64,000 nucleotides of DNA from Thuidium tamariscinum. Taxonomy: Eukaryota; Streptophyta; Bryopsida; Hypnales; Thuidiaceae. The notes under the pieces are model-generated. The model had not been told where the DNA came from and searched no databases. It saw only the letters and a program-made list of their open reading frames with translations. The position numbers and the translations under genes were made by a program. Shown one piece after another: positions 1 to 64,000 of the stretch. The first letter of the stretch is position 1. Each line of letters begins with the position of its first letter. The stretch lies in assembly GCA_947034885.2 (NCBI GenBank), contig OX344752.2, positions 16,864,001 through 16,928,000 of the forward strand, in the 5' to 3' direction.

Positions 1-1630
1 CTGCAAAACTGAGTTGGTGGATTCGGCAAGGTGGGGGAGGTGTGGAGAGCGTGTGGAAAGCTTGTGGGGAGATAGGGACGGTGACGGGAGGGGAGTGCTT
101 TATGTAAGGAAGAAGGCGAAATCATCAATGGCCGTGGTTCATTGACATCGGATAGCCACCTATTGCGAGGGAGGGATGACCCCACCCTATGAAACCTCAT
201 CTACTTTGGAATGAATGGCCTCAGGCGGAGCGCATGGATTCAGGCAGTCCAGGGGGTGGACAGGCCAAATTTGGTTTTAGGGCTCCTATTGGATTCTTTC
301 AGCTTTTAACTTTGCCTACTGCTAAATCAATCCAGGGTCGCTATAAGTGTCAGAGCTCTGGATACGCACTCAGAGTGACGGTCAATCTCATGCTGACATT
401 CTTCGAAATAGGAATGAAATGATTTCTCCCTCTGCAACGAAAGAACTCTTCATTTTCTTTCTGAGAGAAACCGCATAGTAAAAGCCCTTGCTTTTTGAAA
501 TAGTGTGATAGAGGACCATCCGAAACTTGCCGAAGGTGACGAAAAGCTTTCGATAAGTAAACCTGCAGCCAAAACTGTTCGAACTATCTAATGAGGAAGC
601 CTGGTTTTGGAAAAAGCGCTCAGTGGCGGTCCAAACAGTGCGATGCGAGTTCCAGGTGTTCAGCCTGAGAAGTAGCAGAAGCTCTGCCGCTCTGCTCATA
701 GCCTGTCGTGAGGTCGGCACACGTCTGTCTTGGATTTGATGCTTGAGAGAGCCCAGCCAAGCGAGCACATCTGTTGGGGCCTTCCAATCGCGAATGCCGG
801 TCACCGGCGAGCGCTGGGCACACTCTGCATTCACGTGGCTGGGCTCTGTTGGAGAGTTTGGTGCAGCAGTTTGTCAAATGTTGGATCTCACACAAGCACG
901 TTGGGCCTCTGAATCGCGCCAAGTGGGTGACGGCCAAGGGCAGTCGGAAGAATCACACTGTCAGGTAAGTTACATCATCACTCACGCAGATATCATACTC
1001 GGAATGGGATAACGCACGATAACTGGCCTCAACGCACGTCTGGGACAGTGCGCTCTTCCCTCTTCAGATAACCGGCAAAGCTTAAACATCTGCGCCGACC
1101 AGCTCCGTTCACTTTGGGAAAGACCTGCCCTGATGGGATTATCATGAAAGGCTCCCTCTCAGCTTCTGTTTCCCCGTGGAGTCGCAATCGATCTAAAACT
1201 TCGGAGGAAAAATTCGAGAATTCTCACCGGTGGGTGATCTTTGTGCCAGATGAAGATTGTTTCTTCAGAAACTTCCCTCGGAGCTCTGTCCCTGAGTATC
1301 ATTCCCTCAGAAACAATCATCAAACTGAGCAATGTTGCGACTATCCCCACGAGTTGTCGAAAACCAAAACATCGCAAGCAGGGCTGATGAAGCTCTTGCA
1401 ATGCTCGACATTTTGAAGAGGAGAATGTCAGGATTGGGTGGTGTTCAAGGCATCCCCACATAAACACGGCCAAATCAACCCACCATAATCTCAAATCTAG
1501 AAGGTAATGACACCTAATTGCAATCTCCACTTAGGTCACTTCGTTCTTTATTCCCTCAGGAACCAAGCTCTGGTTTTTGGACAAGAATATCTTTGGGGTC
1601 CAATGATTTATATAACTTTTGACTATAAGG
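1..1630. other. GC-richer stretch, no gene recognised
   Basis: The first 1.5 kb is clearly richer in G and C than the following 17 kb, so it may be the edge of a gene or promoter outside the window. Short open frames exist on both strands, but none resembles a known protein and several overlap each other. A donor-like sequence (CAG then GTAAGT) lies near 961-968 on the plus strand, which could end an exon, but no convincing exon precedes it. I assign no function. Confidence 0.4.
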
Positions 1631-1860
1631 TAGCCAACCCCTTTCCAATTATCCTCCCCCATTTTCAAAGTCTATATTGTTGTATTTTTGAGCATAGGAT
1701 GCCAGAATAACCAATCCATTTTAATGCATTATGAACCATTGATTTCTTCTAAATTCCTTTATCAACCTATGGTCAAAGTTAGACATACCTACATATCAAG
1801 AATAGGTTTGACAAAATCATAATGAAAAAAATTCACAATAACCAAATCAATTTGAGAGCT
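1630..1860 (+). repeat. Dispersed repeat I, copy 1
   Basis: This stretch matches 42690-42975 in reverse orientation. Shared landmarks, in order, are a GTCAACCCC/GCCAACCCC block, CTTTCCAAT, a CAAAGTCTATA block, AGCATAGGA, GATTTC near the middle, and TTAGACATACCTA followed by AATAGGTTT. It ends where the fold-back element at 1873 begins. No open frame or terminal structure is visible, so its class is unknown. Confidence 0.6.
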
Positions 1861-1872
1861 ATGTTAAATTCT

Positions 1873-2627
1873 TTAATCCCCTAATTAAAGCCCTGAGCTG
1901 CATTTTTTTGGCAACATAGTGATTTTGGGCAGCTCACTACGAATGGATTTTTTATTTTTTTTCTTTGAAATTTTCACACAAGATGTGCCCAAGGAGTAAC
2001 TTTAAGGCCCAACAATTTTCATAACTTTTGACTATGTGGTTAAAAAGTTGTGGCATGATATGTGATTTTCTTTGCTTAGCAGGCAACCCGGGCAGCTGAA
2101 AAAACTTCTTTAAAAAACACTTTTTTTTAAAAGTGAAATTTAAAATTGATTCTTTAGATTTATAAGAACATGGGATGCTTTGAATCATTCCATTTGGATT
2201 AAGAAGATGAAAGTTATGAGGAGTTTAAGTTTGCGGGTAGGTATGGTTTTCAAAGACTCCATACCTACTTGCAAACTAAAACTCCTCATAACTTTCATCT
2301 TCTTAATCCAAATGGAATGACTCAAAGCTTCACTTGTTCATATAAACCTAAAGAATCAATTTCAAATTTCACTTTATAAAAAAAAATGTTTCTTAAAGAA
2401 GTTTTTTCAACTACCTAGTCTGCCTACCAATCAAAGAAAATCACATATCATGCCATAACTTTTTAACCGCAAAGTCAAAAGTTATGAAAAATTTTGGGCC
2501 TTAAAGCTACTCCTTGGACACATCTTGTGTGAAAATTTCAAAGAAAAAAAAGAAAAAATCCATTTGAAGTGAGTTGCCCAAAATCACTATATTGCCAAAA
2601 AACGCAACTCAGGGCATTAGGGGTTAA
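1873..2627. mobile_element. Fold-back copy of TTAA element family A
   Basis: The two halves are inverted copies of about 370 bp each, meeting near 2252 where GGTAGGTATGG faces CCATACCTAC. Both outer ends look like the left end of family A: TTAATCCCCTAA at 1873, and TTAACCCCTAATGCCC reading inward from 2627. Both carry the GCCCTGAG(C/T)TGC and GGCAACATAGTGATTTTGGGC-type blocks just inside. It is therefore a palindromic derivative made of two left halves in opposite orientation. It encodes nothing. Confidence 0.75.
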
Positions 2628-2654
2628 TAGGTTGGAAATGGGTTGCAAGCTTCT

Positions 2655-3432
2655 ATAGTTAAAAAGTTATTGCATGATATATTGTTTCTTTTTCAACTTG
2701 GGCAATCCAAATAAATTTTAAAAAACACTTTTTTCATAAACAAAATTTTTTATATGAATATTCTAAATCTATATATACACAAATAGCTTTGAATCATTCC
2801 ATTTTGATTAATGAGATGAAAGTTATGAGGAGTTTTAGTTTGTGGGTGGTTATAGATTCCATACTCAAATAAACTTTGAAGTCTTTTATTTAACCGAATT
2901 TTCAATATTTTTGGAAATAAAATAAAATATTGGGTTTACATTGTTTATTACAACATTACAACCATTGGAATTGGCATTTCTCAATTTCATAACTAAATTC
3001 TTAACAATTTAATATTTCAAATAATTTTCTAATTTTTTCTACTTACTATTTGTTTCTTATATGTTGTACAATTCCAAATGATTTGAAAATTTTCAATCAT
3101 GTAGCCAACTTATTATGAAGAATGAATCCAAAGAAGCGCCAACAACATAAAGATTTTTTGATACAAATGTGAGCTTGTAAAGTACAAATGCCTGGTTTTT
3201 TGTAGGGCTAAAAACAAATTCTTGTCAATTCAAACACAAATATCTTGCACTCTACATGCTAGGAAATTTCTCAATTTTTTTAACATGTTCTCAAAGTAGC
3301 TTACTACAAGATCATGTGGTTATATGTTTTCAAAAAATGTTTCTTTTTCTAAATTTTGGTACTTGTTCTAAAAATGGTAGTTTTGGAGCATTTTTGGTGA
3401 AAACATGTTCAAGGAACTTTTGGGGTCATTTT
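2655..3432 (+). mobile_element. Family A element, left end missing
   Basis: This follows family A from the AAAAAGTTATTGCATGATAT block through GAATCATTCCATTTTGATTA, the TACAACCATTGG block, TGTACAATTCCAAATGATTT, and the right end GTGAAAACATGTTCAAGGAA. The terminal AGGGGTTAA is degraded to TGGGGTCA near 3425-3432. The first roughly 150 bp of the family are absent, probably lost when the fold-back copy at 1873-2627 formed or inserted next to it. Confidence 0.65.
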
Positions 3433-3722
3433 GAAATGTAAATCTAAAATATTTATTTTTGTCTTGTAAGATTTGTCTCATATAAAGAAGAGAAGATTGC
3501 CTATTCTAAATTTAGGTTCTAAAATTAAAAAATGGAATGTTCAATGTAATATAATAAGGTTGGAATTGCAATTTAAGTGTATATAGCTAATGTGGCATGT
3601 CATTCACCTTCTTGTCTTCCATCCATTGGCATTAAATGTCAAATGTGTCTCATGAAGTGTATTGAATCAAGCTATTGCAAGTGAGATGCTAAAAAAAAAT
3701 ATCCAAAATTAATTGGAACTAA

Positions 3723-4570
3723 TTAATCCCTAAAGTCACAAGGGTTCCCTTGGGAGACTCCCTCTTGAAGGTTTGGATATACAACTATGATTTCAAACAT
3801 TGGCAAGATTATAACAAAAAATTAATATAAGAAAATTAATTATCTTTCTAGAAATAATAATTTTATTTCAATCAGTGCCCAAGAGTAATTCATTCTATTT
3901 GAATGAGTAATGAGAAAGTTATTAAGCTTCTTATTTCATAGGCAATCTTAGCAAATTCTTCAAAAAATAATGTATTGTGAATTTGTTTTTGAACTCAAGT
4001 TTAATAATTTTTCAATAAAAGTTGTGCATGGTTTATTTTACTTTCTAGAATAATTGTACCATTGAAATTAGAGTGTTTCATTTCCATCTTAAAGTTTATC
4101 ACAATTTAGTTTTTTCTTCTATATTATACCTACTTCAATTTAACATTTTTTCAAAGAATAAATTTTTTTCAAAGGACCTAGAGGTGAGTCTTTTTTCTTG
4201 AACTTTCAACCCAATTCTTCAATATAACCAAATTAAATAATAATTTGTACTGCCACTAATTTTTTGTACAATTTGTACAACAAGTTGGAAAAAAAAATTA
4301 TATTGAAAGTATTGAAAGCCCTATGATCTAATCAAGCTAAGAGCCACAAAATTGGTTTTCTTGACTTTAAGTATTCATATGGCTTGTAATCAAAAAGACA
4401 AAAGTTTCTAAAATTTTCCCCAGATATTTTTATATTAGTTTAGTAAAAAAAACTACAATCATGCATTCAAAAGAAACAATTGTTTAAAATTTTTGTTATT
4501 CGTAATGAAAATGGCAATTTTAAATTATACTTGGTAGTACAATGGGAGTAGGGAATCTAGGAACTTAAGT
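3723..4570 (+). mobile_element. Family B TTAA element, diverged copy
   Basis: It begins TTAATCCCTAAAG at 3723. Like the copy at 44522, an early block with a CCCTTGGGAG/CCCTTGAGGGG motif is followed by TTTATTTCAATCAGTGCC (TTTATTTCAATTGGTGC in the other copy). The right end is uncertain; a TAGTACAATGGGAGTAGG block near 4533-4552 resembles the GGTACAGTGGGG sequence to the right of the 44522 copy. Divergence is high, so the extent is approximate. Confidence 0.4.
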
Positions 4571-5484
4571 ATTTGGAGACAATTTGGAGAGTCCCAAGAC
4601 TTTTCATCCTATACAGCCATTTGTCAAATCTTGGGCATGTTGGTGTGGATTGTAGAGGTGCTCTTATAGCCCACTATATAATTGTATACAACTTGGCTCA
4701 TTGTGACTTTTTATACATAACACAAGTAACTAGTCCTCATGAGAATTTGGATAAATTCACTTGAATGAGGATCTCATTTAGTTCTTTCTTTAGCATGTAT
4801 TTTAACTAATATTTGAGGCATAGATTAATTCTCATTTGTTTTTTGTGATTGGTGTTGCTATGTTTTTAATTGAATATTTACAACATCCTAACCTCAAAGA
4901 AACTAAGGTGAGAATCTCAAAAATCTTTGATGTATGTTCACATTTTTTTAATTTTTGAACCTTGTAAGATGAGAGACAGTGAAGGATTTTGTAAATTCAT
5001 ATAGAAAGACTTGGAAGATTTGACTTGTAAATCCAAATCACCTAGTAAAGTTCATTTGAACAATTGTTTTAATAGGATTGCTAATAGACAAACCAATTAC
5101 ATAAATTTAACTACAAACCAAGAGAATTAGCCTCAAAAATAGGTAATGCTAATTTTCTCACAAATTTGACTAAGTACATAATTTAGTACTCCAACCCTAA
5201 AGGCTATAAGGGCTAAAAATCTCCTCTCAACTAGGATTTTACTCATTGCTCTTTTATCCTAGAATGATCAAAATTGCAACTTGTCTCCATTTTTTTCATA
5301 ATGCATTTGACTTCCAAATCAGCTTTAATGTCGTTAGAAGCATTGATTGCTTTCATATATCCTTCTTGGCAACATAATTTACATTTTCTTTTCATCAACT
5401 TGGAATTTATCTTGTCTAATTGGACTTCATTCATGAGAAGGGTTTTGAGGGTATTAGGAAACCACAAGTTATCTTGGACTCCTA
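4571..5484. other. AT-rich intergenic DNA
   Basis: No gene is recognised. Short frames on both strands around 5243-5507 overlap each other and resemble nothing I know. Confidence 0.4.
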
Positions 5485-5525
5485 AAGTTTTGGAGTGTTT
5501 TTGGTGAAAGCAAGGTCAAGGAACT
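5485..5525 (+). repeat. Right-end fragment of family A
   Basis: About 40 bp match the right end of family A (GTTTTGGAGTGTTTTTGGTG, then CAAGGTCAAGGAACTTT). The fragment abuts the left end of the D element at 5526, which suggests that D inserted at or near the TTAA end of an older A copy. Confidence 0.5.
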
Positions 5526-6109
5526 TTAATCCCTAAATGCCCAAGGCCTTTCTTGAGCTTCTAGGAATTTGCTCTAAATTGAACAAGAAGCCAACATTTT
5601 GATAAGTCTTACCATTTAAAAAAAATGTAACCAAACAAATTCAAACCACGTATGTTAGAGATCACTTAAGAAAAGAAAACACAACAGTATTCATTATAGA
5701 TTCAAAGATTATAATATTTGATCATGAGGGTGTTAAAAGTGCAAGAGTTAAAGGGCCTAATATGCATAATCCCAATCAATTTATGGCTTTTCAAAATCTA
5801 CTCTAGAGCTTTTTTAAATGAATTTCTAGTTTGGTTTTTTCTCCAAGCTCTAGTATATTTGACGTTCATTTTCAAGAACACTCAATACTATAGAAAGTCA
5901 AGATTGCAATGGATACCTTGTACAAAATTTTGAATAGAAAAACTATAATTAATCATTTTCAGAATTGGACTTTTGATTCTTAAACTAGACTTCAGGAAAA
6001 ATCTTATTAAAATATAGACTACTAAACATAGCAACTTGATTAGGTTTTATTTAACTTCAAACTTTTGCAAACACCAAATTTTGGTGCTTTGGGCATCTAA
6101 AGGGATTAA
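5526..6109 (+). mobile_element. Family D TTAA element, copy 1
   Basis: The ends are TTAATCCCTAAATGCCCAAG at 5526 and, reading inward from 6109, TTAATCCCTTTAGATGCCCA. Length is 584 bp. It is homologous along its length to 42033-42623 in the opposite orientation, with shared blocks such as TTTGCTCTAAAT, GCCAACATTTTGATAAGT, GAGGGTGTTAAAA and CACCAAATTTTGG. There is no coding capacity. TTAA on both sides and a CCC-type tip are what the piggyBac superfamily leaves; that assignment is inferred. Confidence 0.75.
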
Positions 6110-7810
6110 GACTTGCAACCACTAGCGTACAATGACAATGACAATGACAATGAGCCCAAAAGTGGTGTACCACCTTGCAACCAAAATGCCAAATATCCCC
6201 TTGTTGTCAAAAATTTTGGACCCTTTGATCTTTGCTAGAATTACCACCATCCCTAGCACTATTGATTAGATTAAACTAGGCGTTGTCAAGAGTGCTCACT
6301 GTGGACCATCAATTGTACTTCAAAAAAACTAGTAGGGGTGAAGAGACCTCAATTCAAGGCCACCTGAGGAAAAGAATAGCCATTGCCAAAATAGAATCAA
6401 CTATTGCAAATGTAAAATAGCATTTGGTAAAGAGTTCCATTGTAGAATTTCATTGACACTTTTGGTAATGATAGGGAGTCATGGTAGAATGTTGATGATT
6501 GTTTTGTGGAGTTTTTGTAGAATTCTAGCAAGTTTTGGGTGTGATTGAGGAACTTCTGAGAGCCTATGTGAGGGTTTGGGTGGCTAGTGTGAAGGTAGAG
6601 TTCGAGTAGAGTATAAGTGGAGGACTAGATGATATGATTTGTTGTCACTTATTTCTATTGTTTGTTTGATTTGTGTTGTTTGTTTCATTTGTATTCATTT
6701 AATTCAACTGCTTTGATTCCTACAATACTAAATTATGAGCATGACAAAGAGGTGAATGGTGATTTTGGTAGAATTGAATGGTGATTTTACAAAGCTTTGA
6801 GTTTAAAGTTTTTCTTGCTTTTTGATTACTATCTATATTTTTTTCTAATTTGGGCCCAATGTTATTGCTTGGCAATGTTCTTTCTTAACAACTTCTTTGC
6901 TTTGTGTAGAGTTTCAATATGGCATCACTTTTCTCTCAAATAATGAAAGGAGCAATAGAGGGCACATGGTATGAAGTAGAACCACCTATTCTCAACCAAG
7001 TACCCATATACAACTTGTAGGATGCGTCTATTTCCAACCAAGGCTAAAAAGAGATTTTGAATCAAAGGATGGAAAAAACTTTTTCCTCATTTTCAAGGTT
7101 GGGATTAATGAGGTCATGACACATGTTCCAAAGTGTCATATAGTGTGCTAGAAGTACAAATCAAGAAAATAGTCTCTTAAATGATTAGAATTAGAAGAGT
7201 TTAGAAATTGGCTATGGGTTCAAAGCACTTTTTGGCTTTCAAAAATCATAGTAATTTCAATTTTGGGAATAAAATTATGAAAAATTTGCAATCTCCATAT
7301 TTCCTATTTTACTACATGGAAAAGAAATTTGCATAGCCTTATACTCTCCATGAATCATGATGTGTTCTAAAATTGTTTAAGTGATTGGGTGCCAGTGGTT
7401 CTACTTTAGTAGTTTTCAACATACATATTTTGGAATGTTCATTTTGCCATTTTCATATTTTTATCTTTGACAATTTGACAATTTGAAAATTTGCCTTTTA
7501 TACCCCTTTTTGTACTCCTTTTGAAATAATTAACAACAAATGGGATGTTGCCATTTAGACCCTCTTTCAAAATCCCCTTATTTTCAAAATGTGATCAAAA
7601 GAGGCAAGAATTGTCAATTTAAATTTCAAACATTCATCATGATAGTTAGATATAAGCTAATTATGTAGATATTGATGTCAATTGTATTAATTTAAATTTG
7701 AGAAAAAAAACATTGAATGCCAATTTGATTATTTACCACTCCATCCACTATAACATCCCAACATGCAAATTTGCCTCATCTTTCACAAAACAAACAGGAA
7801 AATTTCACAA
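6110..7810. other. AT-rich intergenic DNA with a short AATGAC repeat
   Basis: No gene is recognised. At 6131-6153 there are almost four tandem copies of AATGAC. The remainder consists of AT-rich sequence with no long open frame. Confidence 0.5.
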
Positions 7811-7811
7811 C

Positions 7812-7950
7812 CAAGGTAGTCTGTTTGTAAAGTGACCATTTAAGCCTACGTAACTCATGATTGATAATAATACATATTTCAAACATGTCACTTGTTTCTA
7901 GATAGGAATCACATTTATAACACAATCACTTTTAAAGCAGACTACCTTAG
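7812..7950. mobile_element. Short candidate MITE
   Basis: The ends form an inverted repeat of roughly 24 bp: CAAGGTAGTCTGTTTGTAAA on the left, and the complement of TTTAAAGCAGACTACCTTAG on the right. The span is about 139 bp. I could not define a clear target duplication, so the class is open. Confidence 0.4.
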
Positions 7951-8058
7951 TTTAGGCTAGGACTTGCATACTCATTATAGTACTTAGTGGGTGAAAAACA
8001 AAATGAGCCCTCCTAATCCAGCTATGTAAGTAATCATCAACCAAACCAAATCCAACTC

Positions 8059-8974
8059 TTAATTTCTTAAAGATCAACTTGCTAAATTTGACAATATAGC
8101 AATTTTGGGCACATACATGCAATTAGAGATTCTCATATTTTTTGCCCAAATTTTTATAGAAGGCAGGGATAAGGAATATCTTTCATGTATACTAAAATTT
8201 AGGACATTTCAAAATATCACTCAAAAGTTATGGCCTGATATGTTACTTTTTTTTTTGTAAATGAGCTATTTGGGCAAATTTTTAAAAAATCACCTTCTTC
8301 AAAAACAAAAATTTGAAATTGGTTTTCTTCATTTATGTATCCTTGGAAAGCTTTGAATCATTCCATTTTCATCAATGAGTCAAAAGTTATGAGGACTTTT
8401 TGTTTGTGGGCAATTATAGATTCTCTATTCTAAAATAAACTTTGAAGTAATTTATGTTACTCAATTTTCAATATTTCTTGAAAAAAAAAATTGTAGTATG
8501 TAGATTGTTTATTAGAACACTGCAACCATTGGGATCATCATTTTTCAATTCTGTAAATAAATTCTTAACAACTTAGTATTGCTACTTCTTTCTACTTACT
8601 ATTTGTTTCATATATATTGTACAATTCCAAATAATTTGAAATTTTCTAGGCAAGCACTCTACTTGGCCCTAATAATGAATCCAAAGAAGCACAATTACTT
8701 AGAGCATTTTTCATATGATTGTTGCCTTCTAAAGTATAATTGCCTTGTTTATTTAGAGGTGAAAAAAGTTAGTTTGAGCATTCAAAAACTAATAACTTGC
8801 AATCTACATGGTAGAAAAGTCTAAAAAAAATTATGCATGTTTTGAAACTAGTTTACTATAAGATTTTGTAGTTACAAACTTAAAAAATGTTTAAAGGAAA
8901 TTGGTATTAGTACTAGAAATAGTAGTTTTTGACTATTTTTGAAGTAAACACAATCAAGGAACTTAAGGGGTTAA
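8059..8974 (+). mobile_element. Family A TTAA element, full-length
   Basis: It runs from TTAA at 8059 (left tip mutated, then AGATCAACTTGCTAAATTTG and ATAGCAATTTTGGGC) to ACTTAAGGGGTTAA at 8961-8974. It keeps the family order: AAAAGTTATGGCCTGATATG, GGAAAGCTTTGAATCATTCC, TAAACTTTGAAGT, GCAACCATTGGGAT, TTGTACAATTCCAAAT, CTTGCAATCTACATGG, then the right end. Length is 916 bp. Short open frames inside it (for example 8579-8824) are not conserved between copies and are not genes. Confidence 0.75.
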
Positions 8975-9807
8975 TGACTAGGATTTCAAATAAGAAAAAT
9001 TTAATAATGTATATTCTAAAAATAAAAAATAAAATCAATGAAAAGTATACTAAGTTTTATTTTTGTTTTGTTCAATCTTCCTTATTTGGTTACAACAAAA
9101 ATTAGAATAATTTCAATACTTTTAGAGGATTTTGAAAATTAATGTACAAAACATTAAATATTTGAAATTGCAAATAATCTAGCAAGGCATATTTGATTAA
9201 AGTACTTGGTTCTTCTACTTTTAAAAGACTTTTATACTTGAAAGAACAAGTATACATAACAATGTTTTAATATCCTTTAAAATCAATACCATTAAGAGTT
9301 CTTGTTTTTTAATATCTTTTGATGAAGTTATCCATTTCATATTTTTGTTAATTTTGTGATGCACATTGAAATCTCGATAAGCAAGGCAGACATTGGAGAT
9401 TTTTCACATGCTAAAATAATAGAATTTTGCATAGTCTAAAAAATTGCATAGACTAAAAAAACCTTGTACATGGTTCAAATATCATGAGAATTAATATCAT
9501 CTAATTTTTATGTTTGTCAAATTTTGAATATTTTATTTTTTATGTATGCCATATTTTTTCGACTTTTGTACACAACAATCTAAAATGTTGTATACTAAGT
9601 ACTAACATGCAAAGGCATAAAAAGTTTTTTTTGTAGAGTTCTAAAAAGAAATTGGCAAAACATGATGTTCCAAGTTATGGTACAAAGAAGTGAATTTTAG
9701 ATATGACTAACTTTGAAATTAATTTTTTTTCAAATTACAATTAGTATATTCTTCAAATTTCCAAAGTAAATGTGTTCCAAAGTTATTGTAATAGGTAAAT
9801 ATTGCCT

Positions 9808-9848
9808 CTTCATGGTGTATAGTATAGTGTAAAACTATATACCATGAA
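9808..9848. repeat. Hairpin around an AGTGTAA loop
   Basis: CTTCATGGTGTATAGTAT is followed by a short loop and then AACTATATACCATGAAG, giving an inverted repeat with 15-17-bp arms. Confidence 0.6.
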
Positions 9849-9909
9849 GTAAAAAAGAAATTTAATTTAAAATTTTAAAATTTTAAAATCCCATCCCCAC
9901 TACCATTCC

Positions 9910-9944
9910 TTGACCCCCTCTTATAATTTTGAGAGGGTGGGGTC
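9910..9944. repeat. GC-rich hairpin in AT-rich DNA
   Basis: TGACCCCCTCT and AGAGGGTGGGGTCA face each other across a TATAATTTTG loop. The arms are far richer in G and C than the surrounding DNA. Confidence 0.6.
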
Positions 9945-10446
9945 AATGCAATCAATATGGGACAAATCTTGTATGCTATATGCCGTATTTCATATACATA
10001 TAATATGTTGTATTCCATATTAATGTTGTATCTATATTTGAACTATCGTATATGTATTTTCATATTCATACTTCCATATTGTATTCATATATATATAAGT
10101 ATTTCATATCGATTTGATGGCTATTGATTTTTCTTAAAAGCGGGGTGGAATTTTTTTGAAACACATTGGATGGCTTCCAATTTTCTGAAAGGGGGGGAGG
10201 AAATACACTAGGCAGTGACAAGCACTTCATGGTAGATAGTGTTATATGTCGCATACTAAAGTTCTCTATATCTACTTTTGGACTTTGTCCATTGATGCTT
10301 ATGGTAGGGTTGTTTGAATGAAAAAGTTTCAAATCTATACTCAATTTTGTTTGTCACTACTACCTCCTAAGCCATAATTAACTCTCTTTCAATGCAATCA
10401 TGATGAAAGCACATTTCTAATTTTTTAAGTTTTCAATTTTCACAAT

Positions 10447-11392
10447 TCAACCCCTAAAGGTTTTTGACCATGTTTTCAACAAAACCATTCTAAAATTGTC
10501 ATTTCTAGAACAACTACCAAATTTTAGAAGAAAAACATTTTTAGAACAATGTAACCATAGTGTCTTAGAGTGCACTAGTTTGAGAGCATGTACAAAAAAT
10601 TTCAGAAAATTCCGCCATGTAGATTGCAAGATAATAGTGTTTGAAGTTACAAAAACCCCTTTTTTACCACTGCGGAAATTTGGGCAGCTGCACTTCAAAG
10701 GGTCACATTTGTATGAAAGAATGTCCAAAATCGTTGTAACTCTTTGGATTAATTTTTCAACTCAAGTTGGCTACATGCTTGAAATTTTTCAAATCATTCG
10801 GAATTGTACAACATGTACAAAAAAAATAGTAAGTAGAAAGAAGTAGAGAATGATTCAAAATACTGAATTGTTAACAACTAATTTATTTAACTAAAAATGC
10901 CAATTTCAATGGTTGTAATGTTGTAATAAACAATCTACACCCAAATTTTTTTTCAAAAATATTAAAAATTGAATAAAATAAAGGACTTCAAAGTTTATTT
11001 TAGAGTAGACATTCCATAACTTTCTACAAACTACTCACAAACTAAAACTCTTCATAACTTTCATCTCATTAATCCAAATGGCATGATTCAAAGCTTCCTA
11101 TATCTATATAAATTTAAAGAACTAATTTTAAATTTTTATTTCTTAAGAAAGTGTTTTTTGAAGAAGTTTTTTGAGCTACCTGGGATGCCCGCCAAACAGA
11201 GGAAATCACATATCATGCAATAACTTCTTAACCATTTAGTGAAAAGTTGTGAAAACTATTGGGCCTTAAAGTTACTCCTTGGATTCATGTTTTGTGAAAA
11301 TTTCAAAGGAAAAAAAGAAAAACTCCATCTGTAGTGAGGTGCCCAAAATCACTATGTTGCCAGAAAACGTAGTTTGGTCCTTTATGGGTTAA
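10447..11392 (-). mobile_element. Family A TTAA element, reverse orientation
   Basis: On the minus strand it starts TTAACCCATAAAGGACCAAA at 11392 and ends with CCTTTAGGGGTTGA at 10447-10460, so one terminal TTAA has mutated to TTGA. The interior follows the family, including the CAACATAGTGATTTTGGGC block, GAGATGAAAGTTATGAAGAG, ACAACCATTGAAATTGGC, and GCAGCTGCCCAAATTTCCGC near the right end. It is 946 bp. The open frames at 10447-10846 on both strands lie inside the repeat and are not genes. Confidence 0.78.
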
Positions 11393-11916
11393 GTTATTTT
11401 ATATTGCATTTTTTATGAATCAATCTTATTTTCAAATTTGAGATCTTTTCTTGTAGATTCACTATGCATGAAGATTTTTATATGCATACTCTCTCAAGAG
11501 CTTCTTATTGTAATACAAGGTACTAGTTGCATTCTTCCCTAACGCCTTAAGTTTTGCTTCTTTTGTAAGTAGTTCAGTCAAGACTACCAAATTACAATAC
11601 AATATATTTAGACAAAAGGTTCGCTCAAAGTGGTTTTCTTTTGATTATATAAATCTAATTTGTTTACTAAGGATGAATAGGATTGTAAAAGACATTGTAA
11701 GCACAATAGATGCAAAGTCCATGAGATGAGACTAGAATGCAATCATTCCTAGATAGTTGTCATTTAAATCAAATTGTGTGATCTTATTGCACAAAGTCAA
11801 TGAGATTACAAAATGAAAAAATTCCATCTCAATTAACTTACAATTGGCCATTATTTGGTCAAAAGTCATCAACAATGGCTTATTTGCAATTCATGAACTT
11901 ATTAAATAGCTAATGA

Positions 11917-12112
11917 CACTATAAGAAACTCATGTTTTAGGTGACGGATTTTAGGTGACATTCAATGTAGCAACACATGTTTTTATGTTACCAATGATGT
12001 CCGCCACAACATCTTGATGTTATGGCAGACATCATTCTTGACACAAAAACACAAGTTGCTACATTAGATGTCACCTAAAATCCATCATCTAAAACATGAG
12101 TTTCTTATAGTG
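11917..12112. mobile_element. CACTA-type MITE with 3-bp target duplication
   Basis: A 196-bp near-palindrome begins CACTATAAGAAACTCATG and ends with the complement, TTTCTTATAGTG. It is bordered by TGA at 11914-11916 and TGA at 12113-12115. CACTA tips plus a 3-bp duplication define the CACTA (En/Spm) superfamily. The arms of about 70 bp include GTGACGGATTTTAGGTGAC and its partner. It is too short to encode a transposase, so it must have been mobilised by an element elsewhere. Confidence 0.88.
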
Positions 12113-12570
12113 TGAAGAGTCATCTCCAAAAATATTTGTCAAAAGAATTTAGAATCCAAAAAAAGAGTTCATTTGTTAGGAGATTCAAAAGATAATCTTT
12201 CACTTTTCATTGGATGGTAGGAAAGGCAACATGTAGCAATTTTTAGGCATCAATTTTTTCATGAGAGCTACAAGAGCTCATTTCAATGTCTCAATAAGGT
12301 TGTCTTTTTAGTCATCCCATTTCATTTTGTAACTAGTTAAGTTGAACCAAGTTCTTAGAGTTTGTGAAAACAAATCATCTTCTCATGAACAAAGACAACT
12401 TCATAATGATTTTTTTTAAAAGGCTTGTGAATCAAGGAACATAGGACTTAGAAGTCAATTTTTTGGAATCAAGTTACTAGAATTGTTTTTGCTAAATTAA
12501 TTTCCTACCAAGAGACTTGAAGACTATCTTAGAATAGGAGTAATTAAACTTTATTTTTAATGCCCATTGT
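12113..12570. other. AT-rich DNA downstream of the BTB fragment
   Basis: No gene is recognised between the CACTA MITE and the stop of the BTB gene. It would contain the 3-prime flank of that minus-strand gene if the gene is expressed. Confidence 0.4.
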
Positions 12571-13275
12571 TTAGCCATGTACCGGTAGACTACTTGGCCG
12601 TTTCATTACCATTTTTATGATGCTTTGTACACGCTGAGGATTGCGCCTCATTTCCTTTAGGAAGCTTTTTGTATCAATAATGACATTGAAGTGGTCTAGA
12701 ATGTAATCACTGCAGGTAACAAAAAAGGCACCACCTACTTGCAATGAATCATCGAGGTAGTCCCAACAATTGTTGGGAGTTAATTTCCTATTTAAAAGAG
12801 GAAAGAGCACATCTTCAAGTCTAGTCACTACTTGGTACTTGTAGGCTGCCTTCCAAAACTCAGTAAAATGCTTGTAAATTGCAGCATCTACCAATGTTGC
12901 CATTGGTAGAGTGCCATCTCCATTGGTATATTTATACTCACTAGTCATGTAGAGCACAAGCAAGAACAATTGCAAACCATCAATTGTCATGTCAGGAATG
13001 TCTACACTGGATGTGAATTGCTTCTTCTTATTGTGATTAAACATGGCATAAAAAACAGGGGACACAGTAGCCAATACACTTTGGTGAGCTTTGACGGAGC
13101 CTCCTTGGGCAACAAGGGTGATATCTGTATGTATCCCTTCCTCCAACATCTTCAATAATAAATAATTAGCACAATGTATTTCCAATGTACGTCTCTCTTC
13201 TTTTAGACTTTGCCATTCCATGCTAGATCTTGTAAATTTAAAAACATCAATATTTGATGGATTTCCAAATTCCAT
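12571..13275 (-). CDS. BTB/POZ domain protein, N-terminally short
   Basis: A single open frame of 234 codons. Residues about 40-115 form a BTB/POZ fold (LLLKMLEEGIHTDITLVAQG, then KAHQSVLATVSPVFYAMF), followed by helices that resemble the region after the BTB domain. From memory it is closest to the plant At1g21780-type BTB proteins, with a similar EW..LKEERRTLE lead-in. Such proteins usually act as substrate adaptors of CUL3 ubiquitin ligases. That family is longer (about 320 residues) and has a further N-terminal region, so this copy begins near the BTB domain. No intron is needed. It stands alone in repeat-rich DNA, so it may be a retrocopy, a truncated duplicate, or the last exon of a longer gene whose upstream exons I cannot find. 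Confidence 0.7.
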   Translation of the reverse strand: MEFGNPSNIDVFKFTRSSMEWQSLKEERRTLEIHCANYLLLKMLEEGIHTDITLVAQGGSVKAHQSVLATVSPVFYAMFNHNKKKQFTSSVDIPDMTIDGLQLFLLVLYMTSEYKYTNGDGTLPMATLVDAAIYKHFTEFWKAAYKYQVVTRLEDVLFPLLNRKLTPNNCWDYLDDSLQVGGAFFVTCSDYILDHFNVIIDTKSFLKEMRRNPQRVQSIIKMVMKRPSSLPVHG

Positions 13276-16200
13276 TTTTGTAGAACAATGTATAAATTGT
13301 TGATAACAACAAAGAATAGCTATCCAATTTATATGCTCTTACATTCAATTTCCTAGCTCCAATAACATAAGATATGAGTTTTAGAAATATAAATCTATAT
13401 TAGACAAATTCTAAACCCTAAATCCTAACAAGTAGAAAAATAATACATATCCTAATATATTTTTTCTTTCTTGATCTTCATATATAATTGAATATATAAA
13501 TGAAATCTTTTCTATTTTTAAATATTAATTTTTAGTCTGATAAATAAAGTAAAAGAAATTTAAAAAAACTAAAACTTAAAGTAAAAACTTACTTTAAAAT
13601 AACTACCAATTGCATTTTCAAATAACTAACTTGCAATTATAGTTCTAATATAAAATTATATATACAATGTTTAATTTAAACTAATAGAAGATGGTACGCA
13701 TTATGAAATCGTAAGCATCATTCTTCAACACCATTTGTTGTGTGCATAAAGATGAAATTACATAAGAAATTGAGTAAGATAAAATTATATCAAATATGAA
13801 AATGAGATTCAAACAAGAATATCTAAAAATAATGTTTTCATCTAACATCCATTTATATTTTATTCCCAAAGCCAATATTGTATAAATTGTTGATCATTTG
13901 ATTATTGGAGTAAGATGCCATGATAGTTAATACCCTCTTTCTATTGAAACTTGTATATGACTATAGTGACTTTTAATTCGTTTTGTACCCCATTTATATT
14001 CTTCTTGATCTTAAAGATTGACTTGATTGTTAGTCATTTATTTCTAAAGGGCAACTAATAACTTCCCACAATCATCTAGATTTTTTTAAAAAGACTTTAT
14101 TTTGCTTTGCATAGCAACTTTTCAATCTTTTTGTTGAATTTTGTTGTCATACATTAAAAGAAAAAACAATGTCCTAAAAAACATGGAAATGAAATAATAT
14201 ATGTTGATTATTTTTGATAGGATGTCTTAATTTAAAAAATAATCAATACAACTATATCATGGCAACTAATTACCTCCCCATAATAACTAATTTAACACAA
14301 CCAAGTTTTTTTGTTAAATTGACATAATTTCATTATTAGGTGCCTAAGAGTCGATGCACTATCAGTGCTTCCAAACAATGGGTCTTATTTATGCCTAAGT
14401 TGACTCAAAGTTGTGAGAATGGCTCAAAGTGTGAATCCACAATGTGTGTTATTCTTTTTATAATCAAACAACAAGGCTATTGGGTTTTTTATGCACGATG
14501 ATTCCAAGGATGATTCAAATTAAAACTTATTGCACCACCCTGTAGAAAATTCCTTTTCCTTTCCAAAAATGTAAAACTTGACTCATTTTGACCTTCTTAA
14601 CAAAAGTTATCAATGAATGAAGTTTCATCCTTGAAAGGAATAACAAAACTTCATTCACAATTTCTAGGAGTTCTATGTTCTAAATTGATTCCAAATTTTG
14701 AGGATAAGTTATATATGGAAATTTTCAGTGATAATCAAAGTTTTGTTCACATTTGATGATTTCTTTAACTTTTCATCCTAAACTAGCCTAACTCTTCATC
14801 CTTCTCTAACTTTCAGAATTTTAAGTTTTTCTTGAATGGAATACATTTATGGCTTTTTGATTACTAGTTAGACTACAAGCTCATGGTCCTAACTTTTCCT
14901 TTCTAATCTATCTTATAAGTTCTTAGAGGAGCTTTCTCAATGCTTATGTCTCCATTGAGATATTGTCAATTGATTGTTTTTAAAATTTTCATATTTATCC
15001 TTCTAGATCATAATTCTCGATTTCTTAAATGATATTACACTTGTTAATCATACTTTTCTAATAGAAGTTATAGAAGGATAAAGTTTGACTACTAATTAAT
15101 TCTTTAAACTTCATCCATATTTTTCTCTTAATTTACAATTCAAATTTAAGTTTTTATCCAATTTTCATCCAAATTACACTCTAAACTTCATCCACTTCTA
15201 TCTTTTTCAATTTATGTTGAATTTTTATGTTTGAGATGTTTTTGGAAAGTTCTAAACTAGATCTATACTATTTTGAATCTCAAACTTGAAAAAATCTATT
15301 TTAAATACTTTGACTAGAACTTCTAGTTTCGCCACTATGTTTTTAAAGACTATCTTTGAAAATTAATAACAATTGGAGAGTTTAGTGACTTACCTCGTCT
15401 GGAAGTCATCTTCAACATTGTTGTAGAGGTTTTGCAATTATTCTTCATTTTTCATCTTATAGTACTTTGAGGAGTGTTCTTCACCAATTAAAAGTAGTGA
15501 CTCAATACAATTTTAACCTTCACTAGTCCTCTTTCTTTCTTTTTCTTTCTTTGACTTCAAAACTATTCCAACTACATTATTGTGTTTAAAGGTTGACTTT
15601 AGAATAATTGACTTCAAATTTTAAAATAATAATTGATCTTTAAGCTCTTTATCTCTTATAGTCTTATCTTGGTCAATTATTTTCTAATCCTCACTTTTAA
15701 TGGTTCAATTTACTACTCTTGGATTTTCACCTAATCTAACTTCCAATTCTCTAAGTGATAATTTCTACTTCACATCTAATTGTTACTTCATACCTTTTGT
15801 CATTTTATAGTAGTTTTGAGTGTGTATCGGGGTGTGTATATTGAAGACACTTTTGACTAGTGTTAGTTGAATTTTGAGACATTTGAAATACTAATTCCAC
15901 ATCTTTGTTTCTTATTTCTTCTATTCCTATGTCTCTCTTCGTCTAATTGTCTCCTACCTTGGATTATGACTAAACTCCTATCTTTCTATTTCTATTCATG
16001 TTGGTTTCAAAAGACAATTTTTTCCAAAAAAATTTGAAATGTTTAGGCCGTTTCATTGCCAAACTAGGCAATTATTGTAATTTTGTGTTTTTGAGGTTTG
16101 ATAGTTTGCAAATACATCATTTAGGATTATACAAGGTACATTGTAATTGTTTGTATGACTTTCTATTATGATGTATTTATAATGAACATAGGATATAAAA

Positions 16201-17040
16201 AATTAGCACCAAATTTTTTTTTAACTAAAAGATAGGCTATATGAAATAGACATCCTTTAGAAATTTAGGTAAAATAATCCCCCTTAAAAAATCCAAAAAT
16301 CACCTACATAGCCTTTGAATAATAGGGTCTTGTTCTTACATGATCAATGAACTTCCTGAATAGTGCACCTCCCGGGATGAATTGTTGGATGCAACTTCTC
16401 GGATTGTTTTTGCAACTTGATCACAAGTTGGAACAAAGTTAAACATTTGCATCACATATAGGGAATAGTGGATTGATGGTAGCTCTTTTGTCATAGCGTC
16501 CTAATTTCAATTAGGTTTATATATGAGCTATGACATTATAAAACTATAAAATATATGAAGTTTTTGTGTATATGTTATTCCTAATGAAGGCGATAAGAAG
16601 TATTGTGGGTTGTAGACACATGTTGTTCCTCATTAACTTTCAATTTGTTGTCATGTGGGGGGATGGGCATAGGTGAGGTCTACAACCTCTTGGAGCGATT
16701 TGCAAACAAGCTTCAAATTTCTCTTCAACCTAAAACTCTCATATTATGCCTAGTTTTGGCCTTCTACACTTTGTTAGAAAAGTTATGGTATTACAGGGTG
16801 AAAAAACTATTGTAAACTTTGTATCTTATTTTAGGGTGCCTTAACACTTTTGCATGATAAAAAATGGATGTTGGATTCATGACCAATTGAGGGTTCTTGT
16901 AGTAGTAGATACTATGGACTATAAATTTGCTCAAAATAATCCAAAACTATCATAAAGGATAAACATGATAGGAATTGATTTAAAATTAATTATAAAAGTA
17001 TTTTGCTCAATATCCATTTTGGGGATGTTCCAAAAAAATG
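13276..17040. other. Long AT-rich gene-free stretch
   Basis: Over 3.7 kb I see no coding frame, no recognisable transposon end and no RNA gene. Frames at 13681-13875 and 16603-16815 are short and look accidental. Strand composition is mixed, with repeated CTTCATCC-like words around 14.6-15.2 kb but no clear periodicity. Confidence 0.5.
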
Positions 17041-17048
17041 TTATTTGT

Positions 17049-18356
17049 GTGTTTGTCACGTTGAGATCTCCCGACCCATGCATCACCCATACATGTGCTT
17101 GGTACTGTTAAAAAGCTCTTGGTGAGGAGGGGTGTATGGGCTTGGTTTCGTGGCATTCCAACCTACGATGTGAAAGTTATTTATATTTGAGTATTTTTGG
17201 TTCTAAAAAATTAGAAAATTACTTTTACTTATATTTCGGTTCTAATCTTGGTATTGTTGGAAAGCCCTTGGTGCATGGACTTCGTTTCAAGGTGTTTGGA
17301 TCTATGGTGTGAGAGTTATTCAATTTCAAAGTTTTTATGCATTAAAAAATTGAAAAATTATTTTTATTTTGGATTTAACTATGGCAACGGCACAAGACAC
17401 ACTAGTCTATACTTTAAGATAGGTAGTTTGTTTTGTTTTGTTTTGTTTGTTTGTTTGTCACATTGACATCTTCCGGGATGTGCGTCCCCCACGTGTGTGT
17501 TTGGTATTGTCAAAAAGCTCTTGGCGAGGAGGGGTGAATGGACTTGGTTTCATAGCATTCTCACCTACATTGTCAAAAATATGGATTTTTGAATATTTTT
17601 GGTTCTAAATTTTTTTTAAATTACATTTATTTTGATTTTGGTCGCAATCTTGGTACCGTTGCAGAGCCCTTGGCAAGGAAGGGTGCACAAACTTGCTTTC
17701 GTGGTATTCTGACCTATTGTGAGAAAATTATGGATTTTTGAGTTATTTTTGGTTCTAAAAAATTAAAAAATTACTATCACTTATATTTTGGTTGCAATCT
17801 TGGTACCATCAAAAACTTACGCCCTTAGCAAGGAAAGGTGCACGGACTTGGTTTCATGGCATTTGGACCTATAGTATTATTTAAGTTATTGAATTTCAAA
17901 GTTTGCATGCATTCAAAAATTAGATCTGACTATAGCACACTAATTTGTACCTTAAGACAAGAAGTTTGTTTTGTTTTGTTTTGTTTGTATATGTTTAGAT
18001 CTCTTAGACTGTGTGTCCCCTGGTTGTGTGCTTGGTGCCGTCAAAAAGTTCTCTGCGCTAAAGGATACACGGGCTTGGTTTGTGGTGTTTCAATTGATGG
18101 TGTGAAAGTTATGGATTTTTGAGTATTTTTGGTTCTAAAAATTTTAAAAACTACTTTACTTATGTTTTGGTCACCATTTTGGTACCATCAAAAAGCTATT
18201 GGCAAAGAAGAGTGCACAGACTTTGTTTCGTGGGATTTGGACCTATGGAGGAAAAGTTATTGAATTGCAAAGTTTTTATGCATTGCAAAATTGCAAAATT
18301 ACTTTGATTTTGATTTTTGTGTGGCAACGGGCATAGGACACACTAGTTCAAATTAA
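17049..18356 (+). repeat. Composite tandem array, roughly 148-bp monomer
   Basis: About seven diverged copies of a monomer begin near 17099, 17247, 17499, 17649, 17799, 18032 and 18179. Each starts CTTGGTACCGTCAAAAAGCT or a variant, then has GGCGAGGAGGGGTGCA-, GGTTTCGTGGCATT-, GTGAAAGTTAT- and TTTTTGGTTCTAAAAA-like blocks. Longer spacers recur with a GTTTGTCAC..GAGATCT block, and GACACACTAGT sits near the ends (17396, 18336). This gives higher-order units of about 405 and 536 bp. It looks like a decayed satellite or the subterminal array of a larger element. Open frames inside it follow the repeat and are not genes. Confidence 0.75.
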
Positions 18357-18372
18357 CGTAGGATTCAGATTA

Positions 18373-18652
18373 AGTAAGGTAGGTACACCCAAAAGCGCCA
18401 CTTATTCATACTGAGCCTAGTTCCTGCTATTAATTAGTTCAAATTTTTATGTAGCCTTGTTGGCAAGTGAAAGCATGTTCCAACGCACTAAAGAACGTAG
18501 GATTTGGATATCGTATGCAAAAGTTATTAACAGTCAAAGTATGTTTCTGAAAGCACCATCTACAGTCTGTGAACATGACTGATTTCGGAAATGTATGTGC
18601 ACTGTAGATGGCGCTTTTAGGAACAAGGCGCTTTTGGGTGACCTACCTTACT
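18373..18652. mobile_element. MITE family G, copy 1
   Basis: A 280-bp element with matching inverted tips: AGTAAGGTAGGTACACCCAA and, from the other end, AGTAAGGTAGGTCACCCAAA, each followed by AGCGCC. A related copy occurs at 32349-32620 inside an intron of the peptidase gene. An inner inverted pair (GCACCATCTACAGT against ACTGTAGATGGCGC) adds a second stem. Class and target duplication are not clear. Confidence 0.75.
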
Positions 18653-19860
18653 GAGTAAATAGATTTTTGATTTCAAATCAATCAGCTTAGACCAAGTGAT
18701 CAAACGTAGTATTCCCATTTGGATATCGATTTGATTCTCAAAAACTGCACCGAAAAATTGAGAATCACGGTACTGGTAGCTTAGCTCCAACCAAGTGTTA
18801 CTTTTCCATTCCCTCTTTGTAAGTGGAAAAGCTTAACTATCATCGTCTTGTAATCAGAAATGGTGCATGGCCACGTGCTGTACTGTCAAATTAAGAGATC
18901 TGAGTGTGCAAAACTGATGAACAAACTTTGGATCTAGAAAAGCGTACAACCGTATCCGTCTCTGAGTTTGGGTGTTACCAGACCTGAATTCCACGAAGTT
19001 AGGATTCACAGCTTTGGTAGACCTTCAGTTGAATGAAGAACACCTGTCTAGACTTCCTCGATGCATTATTTTGAGGTGTTTTTCATTCCAGAAGAATTCT
19101 TGACTGAAATCAGGCCACAACTTGCCCTTCATTGCTCCCAGTATACTGTACATGGCAAGGAGGCTCATCTGCAGTTGCTCCGATCCTCCACCTGCCGCAA
19201 AGCTACCTGAGTACGTGCTTCACAGCCTCACTAAGGAGACCGTGTGGAGTCCGCGTTGGCGGTCACCGGAGTGATTTTGGGACTAGTGCTGGTTGGTGGC
19301 TGGGATTCGAATGTCCAGCTCCTCGGCAGGGACAGCTCTTCTTGGGGAGCCGAGTCTCGGAAGGACTCTTCTGGCGACCTGGAGCGAGCATAGAACGGGG
19401 AGAATTAATCGCCAGTTAGTTACAACAGATGAGATGGGAGCTCCTTCATTTTCTCAATTTATAGCCGATTCAAAATGACAGCCTCAGGTGCAATTAATCG
19501 ATGATCCAACACTTTGAAAACATTCAAAAACTATGTAGCGGTTTACAGAGAGATCAACCACTTTCAAACAAAAACTTCCCGCTAGGATCTTCAGGATTTT
19601 ATACAGGAAGTGCTAAATTTGGTGAACGAAAAAAGTGATGATTAGACTTCAACCCTGCTGTTAAGTCTGTGCATAGCAGAGGACCCTTTGCGCCGATAAG
19701 GTTGCAAGAACTCTCAGAGCAGATGGATACTAGCTCAACAACTATTTCAAGTAATTTTCCAAAAACTGAAAATGCAAGGCATAACCCAAGTCTGTTAATG
19801 ATTGAATAACCTGGAAGCGATATTAAAGAGAGAAGTGCACATATGGGTTACTAGGTTGGC
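18653..19860. other. 3-prime flank of the GLR gene
   Basis: This is more GC-balanced than the repeats to its left and lies directly downstream of the GLR stop codon at 19861 on the minus strand. It probably includes the GLR 3-prime untranslated region. The plus-strand frames at 19132-19419 and 19293-19478 overlap each other and resemble nothing known. Confidence 0.4.
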
Positions 19861-25182
<5,322 letters not shown>

Positions 25183-25309
25183 AGCTAGCGCTAGCTCCTC
25201 TGTTACAGCTTCAATTGCCCGTGGCCTCAACCAAATCCACGCATTCTGCTGCAGGCCTATCTAGAATGAATTCACAAAGTGACCCCGGCCCTCACACCCA
25301 CAAATCTTC

Positions 25310-25390
25310 GTCTCTCTCAATCCCCCCTCACTCTCTTTTGTCGAATTTGCAAGTGCGGCCTCTGTCTGGAACCCCATATATGCTTGTTTG
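25310..25390 (-). promoter_or_regulatory. Likely GLR core promoter
   Basis: On the minus strand a TATA-like GCATATATGG sits at about 25373-25383, roughly 190 bp upstream of the chosen GLR start codon. It is followed by a GA-rich leader (GAGAGTGAGGGGGGATTGAG at about 25316-25335). Position and composition fit a TATA box with a short 5-prime leader. No transcript evidence is available. Confidence 0.4.
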
Positions 25391-27031
25391 CGAGGATATT
25401 AAATGATATATGGTGCCGGCTGTTTTTCTAACACTTGAAACCACCACGACCACAAGGCAAAGCATGCACGTTGGGTCAAGACCTAGAGCTGCAACATTAT
25501 TTCTTAGAGAATCTCTTTCCCGTACTACTATCATGAATGCGGCGACAGCAAAATCCCAAGACTAGACTGACACAGGCTGCTTTGCCCCATTCCAAGTTCC
25601 AACATGGAGAAAGAAACCCGACCGGGTGATGCTTTACTGCAGTAAAAACGCCCGAGGGCTGGGAGGAAGGAGACACGCGGAAAGCGAAATAATCTGAGAG
25701 AAGCCGGACGGGGGCTGAGCAAGAAGAACAAACGAAAAGGATCAATTGAGCGAGGTCCAAGTTCCAACATGGAGCTCCATGGAAAGCAAGGCGACCGGTC
25801 TCAGTCCCTTGGTACGGTACGTCCACCCAGCATTCCCATCGACCTTGGCTTTGTTTTGACCTGTTCTTACAAACCTGGGAGTCCTTACAGGTACTGTCCA
25901 GCCTCCGTCGCCAGGTCTTTGCAAACATGAAAATCTCGCTGTGAGAGACGGGAGTAGTGTGCTGCGTAGGGATACTGTTGCCGAGAATCTGGCGCTAAGA
26001 TTACCTTAAGTTAAGAGAGGATAGACTTCAGTTTGAAGCGGTCGGATCTGCTCAGTAGATCGGCAGACCTGTCTACGATCACAACCACGGGCAGGGTACT
26101 AAGAATAGTTAATGGCGGCAGGGCCCAGGAGACTCATCATCGTCGTCGTGGGCTTGGTCTTGTGCTGGCATTGGCCACAAATCCCACAATGGTACAGTAT
26201 GCGTGGGCAGAAATTTGCTGAGCATTACAGAGCGCCGAGTGCCGCCAAATATGGTACAGAAAGTGTCAGTCACGTGGGAAATGTTTCGGAGTACAGATGA
26301 AGTCGGAGTGGCGGAGGAGTGGAGGCTTCCTCGACGGACGGAGCCCTGAATCATTCCGAGTTTTGTGAGTTGTGGAAACAGACAATCATCCACCAAGAAA
26401 ACAGGATTTCAGAAGACCATATTCATTTCATGATGTTTAGCCGGACAAGGACGGGCTGGTCTCAGTGGAAATCATCCTTTTTGCAACAATGCAAATCATC
26501 CACTACAAAAAAAACCCAATAGCATTCATTGGAGATCAAACTCCTATTCATTAGAGGATTTTTGAGGTGCACAGAAGGCCCCCAAAGATTGACATGCACT
26601 CCTATTTAATGAAGAGCAAAACTAATAGCACAAGTACCTACTTGCTTGTTGCTATCTTGTGTGAAGTACAAGTGAGGACTACAATAAATGACAAACCAAC
26701 AAGGTACTATTACCAAATATTAAATTTGGATAGTACAATATTCTATTGATGGTTGTCAAAGAAGAATCCATTAAAGGAATGGATGTACAATACTATATTA
26801 TTATCTTAATGGTTGTATCATCTTCTAAAAGAAGACAACTTAGTCTTACTAGATTTGATATTCATGGCTTTTTAAGGTCATTTGCTATATAGGTGATGTA
26901 TAGAAAACAAAAACTCTATTCCTCCCAATAAAAACCAAATTTGTTTCCACCTCTACTTCGGCAAATAGGAAATGTTGCAATAACTAAGATATGCATTCTT
27001 AACTAGTCACAAGTGGGAACAGACCTATAGT
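25391..27031. other. Intergenic region upstream of GLR
   Basis: GC-balanced to about 26500, then AT-rich. A 19-bp exact direct repeat, TCCAAGTTCCAACATGGAG, lies at 25591-25609 and 25756-25774; both copies are followed within 30 bp by a GACCGG motif, which suggests a short promoter duplication. Several overlapping frames on both strands (25497-26396) look accidental. CACTACAAAAAAAA at 26501 resembles a CACTA tip but has no partner. Confidence 0.45.
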
Positions 27032-27753
27032 GGGTGATTGCAAGAAACACTTGTCCTATTTTGTGTCACACTACATGTGCTGATCTGTTTTTTGGCCATA
27101 ACTTTTGTGTTTTGGCTCTGATTGACTCAAGATTTGTAGGGAAGGTACTCATAACTATCATAAGCCTTCCCTAATTTTTTCATAATTTTCAAAAATAATT
27201 TACTATCCAAAAATAGACCCCAATTGGATGTCACACTTGGCAGTTTAGGGGTTTTTAGTACTATGGAGTACCTTTTTTTAATGATCTTAAGATGAAATTT
27301 GGATGAGATGGTCTTCTAATAGACTTCTAGCAATCCAAGGAAGGATTTTTAAAAATAATTAAATTTATGTGGTGTGGAGGTCTACAAAGTGAGCTCCCTT
27401 CTGCTTGTATTTTGAAACATATAAAATATCATTTTGGTGGGTTTTTTTGTGAATAATCATCTCCATAAAGTTGTTGCAAATGGTCATCTTTGATTTTTTG
27501 AAAATATCTATTTTTACTATTTTTCCCTAATTAAAACATGAAGGTATGTATTTTCTGGAGGTTTGGCACTTTTCAAGTTCTCCTGATTAGAGAATTTTCC
27601 TATCCATTTCCTTCAGTGAAAACCTTCATCTTAGAGGTATATACGCTATTCATATTTTTCAAATATTTTTCAAATTAATTTTCTAATTTTAAAGTACTCC
27701 TGAAAAAATCAGCCAAACGCAACAAAATTGGCAGGTGTTTCTTGCAATCACCC
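27032..27753. mobile_element. TIR element family H, copy 1
   Basis: Tips are GGGTGATTGCAAGAAACACT at the left and the complement of AGGTGTTTCTTGCAATCACC at the right. TAGT lies immediately outside both ends (27028-27031 and 27754-27757). Length is 722 bp with no coding frame. GG-type tips and a short AT-rich duplication suggest the PIF/Harbinger superfamily, though the duplication here is 4 bp rather than the usual 3. That classification is tentative. Confidence 0.7.
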
Positions 27754-27769
27754 TAGTCTTGTAGTACAT

Positions 27770-28410
27770 TTTTAGCTAGTGTTCATAGGATTTTCAAAAA
27801 TAACTATTTATATGTTGTGTAGAAGTCCACAAAGTGAGCTTCTTTCTGCATGCATTTTGAAACGTGTAAAAAATTATTTTGGTGGTTTTTTGGTAAACGA
27901 CTATCTCTATAAATTTTTAGCAAATAAACACTAGAAGAAAATTGGCCAAAACTCTGTTTTTTTCAACATAACCATGTCAAGTGGGTTATGTTGATAACTG
28001 CATTGTAAATGTAGGGAAATCGTAGAAAAATGCAAATTCTGTGTTTTTCTGCATTTTCACTGCATATACAACACAATTTTCAACATAACCCACTTGACAT
28101 GGTTATATTGAAAAAATGCAGTTTTCTTCTAGCAAAACAATTTTTATTTTGTTTATTCAAACTCTTCATTTTTTATTTTATTTACTTATTTTTCATTAAT
28201 TAAAACCTTAAACTACCTATTTTCTTGAGATTTTGTACTTTTCTAGTTCTCCTCTCTAGAGATTTTTCTTACAAATTTCCTTTTCTAGTTACCTCCATTT
28301 TAGACATATATACATTGGTTATATTTTTAAATTTATAAAGATTATTTTTCTAATTTTAAAATACTCCAAAAGAACTCATGAGTATTGTAGCAAAACACAA
28401 CAAATAGTAA
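27770..28410. mobile_element. Partial H copy interrupted by a palindromic MITE
   Basis: Blocks matching the right half of H copy 1 appear in the same order: TTTTCAAAAATAA, GTCCACAAAGTGAGCT, GCATTTTGAAAC and ATTTTGGTGG. They resume after the insert at 27931-28132 with TCTCCTCTCTAGAGA and TTTTAAAATACTCC. It is therefore a truncated duplicate lying between two complete H copies, split by a younger insertion. Confidence 0.6.
27931..28132. mobile_element. Palindromic MITE nested in H
   Basis: About 200 bp with long inverted arms: CTAGAAGAAAA at each tip, then CAACATAACCATGTCAAGTG on the left and its complement on the right, around a centre at about 28030. I could not see a clean target duplication. 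The tips recall CACTA-type ends (CACTAGAAGAAAA on the left), but the right side lacks the final GTG. Confidence 0.65.
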
Positions 28411-29157
28411 GGGTGATTGCAAAAAACACTTGTCTTATTTCTTGTCCCCTTGACCTCCAACAAATAGTTTTTGCTCATAAATTTTGCATCTTTTTCCTTA
28501 TCAATTTGAAATTTGTAATGAAGATGGACACAAAAGTTTTATATGTTGTGTAATTTTTCAATTTAAAAAAAATTAATTTACCATATTTAAACTGCCCCCA
28601 ATTGATTGTCTACCTTGGCCATTTTGGAGGTTTTTAGTCCTATTTTTGACTCAAAACTCTAAATTTGAAGCCACAAATTGGAGGTCTACTAACATTTCAA
28701 GGATTGACAATGAGCCTTTATAAAATAGTAAAATGTCTATTGTCCACATGGGGTCAAAGTGACCTTCCTTTGCACAAATGCTACAAAGAGGGGAAAAAAA
28801 ATTTAGAGGAATTTTTTGTTGCAATATGAGCACAATTTTGTTTAAAAAATTTTCTTCTTTTAAAAATAATTTTTTGATTTTTTTTTAATTATTAAAAATA
28901 AAAAGGTCCACAGACCCTTTTTCTGCTATTTCCTGCTCCCTGTGGCCTGTGGAGTACTTATAGTAGTCTATAGTATTGCATAGTACTATGTAGTACTACA
29001 CTGATGGCCCTAATCTACAGGCGCGTGAAATCGACGGTTGAGATTTGTAGATGCGCGTCAGACGCGTTATACTGTCAAGATCGCATAGTACTGCTAGTAC
29101 TATGTCCAAAAATAGCATTTTGAGCCAAAAACGTGAAGTATTTCCTGCAATCATCCC
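28411..29157. mobile_element. TIR element family H, copy 2
   Basis: It starts GGGTGATTGCAAAAAACACT and ends TTTCCTGCAATCATCCC, with TAA at 28408-28410 and 29158-29160. Length is 747 bp. The interior includes a short GC-rich island at about 29015-29075 (GGCGCGTGAAATCGACGG) and TAGTACT repeats, both unlike the rest of the family and perhaps acquired. The 60-codon frame at 28651 is not a gene. Confidence 0.65.
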
Positions 29158-29972
29158 TAATAGATTTGTAAATATTATGCACACCACTTCCAATTGCAAA
29201 GTTGGAGATAAAAACCATCATTGAATAAATCATCATGGTAACCTCTTAAAACTCCCTTGTGAAAATAGATGATAGAAATTGAAGAATTTCTATTTTGCAA
29301 AAGAATTGTATGGAAAAAATTATGGTATCTAGAATGTAGAATTTTGACCATTGGTTGCCATATCCTCCCATTTTTTTGTCTTTTATTGTGCAACAATAAA
29401 AGAATAAGGAAAATTAGAATAAGATAATAATATATGACAATAGCTTTCAAGCATAGAGATGGCAAGACGAGATGATAACAGGCATGTAGTCTTCTCCATG
29501 TAAGCGTAATACTGACTGAACTCACAGAACAGTTCCTAACTAATTGCCAAAAGAAGCTAACTTGGTACGCCCATCGGCTTGAAAATAAACTTCTGTTACG
29601 AACCTCCACACAAGCACCCTTGTACTGTACACTATTGTACTGGCTTTTCGGTGCTCCCCCACAAATGCCCAGGGAATGTGGAGGATCCGTGTGTCTAACT
29701 CTATCATTATTCGTTTTAAGTGAAATCCAATTGCCAGCCCAACATTCTAATAAAATACATTGAGGGATGAATAATCTACAGATCAACGTTGTATAAGTGA
29801 CAGCTGACTTCGTCAGATTATATGTACATTCTGTGTACAAGTAAAACCTTCAACAATTTTGAATAATTCTGCTGAAAGATTGTTCTACATGTCAAGTTAG
29901 AGATGCCTCCAGGATCTACTGCAATTGTGTGGGTACATCATGTTCAGGAGGTTGCCTTGTCGTCCGGTGTTC
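29158..29972 (-). other. 3-prime flank of the peptidase gene
   Basis: This lies immediately downstream of the AARE stop codon. An AATAAA polyadenylation-type signal occurs on the minus strand at 29382-29387, about 590 bp after the stop. A 221-codon open frame (29175-29840, minus) covers most of it, but its predicted product is compositionally odd and resembles nothing. I take it as untranslated region. Confidence 0.4.
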
Positions 29973-32900
29973 TTACTTGAACCTCTTGAGCCAGAGTCCA
30001 ATATTTAGGTATCCTTCAAACTGTGTTTGAGGTCTGCATTTGCATGAGGTCAAACTGTAAAGAGTCCAGCAGCACTATGTAGATCGACTAATAATGGTCA
30101 CGCTCTCATAAATCAGCCAAACATGTTAATAGGGGACAAACTGCATTGATATTTATTTCCATGAAACCAAATGAAGACTGATTGAGATGGAAAAATGTGG
30201 AAAAGGGTACCTTTCTAAAGAATGTTGATCTGGAACAACGATTATCTTAGCCTCCAGTCCTCTCGCTCGCAAGGCTTGTGCATACTGCAAGCAATGGGCA
30301 ATCGAATAGGATGAGAAAGAAAAAAGTTTAATTCTCTTGTTCTATCTATGAGTGACCAGTCTGAGATTTGAAAAGTGCTGAATTGACCCCGGTCCTGAGG
30401 CAAACCAATTGTAGACAACGATTACTGGAGTTTTGGAGCCTACCTGTATCCCATTAGGAATTGCAGGTACCCTTCGATCGTGGGCTCCCAGTACAAACAA
30501 AGTTGGCACTCTCACCTGCAGGGCTCTAGGAGATTGAGGACGCAACTACAAGGCTGAACTCGAAAATTTGCAGCATTGCCATTTCACACAACCATAACAA
30601 AGGCTTGCAGTCATTGCCACTTCCCCATTTATCTATTTGGTTTCATTGGAAGTTTCAGAGGAAAGAATTGGACCTTGGAAACGTGGGCTATGGGTGAACA
30701 TTGATAGAGAATACTGAGGTCATTTGCAGAAGGCGCTTCTGAATAGGCAGAAAGACCTTCTTTTCCAAAGGCTTCAGCAAAACACCAATCCGGTATATCG
30801 GCAGTGCCCACATTTGAGGCGAGATTGCATACAGGACTTCTTAAGATGCCTGTTCTGAATTTATCAGGTGCCTGCACACATAAATTCCACGATAAAGTTT
30901 TCATACTGCAAATAAGATATTTCATGTACAGAGCAAATACATCTCACAGAAACTTTCAGTCTTCAAACCTGTGAACTATACACAAATTCACCTCTCCACT
31001 GATACAACAAAGACTGAACATCGTAAGAATTCAAAACATCATTGCAAAGCGTAAGAACTAAAAACTTGTTTGCGATCACTGACCTGTCCTAACAGATGTG
31101 ACACCAAAAAGCCTCCATGGGAACCACCCATTAAAGAGATCTTGTTAGGATCGGCCCATCCATTCTTGATGACTTGATTCATTGCAGCAAGCACATCGCC
31201 CACATCCTAATGTGCTCATCATTTACAGTCAGAAACACTCATCTCCAATACGTCATAGTATCTAAAAGTCAGGAATTCGAAATAACGTCAGTTTCGTTAA
31301 TTTGGCGGAATTCTACAACTTTGGCACTGCCCAGGCCACTGAGCCTGAAAGTAAATCTATAATAGACCTAGATTTCAAGCTTAGTCCAGATGAATATCAC
31401 AATTTCTGGTATTAAGCATCACACCAATTTGAACAAATTCTAGACGTGCTATAATACATGACTTCTTAGACTTTTTTTAAGTTTGTATTATTTTGAAGAA
31501 AATATGTTTTTTTAGAAATTATCCATATGGTCAAATGATAAATATAATTTATTGACATCTACCAAATCAAATTAGAAGTACGTTGAAAAGGTACTATTTT
31601 TATTTTTATTTATTTAATTTTTAGTATGATAGGCTAGAGCCACTAAACTCTGAATTCATGAACATGATATTGTATATGATATTGTATGAATACAATTTTT
31701 TTTGGTTAAGTATATTCAAAGTAAAACTTTCTACACATATTGAATGTATTAACAAAGGAAAATTTTAGACCCTTGATTGATTTCTAATTTTTTAGGAAAG
31801 TATAGTGCACTTTTGTAAAATTCATCAACATTCTATATTAGATAATTTCCTTGAGAAAATGAATTTGAAAATGCTACTTAAAATTAGCACCTAGTAGAAG
31901 GGATTAATAAAGCTAACAATTTATCAAAAGTACAAACTACTAAGAGAATTTATAAATTAAAAAAATATATAATTTTTTTTAAATTGTTGATTTTGTAAAA
32001 TTGGCATGATTTTGAGTGCCAAAATTTTTGACATTCATCTATTGAGAACTAGAATTGGTATAGTTTTTGCTTTAGGTTGTTTGCCTTGAAAAGTGCTATT
32101 AAAATCATGAAATTTTGTTAGTTTTGTGAGATTGACATCAAAAGACTTAGGTTGATTCAAATACTACTAAGAATTTTTCTTTATAGTTTGTGTAGAGATC
32201 TATTTTACATAGAGACACCTTTGTATCATTCATAGAAAAACATTTTTTTTAAATCATTAACAATCTAAAAGTTCTCAAAAAAATTGATTTGAATGAAAAT
32301 CCATATTTTAATCAACAATACAAGCATTGCATCAATCTTCTCAAGGATGTAAGTTAGGTAACCCAAAAGTGCTACTACTCATTACTATGCTTGATTACTA
32401 ATATTAGATCAATTGTTTAAATTTTTTATTTTCTTATTGGCAAGTGAAAGGAGGTTTCAATACACAAAAAATACAACATTTGGATAATGGGTGTTTTATG
32501 CAAAAGTTAGGAAGGAACAAAGTTTGATTCTAAAAGCATTTCTTCCAAATAGGTTCATAACTAATTTTGGTACAGATGGTGGTTTAAGGCCAGTGGCACT
32601 TTTGGATTACCTACCTTACTCTTTATTCTAAATCTCTAATGAAGTGCAAGTTTAACTTTACAAAATGCTACTCTTCTATGCTTGAGCCATAAGTACCAAC
32701 AATATATTAAACATATGTTAAAATTCACTATATATGATCTCACAAAGAGACCAAAGGAGTAAGATTGCAATTTGAAACCTCCACTTGACTCATTTAAGGC
32801 AAACTAGGATATCATACCTGCCGACCAATTTTTCCAGGAAGGGACTGTAGAGCTTCCTCTCCAAACCCGACTGATCCCCTGCTCCAATCAAAAATTCAAA

Positions 32901-35900
32901 TGTTAATCTCAGTATTTCAATTTTGTTCTCATCCGTAACTTGAGAGGACAAAGGAAAGTTAATGAGATCCACAAAGCTCCAATTCTGCTAGGAGAAATAA
33001 TAGTCCACGGCACCAAAGCACCTATAATTCACATGGAGAAGGCTGAATCCTAATGCTGAGAGGAACGCTGCCGTCTTGGAGAAGCTTGGTTGGGCTATAG
33101 AATGTGGTCCTCCATGTAAAATCACCAAAAGTGGAGGAAGACTGTAATGTGCCCCATTTTCGCGTCTGCTGCAGTGGGCCTTTTTAATGGAGGTCTTCCT
33201 TCGAGAAACGAAAATGGCCTCAAATGGCTGCTTTGCACCTGTAAACTCAATGAAAATTTTCAGAAGCATCACTTTACACTCCAATCCTAGTTGGTAGGAT
33301 TAAGGAGGTCTGAGTGGATCAAAGCAAAATCAGAATATAGCGAGGGTGCGCAGAACTCAAAATGAAAAAAACTGAAGCAGACTCAAGAAAAAGAAGAAAC
33401 GTGGGGCCCCAGACTGATCAAGCCAACATAAGCTTCCAGATTACCGTCTGGTAAAGTACTATTGGATTCCGCAAGTGGAACAGGAATCTGGATAATTTTG
33501 TAGATCATTTCCTTCAATGATGTCCGGACCTGCAATTCAAATGAGACAAGTCATGCACGCTGCCGTAAGCAGACATAGGGCGTGCAGATTCAGGAATATC
33601 TTTAGTATAATCAATTCTCCAGCCATTGATTCATGTAAAACAGCAAGCAAACATATTTATCGCTTGTAATATAGTCATGAAGAAAATTTGAATGAATCAT
33701 CACAAGTTCACAACCCGGCACACTGAGTCAATTTGTATGCACGACGCGGTTCTCAAGTAAATGATCTAATCACGAGCCAATATTTTTCAATAATATTTTA
33801 CAGTAAGTGGTACTTGAGCGTACCCTTCACGTTCTAAAACATGCTACTCTCAACACAAATTATTAGTTTCATTTCCTGGGTGTCATATTACGGGGAACAC
33901 ACCACGTTCGTCAAGAATACAACTTCAAAGTGGACACTTCAATGGTACGAACCTTCTCCGTGACTTTTAGGGATGGAACACTGATGTTGATCCAGCTCCA
34001 GTTTTTGTATGTCTCGACTTGCCGACCAAGCATCAAGTTGTCCGGTTCATTCACAGAGCTTGCAACTGCAAAATCATCATCCCCGTGAAATACAAGAATT
34101 TAAGGTCCTCAATTCGTCAATTACAGTCAAGGGGTTCCGCAAACCTTGTACATGACTTCTTCAGTTGCAGAATGCAGAACAGTCAAAGATGTTGGAAAAA
34201 TATCACACCACCAAATTCAAGGATTAACACAATACAACAGTCTCCAATACGATATCCATGAATAACCATGAATTGCAGTCTCATAAATGAAATTTGCTAG
34301 TAGCAAGCTGCGACTAGATCTCTTACATGATGCAAAATTTAACACCTCAGGTTACGAGAAATAATTACCCGCTAATAAGGAGCTAGATTGCAATCCAAGC
34401 AGTTTCCAGGAAGATAATGAATTGGTGGGGCTGACCCTTGAAACATCCCCACTGTACCACAAATTGACAAAATTAGAAGGAATCATATACTCAAAGTCAT
34501 CAAATTTCACAATTTGTCATTTCTGAGGATTGATAAGCAACAATTTCGGTATGATTAGACAATTGAAATCGTCAGTCTCACATCAATGTGCTCCGCTGTG
34601 CGGCTGCGGAAACTGAAGTAGAAATCAAAGCTTACATGAAAACCTTGTTTAGAACCCACTCTTGATCAATGATAAGAATTCCACTGACCTTTCAATGTCA
34701 ACAGCAAGAATAACCTCTTGGCTCCGCCATATTGAAGACATTAACATTATAGAGCTGTCGGCCAACCATGGGTTGGCAATAAGATTCGTACAGTACAGGC
34801 CAGGGAATTTATCGTTGTCCGCATGTTGCACGACTTTAACCTGAACCAGTTTTGGCACAATACGATTAAATGCTGGAATGACGAAAAAACTTAAGAAGTT
34901 CAATACAATGCATGCAGTACAATCAAGAAAAGACCAGATTCTGGATTCAGTCCATCGCGAGTATTGCTACAATACTAACAGCACCATATCAGGTAACAAG
35001 GTATCACTCATCTTGACCGAAGACTTTAACGTATCTGAAAATGCTGAGAGCCGGAGACATTAAACCGAAGACAACGTGGTACGAAACAAGCAATAAAACG
35101 GATCTCCCCGAAGGTTCCCTGAACCTTTTAGGCACCTGACTCTCACCAAATGAAGGGCCATCCCTAGCTATTGACAGTCTAGAAACGTCGGACAAGAAAA
35201 TTCATAAATTTGGAATGACCGAAACTGTACTAGGTCGAAAACTGTACCACGTCTTTGATCTCCATGGGCGTACTCAAACCCCCATCAACTGGCCAGCTTA
35301 TCGAATGCAGCGAGCTCGTCGCAGTGTGTACCCCACTGCTAACAGCTGCTTGGCTAGACAAGAACACTAGTAGCTTTCCATTTGGACTGGAAAAATCAAA
35401 CAGAAATGTCAGGTAAGTACGAATTTCTCTGCGTGCTTCAAAGGCGGATTTTTATCCTCCTGGTACAACATTTGCCTCCTAGCACTATATAATTACAAAA
35501 TCTAACATCCTGACTTGAGAATTCTTTTCAAAATTGTCCAGGACCGATACTTCTGGAAGCCCTAAATATCGTGTTTAAGTTTGGATACTCAACATTTTGG
35601 ATGCCTAAATACAACCACTTTAAACACATTACAGGAAATGTCTGGAAGGGGGATTTTGGAGATCGGAATGACCTAAAACGAGGAAATAGTGCGCTGCTTA
35701 TGCCTTCAGTAAGCTTGACAGCTCTTGGAGCAGGAAGCGAAAGTTCTCTGGACCCCATGGTTAATATAACATTCATGGTTAATAAGCAGAAAGAAGCTGA
35801 ATAGCAATCCATCAAATGCAAAAGAAAGATCACTTCTAGCCAAGAAAGATTAAATGCGAAATTTTGAATTCAGAAAACGCGGTAAGATTCTCCCATATTC

Positions 35901-37940
35901 GCTTCCACAAATCTGATAAATAGCATGTGCTCTTCTCAAGATAGTGCATACCTGTCGTGAACTGGAGCCTCGACTGCGTAAAGAAAGCAGGGCTTGTTGT
36001 GACAGTACACCATTCCAAGCTTTCTTGGGGTGTTAAAATTAGAGGAGAAGCAAGACCAACCGACAAACACTAGTGTTTTCTCTACTCTTGTCTGTGCGAG
36101 ATTGAGAGTGGGAGCTGTCACTCGTGGAGCCCATACAACTTGACCGACACTTACGTCTTCAGGAATGCCTTTAACAATCTGCACAACTCCACTGAGAACT
36201 ACGATAAAATCAGAAGTTCAGAACAGTATGAAGACTTTCTCGATAAAAGATTTCATGTCGATCTTGGTGGAAATAAAGACCACAGTCAATAAAATAGTCA
36301 TAAAATTCTCATTGCGTCAATTCCAACTCTGTTCATTCATCGTATTCAGTCATTTAAGGATATTCCATTGTACTATTTGTCTGACCTTTGATTTTTGTAA
36401 AAAGACTAGGGTCCCGTGCACTCGCGTGCAGTACAATTCACTACTTAAGTATTCTGATACAGATTCTAAAGAGCATATTGTTCCGCGCACCTTTCCACAT
36501 TGACTACAAAAAGGACAGGTCTTCTCTTTCCTGTGTAGGTCTCTCCCCAATCTTCCATCCATTCCCCTTGCCCTTCCCATTCTCCAGCTCCAAGAATATC
36601 AGTGTTGCTTTGATCCGACGATTTATCACTTTGGCCAAACATCGGTCTTGGCTTATCAGATTCCTCAGCTACATACGCTATGCATTCCTCATCTTGACTC
36701 CATGAAACACCTTCGAACCTGTTTGTAAGTTCTCTAAAGGTTGAGCTCAAAAGCAGAGACCTCCTTTGATACAGAACCGAGTACAATTCGATTGGACATG
36801 ATGGAAGCCAGGAGTTGAGACGGATGATCACTCTAACTTATGTTTGGATAAAGCATTAGACAATTGAAAGTTATGAAGTAAACAAATGTACCACTCATCT
36901 GCATACACGGAGCCATGCACCGACACGGGCACGAGCATTTCCTTCAAAAGTTGTCCTTGACCCCAAATCTCAAGCTTGGCCTTGCTAGTTCTTTTCTTGT
37001 CATCGTTGTTACGAACTATCAATAATCTCGTCCCCGTCGGAGAAGGAACGACTAGAGAAGCCCCCGTGAGCTCAAATGGGAATGGTGCCCAACGGCAGAG
37101 TGTGGAATTTGTCACTGACACGTCTGGAATGAAAACAGTTGACATGAATGTGCGTCTCGAATTGGCAGAAAGATTAACCTGGCTCATCTCCACCATCACG
37201 TCAAAGCCACCATCTCCTGAGCATAATTCGATAGCAGAGATAAGTTTTACAATAAGATCAGTACTGTAGTCTGAACCCTCATATTCGTTAAAATGGAGGA
37301 TTTCAGTGAAATTGGCGTCGTAACAATCGACTCACAGTAACCTCAGATCTACACCGGTACTAGTATTAAAAATTCTGGGTACGTGAACGTCATAATTCTG
37401 GCGCTCTGGAACACGCCATTCTAATGAATATGACCATCTCAATGACACAGCGAACACAACGTAATTGCGAATGGAAACTGAAGGTGGAAACAGAGAAGCA
37501 GTAAATCCACTCGAGAAATTCCGATTAGTAAGTCTGTGCAACATGACGTGCATTCACGGCAAACAGTACTGAACATTAAAATCAGAGGTAGAAATATATC
37601 ACTCCAGAGAAACCTCTGCAGCCTGTAAATTCTTGTTAAAAGTCTACATGTGAACAAACAAATGGTAAAGAATCGGGGGCCCGCAGCACTAAACGTTTTC
37701 GAGCTTCGTACCTCTCCATGAAGAACTGGTCCAAGCCTTGTCAATACTTGGAATCGAAAGAAAGGCTTCCAACAATGTAGCTTCGTTGACGTCAGCCGAA
37801 CCCGTCTTGCCACTTGCATCGAGAGGCCGGCTCATAACTGCTTCCGATGCAGGATCCATTCGCACACTCACGTCAAATAATATTCCCTCTTCCTCCGAAA
37901 TCTTGAAATGCGCGGTGCTTGAATCGAATACATCAGACAT
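29973..37940 (-). CDS. AARE: Acylamino-acid-releasing enzyme (oxoprolyl-type peptidase, S9 family), 17 coding exons
   Basis: Coding exons on the minus strand: 37940-37712, 37216-36892, 36718-36491, 36191-35952, 35747-35673, 35386-35248, 34840-34689, 34451-34369, 34065-33953, 33529-33445, 33238-33022, 32878-32818, 31206-31084, 30871-30674, 30515-30444, 30284-30211, 30033-29973. All introns are GT-AG and phases agree, giving 824 codons (the Arabidopsis enzyme is about 764). The enzyme removes N-acylated residues from peptides and can clear oxidised proteins. Residues about 80-540 match the beta-propeller (WAPFPFELTGASLVVPSPTG, PGLYCTNLIANPWL). The rest is the alpha/beta hydrolase: HGGPH at 598-602, nucleophile Ser678 in GGSHGG, Asp769 in GAHDRRVP, His801 in PDQHSL. 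The first exon's acceptor is at 37993, so at least one untranslated exon lies upstream. The start at 37940 is the first in-frame ATG after that acceptor; another, MDPASEAVM, lies 23 codons further in and is possible. Confidence 0.95.
31207..32817 (-). other. 1.6-kb repeat-filled intron of AARE
   Basis: The intron between exons ending GRQ and beginning DVGDV is 1611 bp; most other introns of the gene are below about 600 bp. It is much more AT-rich than the rest of the gene and contains the G-family MITE at 32349-32620. It appears to have grown by transposon insertion while both splice sites stayed intact. Confidence 0.75.
32349..32620. mobile_element. MITE family G, copy 2, in an AARE intron
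   Basis: Matches the 18373-18652 copy throughout: GTAAGTTAGGTAACCCAAAA at one tip, TTGGCAAGTGAAAG, ATTTGGATA, TATGCAAAAGTTA, ACAGATGG, and TTTTGGATTACCTACCTTAC at the other tip. It is about 272 bp and more decayed than copy 1. Because its tips contain GTAAG-type strings, it could supply cryptic splice sites. Confidence 0.7.
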
Positions 37941-40350
37941 TAATGTCAGGTGATGAGGACCTCTCCTTTGACAATCCAAGCGGGGAACGGAACCTGTAAA
38001 CCAAATTATTTGCAACGACGAAATTCTCTCCACTCTTCAAGAACTCGAATAATAAATAACGCGCTGTTCACTCAGCAATGATATTGCCTGCTGGACAAGA
38101 ACAGTGTCCTCAGTGTGCCTGAAATTCCTTTATTGCTAATATGTCATTGGCTCAATACCCCCCAGCAGGTAACGGGTAAGCTGAGAACTTCCAGAGCTAA
38201 ACGACAGCAAAACACTCAAGCGAAACTGCTGCATCATGACTTTAAAAAACTTGCTAAATACTGCTGGTTCTCGTAGACATGTTACAAAATCACGATAATA
38301 CTGAAAAGCTGTCAGCACTTAGAAACAGGGCTAGCTCACTTTCGACAGAAATGATGTTAAATTCAAAAGTTTGAGTCTAACAAACAAACATGTGATGCAG
38401 AAGGTGCCGAAGGCAATGTTCTAACGCCTGACAACGGCAGGAAAGTTTTTCATGTAAGCTCGCATGTATGTACGAAGTAGATTCTATTGTAAATATTCTC
38501 AAAAGATTATAGGACGCTGTCGCATGCAGAAAATGACTGGAGCACTCTATTAGACGTTACCCGTTCACTTCTTCAGTAGGAAACTTCAGGTTCACAACAT
38601 ATCACTGAAGCATTGCACCGAACTAATTCTTCAAGATACCTGGCCTGCTCAAAAAAGAAAATCAATTCTTCGAACCAACCGTTGAGAAAGGTGTCTACAA
38701 GATCAACAGCGAACCAAAACTTAAGGAATAAGCAGTCAATCCTATATTCATGCCTGCGTATTCTAACTCCTGTAGTGACAAAAAGAATCTCTCATAGCAT
38801 TATGCCGGCAATCGTAGAAGTGTAGTCGCCACGTAATTCATTTGAGTCTCCGCCCTAATGATATTGCTGCCTTCTATTGCAAACAAAAGACTGCACTGGC
38901 GATGCAAGATAATTAATTGCTACTCTGACGACTGCATTAAAGAGTTTTATGGTCTTGAAGCATGGAACAAGTACGATCAAGAGAAGTTCGTCATACAAAG
39001 CCTTGCAATCTAGAGCAGATCATCGCAGCACCATGACGCCTTATCAATGACTGGCTCTAGAGTCTAAACATGGATTCAGAGTAACGGCCCACGAATCGCA
39101 ATCCTGCCGTATCGCACGAGCAATGGAGACCGGGTAATTTGCACCAATCTATGTGTCGTACGAGAAGCGTAAACAGGAAGCCAGAATCAGCTTTTGCCCC
39201 AAATCTCACCCGGTTCTTCCCAGCAATTTATTGCTTATTTTGTATGCAGCGCTGTAAATGAGACGTCAAAGTGCACATGTATCCAGCGGATTCTTTCTCT
39301 GGCGTTAATAATACGCAACTCTACAATTCAGTGTTTGAAAATGCACACATGAAGTTCACGCAAGTCAAGGAGTTTCGCTTGCTGGATTCATTAGAAGGAA
39401 TTCAACCTTGACACGGTCCATTCTACCGATCAAACTCGTTCTTGGGTGAAAAAATTCTAAATACTGCGCTCACAACTCACCACCAAACGAGCTTCGAACC
39501 AGATTGAAAGGTAATATGTACAAAATTTACAGGTAGTGCTGCCGAAGCTGGGATTTTAACTTTCTTGATGAAACGAAAAGAACGCAAGTTCTTCGAAAAT
39601 AAGTGTGTATTAGCGACGCTCATGAGTATGTTCAAGCAGTCGTTTCGCGACAGTGTGCAACTTATAGAGGTCAGCAGAAGGGAAATGCAGGACAGAACCA
39701 GGTGCTAGTAACTACCTTGTTCCTCAAGAAGGACGTGCTGGCGGAAGGGGCGGTGAGACGCAATTGCGATCAAAACTGATAGCGTGAAGGAAGAATAATC
39801 CCCCGAGAATATCAATCCCCGAGAACCTCGAAGCTCGAACTTGAGGCGAAAGCAGCTTGAGACTAATTCCCGCTACGGAACGGAATGCTTCTACTCGAAT
39901 AAGAATCGAATACCGTCCACACTCTATTCTGTAACCAAAGCTATCATCAGCCTCCACGCGGCTGGGAGGTCAAAGATGAGGCGAGAGCTTCAAGAAAAGC
40001 TCAGCAAGACAGTTATGAGGTTGCAAATAAAATATAGGCGTACACCCAATCGTCGTCGCTCTGCCACTACTGCAACTGCAGCCGCTCCGTGCGTACCACA
40101 ATGATGAAAGGACTGCAGGCCTAAAAATACCGCAGATTGTTTCCTGGATAAATGGGAGGCAAAGCCGGCGACGATTGGTCAAATAATCCCTGACGAATCT
40201 CAGTACCTTCCAGGAATAAATTAGCAGCAGGTACGCCAAACGGTGATGGATTGCCCTACCCGGAGCCAGGTAAGCGCCACCAAGGCGCCTCACACTTCGT
40301 GACGACGCTGACGACGGTGATCCTCAAACCTGCGACGCCATCTTGCCACT
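37941..40350 (-). promoter_or_regulatory. AARE upstream region with likely 5-prime UTR exon
   Basis: The coding exon begins at an acceptor (TTTACAG before 37993), so transcription starts further upstream. A good donor, GAACAAG then GTAGTT, lies at about 39712-39717 and could end an untranslated first exon. In the matching phase a TGA precedes the junction with no ATG after it, consistent with translation starting in the next exon. This is inference without transcript data. No other gene is recognised here. Confidence 0.35.
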
Positions 40351-41500
40351 ACCATCTGCACGAGATCATCGACTTGTACCCAAATTACGAACGCCTTCAA
40401 CAGAGGAATGCAATTAAACAGAACTCTCCGCAGAACCTTCGTTGATGCTCTATTTCTTCCACCTGCATTCCGTCGTTTCCCTACCATCCTGCGCTTGGCT
40501 CTACTCTACCAATGCTCAGATTGTCGGATTTCTTTTTTTTCCGCCAGCTTTTGACTTCCCGATTGTACCAAGCTGCCTGTGCCAATTGCAACAGTTTGTG
40601 CCGGTCGGCGGTGCACCTGTTCTCATCTCCGCGCTCCACGTCTCCGCCTCCAGCTTCTAATTCCAATTTGCCACACCATGATGTCTTGTCCCCGGTCTCG
40701 TCACTCTCGTCCCTGTTCATTTGTACGTCGATCGCTCAGCTTCGCACGCAACACACCGATGTGCCGGTTTGTCCTTTCTTTTTTTCACCTCATTGCGCGG
40801 ATCGGAGTCATTGCCTACACTACGCCGGCCATGCTGCCGGCCGGCCCAGCCAGGCCTGTAGTAATAAGCAGCGCAGCGCGGCCTGGGCCTATCCCTCTTT
40901 TCCAATCACACATGCCGCATGCAGGCAACCGACCCCCCGCACGATCTACATGGATGGCCTCATCAGTCCGTCGTCTTCTCCGATTTCCCCTCGCCTTTCC
41001 ACTTCCATTTTCCCCCCATTTTCAGTTCCCCTTTCAAATTCACTCAGGCCCGCCTCCGTCTTTTCTCCCGCCGGCTCGTCTCACCCAAGGTCTCAATCTA
41101 CCGCAGCCCCATGCCTACGTCACCTTTTTTTCATCCATCGCTGCCGCCCATTGTTACTGGACGGACGGACGACTGCAATGAACGATTGACGGACTCTACT
41201 TTCGTCCATTTGCTCCAGTCGTTTCCTCACTGTAGGAGACACCACCCACGGCAGTTCGTTAGAATGCCACTGGCTGCATGTTCGTCTCGTTAAGTGTGCC
41301 AAGCGGAAAGACTGCCATTTCATTCGGTAGTCCGGACTCCTGAGGATGAGACGGCTGGTGGTGGGTCATCATTGATAATAACCGCCTGCGGAATCTCAAT
41401 GAGCCAGGACCACTGGAATAGAAAGCTTGCAACCCATTTCCGATCACTTAACCCATTAATAAGGACTGCTCGACCATTTCTGGTCGATTTTAGGACTTTT
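40351..41500. other. GC-rich, pyrimidine-biased region
   Basis: Strong C and T bias on the plus strand keeps several frames open at once, the longest 40512-41189 (225 codons). The predicted products are Ser/Pro-rich and resemble nothing, and two plus-strand frames overlap over 600 bp. It is more likely promoter or leader DNA, perhaps for AARE, than a coding gene. Confidence 0.4.
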
Positions 41501-42032
41501 TGTCTCCTGTAATTAGTTAGTTGAACATTTGATTTCAAAAAACTTAGAGAAGATCGCATTGAAAGTGTCTTCATACGCTTCCAACAAAACCAATTTCAAG
41601 AGAATGTATGCAACAACGAATGAGTTGTGCTTGTCCAAACTTGAAATGGCTTGGCCTTTCTATTGGAATTTTCAATGAGAAATGCTTATTCAATGTTGAG
41701 GACAACTATGTATATGTGTGAAGGAAATATTCCAAAGGTTTTTGGTCAATTTCTAGACCATATATTCAAAATTACACCCAATTGTAGCAAACCCTATGTA
41801 GCACTAGTGTCAAAGGGTGTTTACAACACATCAATTTTTGAAAAGTAATTACAAAGATGTGAACCATTGAATCACTTTCATTTTTTGTGTGGTTCAAGGA
41901 CCTACCCCACGGAACTTATTTATTCAATCTAATCTAAAATTACATCTTTTGAACGGGCACAAAATGGCACTTTTTCAGAATTGTACATAGAAACTATGAT
42001 CGCCCCTTGAATTGACCACGGACATTAATGAT
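41501..42032. other. AT-rich intergenic DNA
   Basis: No gene is recognised. A 65-codon plus-strand frame at 41651 resembles nothing. Confidence 0.4.
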
Positions 42033-42623
42033 TTAACCCCTAAATGCCCAAGGTGCCAAAATTTGGTGTTTGCAAAACTTTGAAGTTAGTTAAAACCTAT
42101 CCAGGTGGCTATTTTCAATGGTTCATATTTTCAAAAAGTTCTTTTTGAAGTCTAGTTTCAATGTCGAAAATCTAATTTGGAAATTTGTAGTCTTGAGATC
42201 TCTTGAAAATGAGCCTCACATACACTAGATCTTGGAGAAGAAACCACGTTTTAAATTCATTTATAAAAATTGTAGAATAGATTTTGAGAAGCCATAAATT
42301 GATTGGGATTATGCATGTTAGGCCCTTTAATCTCGTATTCTTTTGGTCACCAACTTTTCAAATTTGACTTGCAAAAAGAGGATAGAAAGACTTCACATTA
42401 CTTTTGTAGTTTTAACACCCTCATGGTCAAATGATATAATCTTTCACTCCATAAGTGATATTGTTGTATTTTTTTTCCTATGAGATTTCTAACATGTCTA
42501 GTTTGAATTTGTCTAGTTACAATTTTATTTTAAATGATACAACTTATCAAAATGTTGGCATTTTGTTTGATTTAGAGCAAATTCTAAGAAGCTCAAAATA
42601 GGCCTTAGGCATTTAGGGGTTAA
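42033..42623 (-). mobile_element. Family D TTAA element, copy 2
   Basis: Ends are TTAACCCCTAAATGCCCAAG at 42033 and, reading in from 42623, TTAACCCCTAAATGCCTAAG: 19 of 20 positions agree. Length is 591 bp. It is the reverse of the 5526-6109 copy. It is the cleaner of the two and gives the best view of the D inverted repeat. Confidence 0.85.
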
Positions 42624-42689
42624 GGAATTCAACATAGCTCCCAGTTGAGTTAGGTGGAGGGGAAATTTTTCCTCTATTTAGAAATAGAT

Positions 42690-42975
42690 GTAAGATAGAT
42701 TTAGAATTTTTCCATATTTTTCAGCTGAAAAACAAAATTACTAAGAATTTTTGTTATCAGATTTTTTGAAACCTATTATTGACATATAGGTATGTCTAAT
42801 TCCAATTATAGGCTACTTAGAAAATGCAAAGGAAATCAACAACTCATAATGTATCATAATGGGTCGGTTTCTCCCACCTCCTATGCTTGGAAAATAGAAG
42901 AGTATAGACTTTGGAAATGGAAGTTGATTGGAAAGGGGTTGACTATCTTGTATAAAAGATAAATGAAAAACTTCC
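42690..42975 (-). repeat. Dispersed repeat I, copy 2
   Basis: Reverse-orientation match of 1630-1860. Shared landmarks include TAGGTATGTCTAA, ATGCATTAT/ATGTATCATAATG, CCTATGCT, TATAGACTTTG and GGAAAGGGGTTG. Confidence 0.6.
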
Positions 42976-44521
42976 ATCAAGCTCAAAAAGTGTGCTCCGG
43001 GGTTTGTTTGTTTTGGCTCTTTGGTGCCAGATTGTACTAGAAAAAATTAATTTGGCTAAAAAGTCGCAAAACATTAGAAGAGATTTGAGGCCTTCGGAAG
43101 ACTATGAGTTCCAAAACTATGGGAACACAGCATAAGAGGATTTTTGGGCCTCCGGAAGACTATTTCAGGGTTGATTCCTAAAACAATTTCTATTGCTGTA
43201 AACTAGCCCTTGTTGATTTGAATTTTTGAATTTTCCAAAAAATTTCAAATGTCTTAAAAAGAAAAAGAATGATTTTAAACAAATATTTCAAAAAAAATGA
43301 AAATATTAATTAATTAATTTAATTAATCAATAAATTTTTATTATGTGATGTAGCAATTACTCGACTACATCAACATGCTCATGTGGTAGTGTTCCCAATA
43401 TTCACAACATTCAAGAAATATATATAACGACTTTGCATTTCATATCAATTTATTTTGAAAGAAAAATTTCATTGAAAAATATTTCAAGAAGTCAAATTTC
43501 TAAGAAATATGGAGTAAATGGTTACTTTGAAAATCTTTTTCCTTACCAAAGTAGGTGTATTTGTCACAAGACTTAATTGATTACTCGTATTATTTTTCCA
43601 TGTCAACTTTTTAGAAGTCATGGCCTATATGATGCTAATCTATAACCATTATTTAAGACTTATTGGATTACAATTCTTTGGAATATGCACCTAAAAATTT
43701 TCTAGCAAAAAACATCACGGTCATCTTACTCACCTATGTCATGATCATCTTACACTCAAAGATGGAAGTTTCCTAGTTGGATGGATGTAGTAGATCTTTT
43801 GCATGTAATAGGCTAGTTTACCTTATCAAGAGTAAGAGCATCTTTTATTCAATGGGATACTAGTTGCCCAAATTTATTCTTATGTATTCACAATACTTTG
43901 GAATGTGCTTTGATTGATAGTGATTTCAAGTTCTAATTTTATATAAGTCAAAAATTAAAAATTAAATTAGAATAGTTATCTAAAAAGTAAAAGATTGTTG
44001 TTGGGGATTGCTCTAATTCTTTATATTGTTTCTTTTTCAATAGAAATTGTCCATGTGTTTCAAAGAAAAAAGGTTAAACAATAAATTTGGATAACCAATA
44101 TGGATAGAATTGAGGATGCTCTAAAATTCACAAACTTAAGCTAAGATGATTGTTTACTCATTGCACATAGATACAATTATTGAATTTATATATTTTTGCA
44201 AAAGAATGACAAGTCATTTTATGTATTTCATTCAATTCATTATTGAAAAAGAAATTATACATTCTAGGCAATTAAAGGAAAAAATTATAGCTTCCCATTG
44301 CAGATCCTAATAAAGAACCATTGTTGTTCTTTTCGATTCTACTGTAGGTCTTCTTCTTCCCTACATAGAAATTGAGAAGAACCCCTTTGTACATTGAAAT
44401 AATAAATGAATCTTTTGCCATGTATATAGGATGGCAACCCATTTCCAACCACTTAAGCATTTAGGTATATGTGACAGATGGGTGTGTTCAAGGAAAAAAT
44501 TTCCTCATGTAGGAAAATTAA
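42976..44521. other. AT-rich intergenic DNA
   Basis: No gene is recognised. Around 43085-43165 a short direct repeat pairs TTTGAGGCCTTCGGAAGACT with TTTTTGGGCCTCCGGAAGAC. A pure AT run lies at 43300-43340. Confidence 0.4.
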
Positions 44522-45226
44522 TTAACCCCTTAAGGACCAAAGTCCCCTTGAGGGGATGCTTAAGATTTCAGGTAGGCTTATATGACCTAAATTTTTTCCA
44601 TAATTTTTTGAAATTTTTTTTGAAGATAGAAAATTAGATAAGTTTTGTGAAAATATAATTTTTATTTCAATTGGTGCAAATAATACCATTCTAAGTCCAA
44701 GAAGTAGTTTGTTGGGTAGAACCATAAAAAAACAATTTTCTTTTCCAAAGATTATATTTTGGTCTACATTTGAGGCTTTGATTAATTCTATTTGGACTAA
44801 TAATGAGATTGTTATAGACAATCTTTTATTTCAAACAATCTAAGCAATTTCTTGAAAAAAAACCTTATAGAATTCATTTTTGAATGTAATTTTTTTATTT
44901 CTTTTAATAGGATTAAATTTTTTTGCAAGAAAAATCTCACCATTGGGATTACGATGTTTTAATACCATCTTAAAGCTATTAACAATTTAGAGTTTTGTTC
45001 AAATCTTGGACCTACTTCTACTTTAAAATGTTTTTAATGAATGAAATCAAGTTTGTTTGTTTTTTTAAATCCCACGACTTTCAACTCAAATGTTCAATAT
45101 AAAAAATTAAAATTCATAGTCTATAGTGTAGAAAAATTCCACAAATGGTAGTCAAAGTCATTTGAAATTGCAAGCAAAGAATTCAAAAAAGCTTCTTTTT
45201 TTCCAACTTCAAATGCTATTATGATT
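44522..45226 (+). mobile_element. Family B TTAA element
   Basis: It begins TTAACCCCTTAAGGACCAAA at 44522, followed by a small hairpin (TCCCCTTGAGGGGA) and AGATTTCAGGTAGGC. Related copies start at 3723 and 48105, and a reversed piece lies at 62830-63208. Shared inner blocks are TTTATTTCAATTGGTG, TTGGTCTACATTTGA and CACCATTGGGATTA. The right end is uncertain; the fold-back element E starts at 45227. Confidence 0.55.
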
Positions 45227-46436
45227 GGTACAGTGGGGTACCAATCAAAATGGAACTTTTGAATTTGCAGTGAAAGAAATTTCAAGGTTGCCAACTTTGA
45301 CAACATCCTGAAAGCTCAAAAATTTATATTTTAACATGAATTTTTTTACAAGATTGTCCCTATATTAATGGCATGTGTGTTACATTTCAAGGCCAAAAGA
45401 TTTACACAAAAAAAGAATTTAAAATCTACCAACATGTATAGCTATAAAAAAAAATTCACCACTTTCAACTTTGACACCCTCTCAAGAATTGAATTCTTTT
45501 TTTTTGTCATGAAATAAACTATGTTTGTAATATGTTTTGAAGATATCAAGGTCAAAAGATTGATACAAAAAAAAATATTTGAAATCTACCAACATGTGTA
45601 GTTTTGAAAAAAAATTCACAATTGCCAACTTTGACACCCTCCCAAGGGTTTGAAAATTAGTTTCTTACCATAAATTTTCTTTCAAAAAATCATCTCTATG
45701 TTGATAGTATGTATTCCAAATTTCAAGTTTAAAAAAATTACCCTAAAAAAGATATTTAAAAACTCCCAACATGTGTAGTTGTAAGGATGAGTTTTTGAGC
45801 CCTTGGAACAATGTCATTTTATGGGTCAAAGTTCGACACAGATGTAAAAAGCCATTCTCACAACTACACATGTTCTACGATTTTGAATATAATTTTTTTG
45901 TTAAATTTTTTGAGCTTGAAATTTAGTACACATATTATCAACATAGAGACAATTTCATGAAAAATTCATGGTAAATCAACAAGCTTTTAGCCCTTGGAAG
46001 GGTGTCAAAGTCGGCAATTGTAAAAAGTTTCTCAAAACTACACATGTTGGTAGATTTCAAATATCTTTTTTGTATTAATCTTTTAACCTTGAAATTTTCA
46101 AAACATATTACAAACATAGAGTTTATTTCATGACAAAATTTTCATGGCAAAAAACAAAAATTCAATTCTTGGAAAGGTGTTAAAGACTTAAAGTTGAAAG
46201 TAGTGAATTTTTTTTCACAACTATACATGTTGGTAGATTTTAAATATCTTTTTTGTATCAATCTTTTGGCCTTGAAATGTATCAAATATTTTATTAACTT
46301 AAAGATGATATTGCAAAGAAATTTTAGTGTTAAAATACTAATTTTTGAGCTATCAAGAGGCTATCAAAGTTGGCAATTCTAAAATTTCTCCCACTACAAA
46401 TTTGAAAACGCCATTTTCATAGGTACCCCATTGTAC
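45227..46436. mobile_element. Fold-back element E with internal repeats
   Basis: A 1210-bp inverted repeat centred near 45831, arms about 600 bp. The outer tips are GGTACAGTGGGGTACC (45227) and GGTACCCCATTGTAC (46422). Each arm itself contains about three tandem units of 175-190 bp, marked by CCAACTTTGACACCCTC, TTTCAAGGCCAAAAGATT and CCAACATGTGTAGTTGTGA. No coding frame is present. The structure recalls fold-back transposons, whose long tips are built from subrepeats. A second copy runs off the window from 63209. Confidence 0.75.
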
Positions 46437-46883
46437 ATATTGGGATCATTCTATGCTTTCAATGTACACATCTTAAACATTTTTGTTGCTCCAACTTGTT
46501 TAACTCTATGTGAATTGTAATATAAACAACAATTGATTAGAGATAGAATTGTCTAAACTAAGGAATTGGAGTGGTGGTTGAAAATAGGTTTCTAAACTCT
46601 AGACATCCTTAAAGGTTTTTATTTCATGCCTAACACTATATAATTTTACTAATTGGAGGCATCCATCTTATCTAACTTCTGTAAAGGTAGTTAAGATGTA
46701 AAAGTCATAATACAACAAATATAGTATTTTTATAATTAATCAATCCTAACCCATTTGAGATTGGAGTTTAAGGTATTTAATCAACTCTAATGATTTTGGC
46801 AATTACATTAAAATCAAAAACCAGTTAATTTGTTGTGTTTGAAGATGAGAAGAAAAGTCCACTCAACTTAGAGTCTAAGGTGT
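46437..46883. other. Intergenic DNA holding the target-site repeat of the next A copy
   Basis: No gene is recognised. The end of this stretch holds one unit of a roughly 105-bp repeat (GTTTAAGGTATTTAATCAAC at 46767-46786). The next unit is the one into which the A element at 46884 inserted. Confidence 0.5.
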
Positions 46884-47834
46884 TTAACTCCTAAAGGACC
46901 AAACTGCGTTTTTTGGCAACATAGCGATTTTGGGTTGTTCATTGCGGATGGAATTTTTTTTTTTTTTCATTGAAATTTTGACACAACATGTGCCCAAGAA
47001 GTAGCTTTAAGGTCCAACAAGTTTCATAACTTTTGACTACATGGTTAAAAAATTATGACATGATATGTTGTTTTCTCTACTCGGCAGGTAGTCCGGGCAG
47101 AAAAAAAACTTCTTGAAAAATTATTTTTTTGAAAAATTAAAATTTGAAATTAGTTTCTTTGATTTTTATGTAAGTGGAAAGCTCTGAATCATTCCATTTT
47201 GATTAATGAGTCAAAAATTATGAGGATTTTTAGTTTGATGTAGTTTTGGCTAGTTATAGAATCTCTACACTACAAAAAAGTTTGAAATTCTTTATTTAAT
47301 TCAATTTTTAATATTTTTGAAAAAAAAAAAAAAAATAGGGTGTATATTGTTTAACACAACATTACAACCATTGGAATTGTCTTCTTTTAATTCTATAAAT
47401 AAATTGTTAATAATTTTGTATTTTGGCTCATTTTCTATTTCTTTCTACTTACTATTTTTTTCCTATATGTTGTACAATTCCAAATGATCTGAAAATTTTC
47501 AAGAATATAGCCAACTTCAATTGAAAAATGAATTTAAACCGTTACAATCATTTTAGATATTTTTCCATACAAATATGGTCTTTTGAAGTGCAGCTGCCCA
47601 TATTTCCACAGTGGTAAAAAAATGATTTTTGTCACTTCAAACACTTATATCTTGCAATCTACATGGCGTAAATTTCTGGAATTTTTTTCACATCTTCTTA
47701 AACTTGTTCTGTAAAAGATCCTACGGTTATTTCTGTCCAAAAATGTTTTTTTCTTAAAATTTGGTAGTTGTCTAAGAATTGATAGTTTTGAAGCAGTTTT
47801 GGTGAAAACATAGTCAAAAACCTTTAGGGGTTAA
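46884..47834 (+). mobile_element. Family A TTAA element, best-preserved copy
   Basis: From TTAACTCCTAAAGGACCAAA to CAAAAACCTTTAGGGGTTAA, 951 bp. The tips share about 14 bp as an inverted repeat (TTAACCCCTAAAGG). All family blocks are present in order. The insertion lies in a host repeat whose neighbouring unit at 46767-46800 is uninserted and holds a single TTAA, which shows that TTAA was duplicated on insertion. TTAA duplication with CCC-starting tips is the piggyBac pattern; a transposase was not found. Confidence 0.85.
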
Positions 47835-48104
47835 CAAACTCTAATGATTTTGGAAACTAAGTTAAAATCAAAGCCCACTTAATTTGGTGTATTTAAAGGT
47901 AAGAAAGTTTTTTTATACAATTAGGGTAGTAGTAGGTAAAACAATCCATGTAGGATATGTAAATGAGGATTAATGGCAACTCAAGCACTTATATTTATGT
48001 CAAAACATGGGAATTATATTCAAAGAAAAACTTTAAACTTCATTTTATTATAATAGAATGTATTCTTTTAAAAAACTTTGGACTAAAGAAGTTAGGGAAT
48101 CAAT

Positions 48105-48600
48105 TTAACCTTGAAAGGACCAATGTTCATTTGGAGGACAAATGAGATTTCAAGTAGGTATATACGGGCTCAAATTTTGTCCTGATTTTTTAAAACTTTT
48201 TTTGAAGATAGAAAAATTGATTACCTTAATAAGAATATATATTTTTTTCAATCGATGACCAGGAACAAAAATTATGCCCAAATAAGCTCGAAATAGGGGA
48301 AACCAGGTAGCAAATTTCTTTTTCAAAATTTAAGTTGTAAAAATAATAAAAAATTCTTCTCATAGAATATATCTTTGTCTACATGAAAAGATTTGATTTA
48401 TTCCATCTGGATTTGTTATGAAAAAGTTATGGACAATCTTGTTTTTTGGGCAATTTGATCATCTTCTTGAAAAAATAACTTGTAGAATTCAATTTTTAAT
48501 GCATTTTTTACAATTTCAAAAACAACTTGCCACATGGTTTATTTTTCTTATTAGAACAATCCCACCATTGGGATTAGTGCATTCTTCAAAAACCAACAAA
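48105..48600 (+). mobile_element. Family B TTAA element, second clear copy
   Basis: It begins TTAACCTTGAAAGGACCAAT at 48105, then AGATTTCAAGTAGGTATATA, TTTTTTCAATCGATGACC, TTTGTCTACATGAAAAG, GAAAAAGTTATGGACAATCT and CCCACCATTGGGATTAG. The match to the 44522 copy fades near 48600. The 99-codon frame at 48418 overlaps the repeat and is not a gene. Confidence 0.55.
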
Positions 48601-48818
48601 AATTACAATTTTGATAAAAAAACAAACAAACATTATAATTCTACTTGGGTTGGATTCATGAAATATGCACACACTTCTGAAAAATATGTGTCCCTTCTAG
48701 AATTGGCCCCAAGATAGTCATACTGCAAATCAAGGTGGTAATAGGTTGGTCTACCTTAACTCCACAAAGCTCCAAAAAGTTTGAAAGGACTTGCATTAGA
48801 TACCAATTCTGCTTGTCT

Positions 48819-49056
48819 TTAACCCTTGAAGGACGGACCGGTGGCCGTGGAAACCATGCATTTTGATATCGTGTGACATCACCTACTTTGAAAAAGCCAA
48901 ATATATGCATTGGAAGTCAAAGTACTGTAGAAGATCTTCCCTTTCCACCCCCAATACTGAGGATGAAAAGTTGCATTTCTATCCTGGAAGGAAAGATTCT
49001 TTGTCATTCAGCGAATCATCGGGCGCCAAACATCCGCGGCGTCGTTCAAGGGTTAA
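48819..49056. mobile_element. Family C TTAA MITE
   Basis: A 238-bp element with 16-bp tips TTAACCCTTGAAGGAC and, from the right, TTAACCCTTGAACGAC (15 of 16 identical), TTAA on both sides. Its interior is more GC-rich than families A, B and D (for example GACCGGTGGCCGTGG and CATCCGCGGCGTCG). It is non-coding; the small frames across it are accidental. It is compact and well preserved, so probably one of the younger insertions here. Confidence 0.85.
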
Positions 49057-50900
49057 GTGAAATATCCTGAAAACTAATTCAAGAAGTTTCCCCTCCCCAA
49101 ATTTCAGTTCAGCTCTTAGATGGGTGCTTTATGAACCTCCATCCTGAGAGGACGCTTCGCGGAGTCGGTCCTCTCCGCTGCTGTGCCTAGATAGCTGCCA
49201 TTCCTCCTGTAGCGTAGCTTCCGTCCTTTCCATTGCTTCTTCTTGAGTCCGTCTGGAGCCAGGACAGATCCTAACTTACTCCTGGAAGGCGGATCCCGGC
49301 CGATTTTGTGACCTCCAGTTCAGGTTCAATCCCAAATTTAGGTCACTGGAAATGAAGAGATTCCATTTCATTCACGTGAATCCTACACGGCAGTACTGCA
49401 TGTGGTGGAGACCGGGGAGTCGTGGAATGATTCCTGCTGCAAAGCCACCAATCCATAACTTCCTTAACAAAGTGAGGGAGCAGTACAAGATTTTTAGATC
49501 CTCTGGTTGATGCTGTACTGCGGTGAAACTTGTTAGCAGCATCTGGGATGGGAAGGAATCTTGCAAATCAGCGAACTGAAGGATTTGCGGGACCAAGGAC
49601 GGAAGGAGCTCGACTGAACTGGGCTGCTAACTTACAGTCAGTTACTCTTCGGGGAAAAATTGACAATTGCAACAATGACTTTACAGTATTGTTTCAATAC
49701 TGTTATACTCTCGTAACAGTCCAATACTGTTGCAATTTGAAACAGTATTGTTAGCAGGGAAAAGTAATAATATTGATGCAATACTGATGCAATGTTAGGG
49801 CTGTATTGCATTTTGATCACTTGCAATTCGTTTTCGATATTTTAATTATTACTATTTTCATGTTTGAAATTGCCATCTTTCTTTTTATATTTGAATTTTG
49901 CATTTGTATTGCTACTTGGATGTTTCAATATTGCAACTTAATTGCAGAAAATCCTTCTGCAGCGGCACTTTATTCCTTGGAATTTCAAATGTCTTCCAGT
50001 TGTAGATTATAAACAAATAAAATGTACAACAAGAGTACATCTGTTAATTTCAAAATGTTTAACAAGAGTATATCCGTTGATTCCGGAATGTTTCTTTACA
50101 GTGGATTGCAAGTTTTTGTCAATGTACAAAATGACTACATGTTGAAATATGTACCAATGGTACAAATTAAATAGGTTCATTTATTCATGTGAACTATATT
50201 TTGCTATTTCGAAATGTCGCATGCTTACACATAGCAAGTAATTCTAATTAGAGGTTCAAATCTACAACAATAGTGCAAATTTGAACTCACAACCCTAACA
50301 CCCTAAACTCTCTACACTTCCACCTTGAAATACAACTGGATCCATTTCCTGCACACCTATTTCCTGCAAACAATTAACCCACCATTGTATACAAAAAATC
50401 AATATAAAGAATGAAAAATAGCAAGTGGTATTGAGCATGAAGTGAAAATGCATTGTAAACCCAAAATTTTAAGAAAAAGTTTATGACAAGCAACACAGCC
50501 TAGACCACTTCTCAAAGTTAACAACTACTTGCATACATTCTCTATCATACAAATCTCTTAGAAAACTAACAAGTTGATACAATTTCAGTTGATCACTACC
50601 AACTCTATTTTTCATAAAGCTGGACGTAATTTTCACATTAGGACCTACTTACTTCCCTCCAAATGCTGAACCGTTGACTCAATGGTCAACAAAAAAAACA
50701 GAACTCTACTCATATTAATCCTAAATTCTAAAACCTTAAAACTTAAAAAACTATAACATGAACATATGATATTAAACAAGCATAAGCAACTACAATCCAA
50801 TCAAGGTCAAGAAAGCTCAAAATACCTCTACCAAAGCAATATTGTAGCCAATCAAATGTCATTATTCAACCTGCAATAACAACACCCTACACCAATACAT
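49057..50900. other. Mixed intergenic DNA
   Basis: A GC-balanced part (49100-49650) is followed by AT-rich sequence. Around 49680-49790 variants of CAATACTG and ACAGTATTG recur on both strands, giving several small possible hairpins. No gene is recognised. Confidence 0.4.
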
Positions 50901-50925
50901 AGGAGGTCGTTTGATTCAGCTATCA

Positions 50926-53820
50926 AATTCAGCCTTCAATACTCGGGATTCCTCTGGCAGCTTCACCACATGTCCAATACACTCAATTGAAGCTTGTTCT
51001 GTTGAATATATGATAACTGTGAATTGTACCAAATCTCCAACATGCTATACAAAATATATTTTTTATAACACAACATACACATATTAATTGTTCAATACAA
51101 CAATGCCTTGTCCATCAAGCAACTTCACAACCCTTAGCCCACTCAACTATCTCTTTGGTCAATTGTTGACCACAAACACCTAAGACCAACAGAACATGAG
51201 CTATGAAGAATTCCTCATTTATAACTCCCTGGCACGAGTATTTTCTCTTCTAACTATGTTTGCACAAGTTCCCCACATTTCCTAGAAAAGGTGAGAGGAC
51301 ACTCATTGCATGGCATAACTGTAAAAGGTTTAGCTAAACACAACTGCAAATAACCATACACAATACATTAATTTTTTTTTTAAATCAACACACATCCCTT
51401 CCAAAATTTGAGATCCATTTGAAAGGTCCTTGTATATATAAATAGGACAATCAAATCAAGTATCGGCATCCCCTTGCAGCCAAGCATTGTCTTCTGCATC
51501 TTCTGTTTCACCCTCAAAAACCAAGTCAATTTTCACAATGTGGTCACGTTCCTTCATGATGTCCTCTTCATATTTCTTGATTTCCGTATCATGATTTCTA
51601 TTGTGCTTCAAATTGAAATCTCCATGCATAGCCAAGTCCAACTGAGCATCCACACTTAGTTAATAAATAATCAAAATATACAAAACTTCATTGTAGCATT
51701 TTAAGATTACAAAAATACAAGACACTAACAACATACCACGTAAGCAAACCACGCTAGTTGTCTAGGTAATAATCTCAAAGGTGTTGAATGCTGGTAGTTC
51801 CTCCCAAACTTGACGTAGCCAATTGCACCACAAAAAGCATTTGCTCCATATGGATCATCCCCATCAACCCTCCACGACATATTTGCACATCAAAAAAATT
51901 AATAAATACTCAAAATATAAATTAACACAAATTACATGGTGAAAGGCAAAATTAAAGAAAACCATTTCAACCTAAAATACATAATTACCATTCTCAAAGG
52001 CTCTCAAACTCTGTATCCATTGCTACATTTCTTGCTCCTTGGCATTGATGGGCTTTGGAACTCCTAGAAGCCTCCAAAGTTCATGGCAAGCACTTGTAGA
52101 GAAACGGCCTTGATGGTTGTTAAAGGTCATGAATACATTTTTCTTAATTTTCCTTATCCACGCTCTATCAAAGGCTTTGCGTTGCTCCATGTCATTAGTT
52201 GGGACATCAAAGACTTCCAAAACTACCTCCTTCATGTGCTTCTCCAATGGCTTCATCTTACAACGCTCATGATCAAGTCGCTTAGGAATTAAGTGCATAT
52301 AGGGCTTCACATATTCCCATGAACAGACATGATATTGAGCATGCTTGAACTTCTGTGTATCAATTTGGACTTGCAACAACTAAACATGGGCTCTCAAGTT
52401 GGTTGCTTGTTGTTGCAACATTCTCATCATTCTACTGCTCGGTAGGACTCCTGCACGATAATTAGGACTACCACCTTGACTGGAAGCGTTAGTTGCACGG
52501 ATGCCTTCTTCTCCAACACCTTAGTTTGCTTGCTCACCCCTACTTCAAGGAGTATTTGGTTCTCCTGCACATTCCAAATTTTTTTCAGTACCCTAAAATT
52601 TTGATACACATGTTTCCAAAGATCTCGAAAGAATTTTTGTTCCAAATTTTCTAGATTCTAGGCTGCTAAGTAGGTTTTATTTTGAAGACAAAGGAAACCT
52701 CATTTATTCAAGACCATCATATACTCCTTCCCATCTTGAGTTAAATGAATCACCCTCCACTTCTACTTCCCTGCAACAACAAATTACAATGTCACATAAT
52801 TATTGTAAAATCCTAATTCATCATCCAAATCTTATGTCGAACAGTAGAATCTAAATTCATGCCCATTCACCTAGAAGTGGCGACATTAATCTTGTGCATG
52901 AATTGTCACTCTTGTGAAAGAAAAAAATAAATCCTGTGACAAGAATTGCAGCAACAGAAATTTCAACTAAGTTATCACATACATGCAAGGCAAGATACAA
53001 AAAACTACAATGAGAATGGTAAAATCTATAGCAGCTTGAAGAAAAACTAGTTCAAACACGATTTGCAATGGAGCTTTGCAATGTTGGTGTGCTTGAAACC
53101 CTATTGCTCTTTGAAGGAACACATGATACAAACACTCACAAAATGATCGGAAAATTGCATTCATTTCAAAACAATGAACCCTTGGACACTTCCAAGTCAA
53201 AACATCCACACATAATCTGTCATTGATAAACTCGTGAGTTTAATAGTGTCAATGCAAGGAAGTGAAGAGGAATGCACCCCAAATTTTTTTTATCAAGGTC
53301 CTTCAGCACTTAATCCTTGACAACATCGCCAATGAAACGCTCCGTTCTGGTGAAGACAACATACCTGGGCGAACTCCGATGCAAGCAAGCATTGACTCCT
53401 ATTGCATGTTATGAGGCAATGGAGCCATGGCATGTTGGGATTCCCACTAGAATGCTTCATCCCCTCACATCCTCAATTAGGGTGAAGCCATCGAAGCGCG
53501 CCCAAGCTTAAAGAGCATAAGTTCAAGGATTGGAAGTTCCAAGAGAAGATGAAATAGTATAGTCTACAGAAAAGTTGAACTAGCATAGCACTAAATTCCT
53601 TGCATATCTCTCGTTTACTTGTATACTCTATTGAAGCCTTGAAGCCATATATTCTAAATCTTTTTTGGAAATTTAAGTACAAGGTTGAATTAGAAAACAT
53701 CACTTACCATTTCGTACTTCTTGTGGCATTTGTGATGCCCGAGATGGAGAATGCCCTCGACTTGGTATTGGACGCGGCGCTTGATAAGGATGCACATGTT
53801 GCCCTGCACACCTAGAACCT
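50926..53820 (-). pseudogene. Coding-like pieces of an unrecognised multi-exon gene
   Basis: Minus-strand segments with ordinary protein-like composition appear in order: 53820-53708 (ends at a strong GTAAGTG donor), 52379-52023 (118 codons), 51880-51737 (48 codons, from MSWRVDGDDPYG, ending at a GTATGT donor), 51653-51456 (66 codons, acidic end EGETEDAEDNAW), about 51262-51128 (CQGVINEEFFIAHVLLVLGV) and about 50998-50926 (IGHVVKLPEESRVLKAEFDS). Several end at plausible splice sites, but I cannot join them in one consistent frame. I recognise no domain. It could be a plant gene, a transposon gene, or a decayed copy of either. Confidence 0.35.
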
Positions 53821-53829
53821 GTTCTCCTT

Positions 53830-55000
53830 CGCTATCCATATTCACTCCGTCAGCAAAGTACTAGTTTATTCTTAGAAGAGTCTCAGAATCCCCAAACACA
53901 CTACGGATCACTTAAGTGAACTTAAGTGAAGATTTGTAAACCCTAAGAGAAATGAACCACTAATATGTCTCCGTGTGGGAGTCACCAGTACCGTACAGGT
54001 GTCTTCAAATTGACCCTGAATCCTTTGATCACTTACAGTGCCTGAGTGATCGTCTAAAAGCATACAGTAAATAAGAGAATCATGCTTAGTAATTGCCCAT
54101 CTAAAGGTTGAAATTGAATTTTGGGAGGAGAAACACTTGAAATATTTATCAAAATATTTTCATTAAAAGATGAGTGTAATTGACATTTAACTCAAGTTGT
54201 TTCATATTTTTAGGAGCTTTGTGGAATTAGTTATCAAATTTTGAAGTTGAAAGGGCATAGGGCTCTAAAATGGTGCCCTAGCTAAAATGTATACTATCAC
54301 TTCATTGTTGAAGGCTATAAAAAAGCAACATGTACAAATACTTTACATTTAAGGTAAGAAACCATTTTAGAATCCACTCCATTTAAGAACCTCCTACCTT
54401 AAGATAGAGGCACCTATAAGTAAGGTAGTTTGCATAAGTAGGAATAAATAAGGTAGTTTGGGTATTCTAGATTTTATCTAGTGTAGTGCAAGGCACAACA
54501 AATATTTTTGAAGGTGCCATGATAGAAATGATAGGGATTGCAAAAACTTCTGTAATTTTTATCACATGAATTGAAAATACTATGAGTTTAGAAGGACAAA
54601 AACAATTGCAGACCTACTGCCAATGTCTAAACTCTTTCAATTACAATCACTCATTGAAAAACTTCTTCCCTGTTCATTGCTTCCTACTTTCTTGCTCATT
54701 AGTTTGAGACATATATTAGTAACTTCATAAGGTAGATTTACTTGAAAGCAATCATGGAAGGTTAGTATTCTAAACATGATGTAGTGTAGTGCAAGACAAA
54801 AAAATAATTTCAAATGTGAAAGGGTAGAGAAACAAGCGTCATTGTGAAAAGTTTGGTAATTTCATTGCATGCATTGAAATTGCTATTAATTGTAGAAGAG
54901 GAAAAAAGGATTCGCCCCATTGCCAATTTGTTGACTCTTCTAGTCTTCTAATCAATCTAATGCGGTCAATTTCATATAAAACTCCGTTTATACTATCCTT
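53830..55000. repeat. AT-rich DNA with a tandem duplication
   Basis: Two diverged direct copies lie about 300 bp apart, starting near 54481 and 54784 (GTGTAGTGCAAGGCACAA and GTGTAGTGCAAGACAAAA). Each continues with a TTGCATGAATTGAAA/CATGCATTGAAATTGCTAT-like block and TTGCCAAT. No gene is recognised. Confidence 0.45.
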
Positions 55001-55009
55001 TCTACCTCC

Positions 55010-55350
55010 TTGCACACAATTTACGGATATTTTTTCCAATCAATGCCTATAAACAAAAGTTATGTCCAAAAAAACTGAAAATAGCACGTAGCAAATACAA
55101 AACTCTGATTGAAGTTTTAAAAAAGGTGAAAATGTTTACATATAAATTATATTTTCGTCTATTAGTGAAAATCATTGACTCAATCCATTTGAAGTTGATA
55201 TGAAAAAGCCAATCTTGTTTTTTAGGCAACTTGATCTTCTTTGTAAAAAAATAAGTTATAGAATTCAAATTTGTACACAATATTTACAATTTTTCCATAT
55301 AAAAATTTCCTCATAGTTCATTTTGCTTTTTAAAAAAATGTCACCATTAG
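55010..55350 (+). repeat. Family B interior fragment
   Basis: Blocks such as TTTTTTCCAATCAATGCC, TTTTCGTCTATTAGTG, CAATCCATTTGAAGTTGATA and TGTCACCATTAGGATTA match the interior of B. The left TTAA end is absent. It is directly followed by an H element. Confidence 0.45.
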
Positions 55351-55354
55351 GATT

Positions 55355-56099
55355 AAGGTGATTGTAAGAAAGGCCTCCTATTTTCTTGTCTCGTTTTAGA
55401 ATAATACTCATTTTTCTCGGGAGTACTTTAAAAATAAAAAAACAATTTTTAAGAAAAATAAAAAATATGATCAATGTATATTTTTTGAAGAAGAAGGTAC
55501 CCTATGAAGGAAAAGTGAAGGAAATTTTTCTAAGTAGGTGAATTAGACAAGTGCAAAATATCATGAAAATGAGCACTTTTACATATTTTTTTGTAAAAAT
55601 TTATAAAAAAATAGGAAAAATACATTTTAAAAAAAAGTAAAATTTGGTAATTTGAGAAGAACTGATGGTGATTACATTTCACCAAAATAATGATTTTGAA
55701 ACCATTTTCTATGTTTAGAATTGCATGCGCAAGAAGTCCCTATTTGCATGAATGTAGAGGATATAAAATAATATTTTTCTTAATTCTTTTTGGTGGACAC
55801 ATGAATCTTTAATGTGGAAATAGACCACATAAATTTCAAGTCTACATCACTAATTGTGGATACTCCACAGTACTAAAAACCCCTAAATTGCAAAGTGTGA
55901 CAAATTAGCTAAATTAAAATTAAATTAGAAAATGATTTTTAGAAATTTTTGAAAAATAATGAATCTTATTACTATCAATTGGCCATCTTCAATAAAAATT
56001 TCAAGTACATTGGCTTAATTCCCCAAAAGTTATAACCAATGGCATGAAAGTCATTTGGATTGTGACGCCAAATAGTAGAGCCCTTTCTTGCAATCACCC
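55355..56099. mobile_element. TIR element family H, copy 3
   Basis: Left tip AGGTGATTGTAAGAAAGGCC at about 55356, right tip TTTCTTGCAATCACCC ending at 56099. ATTA lies outside both ends (55352-55355 and 56100-56103). The interior shares GTACTAAAAACCCCTAAATTG, on the reverse, with copies 1 and 2. It appears inserted into the B fragment. Confidence 0.6.
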
Positions 56100-56229
56100 A
56101 TTAGTGCATTTTAATTCCATCTTTTAGATATTAGTAATTCAAATTTTATGTCTATCTCATACATACTTTTATTCAATACTTTCTTAAAGAATAAAAATTA
56201 TGTTTGTAGGTACTCTATTTTTTTTAGTA

Positions 56230-56554
56230 CACTGTCAACTCAATTACATACCACAGAGATTTAAAGCTTAGAGCTTTGTAGTGCAAATAAATAAAATTAT
56301 GAAGGTTGAAAGTCACATAACTTGGTCTTGCAATGTATTGAGAAATTTTTTTTTAACTCTATACGTAGATATCTTGCAATTTCTATAGTCAAAATTTCTG
56401 AAATTTTTTCAACAGACTCTCATATTAGTTTGGTGCAAGATGCTATTAGATTTAGAAAAAAAAATAGTTTTTAGACTCTTTTACTCTTTGCTATAGAAAT
56501 GGTAGTTTCACATGTTCTCTCATAGAAAGAAAGTCGTGGTTCTTTAGGGGTTAA
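56230..56554 (+). mobile_element. Right half of an A-related TTAA element
   Basis: Ends TCTTTAGGGGTTAA at 56541-56554. Upstream it carries family-A-like order: ATATCTTGCAATTTCTATAG, then a GGTGCAAGATGCTATTAGAT block and AATGGTAGTTTCACATG. It differs enough from other A copies to be a subfamily, and matches the reversed piece at 62386-62650. The left half is missing. Confidence 0.55.
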
Positions 56555-56868
56555 ATTGTTATTGGTAGTGGGTGCATCAAAATGCTTTTTGTTTTCTTTG
56601 TTTGCCATGACTTTAAGTAGTACTACAAACACTTCTATAGAAGTGGTAGAAATAGCTCTTGTCACTTGAAGTCTTTAACTTTTCAATTCCAATTTTATAG
56701 ATGGTATTCTTATAAATAACTAAGGAGCTTTCTATATGTTGCTTAAATTATATATGTATAGGTATTTTTCTTTGGATAAAGTACATGTTTTTCCATAGTG
56801 ATAGAAAGTAATTTCTATCAAATTAAACCTCTTGAACAAATAGTACAATTTTTCTTTATTATCATTAG
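56555..56868. other. AT-rich DNA upstream of the transposase
   Basis: No start exon for the Plavaka-type transposase is identifiable here. The first readable codons begin after an acceptor-like ATTAG at 56864-56868. Confidence 0.35.
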
Positions 56869-59800
56869 ATAATAATTGATTCCTATGAATGCATTCTATG
56901 TGGTAGTTCTTTTAGAACAAATAAAGCCTTAGCTACTCACAAAGCAACTTGTATAGGAAATAAGATTCCACGTGTAGAATCTTCTTCTAGAGGGAGGAGT
57001 AGTCATAGACTACAACATATTGGAACACCTGACTTTACTGATATTGTTGGACCAAGTGAACGTAATGAACCAGAACATCCTCTACAATTTCAAATTGATG
57101 ACTTCAATTTAGACGATTACAATGATTGTATAGAAGAAGATTTTTGAGCTTGTCTTCTTTAGAGGCACCTAGATATGAGTACAACTCAAATTTAAGTCTA
57201 GTCTATTGGATTAGAACAGTGAAAAAGTCTTCAGGCTTGTCTAATATAGACATAGATAAATTATTCAAAGATGTTTTGTTTCATCCAAATTTCAAGCTAG
57301 ATGACGTTTCTCTAAGGTCTGCATATGATATAGATAAATTTGAGAGAAGCTTTTATAGTGTGGAAGATGGATGGGAGCAGACAAATATTGGTGAATTTGT
57401 CCTACGCTTTCAAAATTCAATAACAGTGTTGGAGTCATTGTTTTCTTCTCCAGTGTTTGCTGAAAATTTTATACTAACACCTAAAATTCGTAATCCTCAA
57501 GAAAAAAAAGAATATTCAACACCAGCAACTAGAGATTGGTGGCATTTAATGTAGGCAAGTATTTTTTACACTTGAATATAACGAAGCAATTTTTGTTTTG
57601 TTAGTATGCTATATGGGTTTTTTGGGTCTCCTATATTGTTCTCTCTTAAACCAAAATTTAACTAAATTATGAATATAAATCAATTTTTTGTTACCAATTT
57701 AATACATGTGTTTTCAATAGGAACATGTTAATTTGGAACATAGAGATGGCATTGTTGTTCCATTAATTTTTTTCAATGATAAAATTGCATTGTCAAAAGA
57801 TGGAAAAATAAGTTCACACCCAATTTACTTCACGATTGCAAACATTGCATGTGAAGATAGGCATGTTGAAGGAGGTCATTGTTTGCTAGCACTTATGCCT
57901 GATTTTAAAGTTCCAAACTCAACACCTTTGGAACATATACAAGGATTCCAAGATTGTCTCTGACACATCTTGAAACCATTGAAGGAATGTAGTTACAAGT
58001 AAATTAAAACTATGTGTATTGAATGATGTTAATATTATAGTTGTTGATGACAAATTTACTTTACAAAAGAGAACCTTTGAAGTGATTAAAGAAAAGAAAA
58101 ATTTGACATGTGCTTATGTGCATTTGTGATGAAAATTGAATTTTTTTCATTTTCTTGTGAGCAACGGAATAATGTTGATTGACCCATTTGGCAAAGGACA
58201 AAGAGTATATCCAAGATTATATGCTTATGTATGTGACCATGAAGAATCATGTTTGGTAAGATTTTCATAAATCCATCTGAATAGTGTGTGATATAAGAAA
58301 AAAAAATTCACTTATTCTATAGTGCCAAATGAATCAAGAATTGAATGTAGGATTTAAGTTAACTAAATGCTCTAAACATATAAAGTATGTTGGAAGTCAT
58401 AGTCATTTAAGAAATACTTATAATGATTACTTATGAAGCTAGTGGATTTATTTTTCAAATCATGAAGACTTTGAATTATTTATTGCAAGCAAGACTATGG
58501 TGTACATATTTTACATTTTGTTTAATAAGAAATACATAAAGCTTAAAATCCAATAGTGGTAATAATTTCTAGAATTTGTTTGAAGCACATGTGAAATTAA
58601 TGGTTTTTTTATCTATGAACAAGTGACTTGTACTTATACAACAAATAGATGTGAATTTCCATGTAGTATGTGCATGTGTCTAGTTCAAGAATTGGTGAAT
58701 GTGCAAAGAACACATGATTATCGTACGGAGCCTACAATGAAAGTAATATATAATCAAATGATGCAAGCACCTCCAAGTAGGCGAAACAACATATCAAAGC
58801 AATATTCATTGCATCTAGTGGAGGTATACTTGTTATTCAAAAATGTGATGACATTAGGAATTTTTTTTAGAAAAATTGCAATGATGAGTTAGTATTAAAA
58901 ATAAAATGTCAATCATTGACTACATAGCATTTGTTTTTTTTATTTATGGATATATCAAATTGTTTTTTTATAAACAAACTGTTAAAATGTAATATAAGTT
59001 TTCTTATGGAATATGGGGCTTGAAGTATTAACTATTGGATATTGTAGAATAGTGTGCATTGTGGAGTTTTGTTGGAGGAGGGACAGAAATAGGCAATCCT
59101 TTTAGAGCCATCAATGTGGATGTATTACATCAAACGGATTTGGGTGTTTTCAAAACACTAATGGATGTTATACAAGAGATCTTTAAAGAATTGAATCCTA
59201 ATCCAATATTAGAATTAGATGCAAGGATAATGGCAATAAAAGACTCAAGAAGGTTTGTTAATTTTCGCTTGTTGGGTTCATCACGAGAAGGATATTTTAC
59301 ATCAAACGCAAACTTTGCTACTTTTGAACATCGTTCAGTGATGTAGGTGAGAAAAAGTAAATTGATGGAAAAAATTAAAGATTTGTACTGTGAACATTTT
59401 CAATTATTACATTTGATTACGAATCAATTAGTTCCAAATTAAATGAATATAGCATCTTATAAAAACTAGATATTCTGAATTAAATGAATTTAAGGTCATT
59501 GTTTCTTAATTATGTATCAACACGTTTTCTTAACATTATATTCAATTAGTTTCATTGACTATTGTATCAAGGGAATTAATGATTTTGTGTGTAGGTTATT
59601 GTATTTTGTTTGCAAGGATTATTGCCAAACTTTTTTGTTGAAGTGATTATAAGCTTTTTGGAATGGTATGAAGTATCTTGTCGTCAAAGAGAGTTTGATG
59701 AAGAAAGGCTGATATTTATGGAGAATTCAATGAGAAGGTATTAATGATAAATAAAAATTTAAAAGAAAATTAGGAATCTAGAAGGTGAACGTAGTATTGT

Positions 59801-60828
59801 TTATAACAACATAGTTAGTACAAATGTACATTGATTACCTTTTCATCAAATTGCAATGGTAGGAAATTGTAGAAGCTTGCTATTACACGAGTCCAAAAGT
59901 ATGAGTCCATGCACCTAGAATGCTTTATTTTCTATAGTTATGGTATATTTATATTATGGAGACCAATATTGTAATAGTCTATATTAAAAACACATGCATT
60001 TATTGTATGATGTCTTATTGTACATATGCTCAAGGTTGGTAGGTTCACATTTTGGAGCTCACATACTAGCATTGTTGGAAAATTGTATATGTATTGCAGG
60101 ACTATTGACCTATGTAAAATACATTTAGGAATATGGCAAAAATCAAACTTCAATTTGATAAAAGTTCATAATGTGATGCATTATGCCGCTTCAATCAAAT
60201 GATCAAGTGCTCCAATGGAATATAGTACAAATATATATGAGCATCTTGACATAGCTATTGTAAAAACATGTTATAGAATAAGCAATAGAAAGAATTTCCT
60301 TGATCACATTATAAAATACAATCAAAGACTTGAGGCTTTGAGGAAGGATGCAATGAAGAATGGAGCTTATTCTTGTTCAATTGGAAAGAATGCAACATTG
60401 GACAAGGTGCATGAAATGATAATTTTGAAAGTATTATACTATGAAATCCTAGTCAAAGTTCAAGGTTTGAAGCAACTCCAACTTTTACCCGTGCAACATC
60501 AAGTTTTCATACTAAAGAATGGTTTGGCAACATTTCAATAAGAATGGAAAAAGAGAATGAAACAACTGAGAGGACATGTTACGCTCAACTTTGCCTTTTG
60601 TTCAAGTGCAATGTGAAAGATGCAAGACACACTTATGAAACTCTTGAATTATGTTTGGTGAAAATGTATGAAGAGGTAGAATGTGATAATATAGTAAAGT
60701 GTCCAGTATTGAAATGTTTTGAAAATATTGAAGGATCATATGAGGTCATAGATATAGGTAGGATAATGAAATCTATTCACATTGCACTAGATTTTAGGAA
60801 CATGTCGATATTTTGTAAACCAATATAA
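56869..60828 (+). mobile_element. Decayed Plavaka/KDZ-type DNA transposon transposase
   Basis: Plus-strand pieces appear in the order of a Plavaka transposase. A C2HC zinc finger (YECILCGSSFRTNKALATHK) is at 56884-56943. Then 57126-57554 (EAPRYEYNSNLSL.., TPATRDWWHL). Then 57721-57963 (HRDGIVVPLIFFNDKIALSK, HPIYFTIANIACEDRH). About 58157-58257 is GIMLIDPFGKGQRVYPRLYA then YVCDHEESCL. A C-x2-C segment is at 58602-58892 (CEFPCSMCMC). 59059-59346 has INVDVLHQTDLGVF. About 59594-59739 has GLLPNFFVEVI. 60215-60541 has KTCYRISNRKNFLDHI. 60544-60828 has VIDIGRIMKSIHIALDF. Some gaps may be introns; 57555-57720 ends in a good acceptor. The frame changes in a T run near 57141-57145, and a stop follows ..GFQDCL, so this copy is not functional. 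Kinship is from motif order, not a search. Confidence 0.7.
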
Positions 60829-60839
60829 ATTCTGAAACT

Positions 60840-60930
60840 TTGACATGTAATGGTGTCATGGAATGTAATAATGTCATGGACCAATGGTGTCATGGAATAC
60901 CACTTTGTCATGTAATGTCACATATGCATT
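60840..60930 (+). repeat. GTCATGGAAT short repeats after the transposase
   Basis: Five or so copies of GTCATG (A/T)AAT-type words (ATGGTGTCATGGAATGTAAT, GTCATGGACCAATGGTGTC, GTCATGTAATGTCAC) cluster just past the last transposase codon. Subterminal repeats of this sort often bind the transposase, so this could mark the right subterminal region of the element; that is inference. Confidence 0.4.
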
Positions 60931-61020
60931 TATAATGAAGGTAAGAGTTGATTTGGTAAACTTGAAATTCTTTGAAGGGATTTAGTGTTTTTCGGTCTTC
61001 AATTTCAAATACAGTAGTAT

Positions 61021-61958
61021 TTAACCTCTTAAGTTCCTTGACAATGTTTACTCCAAAATTGGTCAGGAACTGCCATTTTGAAAACCAGTATCAATTTTTT
61101 TTAAAACATTTTTTGAGATATTTAACCATAGGATCTTGTAGTGAATTGGTTTGAAAATATGTTCAAAAAATTTCAAAGGTTTTCACCATATAGATTGCAA
61201 GATATTTGCATTTGAATGCTCAAAATTCTTTTTTTTTCACCTTGTAAGAAATAGGGCAATTGCACTTTACAAGGGAAAAATCATTTAGAAATTAGAATAT
61301 GATCCTATATGTTTGTGCCTCTTTGGACTCATTCATGTTGTCAAATAGACTACTTGTCTAAAAATTTCAAAATGTTTAGAATTGCACAACATATAGGGAG
61401 AAAATAAAAAGTAAAATGAAGTAGCAAATTATAAACCAAAATATAAAATTGTTCAGAATTTTTTTATGAAATTGGAAAATGCCATTCACAATGATTGCAA
61501 TGTAGTAATAAACAATCTATATCCTATGATTTTATTCTTTTTGAAAATGTAGGAAATTTAGTAAAATAAAGGACTTCAAAGTGTATTTTGGAGTAGAGAA
61601 TCTATAATTGCCCGAAATAAAAAAAACCTCATAACTTTTCACTCATTGATCAAAATGGAATGATTTAAAGGTTTTTGTACATATATAAATGAAGAAAACA
61701 AATTTCAATTTTTTTTTTTGGAGAAAGTGATTTTTTTCAATTCGCCCAAACTACCCAAGTACCAAAAAAAACACCATATGAGGCCATAAATTTTGACTTG
61801 TATTTCCAAATGTCCTGATTTTTTGTATACATTGAAGTTATTCCTTGTCACCATCTTGCATAGAAATTTGGGCTGAAAATATGAAAATGTACACTCACAT
61901 GTACCTATTCAAAATTACTATTTTGCCAAATTTTGCATATTGGTCCTTTAGTGATTAA
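61021..61958 (-). mobile_element. Family A TTAA element, reverse orientation, second copy
   Basis: Plus-strand start TTAACCTCTTAAGTTCCTTG at 61021 and end GGTCCTTTAGTGATTAA at 61942-61958; 938 bp. It is closest to the 8059-8974 copy (shared AAGTTCCTTGA right tip, CCCAAACTACCC, TGTACATTGAAGTTATTCC-type blocks). The short frame at 60972-61154 crosses its edge and is not a gene. Confidence 0.72.
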
Positions 61959-62219
61959 AACATTTGTAATGAATGAAAATTAAGTAATTAGAAAGTGAAT
62001 ATGTTCTTGAAATTTTAATTTAAATCTTAATTAAATGAAATTAGAAATTACTTCTAAATTAAAAGAAAAAAATATAAAGTCACTAAGGTTGTAAGAGGAA
62101 AAAATTTAGTTTTATGGATTGTACATAATTTGCTGGTTTCACATTGAATACAGTTGTCAAAGTTCGTTGAATTTCTTCCATATATATTTGCGCAAATTCA
62201 GTATAATACATTACAATTA

Positions 62220-62286
<67 letters not shown>

Positions 62287-62385
62287 CTATTGCTATGTCC
62301 TATTGAAATTGTAATATTAAAAGTTTTGTACTAGGAAAAAGGCCTTGGAATTATAGAAGTAAAAGAAAAAATTACACTCCCTCTT
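61959..62385. repeat. AT-rich DNA with TA/T microsatellite
   Basis: At 62219-62280 about 17 TA units run directly into about 27 T residues. No gene is recognised. Confidence 0.7.
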
Positions 62386-62650
62386 TTAATCTTTAAAAGA
62401 CCAAGGCCTTTTTTTTGGTAAAAAAATGCTTGAAACTACCATTTCTCTAAAAAAAAGTAAAAAAATCTGAAACTATTTTTGTTGTCCAAATCTAACAATA
62501 GGATCTTACACCTAAGTAGTATAAGAATAAGTCAAAACATTTCAAAAATTTGGCCTCCACAAAATTGCAAGATCTCTTGTACTTAAAGAGAAATTTTATT
62601 TATTTTTTGTACATCACAGGATTGGATTATTTGACTCTGAACCCTTATAA
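62386..62650 (-). mobile_element. A-related right-end piece, reversed
   Basis: Starts TTAATCTTTAAAAGACCAAG, then AACTACCATTTCT, ATCTAACAATAGGATCTTAC and ATTGCAAGATCTCTTGTA. This is the complement of the 56230-56554 subfamily. The far end fades out. Confidence 0.45.
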
Positions 62651-62829
62651 CTTTATTTTTTTGCTCTATTAAGTTTTTTGTTTTAAATTTTGGTGGTGCA
62701 TAATTGAGTTGATAGTTTAGGAAAAAATACAAAACTACAAAGAAATTAATTCTTATTCTTTAAAAAATTATAAAATAGAATTAGGAACAAGATAGAAGGA
62801 AAATCTAAATTATTAAAATTTCAAGGATA

Positions 62830-63208
62830 CAATTCAAATTCAGTAATTCTAATGGTAGAATTGTTCTAGCAAGCAAAAAATACCATGTAAAATTATTTTT
62901 TTGGTAGAATTGTAAAAATTACTTTCAAAATTGAACCGTATAGCTTCTTTTTCAAGAAGATGAACAAAGTGCTTGGAAAACAAGATTGTCCATAATTGTC
63001 TCATAACAAATCCAAATGAATTATTTTTTTCATAAACTCAAATTTTGAATTTTTTTTAATTGCCTAGATGCCCTTGTTTTGAACTAATTAGGGCAAATTT
63101 TTTGTTTTCAAGCAATGATTGAAAAAATAATAATATTTCCATGAAGCTAATCAATTTTTGTATCTTCAAAAAAAGTTTCAAAATATGAAAATAAAATTTG
63201 AGCCTATA
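62830..63208 (-). repeat. Reversed family B fragment
   Basis: Carries, on the complement, the B blocks ATTCATTTGGATTTGTTATG, GACAATCTTGTTTTCCAAG, CATTGATT-like and AAATTTTATTTTCATATTTT. Its TTAA tip is missing because element E starts at 63209, inside what would be the first 50 bp of B. Confidence 0.5.
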
Positions 63209-64000
63209 GGTACAGTGGGGTACCAATCAAAATGTCGTTTCGAATTCGCAGTGAGAAAAATTTCAATACTGCCAACTTTGAAAGCCTCTCGAGAGCTCAA
63301 AAATTGGTATTTTACAAGTAAATCTTTACCATAGCATCATCTTTAAGTTATTTATATGTATGCCAAATTTCAAGGCCAAAAGATTCACCTAAAAAAAGTT
63401 ATTCAAAATCTACCAACATGGATAGTGGTGAGAAACATTTCACTACTTTCAACTTTGACACCTTCCTAAGGATTGAGTTCTTTTTCTTTTGACATGAAAT
63501 TTTTTTCATGAAACAATCTCTATGTTTTTAATATGCATAAAAAATTTCAAGGTAAAATTTTTTTTTGTTTGAGAAGATATTTGAAATCTCCCAATAGGTG
63601 TAGTATTGAGAAAATTTTCATAATTGCCAACTTTGACACCCTCCCAAGGGCTAGAAAATTGGTTTCTTACCATGAATTGTTTTTTGTGAAGTCATCTCTA
63701 TGTTGATAGTATGTGCTCCAAATTTCTAATTCAAATGAATTACCAAAAAAAAGATATACAAAATCTTCCAACATGTGTAGTTGTGAGGAGGAGTTCTTGA
63801 GCCCTTAGTATAGTGTTATACTTGTTGTGCCCTTTCTTATTGTGGAGCAAAGATTGACACGAATGTAAAAACTCAACCTCACAACTACACATATTGAGAG
63901 ATTTTGAATATCTTTTAGTGGGTAAGTGTTTTGAACATGAAATTTGTAACATGTATTATCAATATAAAATTGATCTTATTCAAAAAAATTCATGTTAAAT
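63209..64000 (+). mobile_element. Fold-back element E, second copy, cut by window end
   Basis: Opens GGTACAGTGGGGTACC and follows the left arm of the 45227 copy: GCCAACTTTGA, TTTCAAGGCCAAAAGATTCA, CTACCAACATGGATAGTGGT, CCAACTTTGACACCCTCCCA, CCAACATGTGTAGTTGTGAG. It then turns near 63820-63840 and starts to read back (CTCACAACTACACAT). The rest lies outside the window. Confidence 0.7.

Follow-up and report, generated by a model that had tools for sequence, protein, structure and literature searches.

A probable non-autonomous piggyBac element with a TTAA target site duplication in the genome of Thuidium tamariscinum

The stretch of DNA analysed here, a window of 64,000 nucleotides, carries a 943 bp element belonging to a family termed A, which is very probably (a chance of roughly nine in ten) a non-autonomous, MITE-like piggyBac element moved by the PF13843 transposase of related elements of about 5 kb. 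The assignment to piggyBac follows from the presence, in the same genome, of PF13843 transposases inside TTAA-bounded elements whose ends are related to those of A. Mobilisation of family A in trans by one of the piggyBac transposases of the genome is the most likely route.

The element occupies positions 46888-47830 of the forward strand, as established by direct reading, by comparison with genome copies and by a frame scan, and TTAA lies directly outside both of its ends. The left TTAA of the target site duplication is at 46884-46887 (direct reading, empty sites and copy comparison) and the right TTAA at 47831-47834 (direct reading and copy comparison), both given on the forward strand. Direct reading also places the left terminal inverted repeat, CTCCTAAAGG, at 46888-46897 on the forward strand and the right one at 47821-47830 on the reverse strand, where it reads inward as CCCCTAAAGG. 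The inverted ends of the window copy are thus 10 bp long with one mismatch, and the left end is CTCCTAAAGG in this copy as against CCCCTAAAGG in most other A copies read. The first-pass annotation had described an element of 951 bp; that length is right for the span 46884-47834 with both TTAA included, whereas the element itself measures 943 bp (947 bp if a single TTAA is counted).

No coding capacity is evident in the window copy, the longest stop-free frame being 75 codons, and an Rfam search of the 64,000-nucleotide window gave no match. Being short and non-coding, with inverted ends and many copies, A shows all the marks by which a MITE is recognised, and at 943 bp it is long for one, as the usual size is below about 800 bp. 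The usual inverted end CCCCTAAAGG (46888-46897 and 47821-47830 in the window) includes CCCTAAA, which we take to be the plant telomere repeat unit; the likeness is probably a coincidence.

Evidence that the element was inserted comes from the host repeat that it interrupts. Immediately to the left lies an uninserted unit of this repeat, a paralogous empty site at 46772-46878 on the forward strand, with a single TTAA at 46777-46780 (reading, local alignment and empty-site panel). It reads GGTATTTAATCAACTCTAAT and starts at 46772; the unit had first been placed at 46773-46792, one base off at its start, and is otherwise real. The filled unit reads GGTGTTTAA (46879-46887), then the A element, then TTAACAAACTCTAATG (from 47831), and the remainder of the interrupted unit extends over 47835-47905 on the forward strand (alignment and genome search). 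The right flank of A is 81% identical to the uninserted unit over 75 bp. The host repeat itself (46772-46878 and 47835-47905) is a dispersed repeat.

To obtain empty sites elsewhere, both flanks were fused at a single TTAA into a query of 120 bases, which was searched against the genome. Among the 33 matches reported, 26 cross the junction by their coordinates, including the window's own unit; two of the remaining seven are the halves of the filled site, and five start at query positions 44-49. A panel of 21 empty sites was then aligned, made up of the window unit and 20 of the 25 junction-crossing matches from outside the window. Exactly one TTAA is found at the junction in 14 of the 21, the other seven having TTTA (2), TTGA (2), TTTG, TTCA or a gap, and a doubled TTAA was seen in none of them. 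The single TTAA at empty sites indicates that insertion doubled a pre-existing TTAA, and these sites rule out that TTAA belongs to the inverted repeat and is not duplicated at all. The difference noted at first pass, one TTAA in the empty unit and two in the filled one, is borne out by reading. The check proposed there, alignment of the flanks and collection of further copies of A and of the host repeat, gave the single-TTAA sites just described (14/21, none double).

A genome search with the A element returned at least 48 matches (40 of 10378 first-look candidates were scored), of which the 28 best-scoring, the window copy among them, were compared. TTAA is present on the left in 27/28 and on the right in 28/28, so that 27 of the 28 have it on both sides, the exception being locus L054, and the base just outside the TTAA varies. 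Two copies (L044 and L057) have common flanks and represent a single insertion duplicated later, not independent events. Lack of a common TTAA boundary in other A copies, which had been named as an objection to transposition, is therefore not what the 27/28 copies show; together with the empty-site panel, they uphold the claim of real transposition into a TTAA target. The exact A-type left end CCCCTAAAGGACCAAA, searched for without any requirement for TTAA, occurs 1237 times in the genome, and in 1109 cases it is preceded by TTAA. The short end motif TTAACYCCTAAAGG has 9140 occurrences, compared with 25 for its reversed control, a count that mixes several related MITE families and does not represent A alone; of 30 such ends that were extracted as loci, some adjoin interiors that resemble A only locally.

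These copies bear on the possibility that A is a Stowaway-like MITE of the Tc1/mariner superfamily, duplicating TA with a preference for TTAA, in which case the first and last bases of the element would be A and T. A single paralogous empty site cannot separate the two types of duplication because TA within a preferred TTAA would look alike, and so it fits the TA and TTAA readings equally well. However, the outer T and A are constant in 27/28 copies, which argues for duplication of TTAA rather than TA, TTAA precedes 1109 of the 1237 exact left ends, and elements with ends related to those of A carry a piggyBac transposase. An origin of A in Tc1/mariner is consequently very improbable.

The age of the family can be judged from the same 28 best-scoring copies. 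Their pairwise identity ranges from 0.88 to 1.0 with a median of 0.92, and 17 of the 28 have a neighbour at 99.5% identity or more; young copies are present in the sampled family. The window copy looks old, its closest relative among the 28 being 91% identical.

The transposases were sought with the PF13843 (piggyBac transposase) profile, which gave at least 116 scored matches, all above the cut-off, from 659 first-look candidates. One transposase-bearing element, on contig C5, is 5096 bp long and runs from TTAACCCTGAAACGCC to TTAACCCCTAAACGCC (coordinates reckoned). Nine loci of this type (L070-L078) are found on five contigs; their flanks, which are unlike, begin in each case at the same 3' TTAA, and the loci differ by 0-2 bases in the 3984 compared, although they were picked for nearly equal scores and are not a random sample. 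Some transposase-bearing elements are, then, very young. One of the nine (L072) is inserted at a TTAA bordering an A relative. A second element, at locus L068, measures 5143 bp and has the ends TTAACCCCTAAATGCCC and TTAACCCCTAAGTTCCC; the right border is slightly open, as a second TTAA lies 12 bp further out. Of 20 downstream stretches, 14 showed an end starting with TTAACCC, as did 5 of the 12 transposase loci and 6 of the 7 downstream extensions; in one of these last (L131) the end turned out to be that of a nested MITE and was discarded as the terminus of a transposase element.

The proteins of L068 and of L075, one of the nine loci above, align with piggyBac (6x67) with three Asp-containing motifs in register; these we take to be the catalytic residues. 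The L075 protein also visibly aligns with piggyBat (9c0f), again with the Asp motifs in register, and by eye its C-terminus is cysteine-rich. TTAA-bounded elements of this genome thus contain a PF13843 DDD transposase, whereas A itself does not.

The connection between A and these elements would lie in their ends. A matrix was built from 21 piggyBac termini, all of which have A at position 7 and G at position 10; their CCC at positions 1-3 is in part a circular result, as the ends were chosen by TTAACCC. The usual left end of A scores 18.1 bits on this matrix, within the leave-one-out range of 13.2-22.2. The window copy is a weaker match: among the 1007 TTAA sites of the window its left end ranks 8th with 11.9 bits and its right end 12th with 8.0 bits, several of the higher-ranking sites being the ends of other such elements.

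In some comparisons, similarity also extends inwards. The MITE at locus L025, with end TTAACCCCTAAAGG, is 79% identical to the L068 element over the first 106 bp and 70-77% over the last 300 bp or so. In L068 the transposase separates these two parts, which is the pattern that an internally deleted derivative would leave. Two PF13843 matches, L126 (C1:42573199) and L127 (C7:17558055), also have the exact terminus TTAACCCCTAAAGG at 2.2-2.4 kb on their downstream side; these termini, read from the 3' side, probably belong to the same elements as the two transposases. For A, the right end of a copy chosen as young (L007) scores 57, 60 and 62 against L126, L127 and L068, where the 99th percentile of the background is 23-24, and its alignments to L126 and L127 are rich in gaps and cover roughly 265-295 bp. 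For the right end of the window copy, the scores against the same three elements are 52, 59 and 46, and the 99th percentiles are 84, 35 and 26; the score against L126 is under the percentile in a background that includes A relatives from the window. The left subterminal region of A shows no similarity to L126, L127 or L068, scoring at the background level of 15-21.

Because the right end of A resembles transposase-bearing elements while its left subterminal region does not, the exact parent of A was not found. None was detected by tblastn of 20 transposase frames against loci L001-L058 and the window, and no match to A at both subterminal regions was present downstream of PF13843 matches (20 stretches and seven extensions) or upstream of them (two stretches, L079 and L125). 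Pairing by eye of 100 of the 9140 TTAACYCCTAAAGG places gave two long-range pairs, of 7.5 and 10.3 kb; one of these was rejected as a parent, since an A copy whose end has mutated (L036) accounts for it. A small palindrome, for example GTCCCCTCGGGGGAC, is seen just inside the terminus of related MITE ends (L011, L025, L029, L033 and L125), and the L068 element, which bears a transposase, has one of this type near its 5' end as well. The palindrome may serve the transposase as a binding site.

The proposed course of events would be as follows. The transposase (PF13843, DDD) would be made not by A but by the relatives of about 5 kb with related ends, and would bind the termini of A in trans. A would then be cut out and joined to a TTAA target, and the joining would double the four TTAA bases. 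Cut-and-paste chemistry is suggested for A by the known mechanism of piggyBac.

TTAA duplication is a property of more than one superfamily, Sola3 among them. According to the part of PMC9587614 that was accessible, Kolobok also duplicates TTAA, but its termini are 5'-RR and YY-3', in contrast to A, which starts with CY and ends with GG. PF13843 is, moreover, the domain found in the elements with ends related to A (the transposase search covered PF13843), which makes it highly unlikely that A belongs to a different superfamily with TTAA duplication, Kolobok and Sola3 included. The first-pass annotation had taken TTAA as the mark of piggyBac; the assignment is supported by the PF13843 transposases in TTAA-bounded elements with related ends, and TTAA would be insufficient alone. 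Finally, although the two units adjoin in the window, almost no weight can be given to the idea that they represent an old tandem duplication or a chance similarity around an unrelated stretch with no insertion, in view of the thousands of similar ends elsewhere in the genome, the A copies with unlike flanks, the 20 dispersed empty host copies, and a local score for flank similarity of 47, where 500 dinucleotide shuffles gave no more than 23 (which excludes the chance similarity that had been named as an objection) and 976 other places in the window no more than 21.

Family A is not confined to one position in the window. A second A-type copy lies at 10449-11392 on the reverse strand; it is 80% identical over its length, with the left end TTAACCCATAAAGGACC present and a right end without TTAA. 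More relatives of A, diverged or broken and 69-81% identical, are found at 1904-3426, 8059-8974 and 61021-61958; the window thus contains piggyBac-type MITEs at several places. A second TTAA-bounded family, 591 bp long and ending in TTAACCCCTAAATGCCC and TTAACCCCTAAATGCCT, is represented at 42033-42623 and 5526-6109, and over its first 20 bases it does not differ from an end found downstream of a transposase match (L091). A further TTAA-bounded element, of 238 bp with ends TTAACCCTTGAAGGACG and TTAACCCTTGAACGACG, occupies 48819-49056, and a related end is located nearby at 48105. Stretches of the window also match protein domains, namely those of a ligand-gated receptor (ANF_receptor and Lig_chan), BTB and APEH_N. 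Beyond the window, the assembly comprises 11 large contigs, one contig of 115,000 bp in which rbcL is found, and one of 103,123 bp on which cox1 is split into several pieces; mitochondrial genomes of mosses mostly measure 100-110 kb (PMC4664403), and a moss host is likely. The two 5S loci, with 1.5 kb on either side, gave no other Rfam match, which tells neither for nor against the linkage of 5S to the large ribosomal RNAs expected of a bryophyte.

Among known systems, the piggyBac superfamily (6x67; piggyBat, 9c0f) shares with A the duplication of TTAA, and the relatives of A likewise have a PF13843 transposase with the three aligned Asp motifs. A differs in having no transposase, and its ends, CCCCTAAAGG, can be set against the CCC, A7 and G10 common to the 21 transposase-bearing termini. 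The Pokey-derived mPok elements of Daphnia are reportedly short, non-coding and TTAA-flanked, as A is; mPok is an animal piggyBac-derived MITE, whereas the host here is a plant. The plant MITEs Tourist and Stowaway resemble A in being non-coding, with short inverted ends and a high copy number. However, Tourist belongs to PIF/Harbinger (TAA/TTA) and Stowaway to Tc1/mariner (TA), while in A four bases, TTAA, are duplicated and the relatives are piggyBac elements.

As a native transposon of plants, piggyBac receives little discussion; in animals it serves as a standard tool. The view taken at first pass, that it is not a usual part of plant genomes, is partly right: the host looks like a moss rather than a flowering plant, and some papers do list piggyBac for plants. 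In the portions of these sources that were accessible, it appears among the MITE superfamilies of angiosperms in a review (PMC10004981) and among plant superfamilies in PMC10794571, and is counted in a fern (PMC6890710). A further candidate source, PMC10619864, was set aside since the matched word in its accessible text is 'piggybacking'. A 2025 MITE survey that covered 207 plant genomes, four of which are from bryophytes, uses neither the word piggyBac nor TTAA in its main text, and the same holds for a 2025 review of plant MITEs (PMC12595863). Among the papers listed for piggyBac together with mosses, bryophytes or Physcomitrium and its like, a literature in which subscription journals are poorly covered, no title pointed to a native moss piggyBac.

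The host is an unusual one for piggyBac, and there are signs of very recent movement. Recent movement is suggested by the nine loci that differ by 0-2 bases in 3984, the identical A-type copies and the thousands of related ends. On balance, this plant appears somewhat likely to carry a native piggyBac system that has moved very recently and is perhaps still mobile, on a scale that was not found described for a land plant in the literature searched. The omission of both piggyBac and TTAA from the main text of the 207-genome survey suggests that TTAA elements can be missed by surveys that sort plant MITEs into the usual superfamilies. If a recently mobile native system is indeed present, it would offer plant-adapted transposases together with their miniature substrates.
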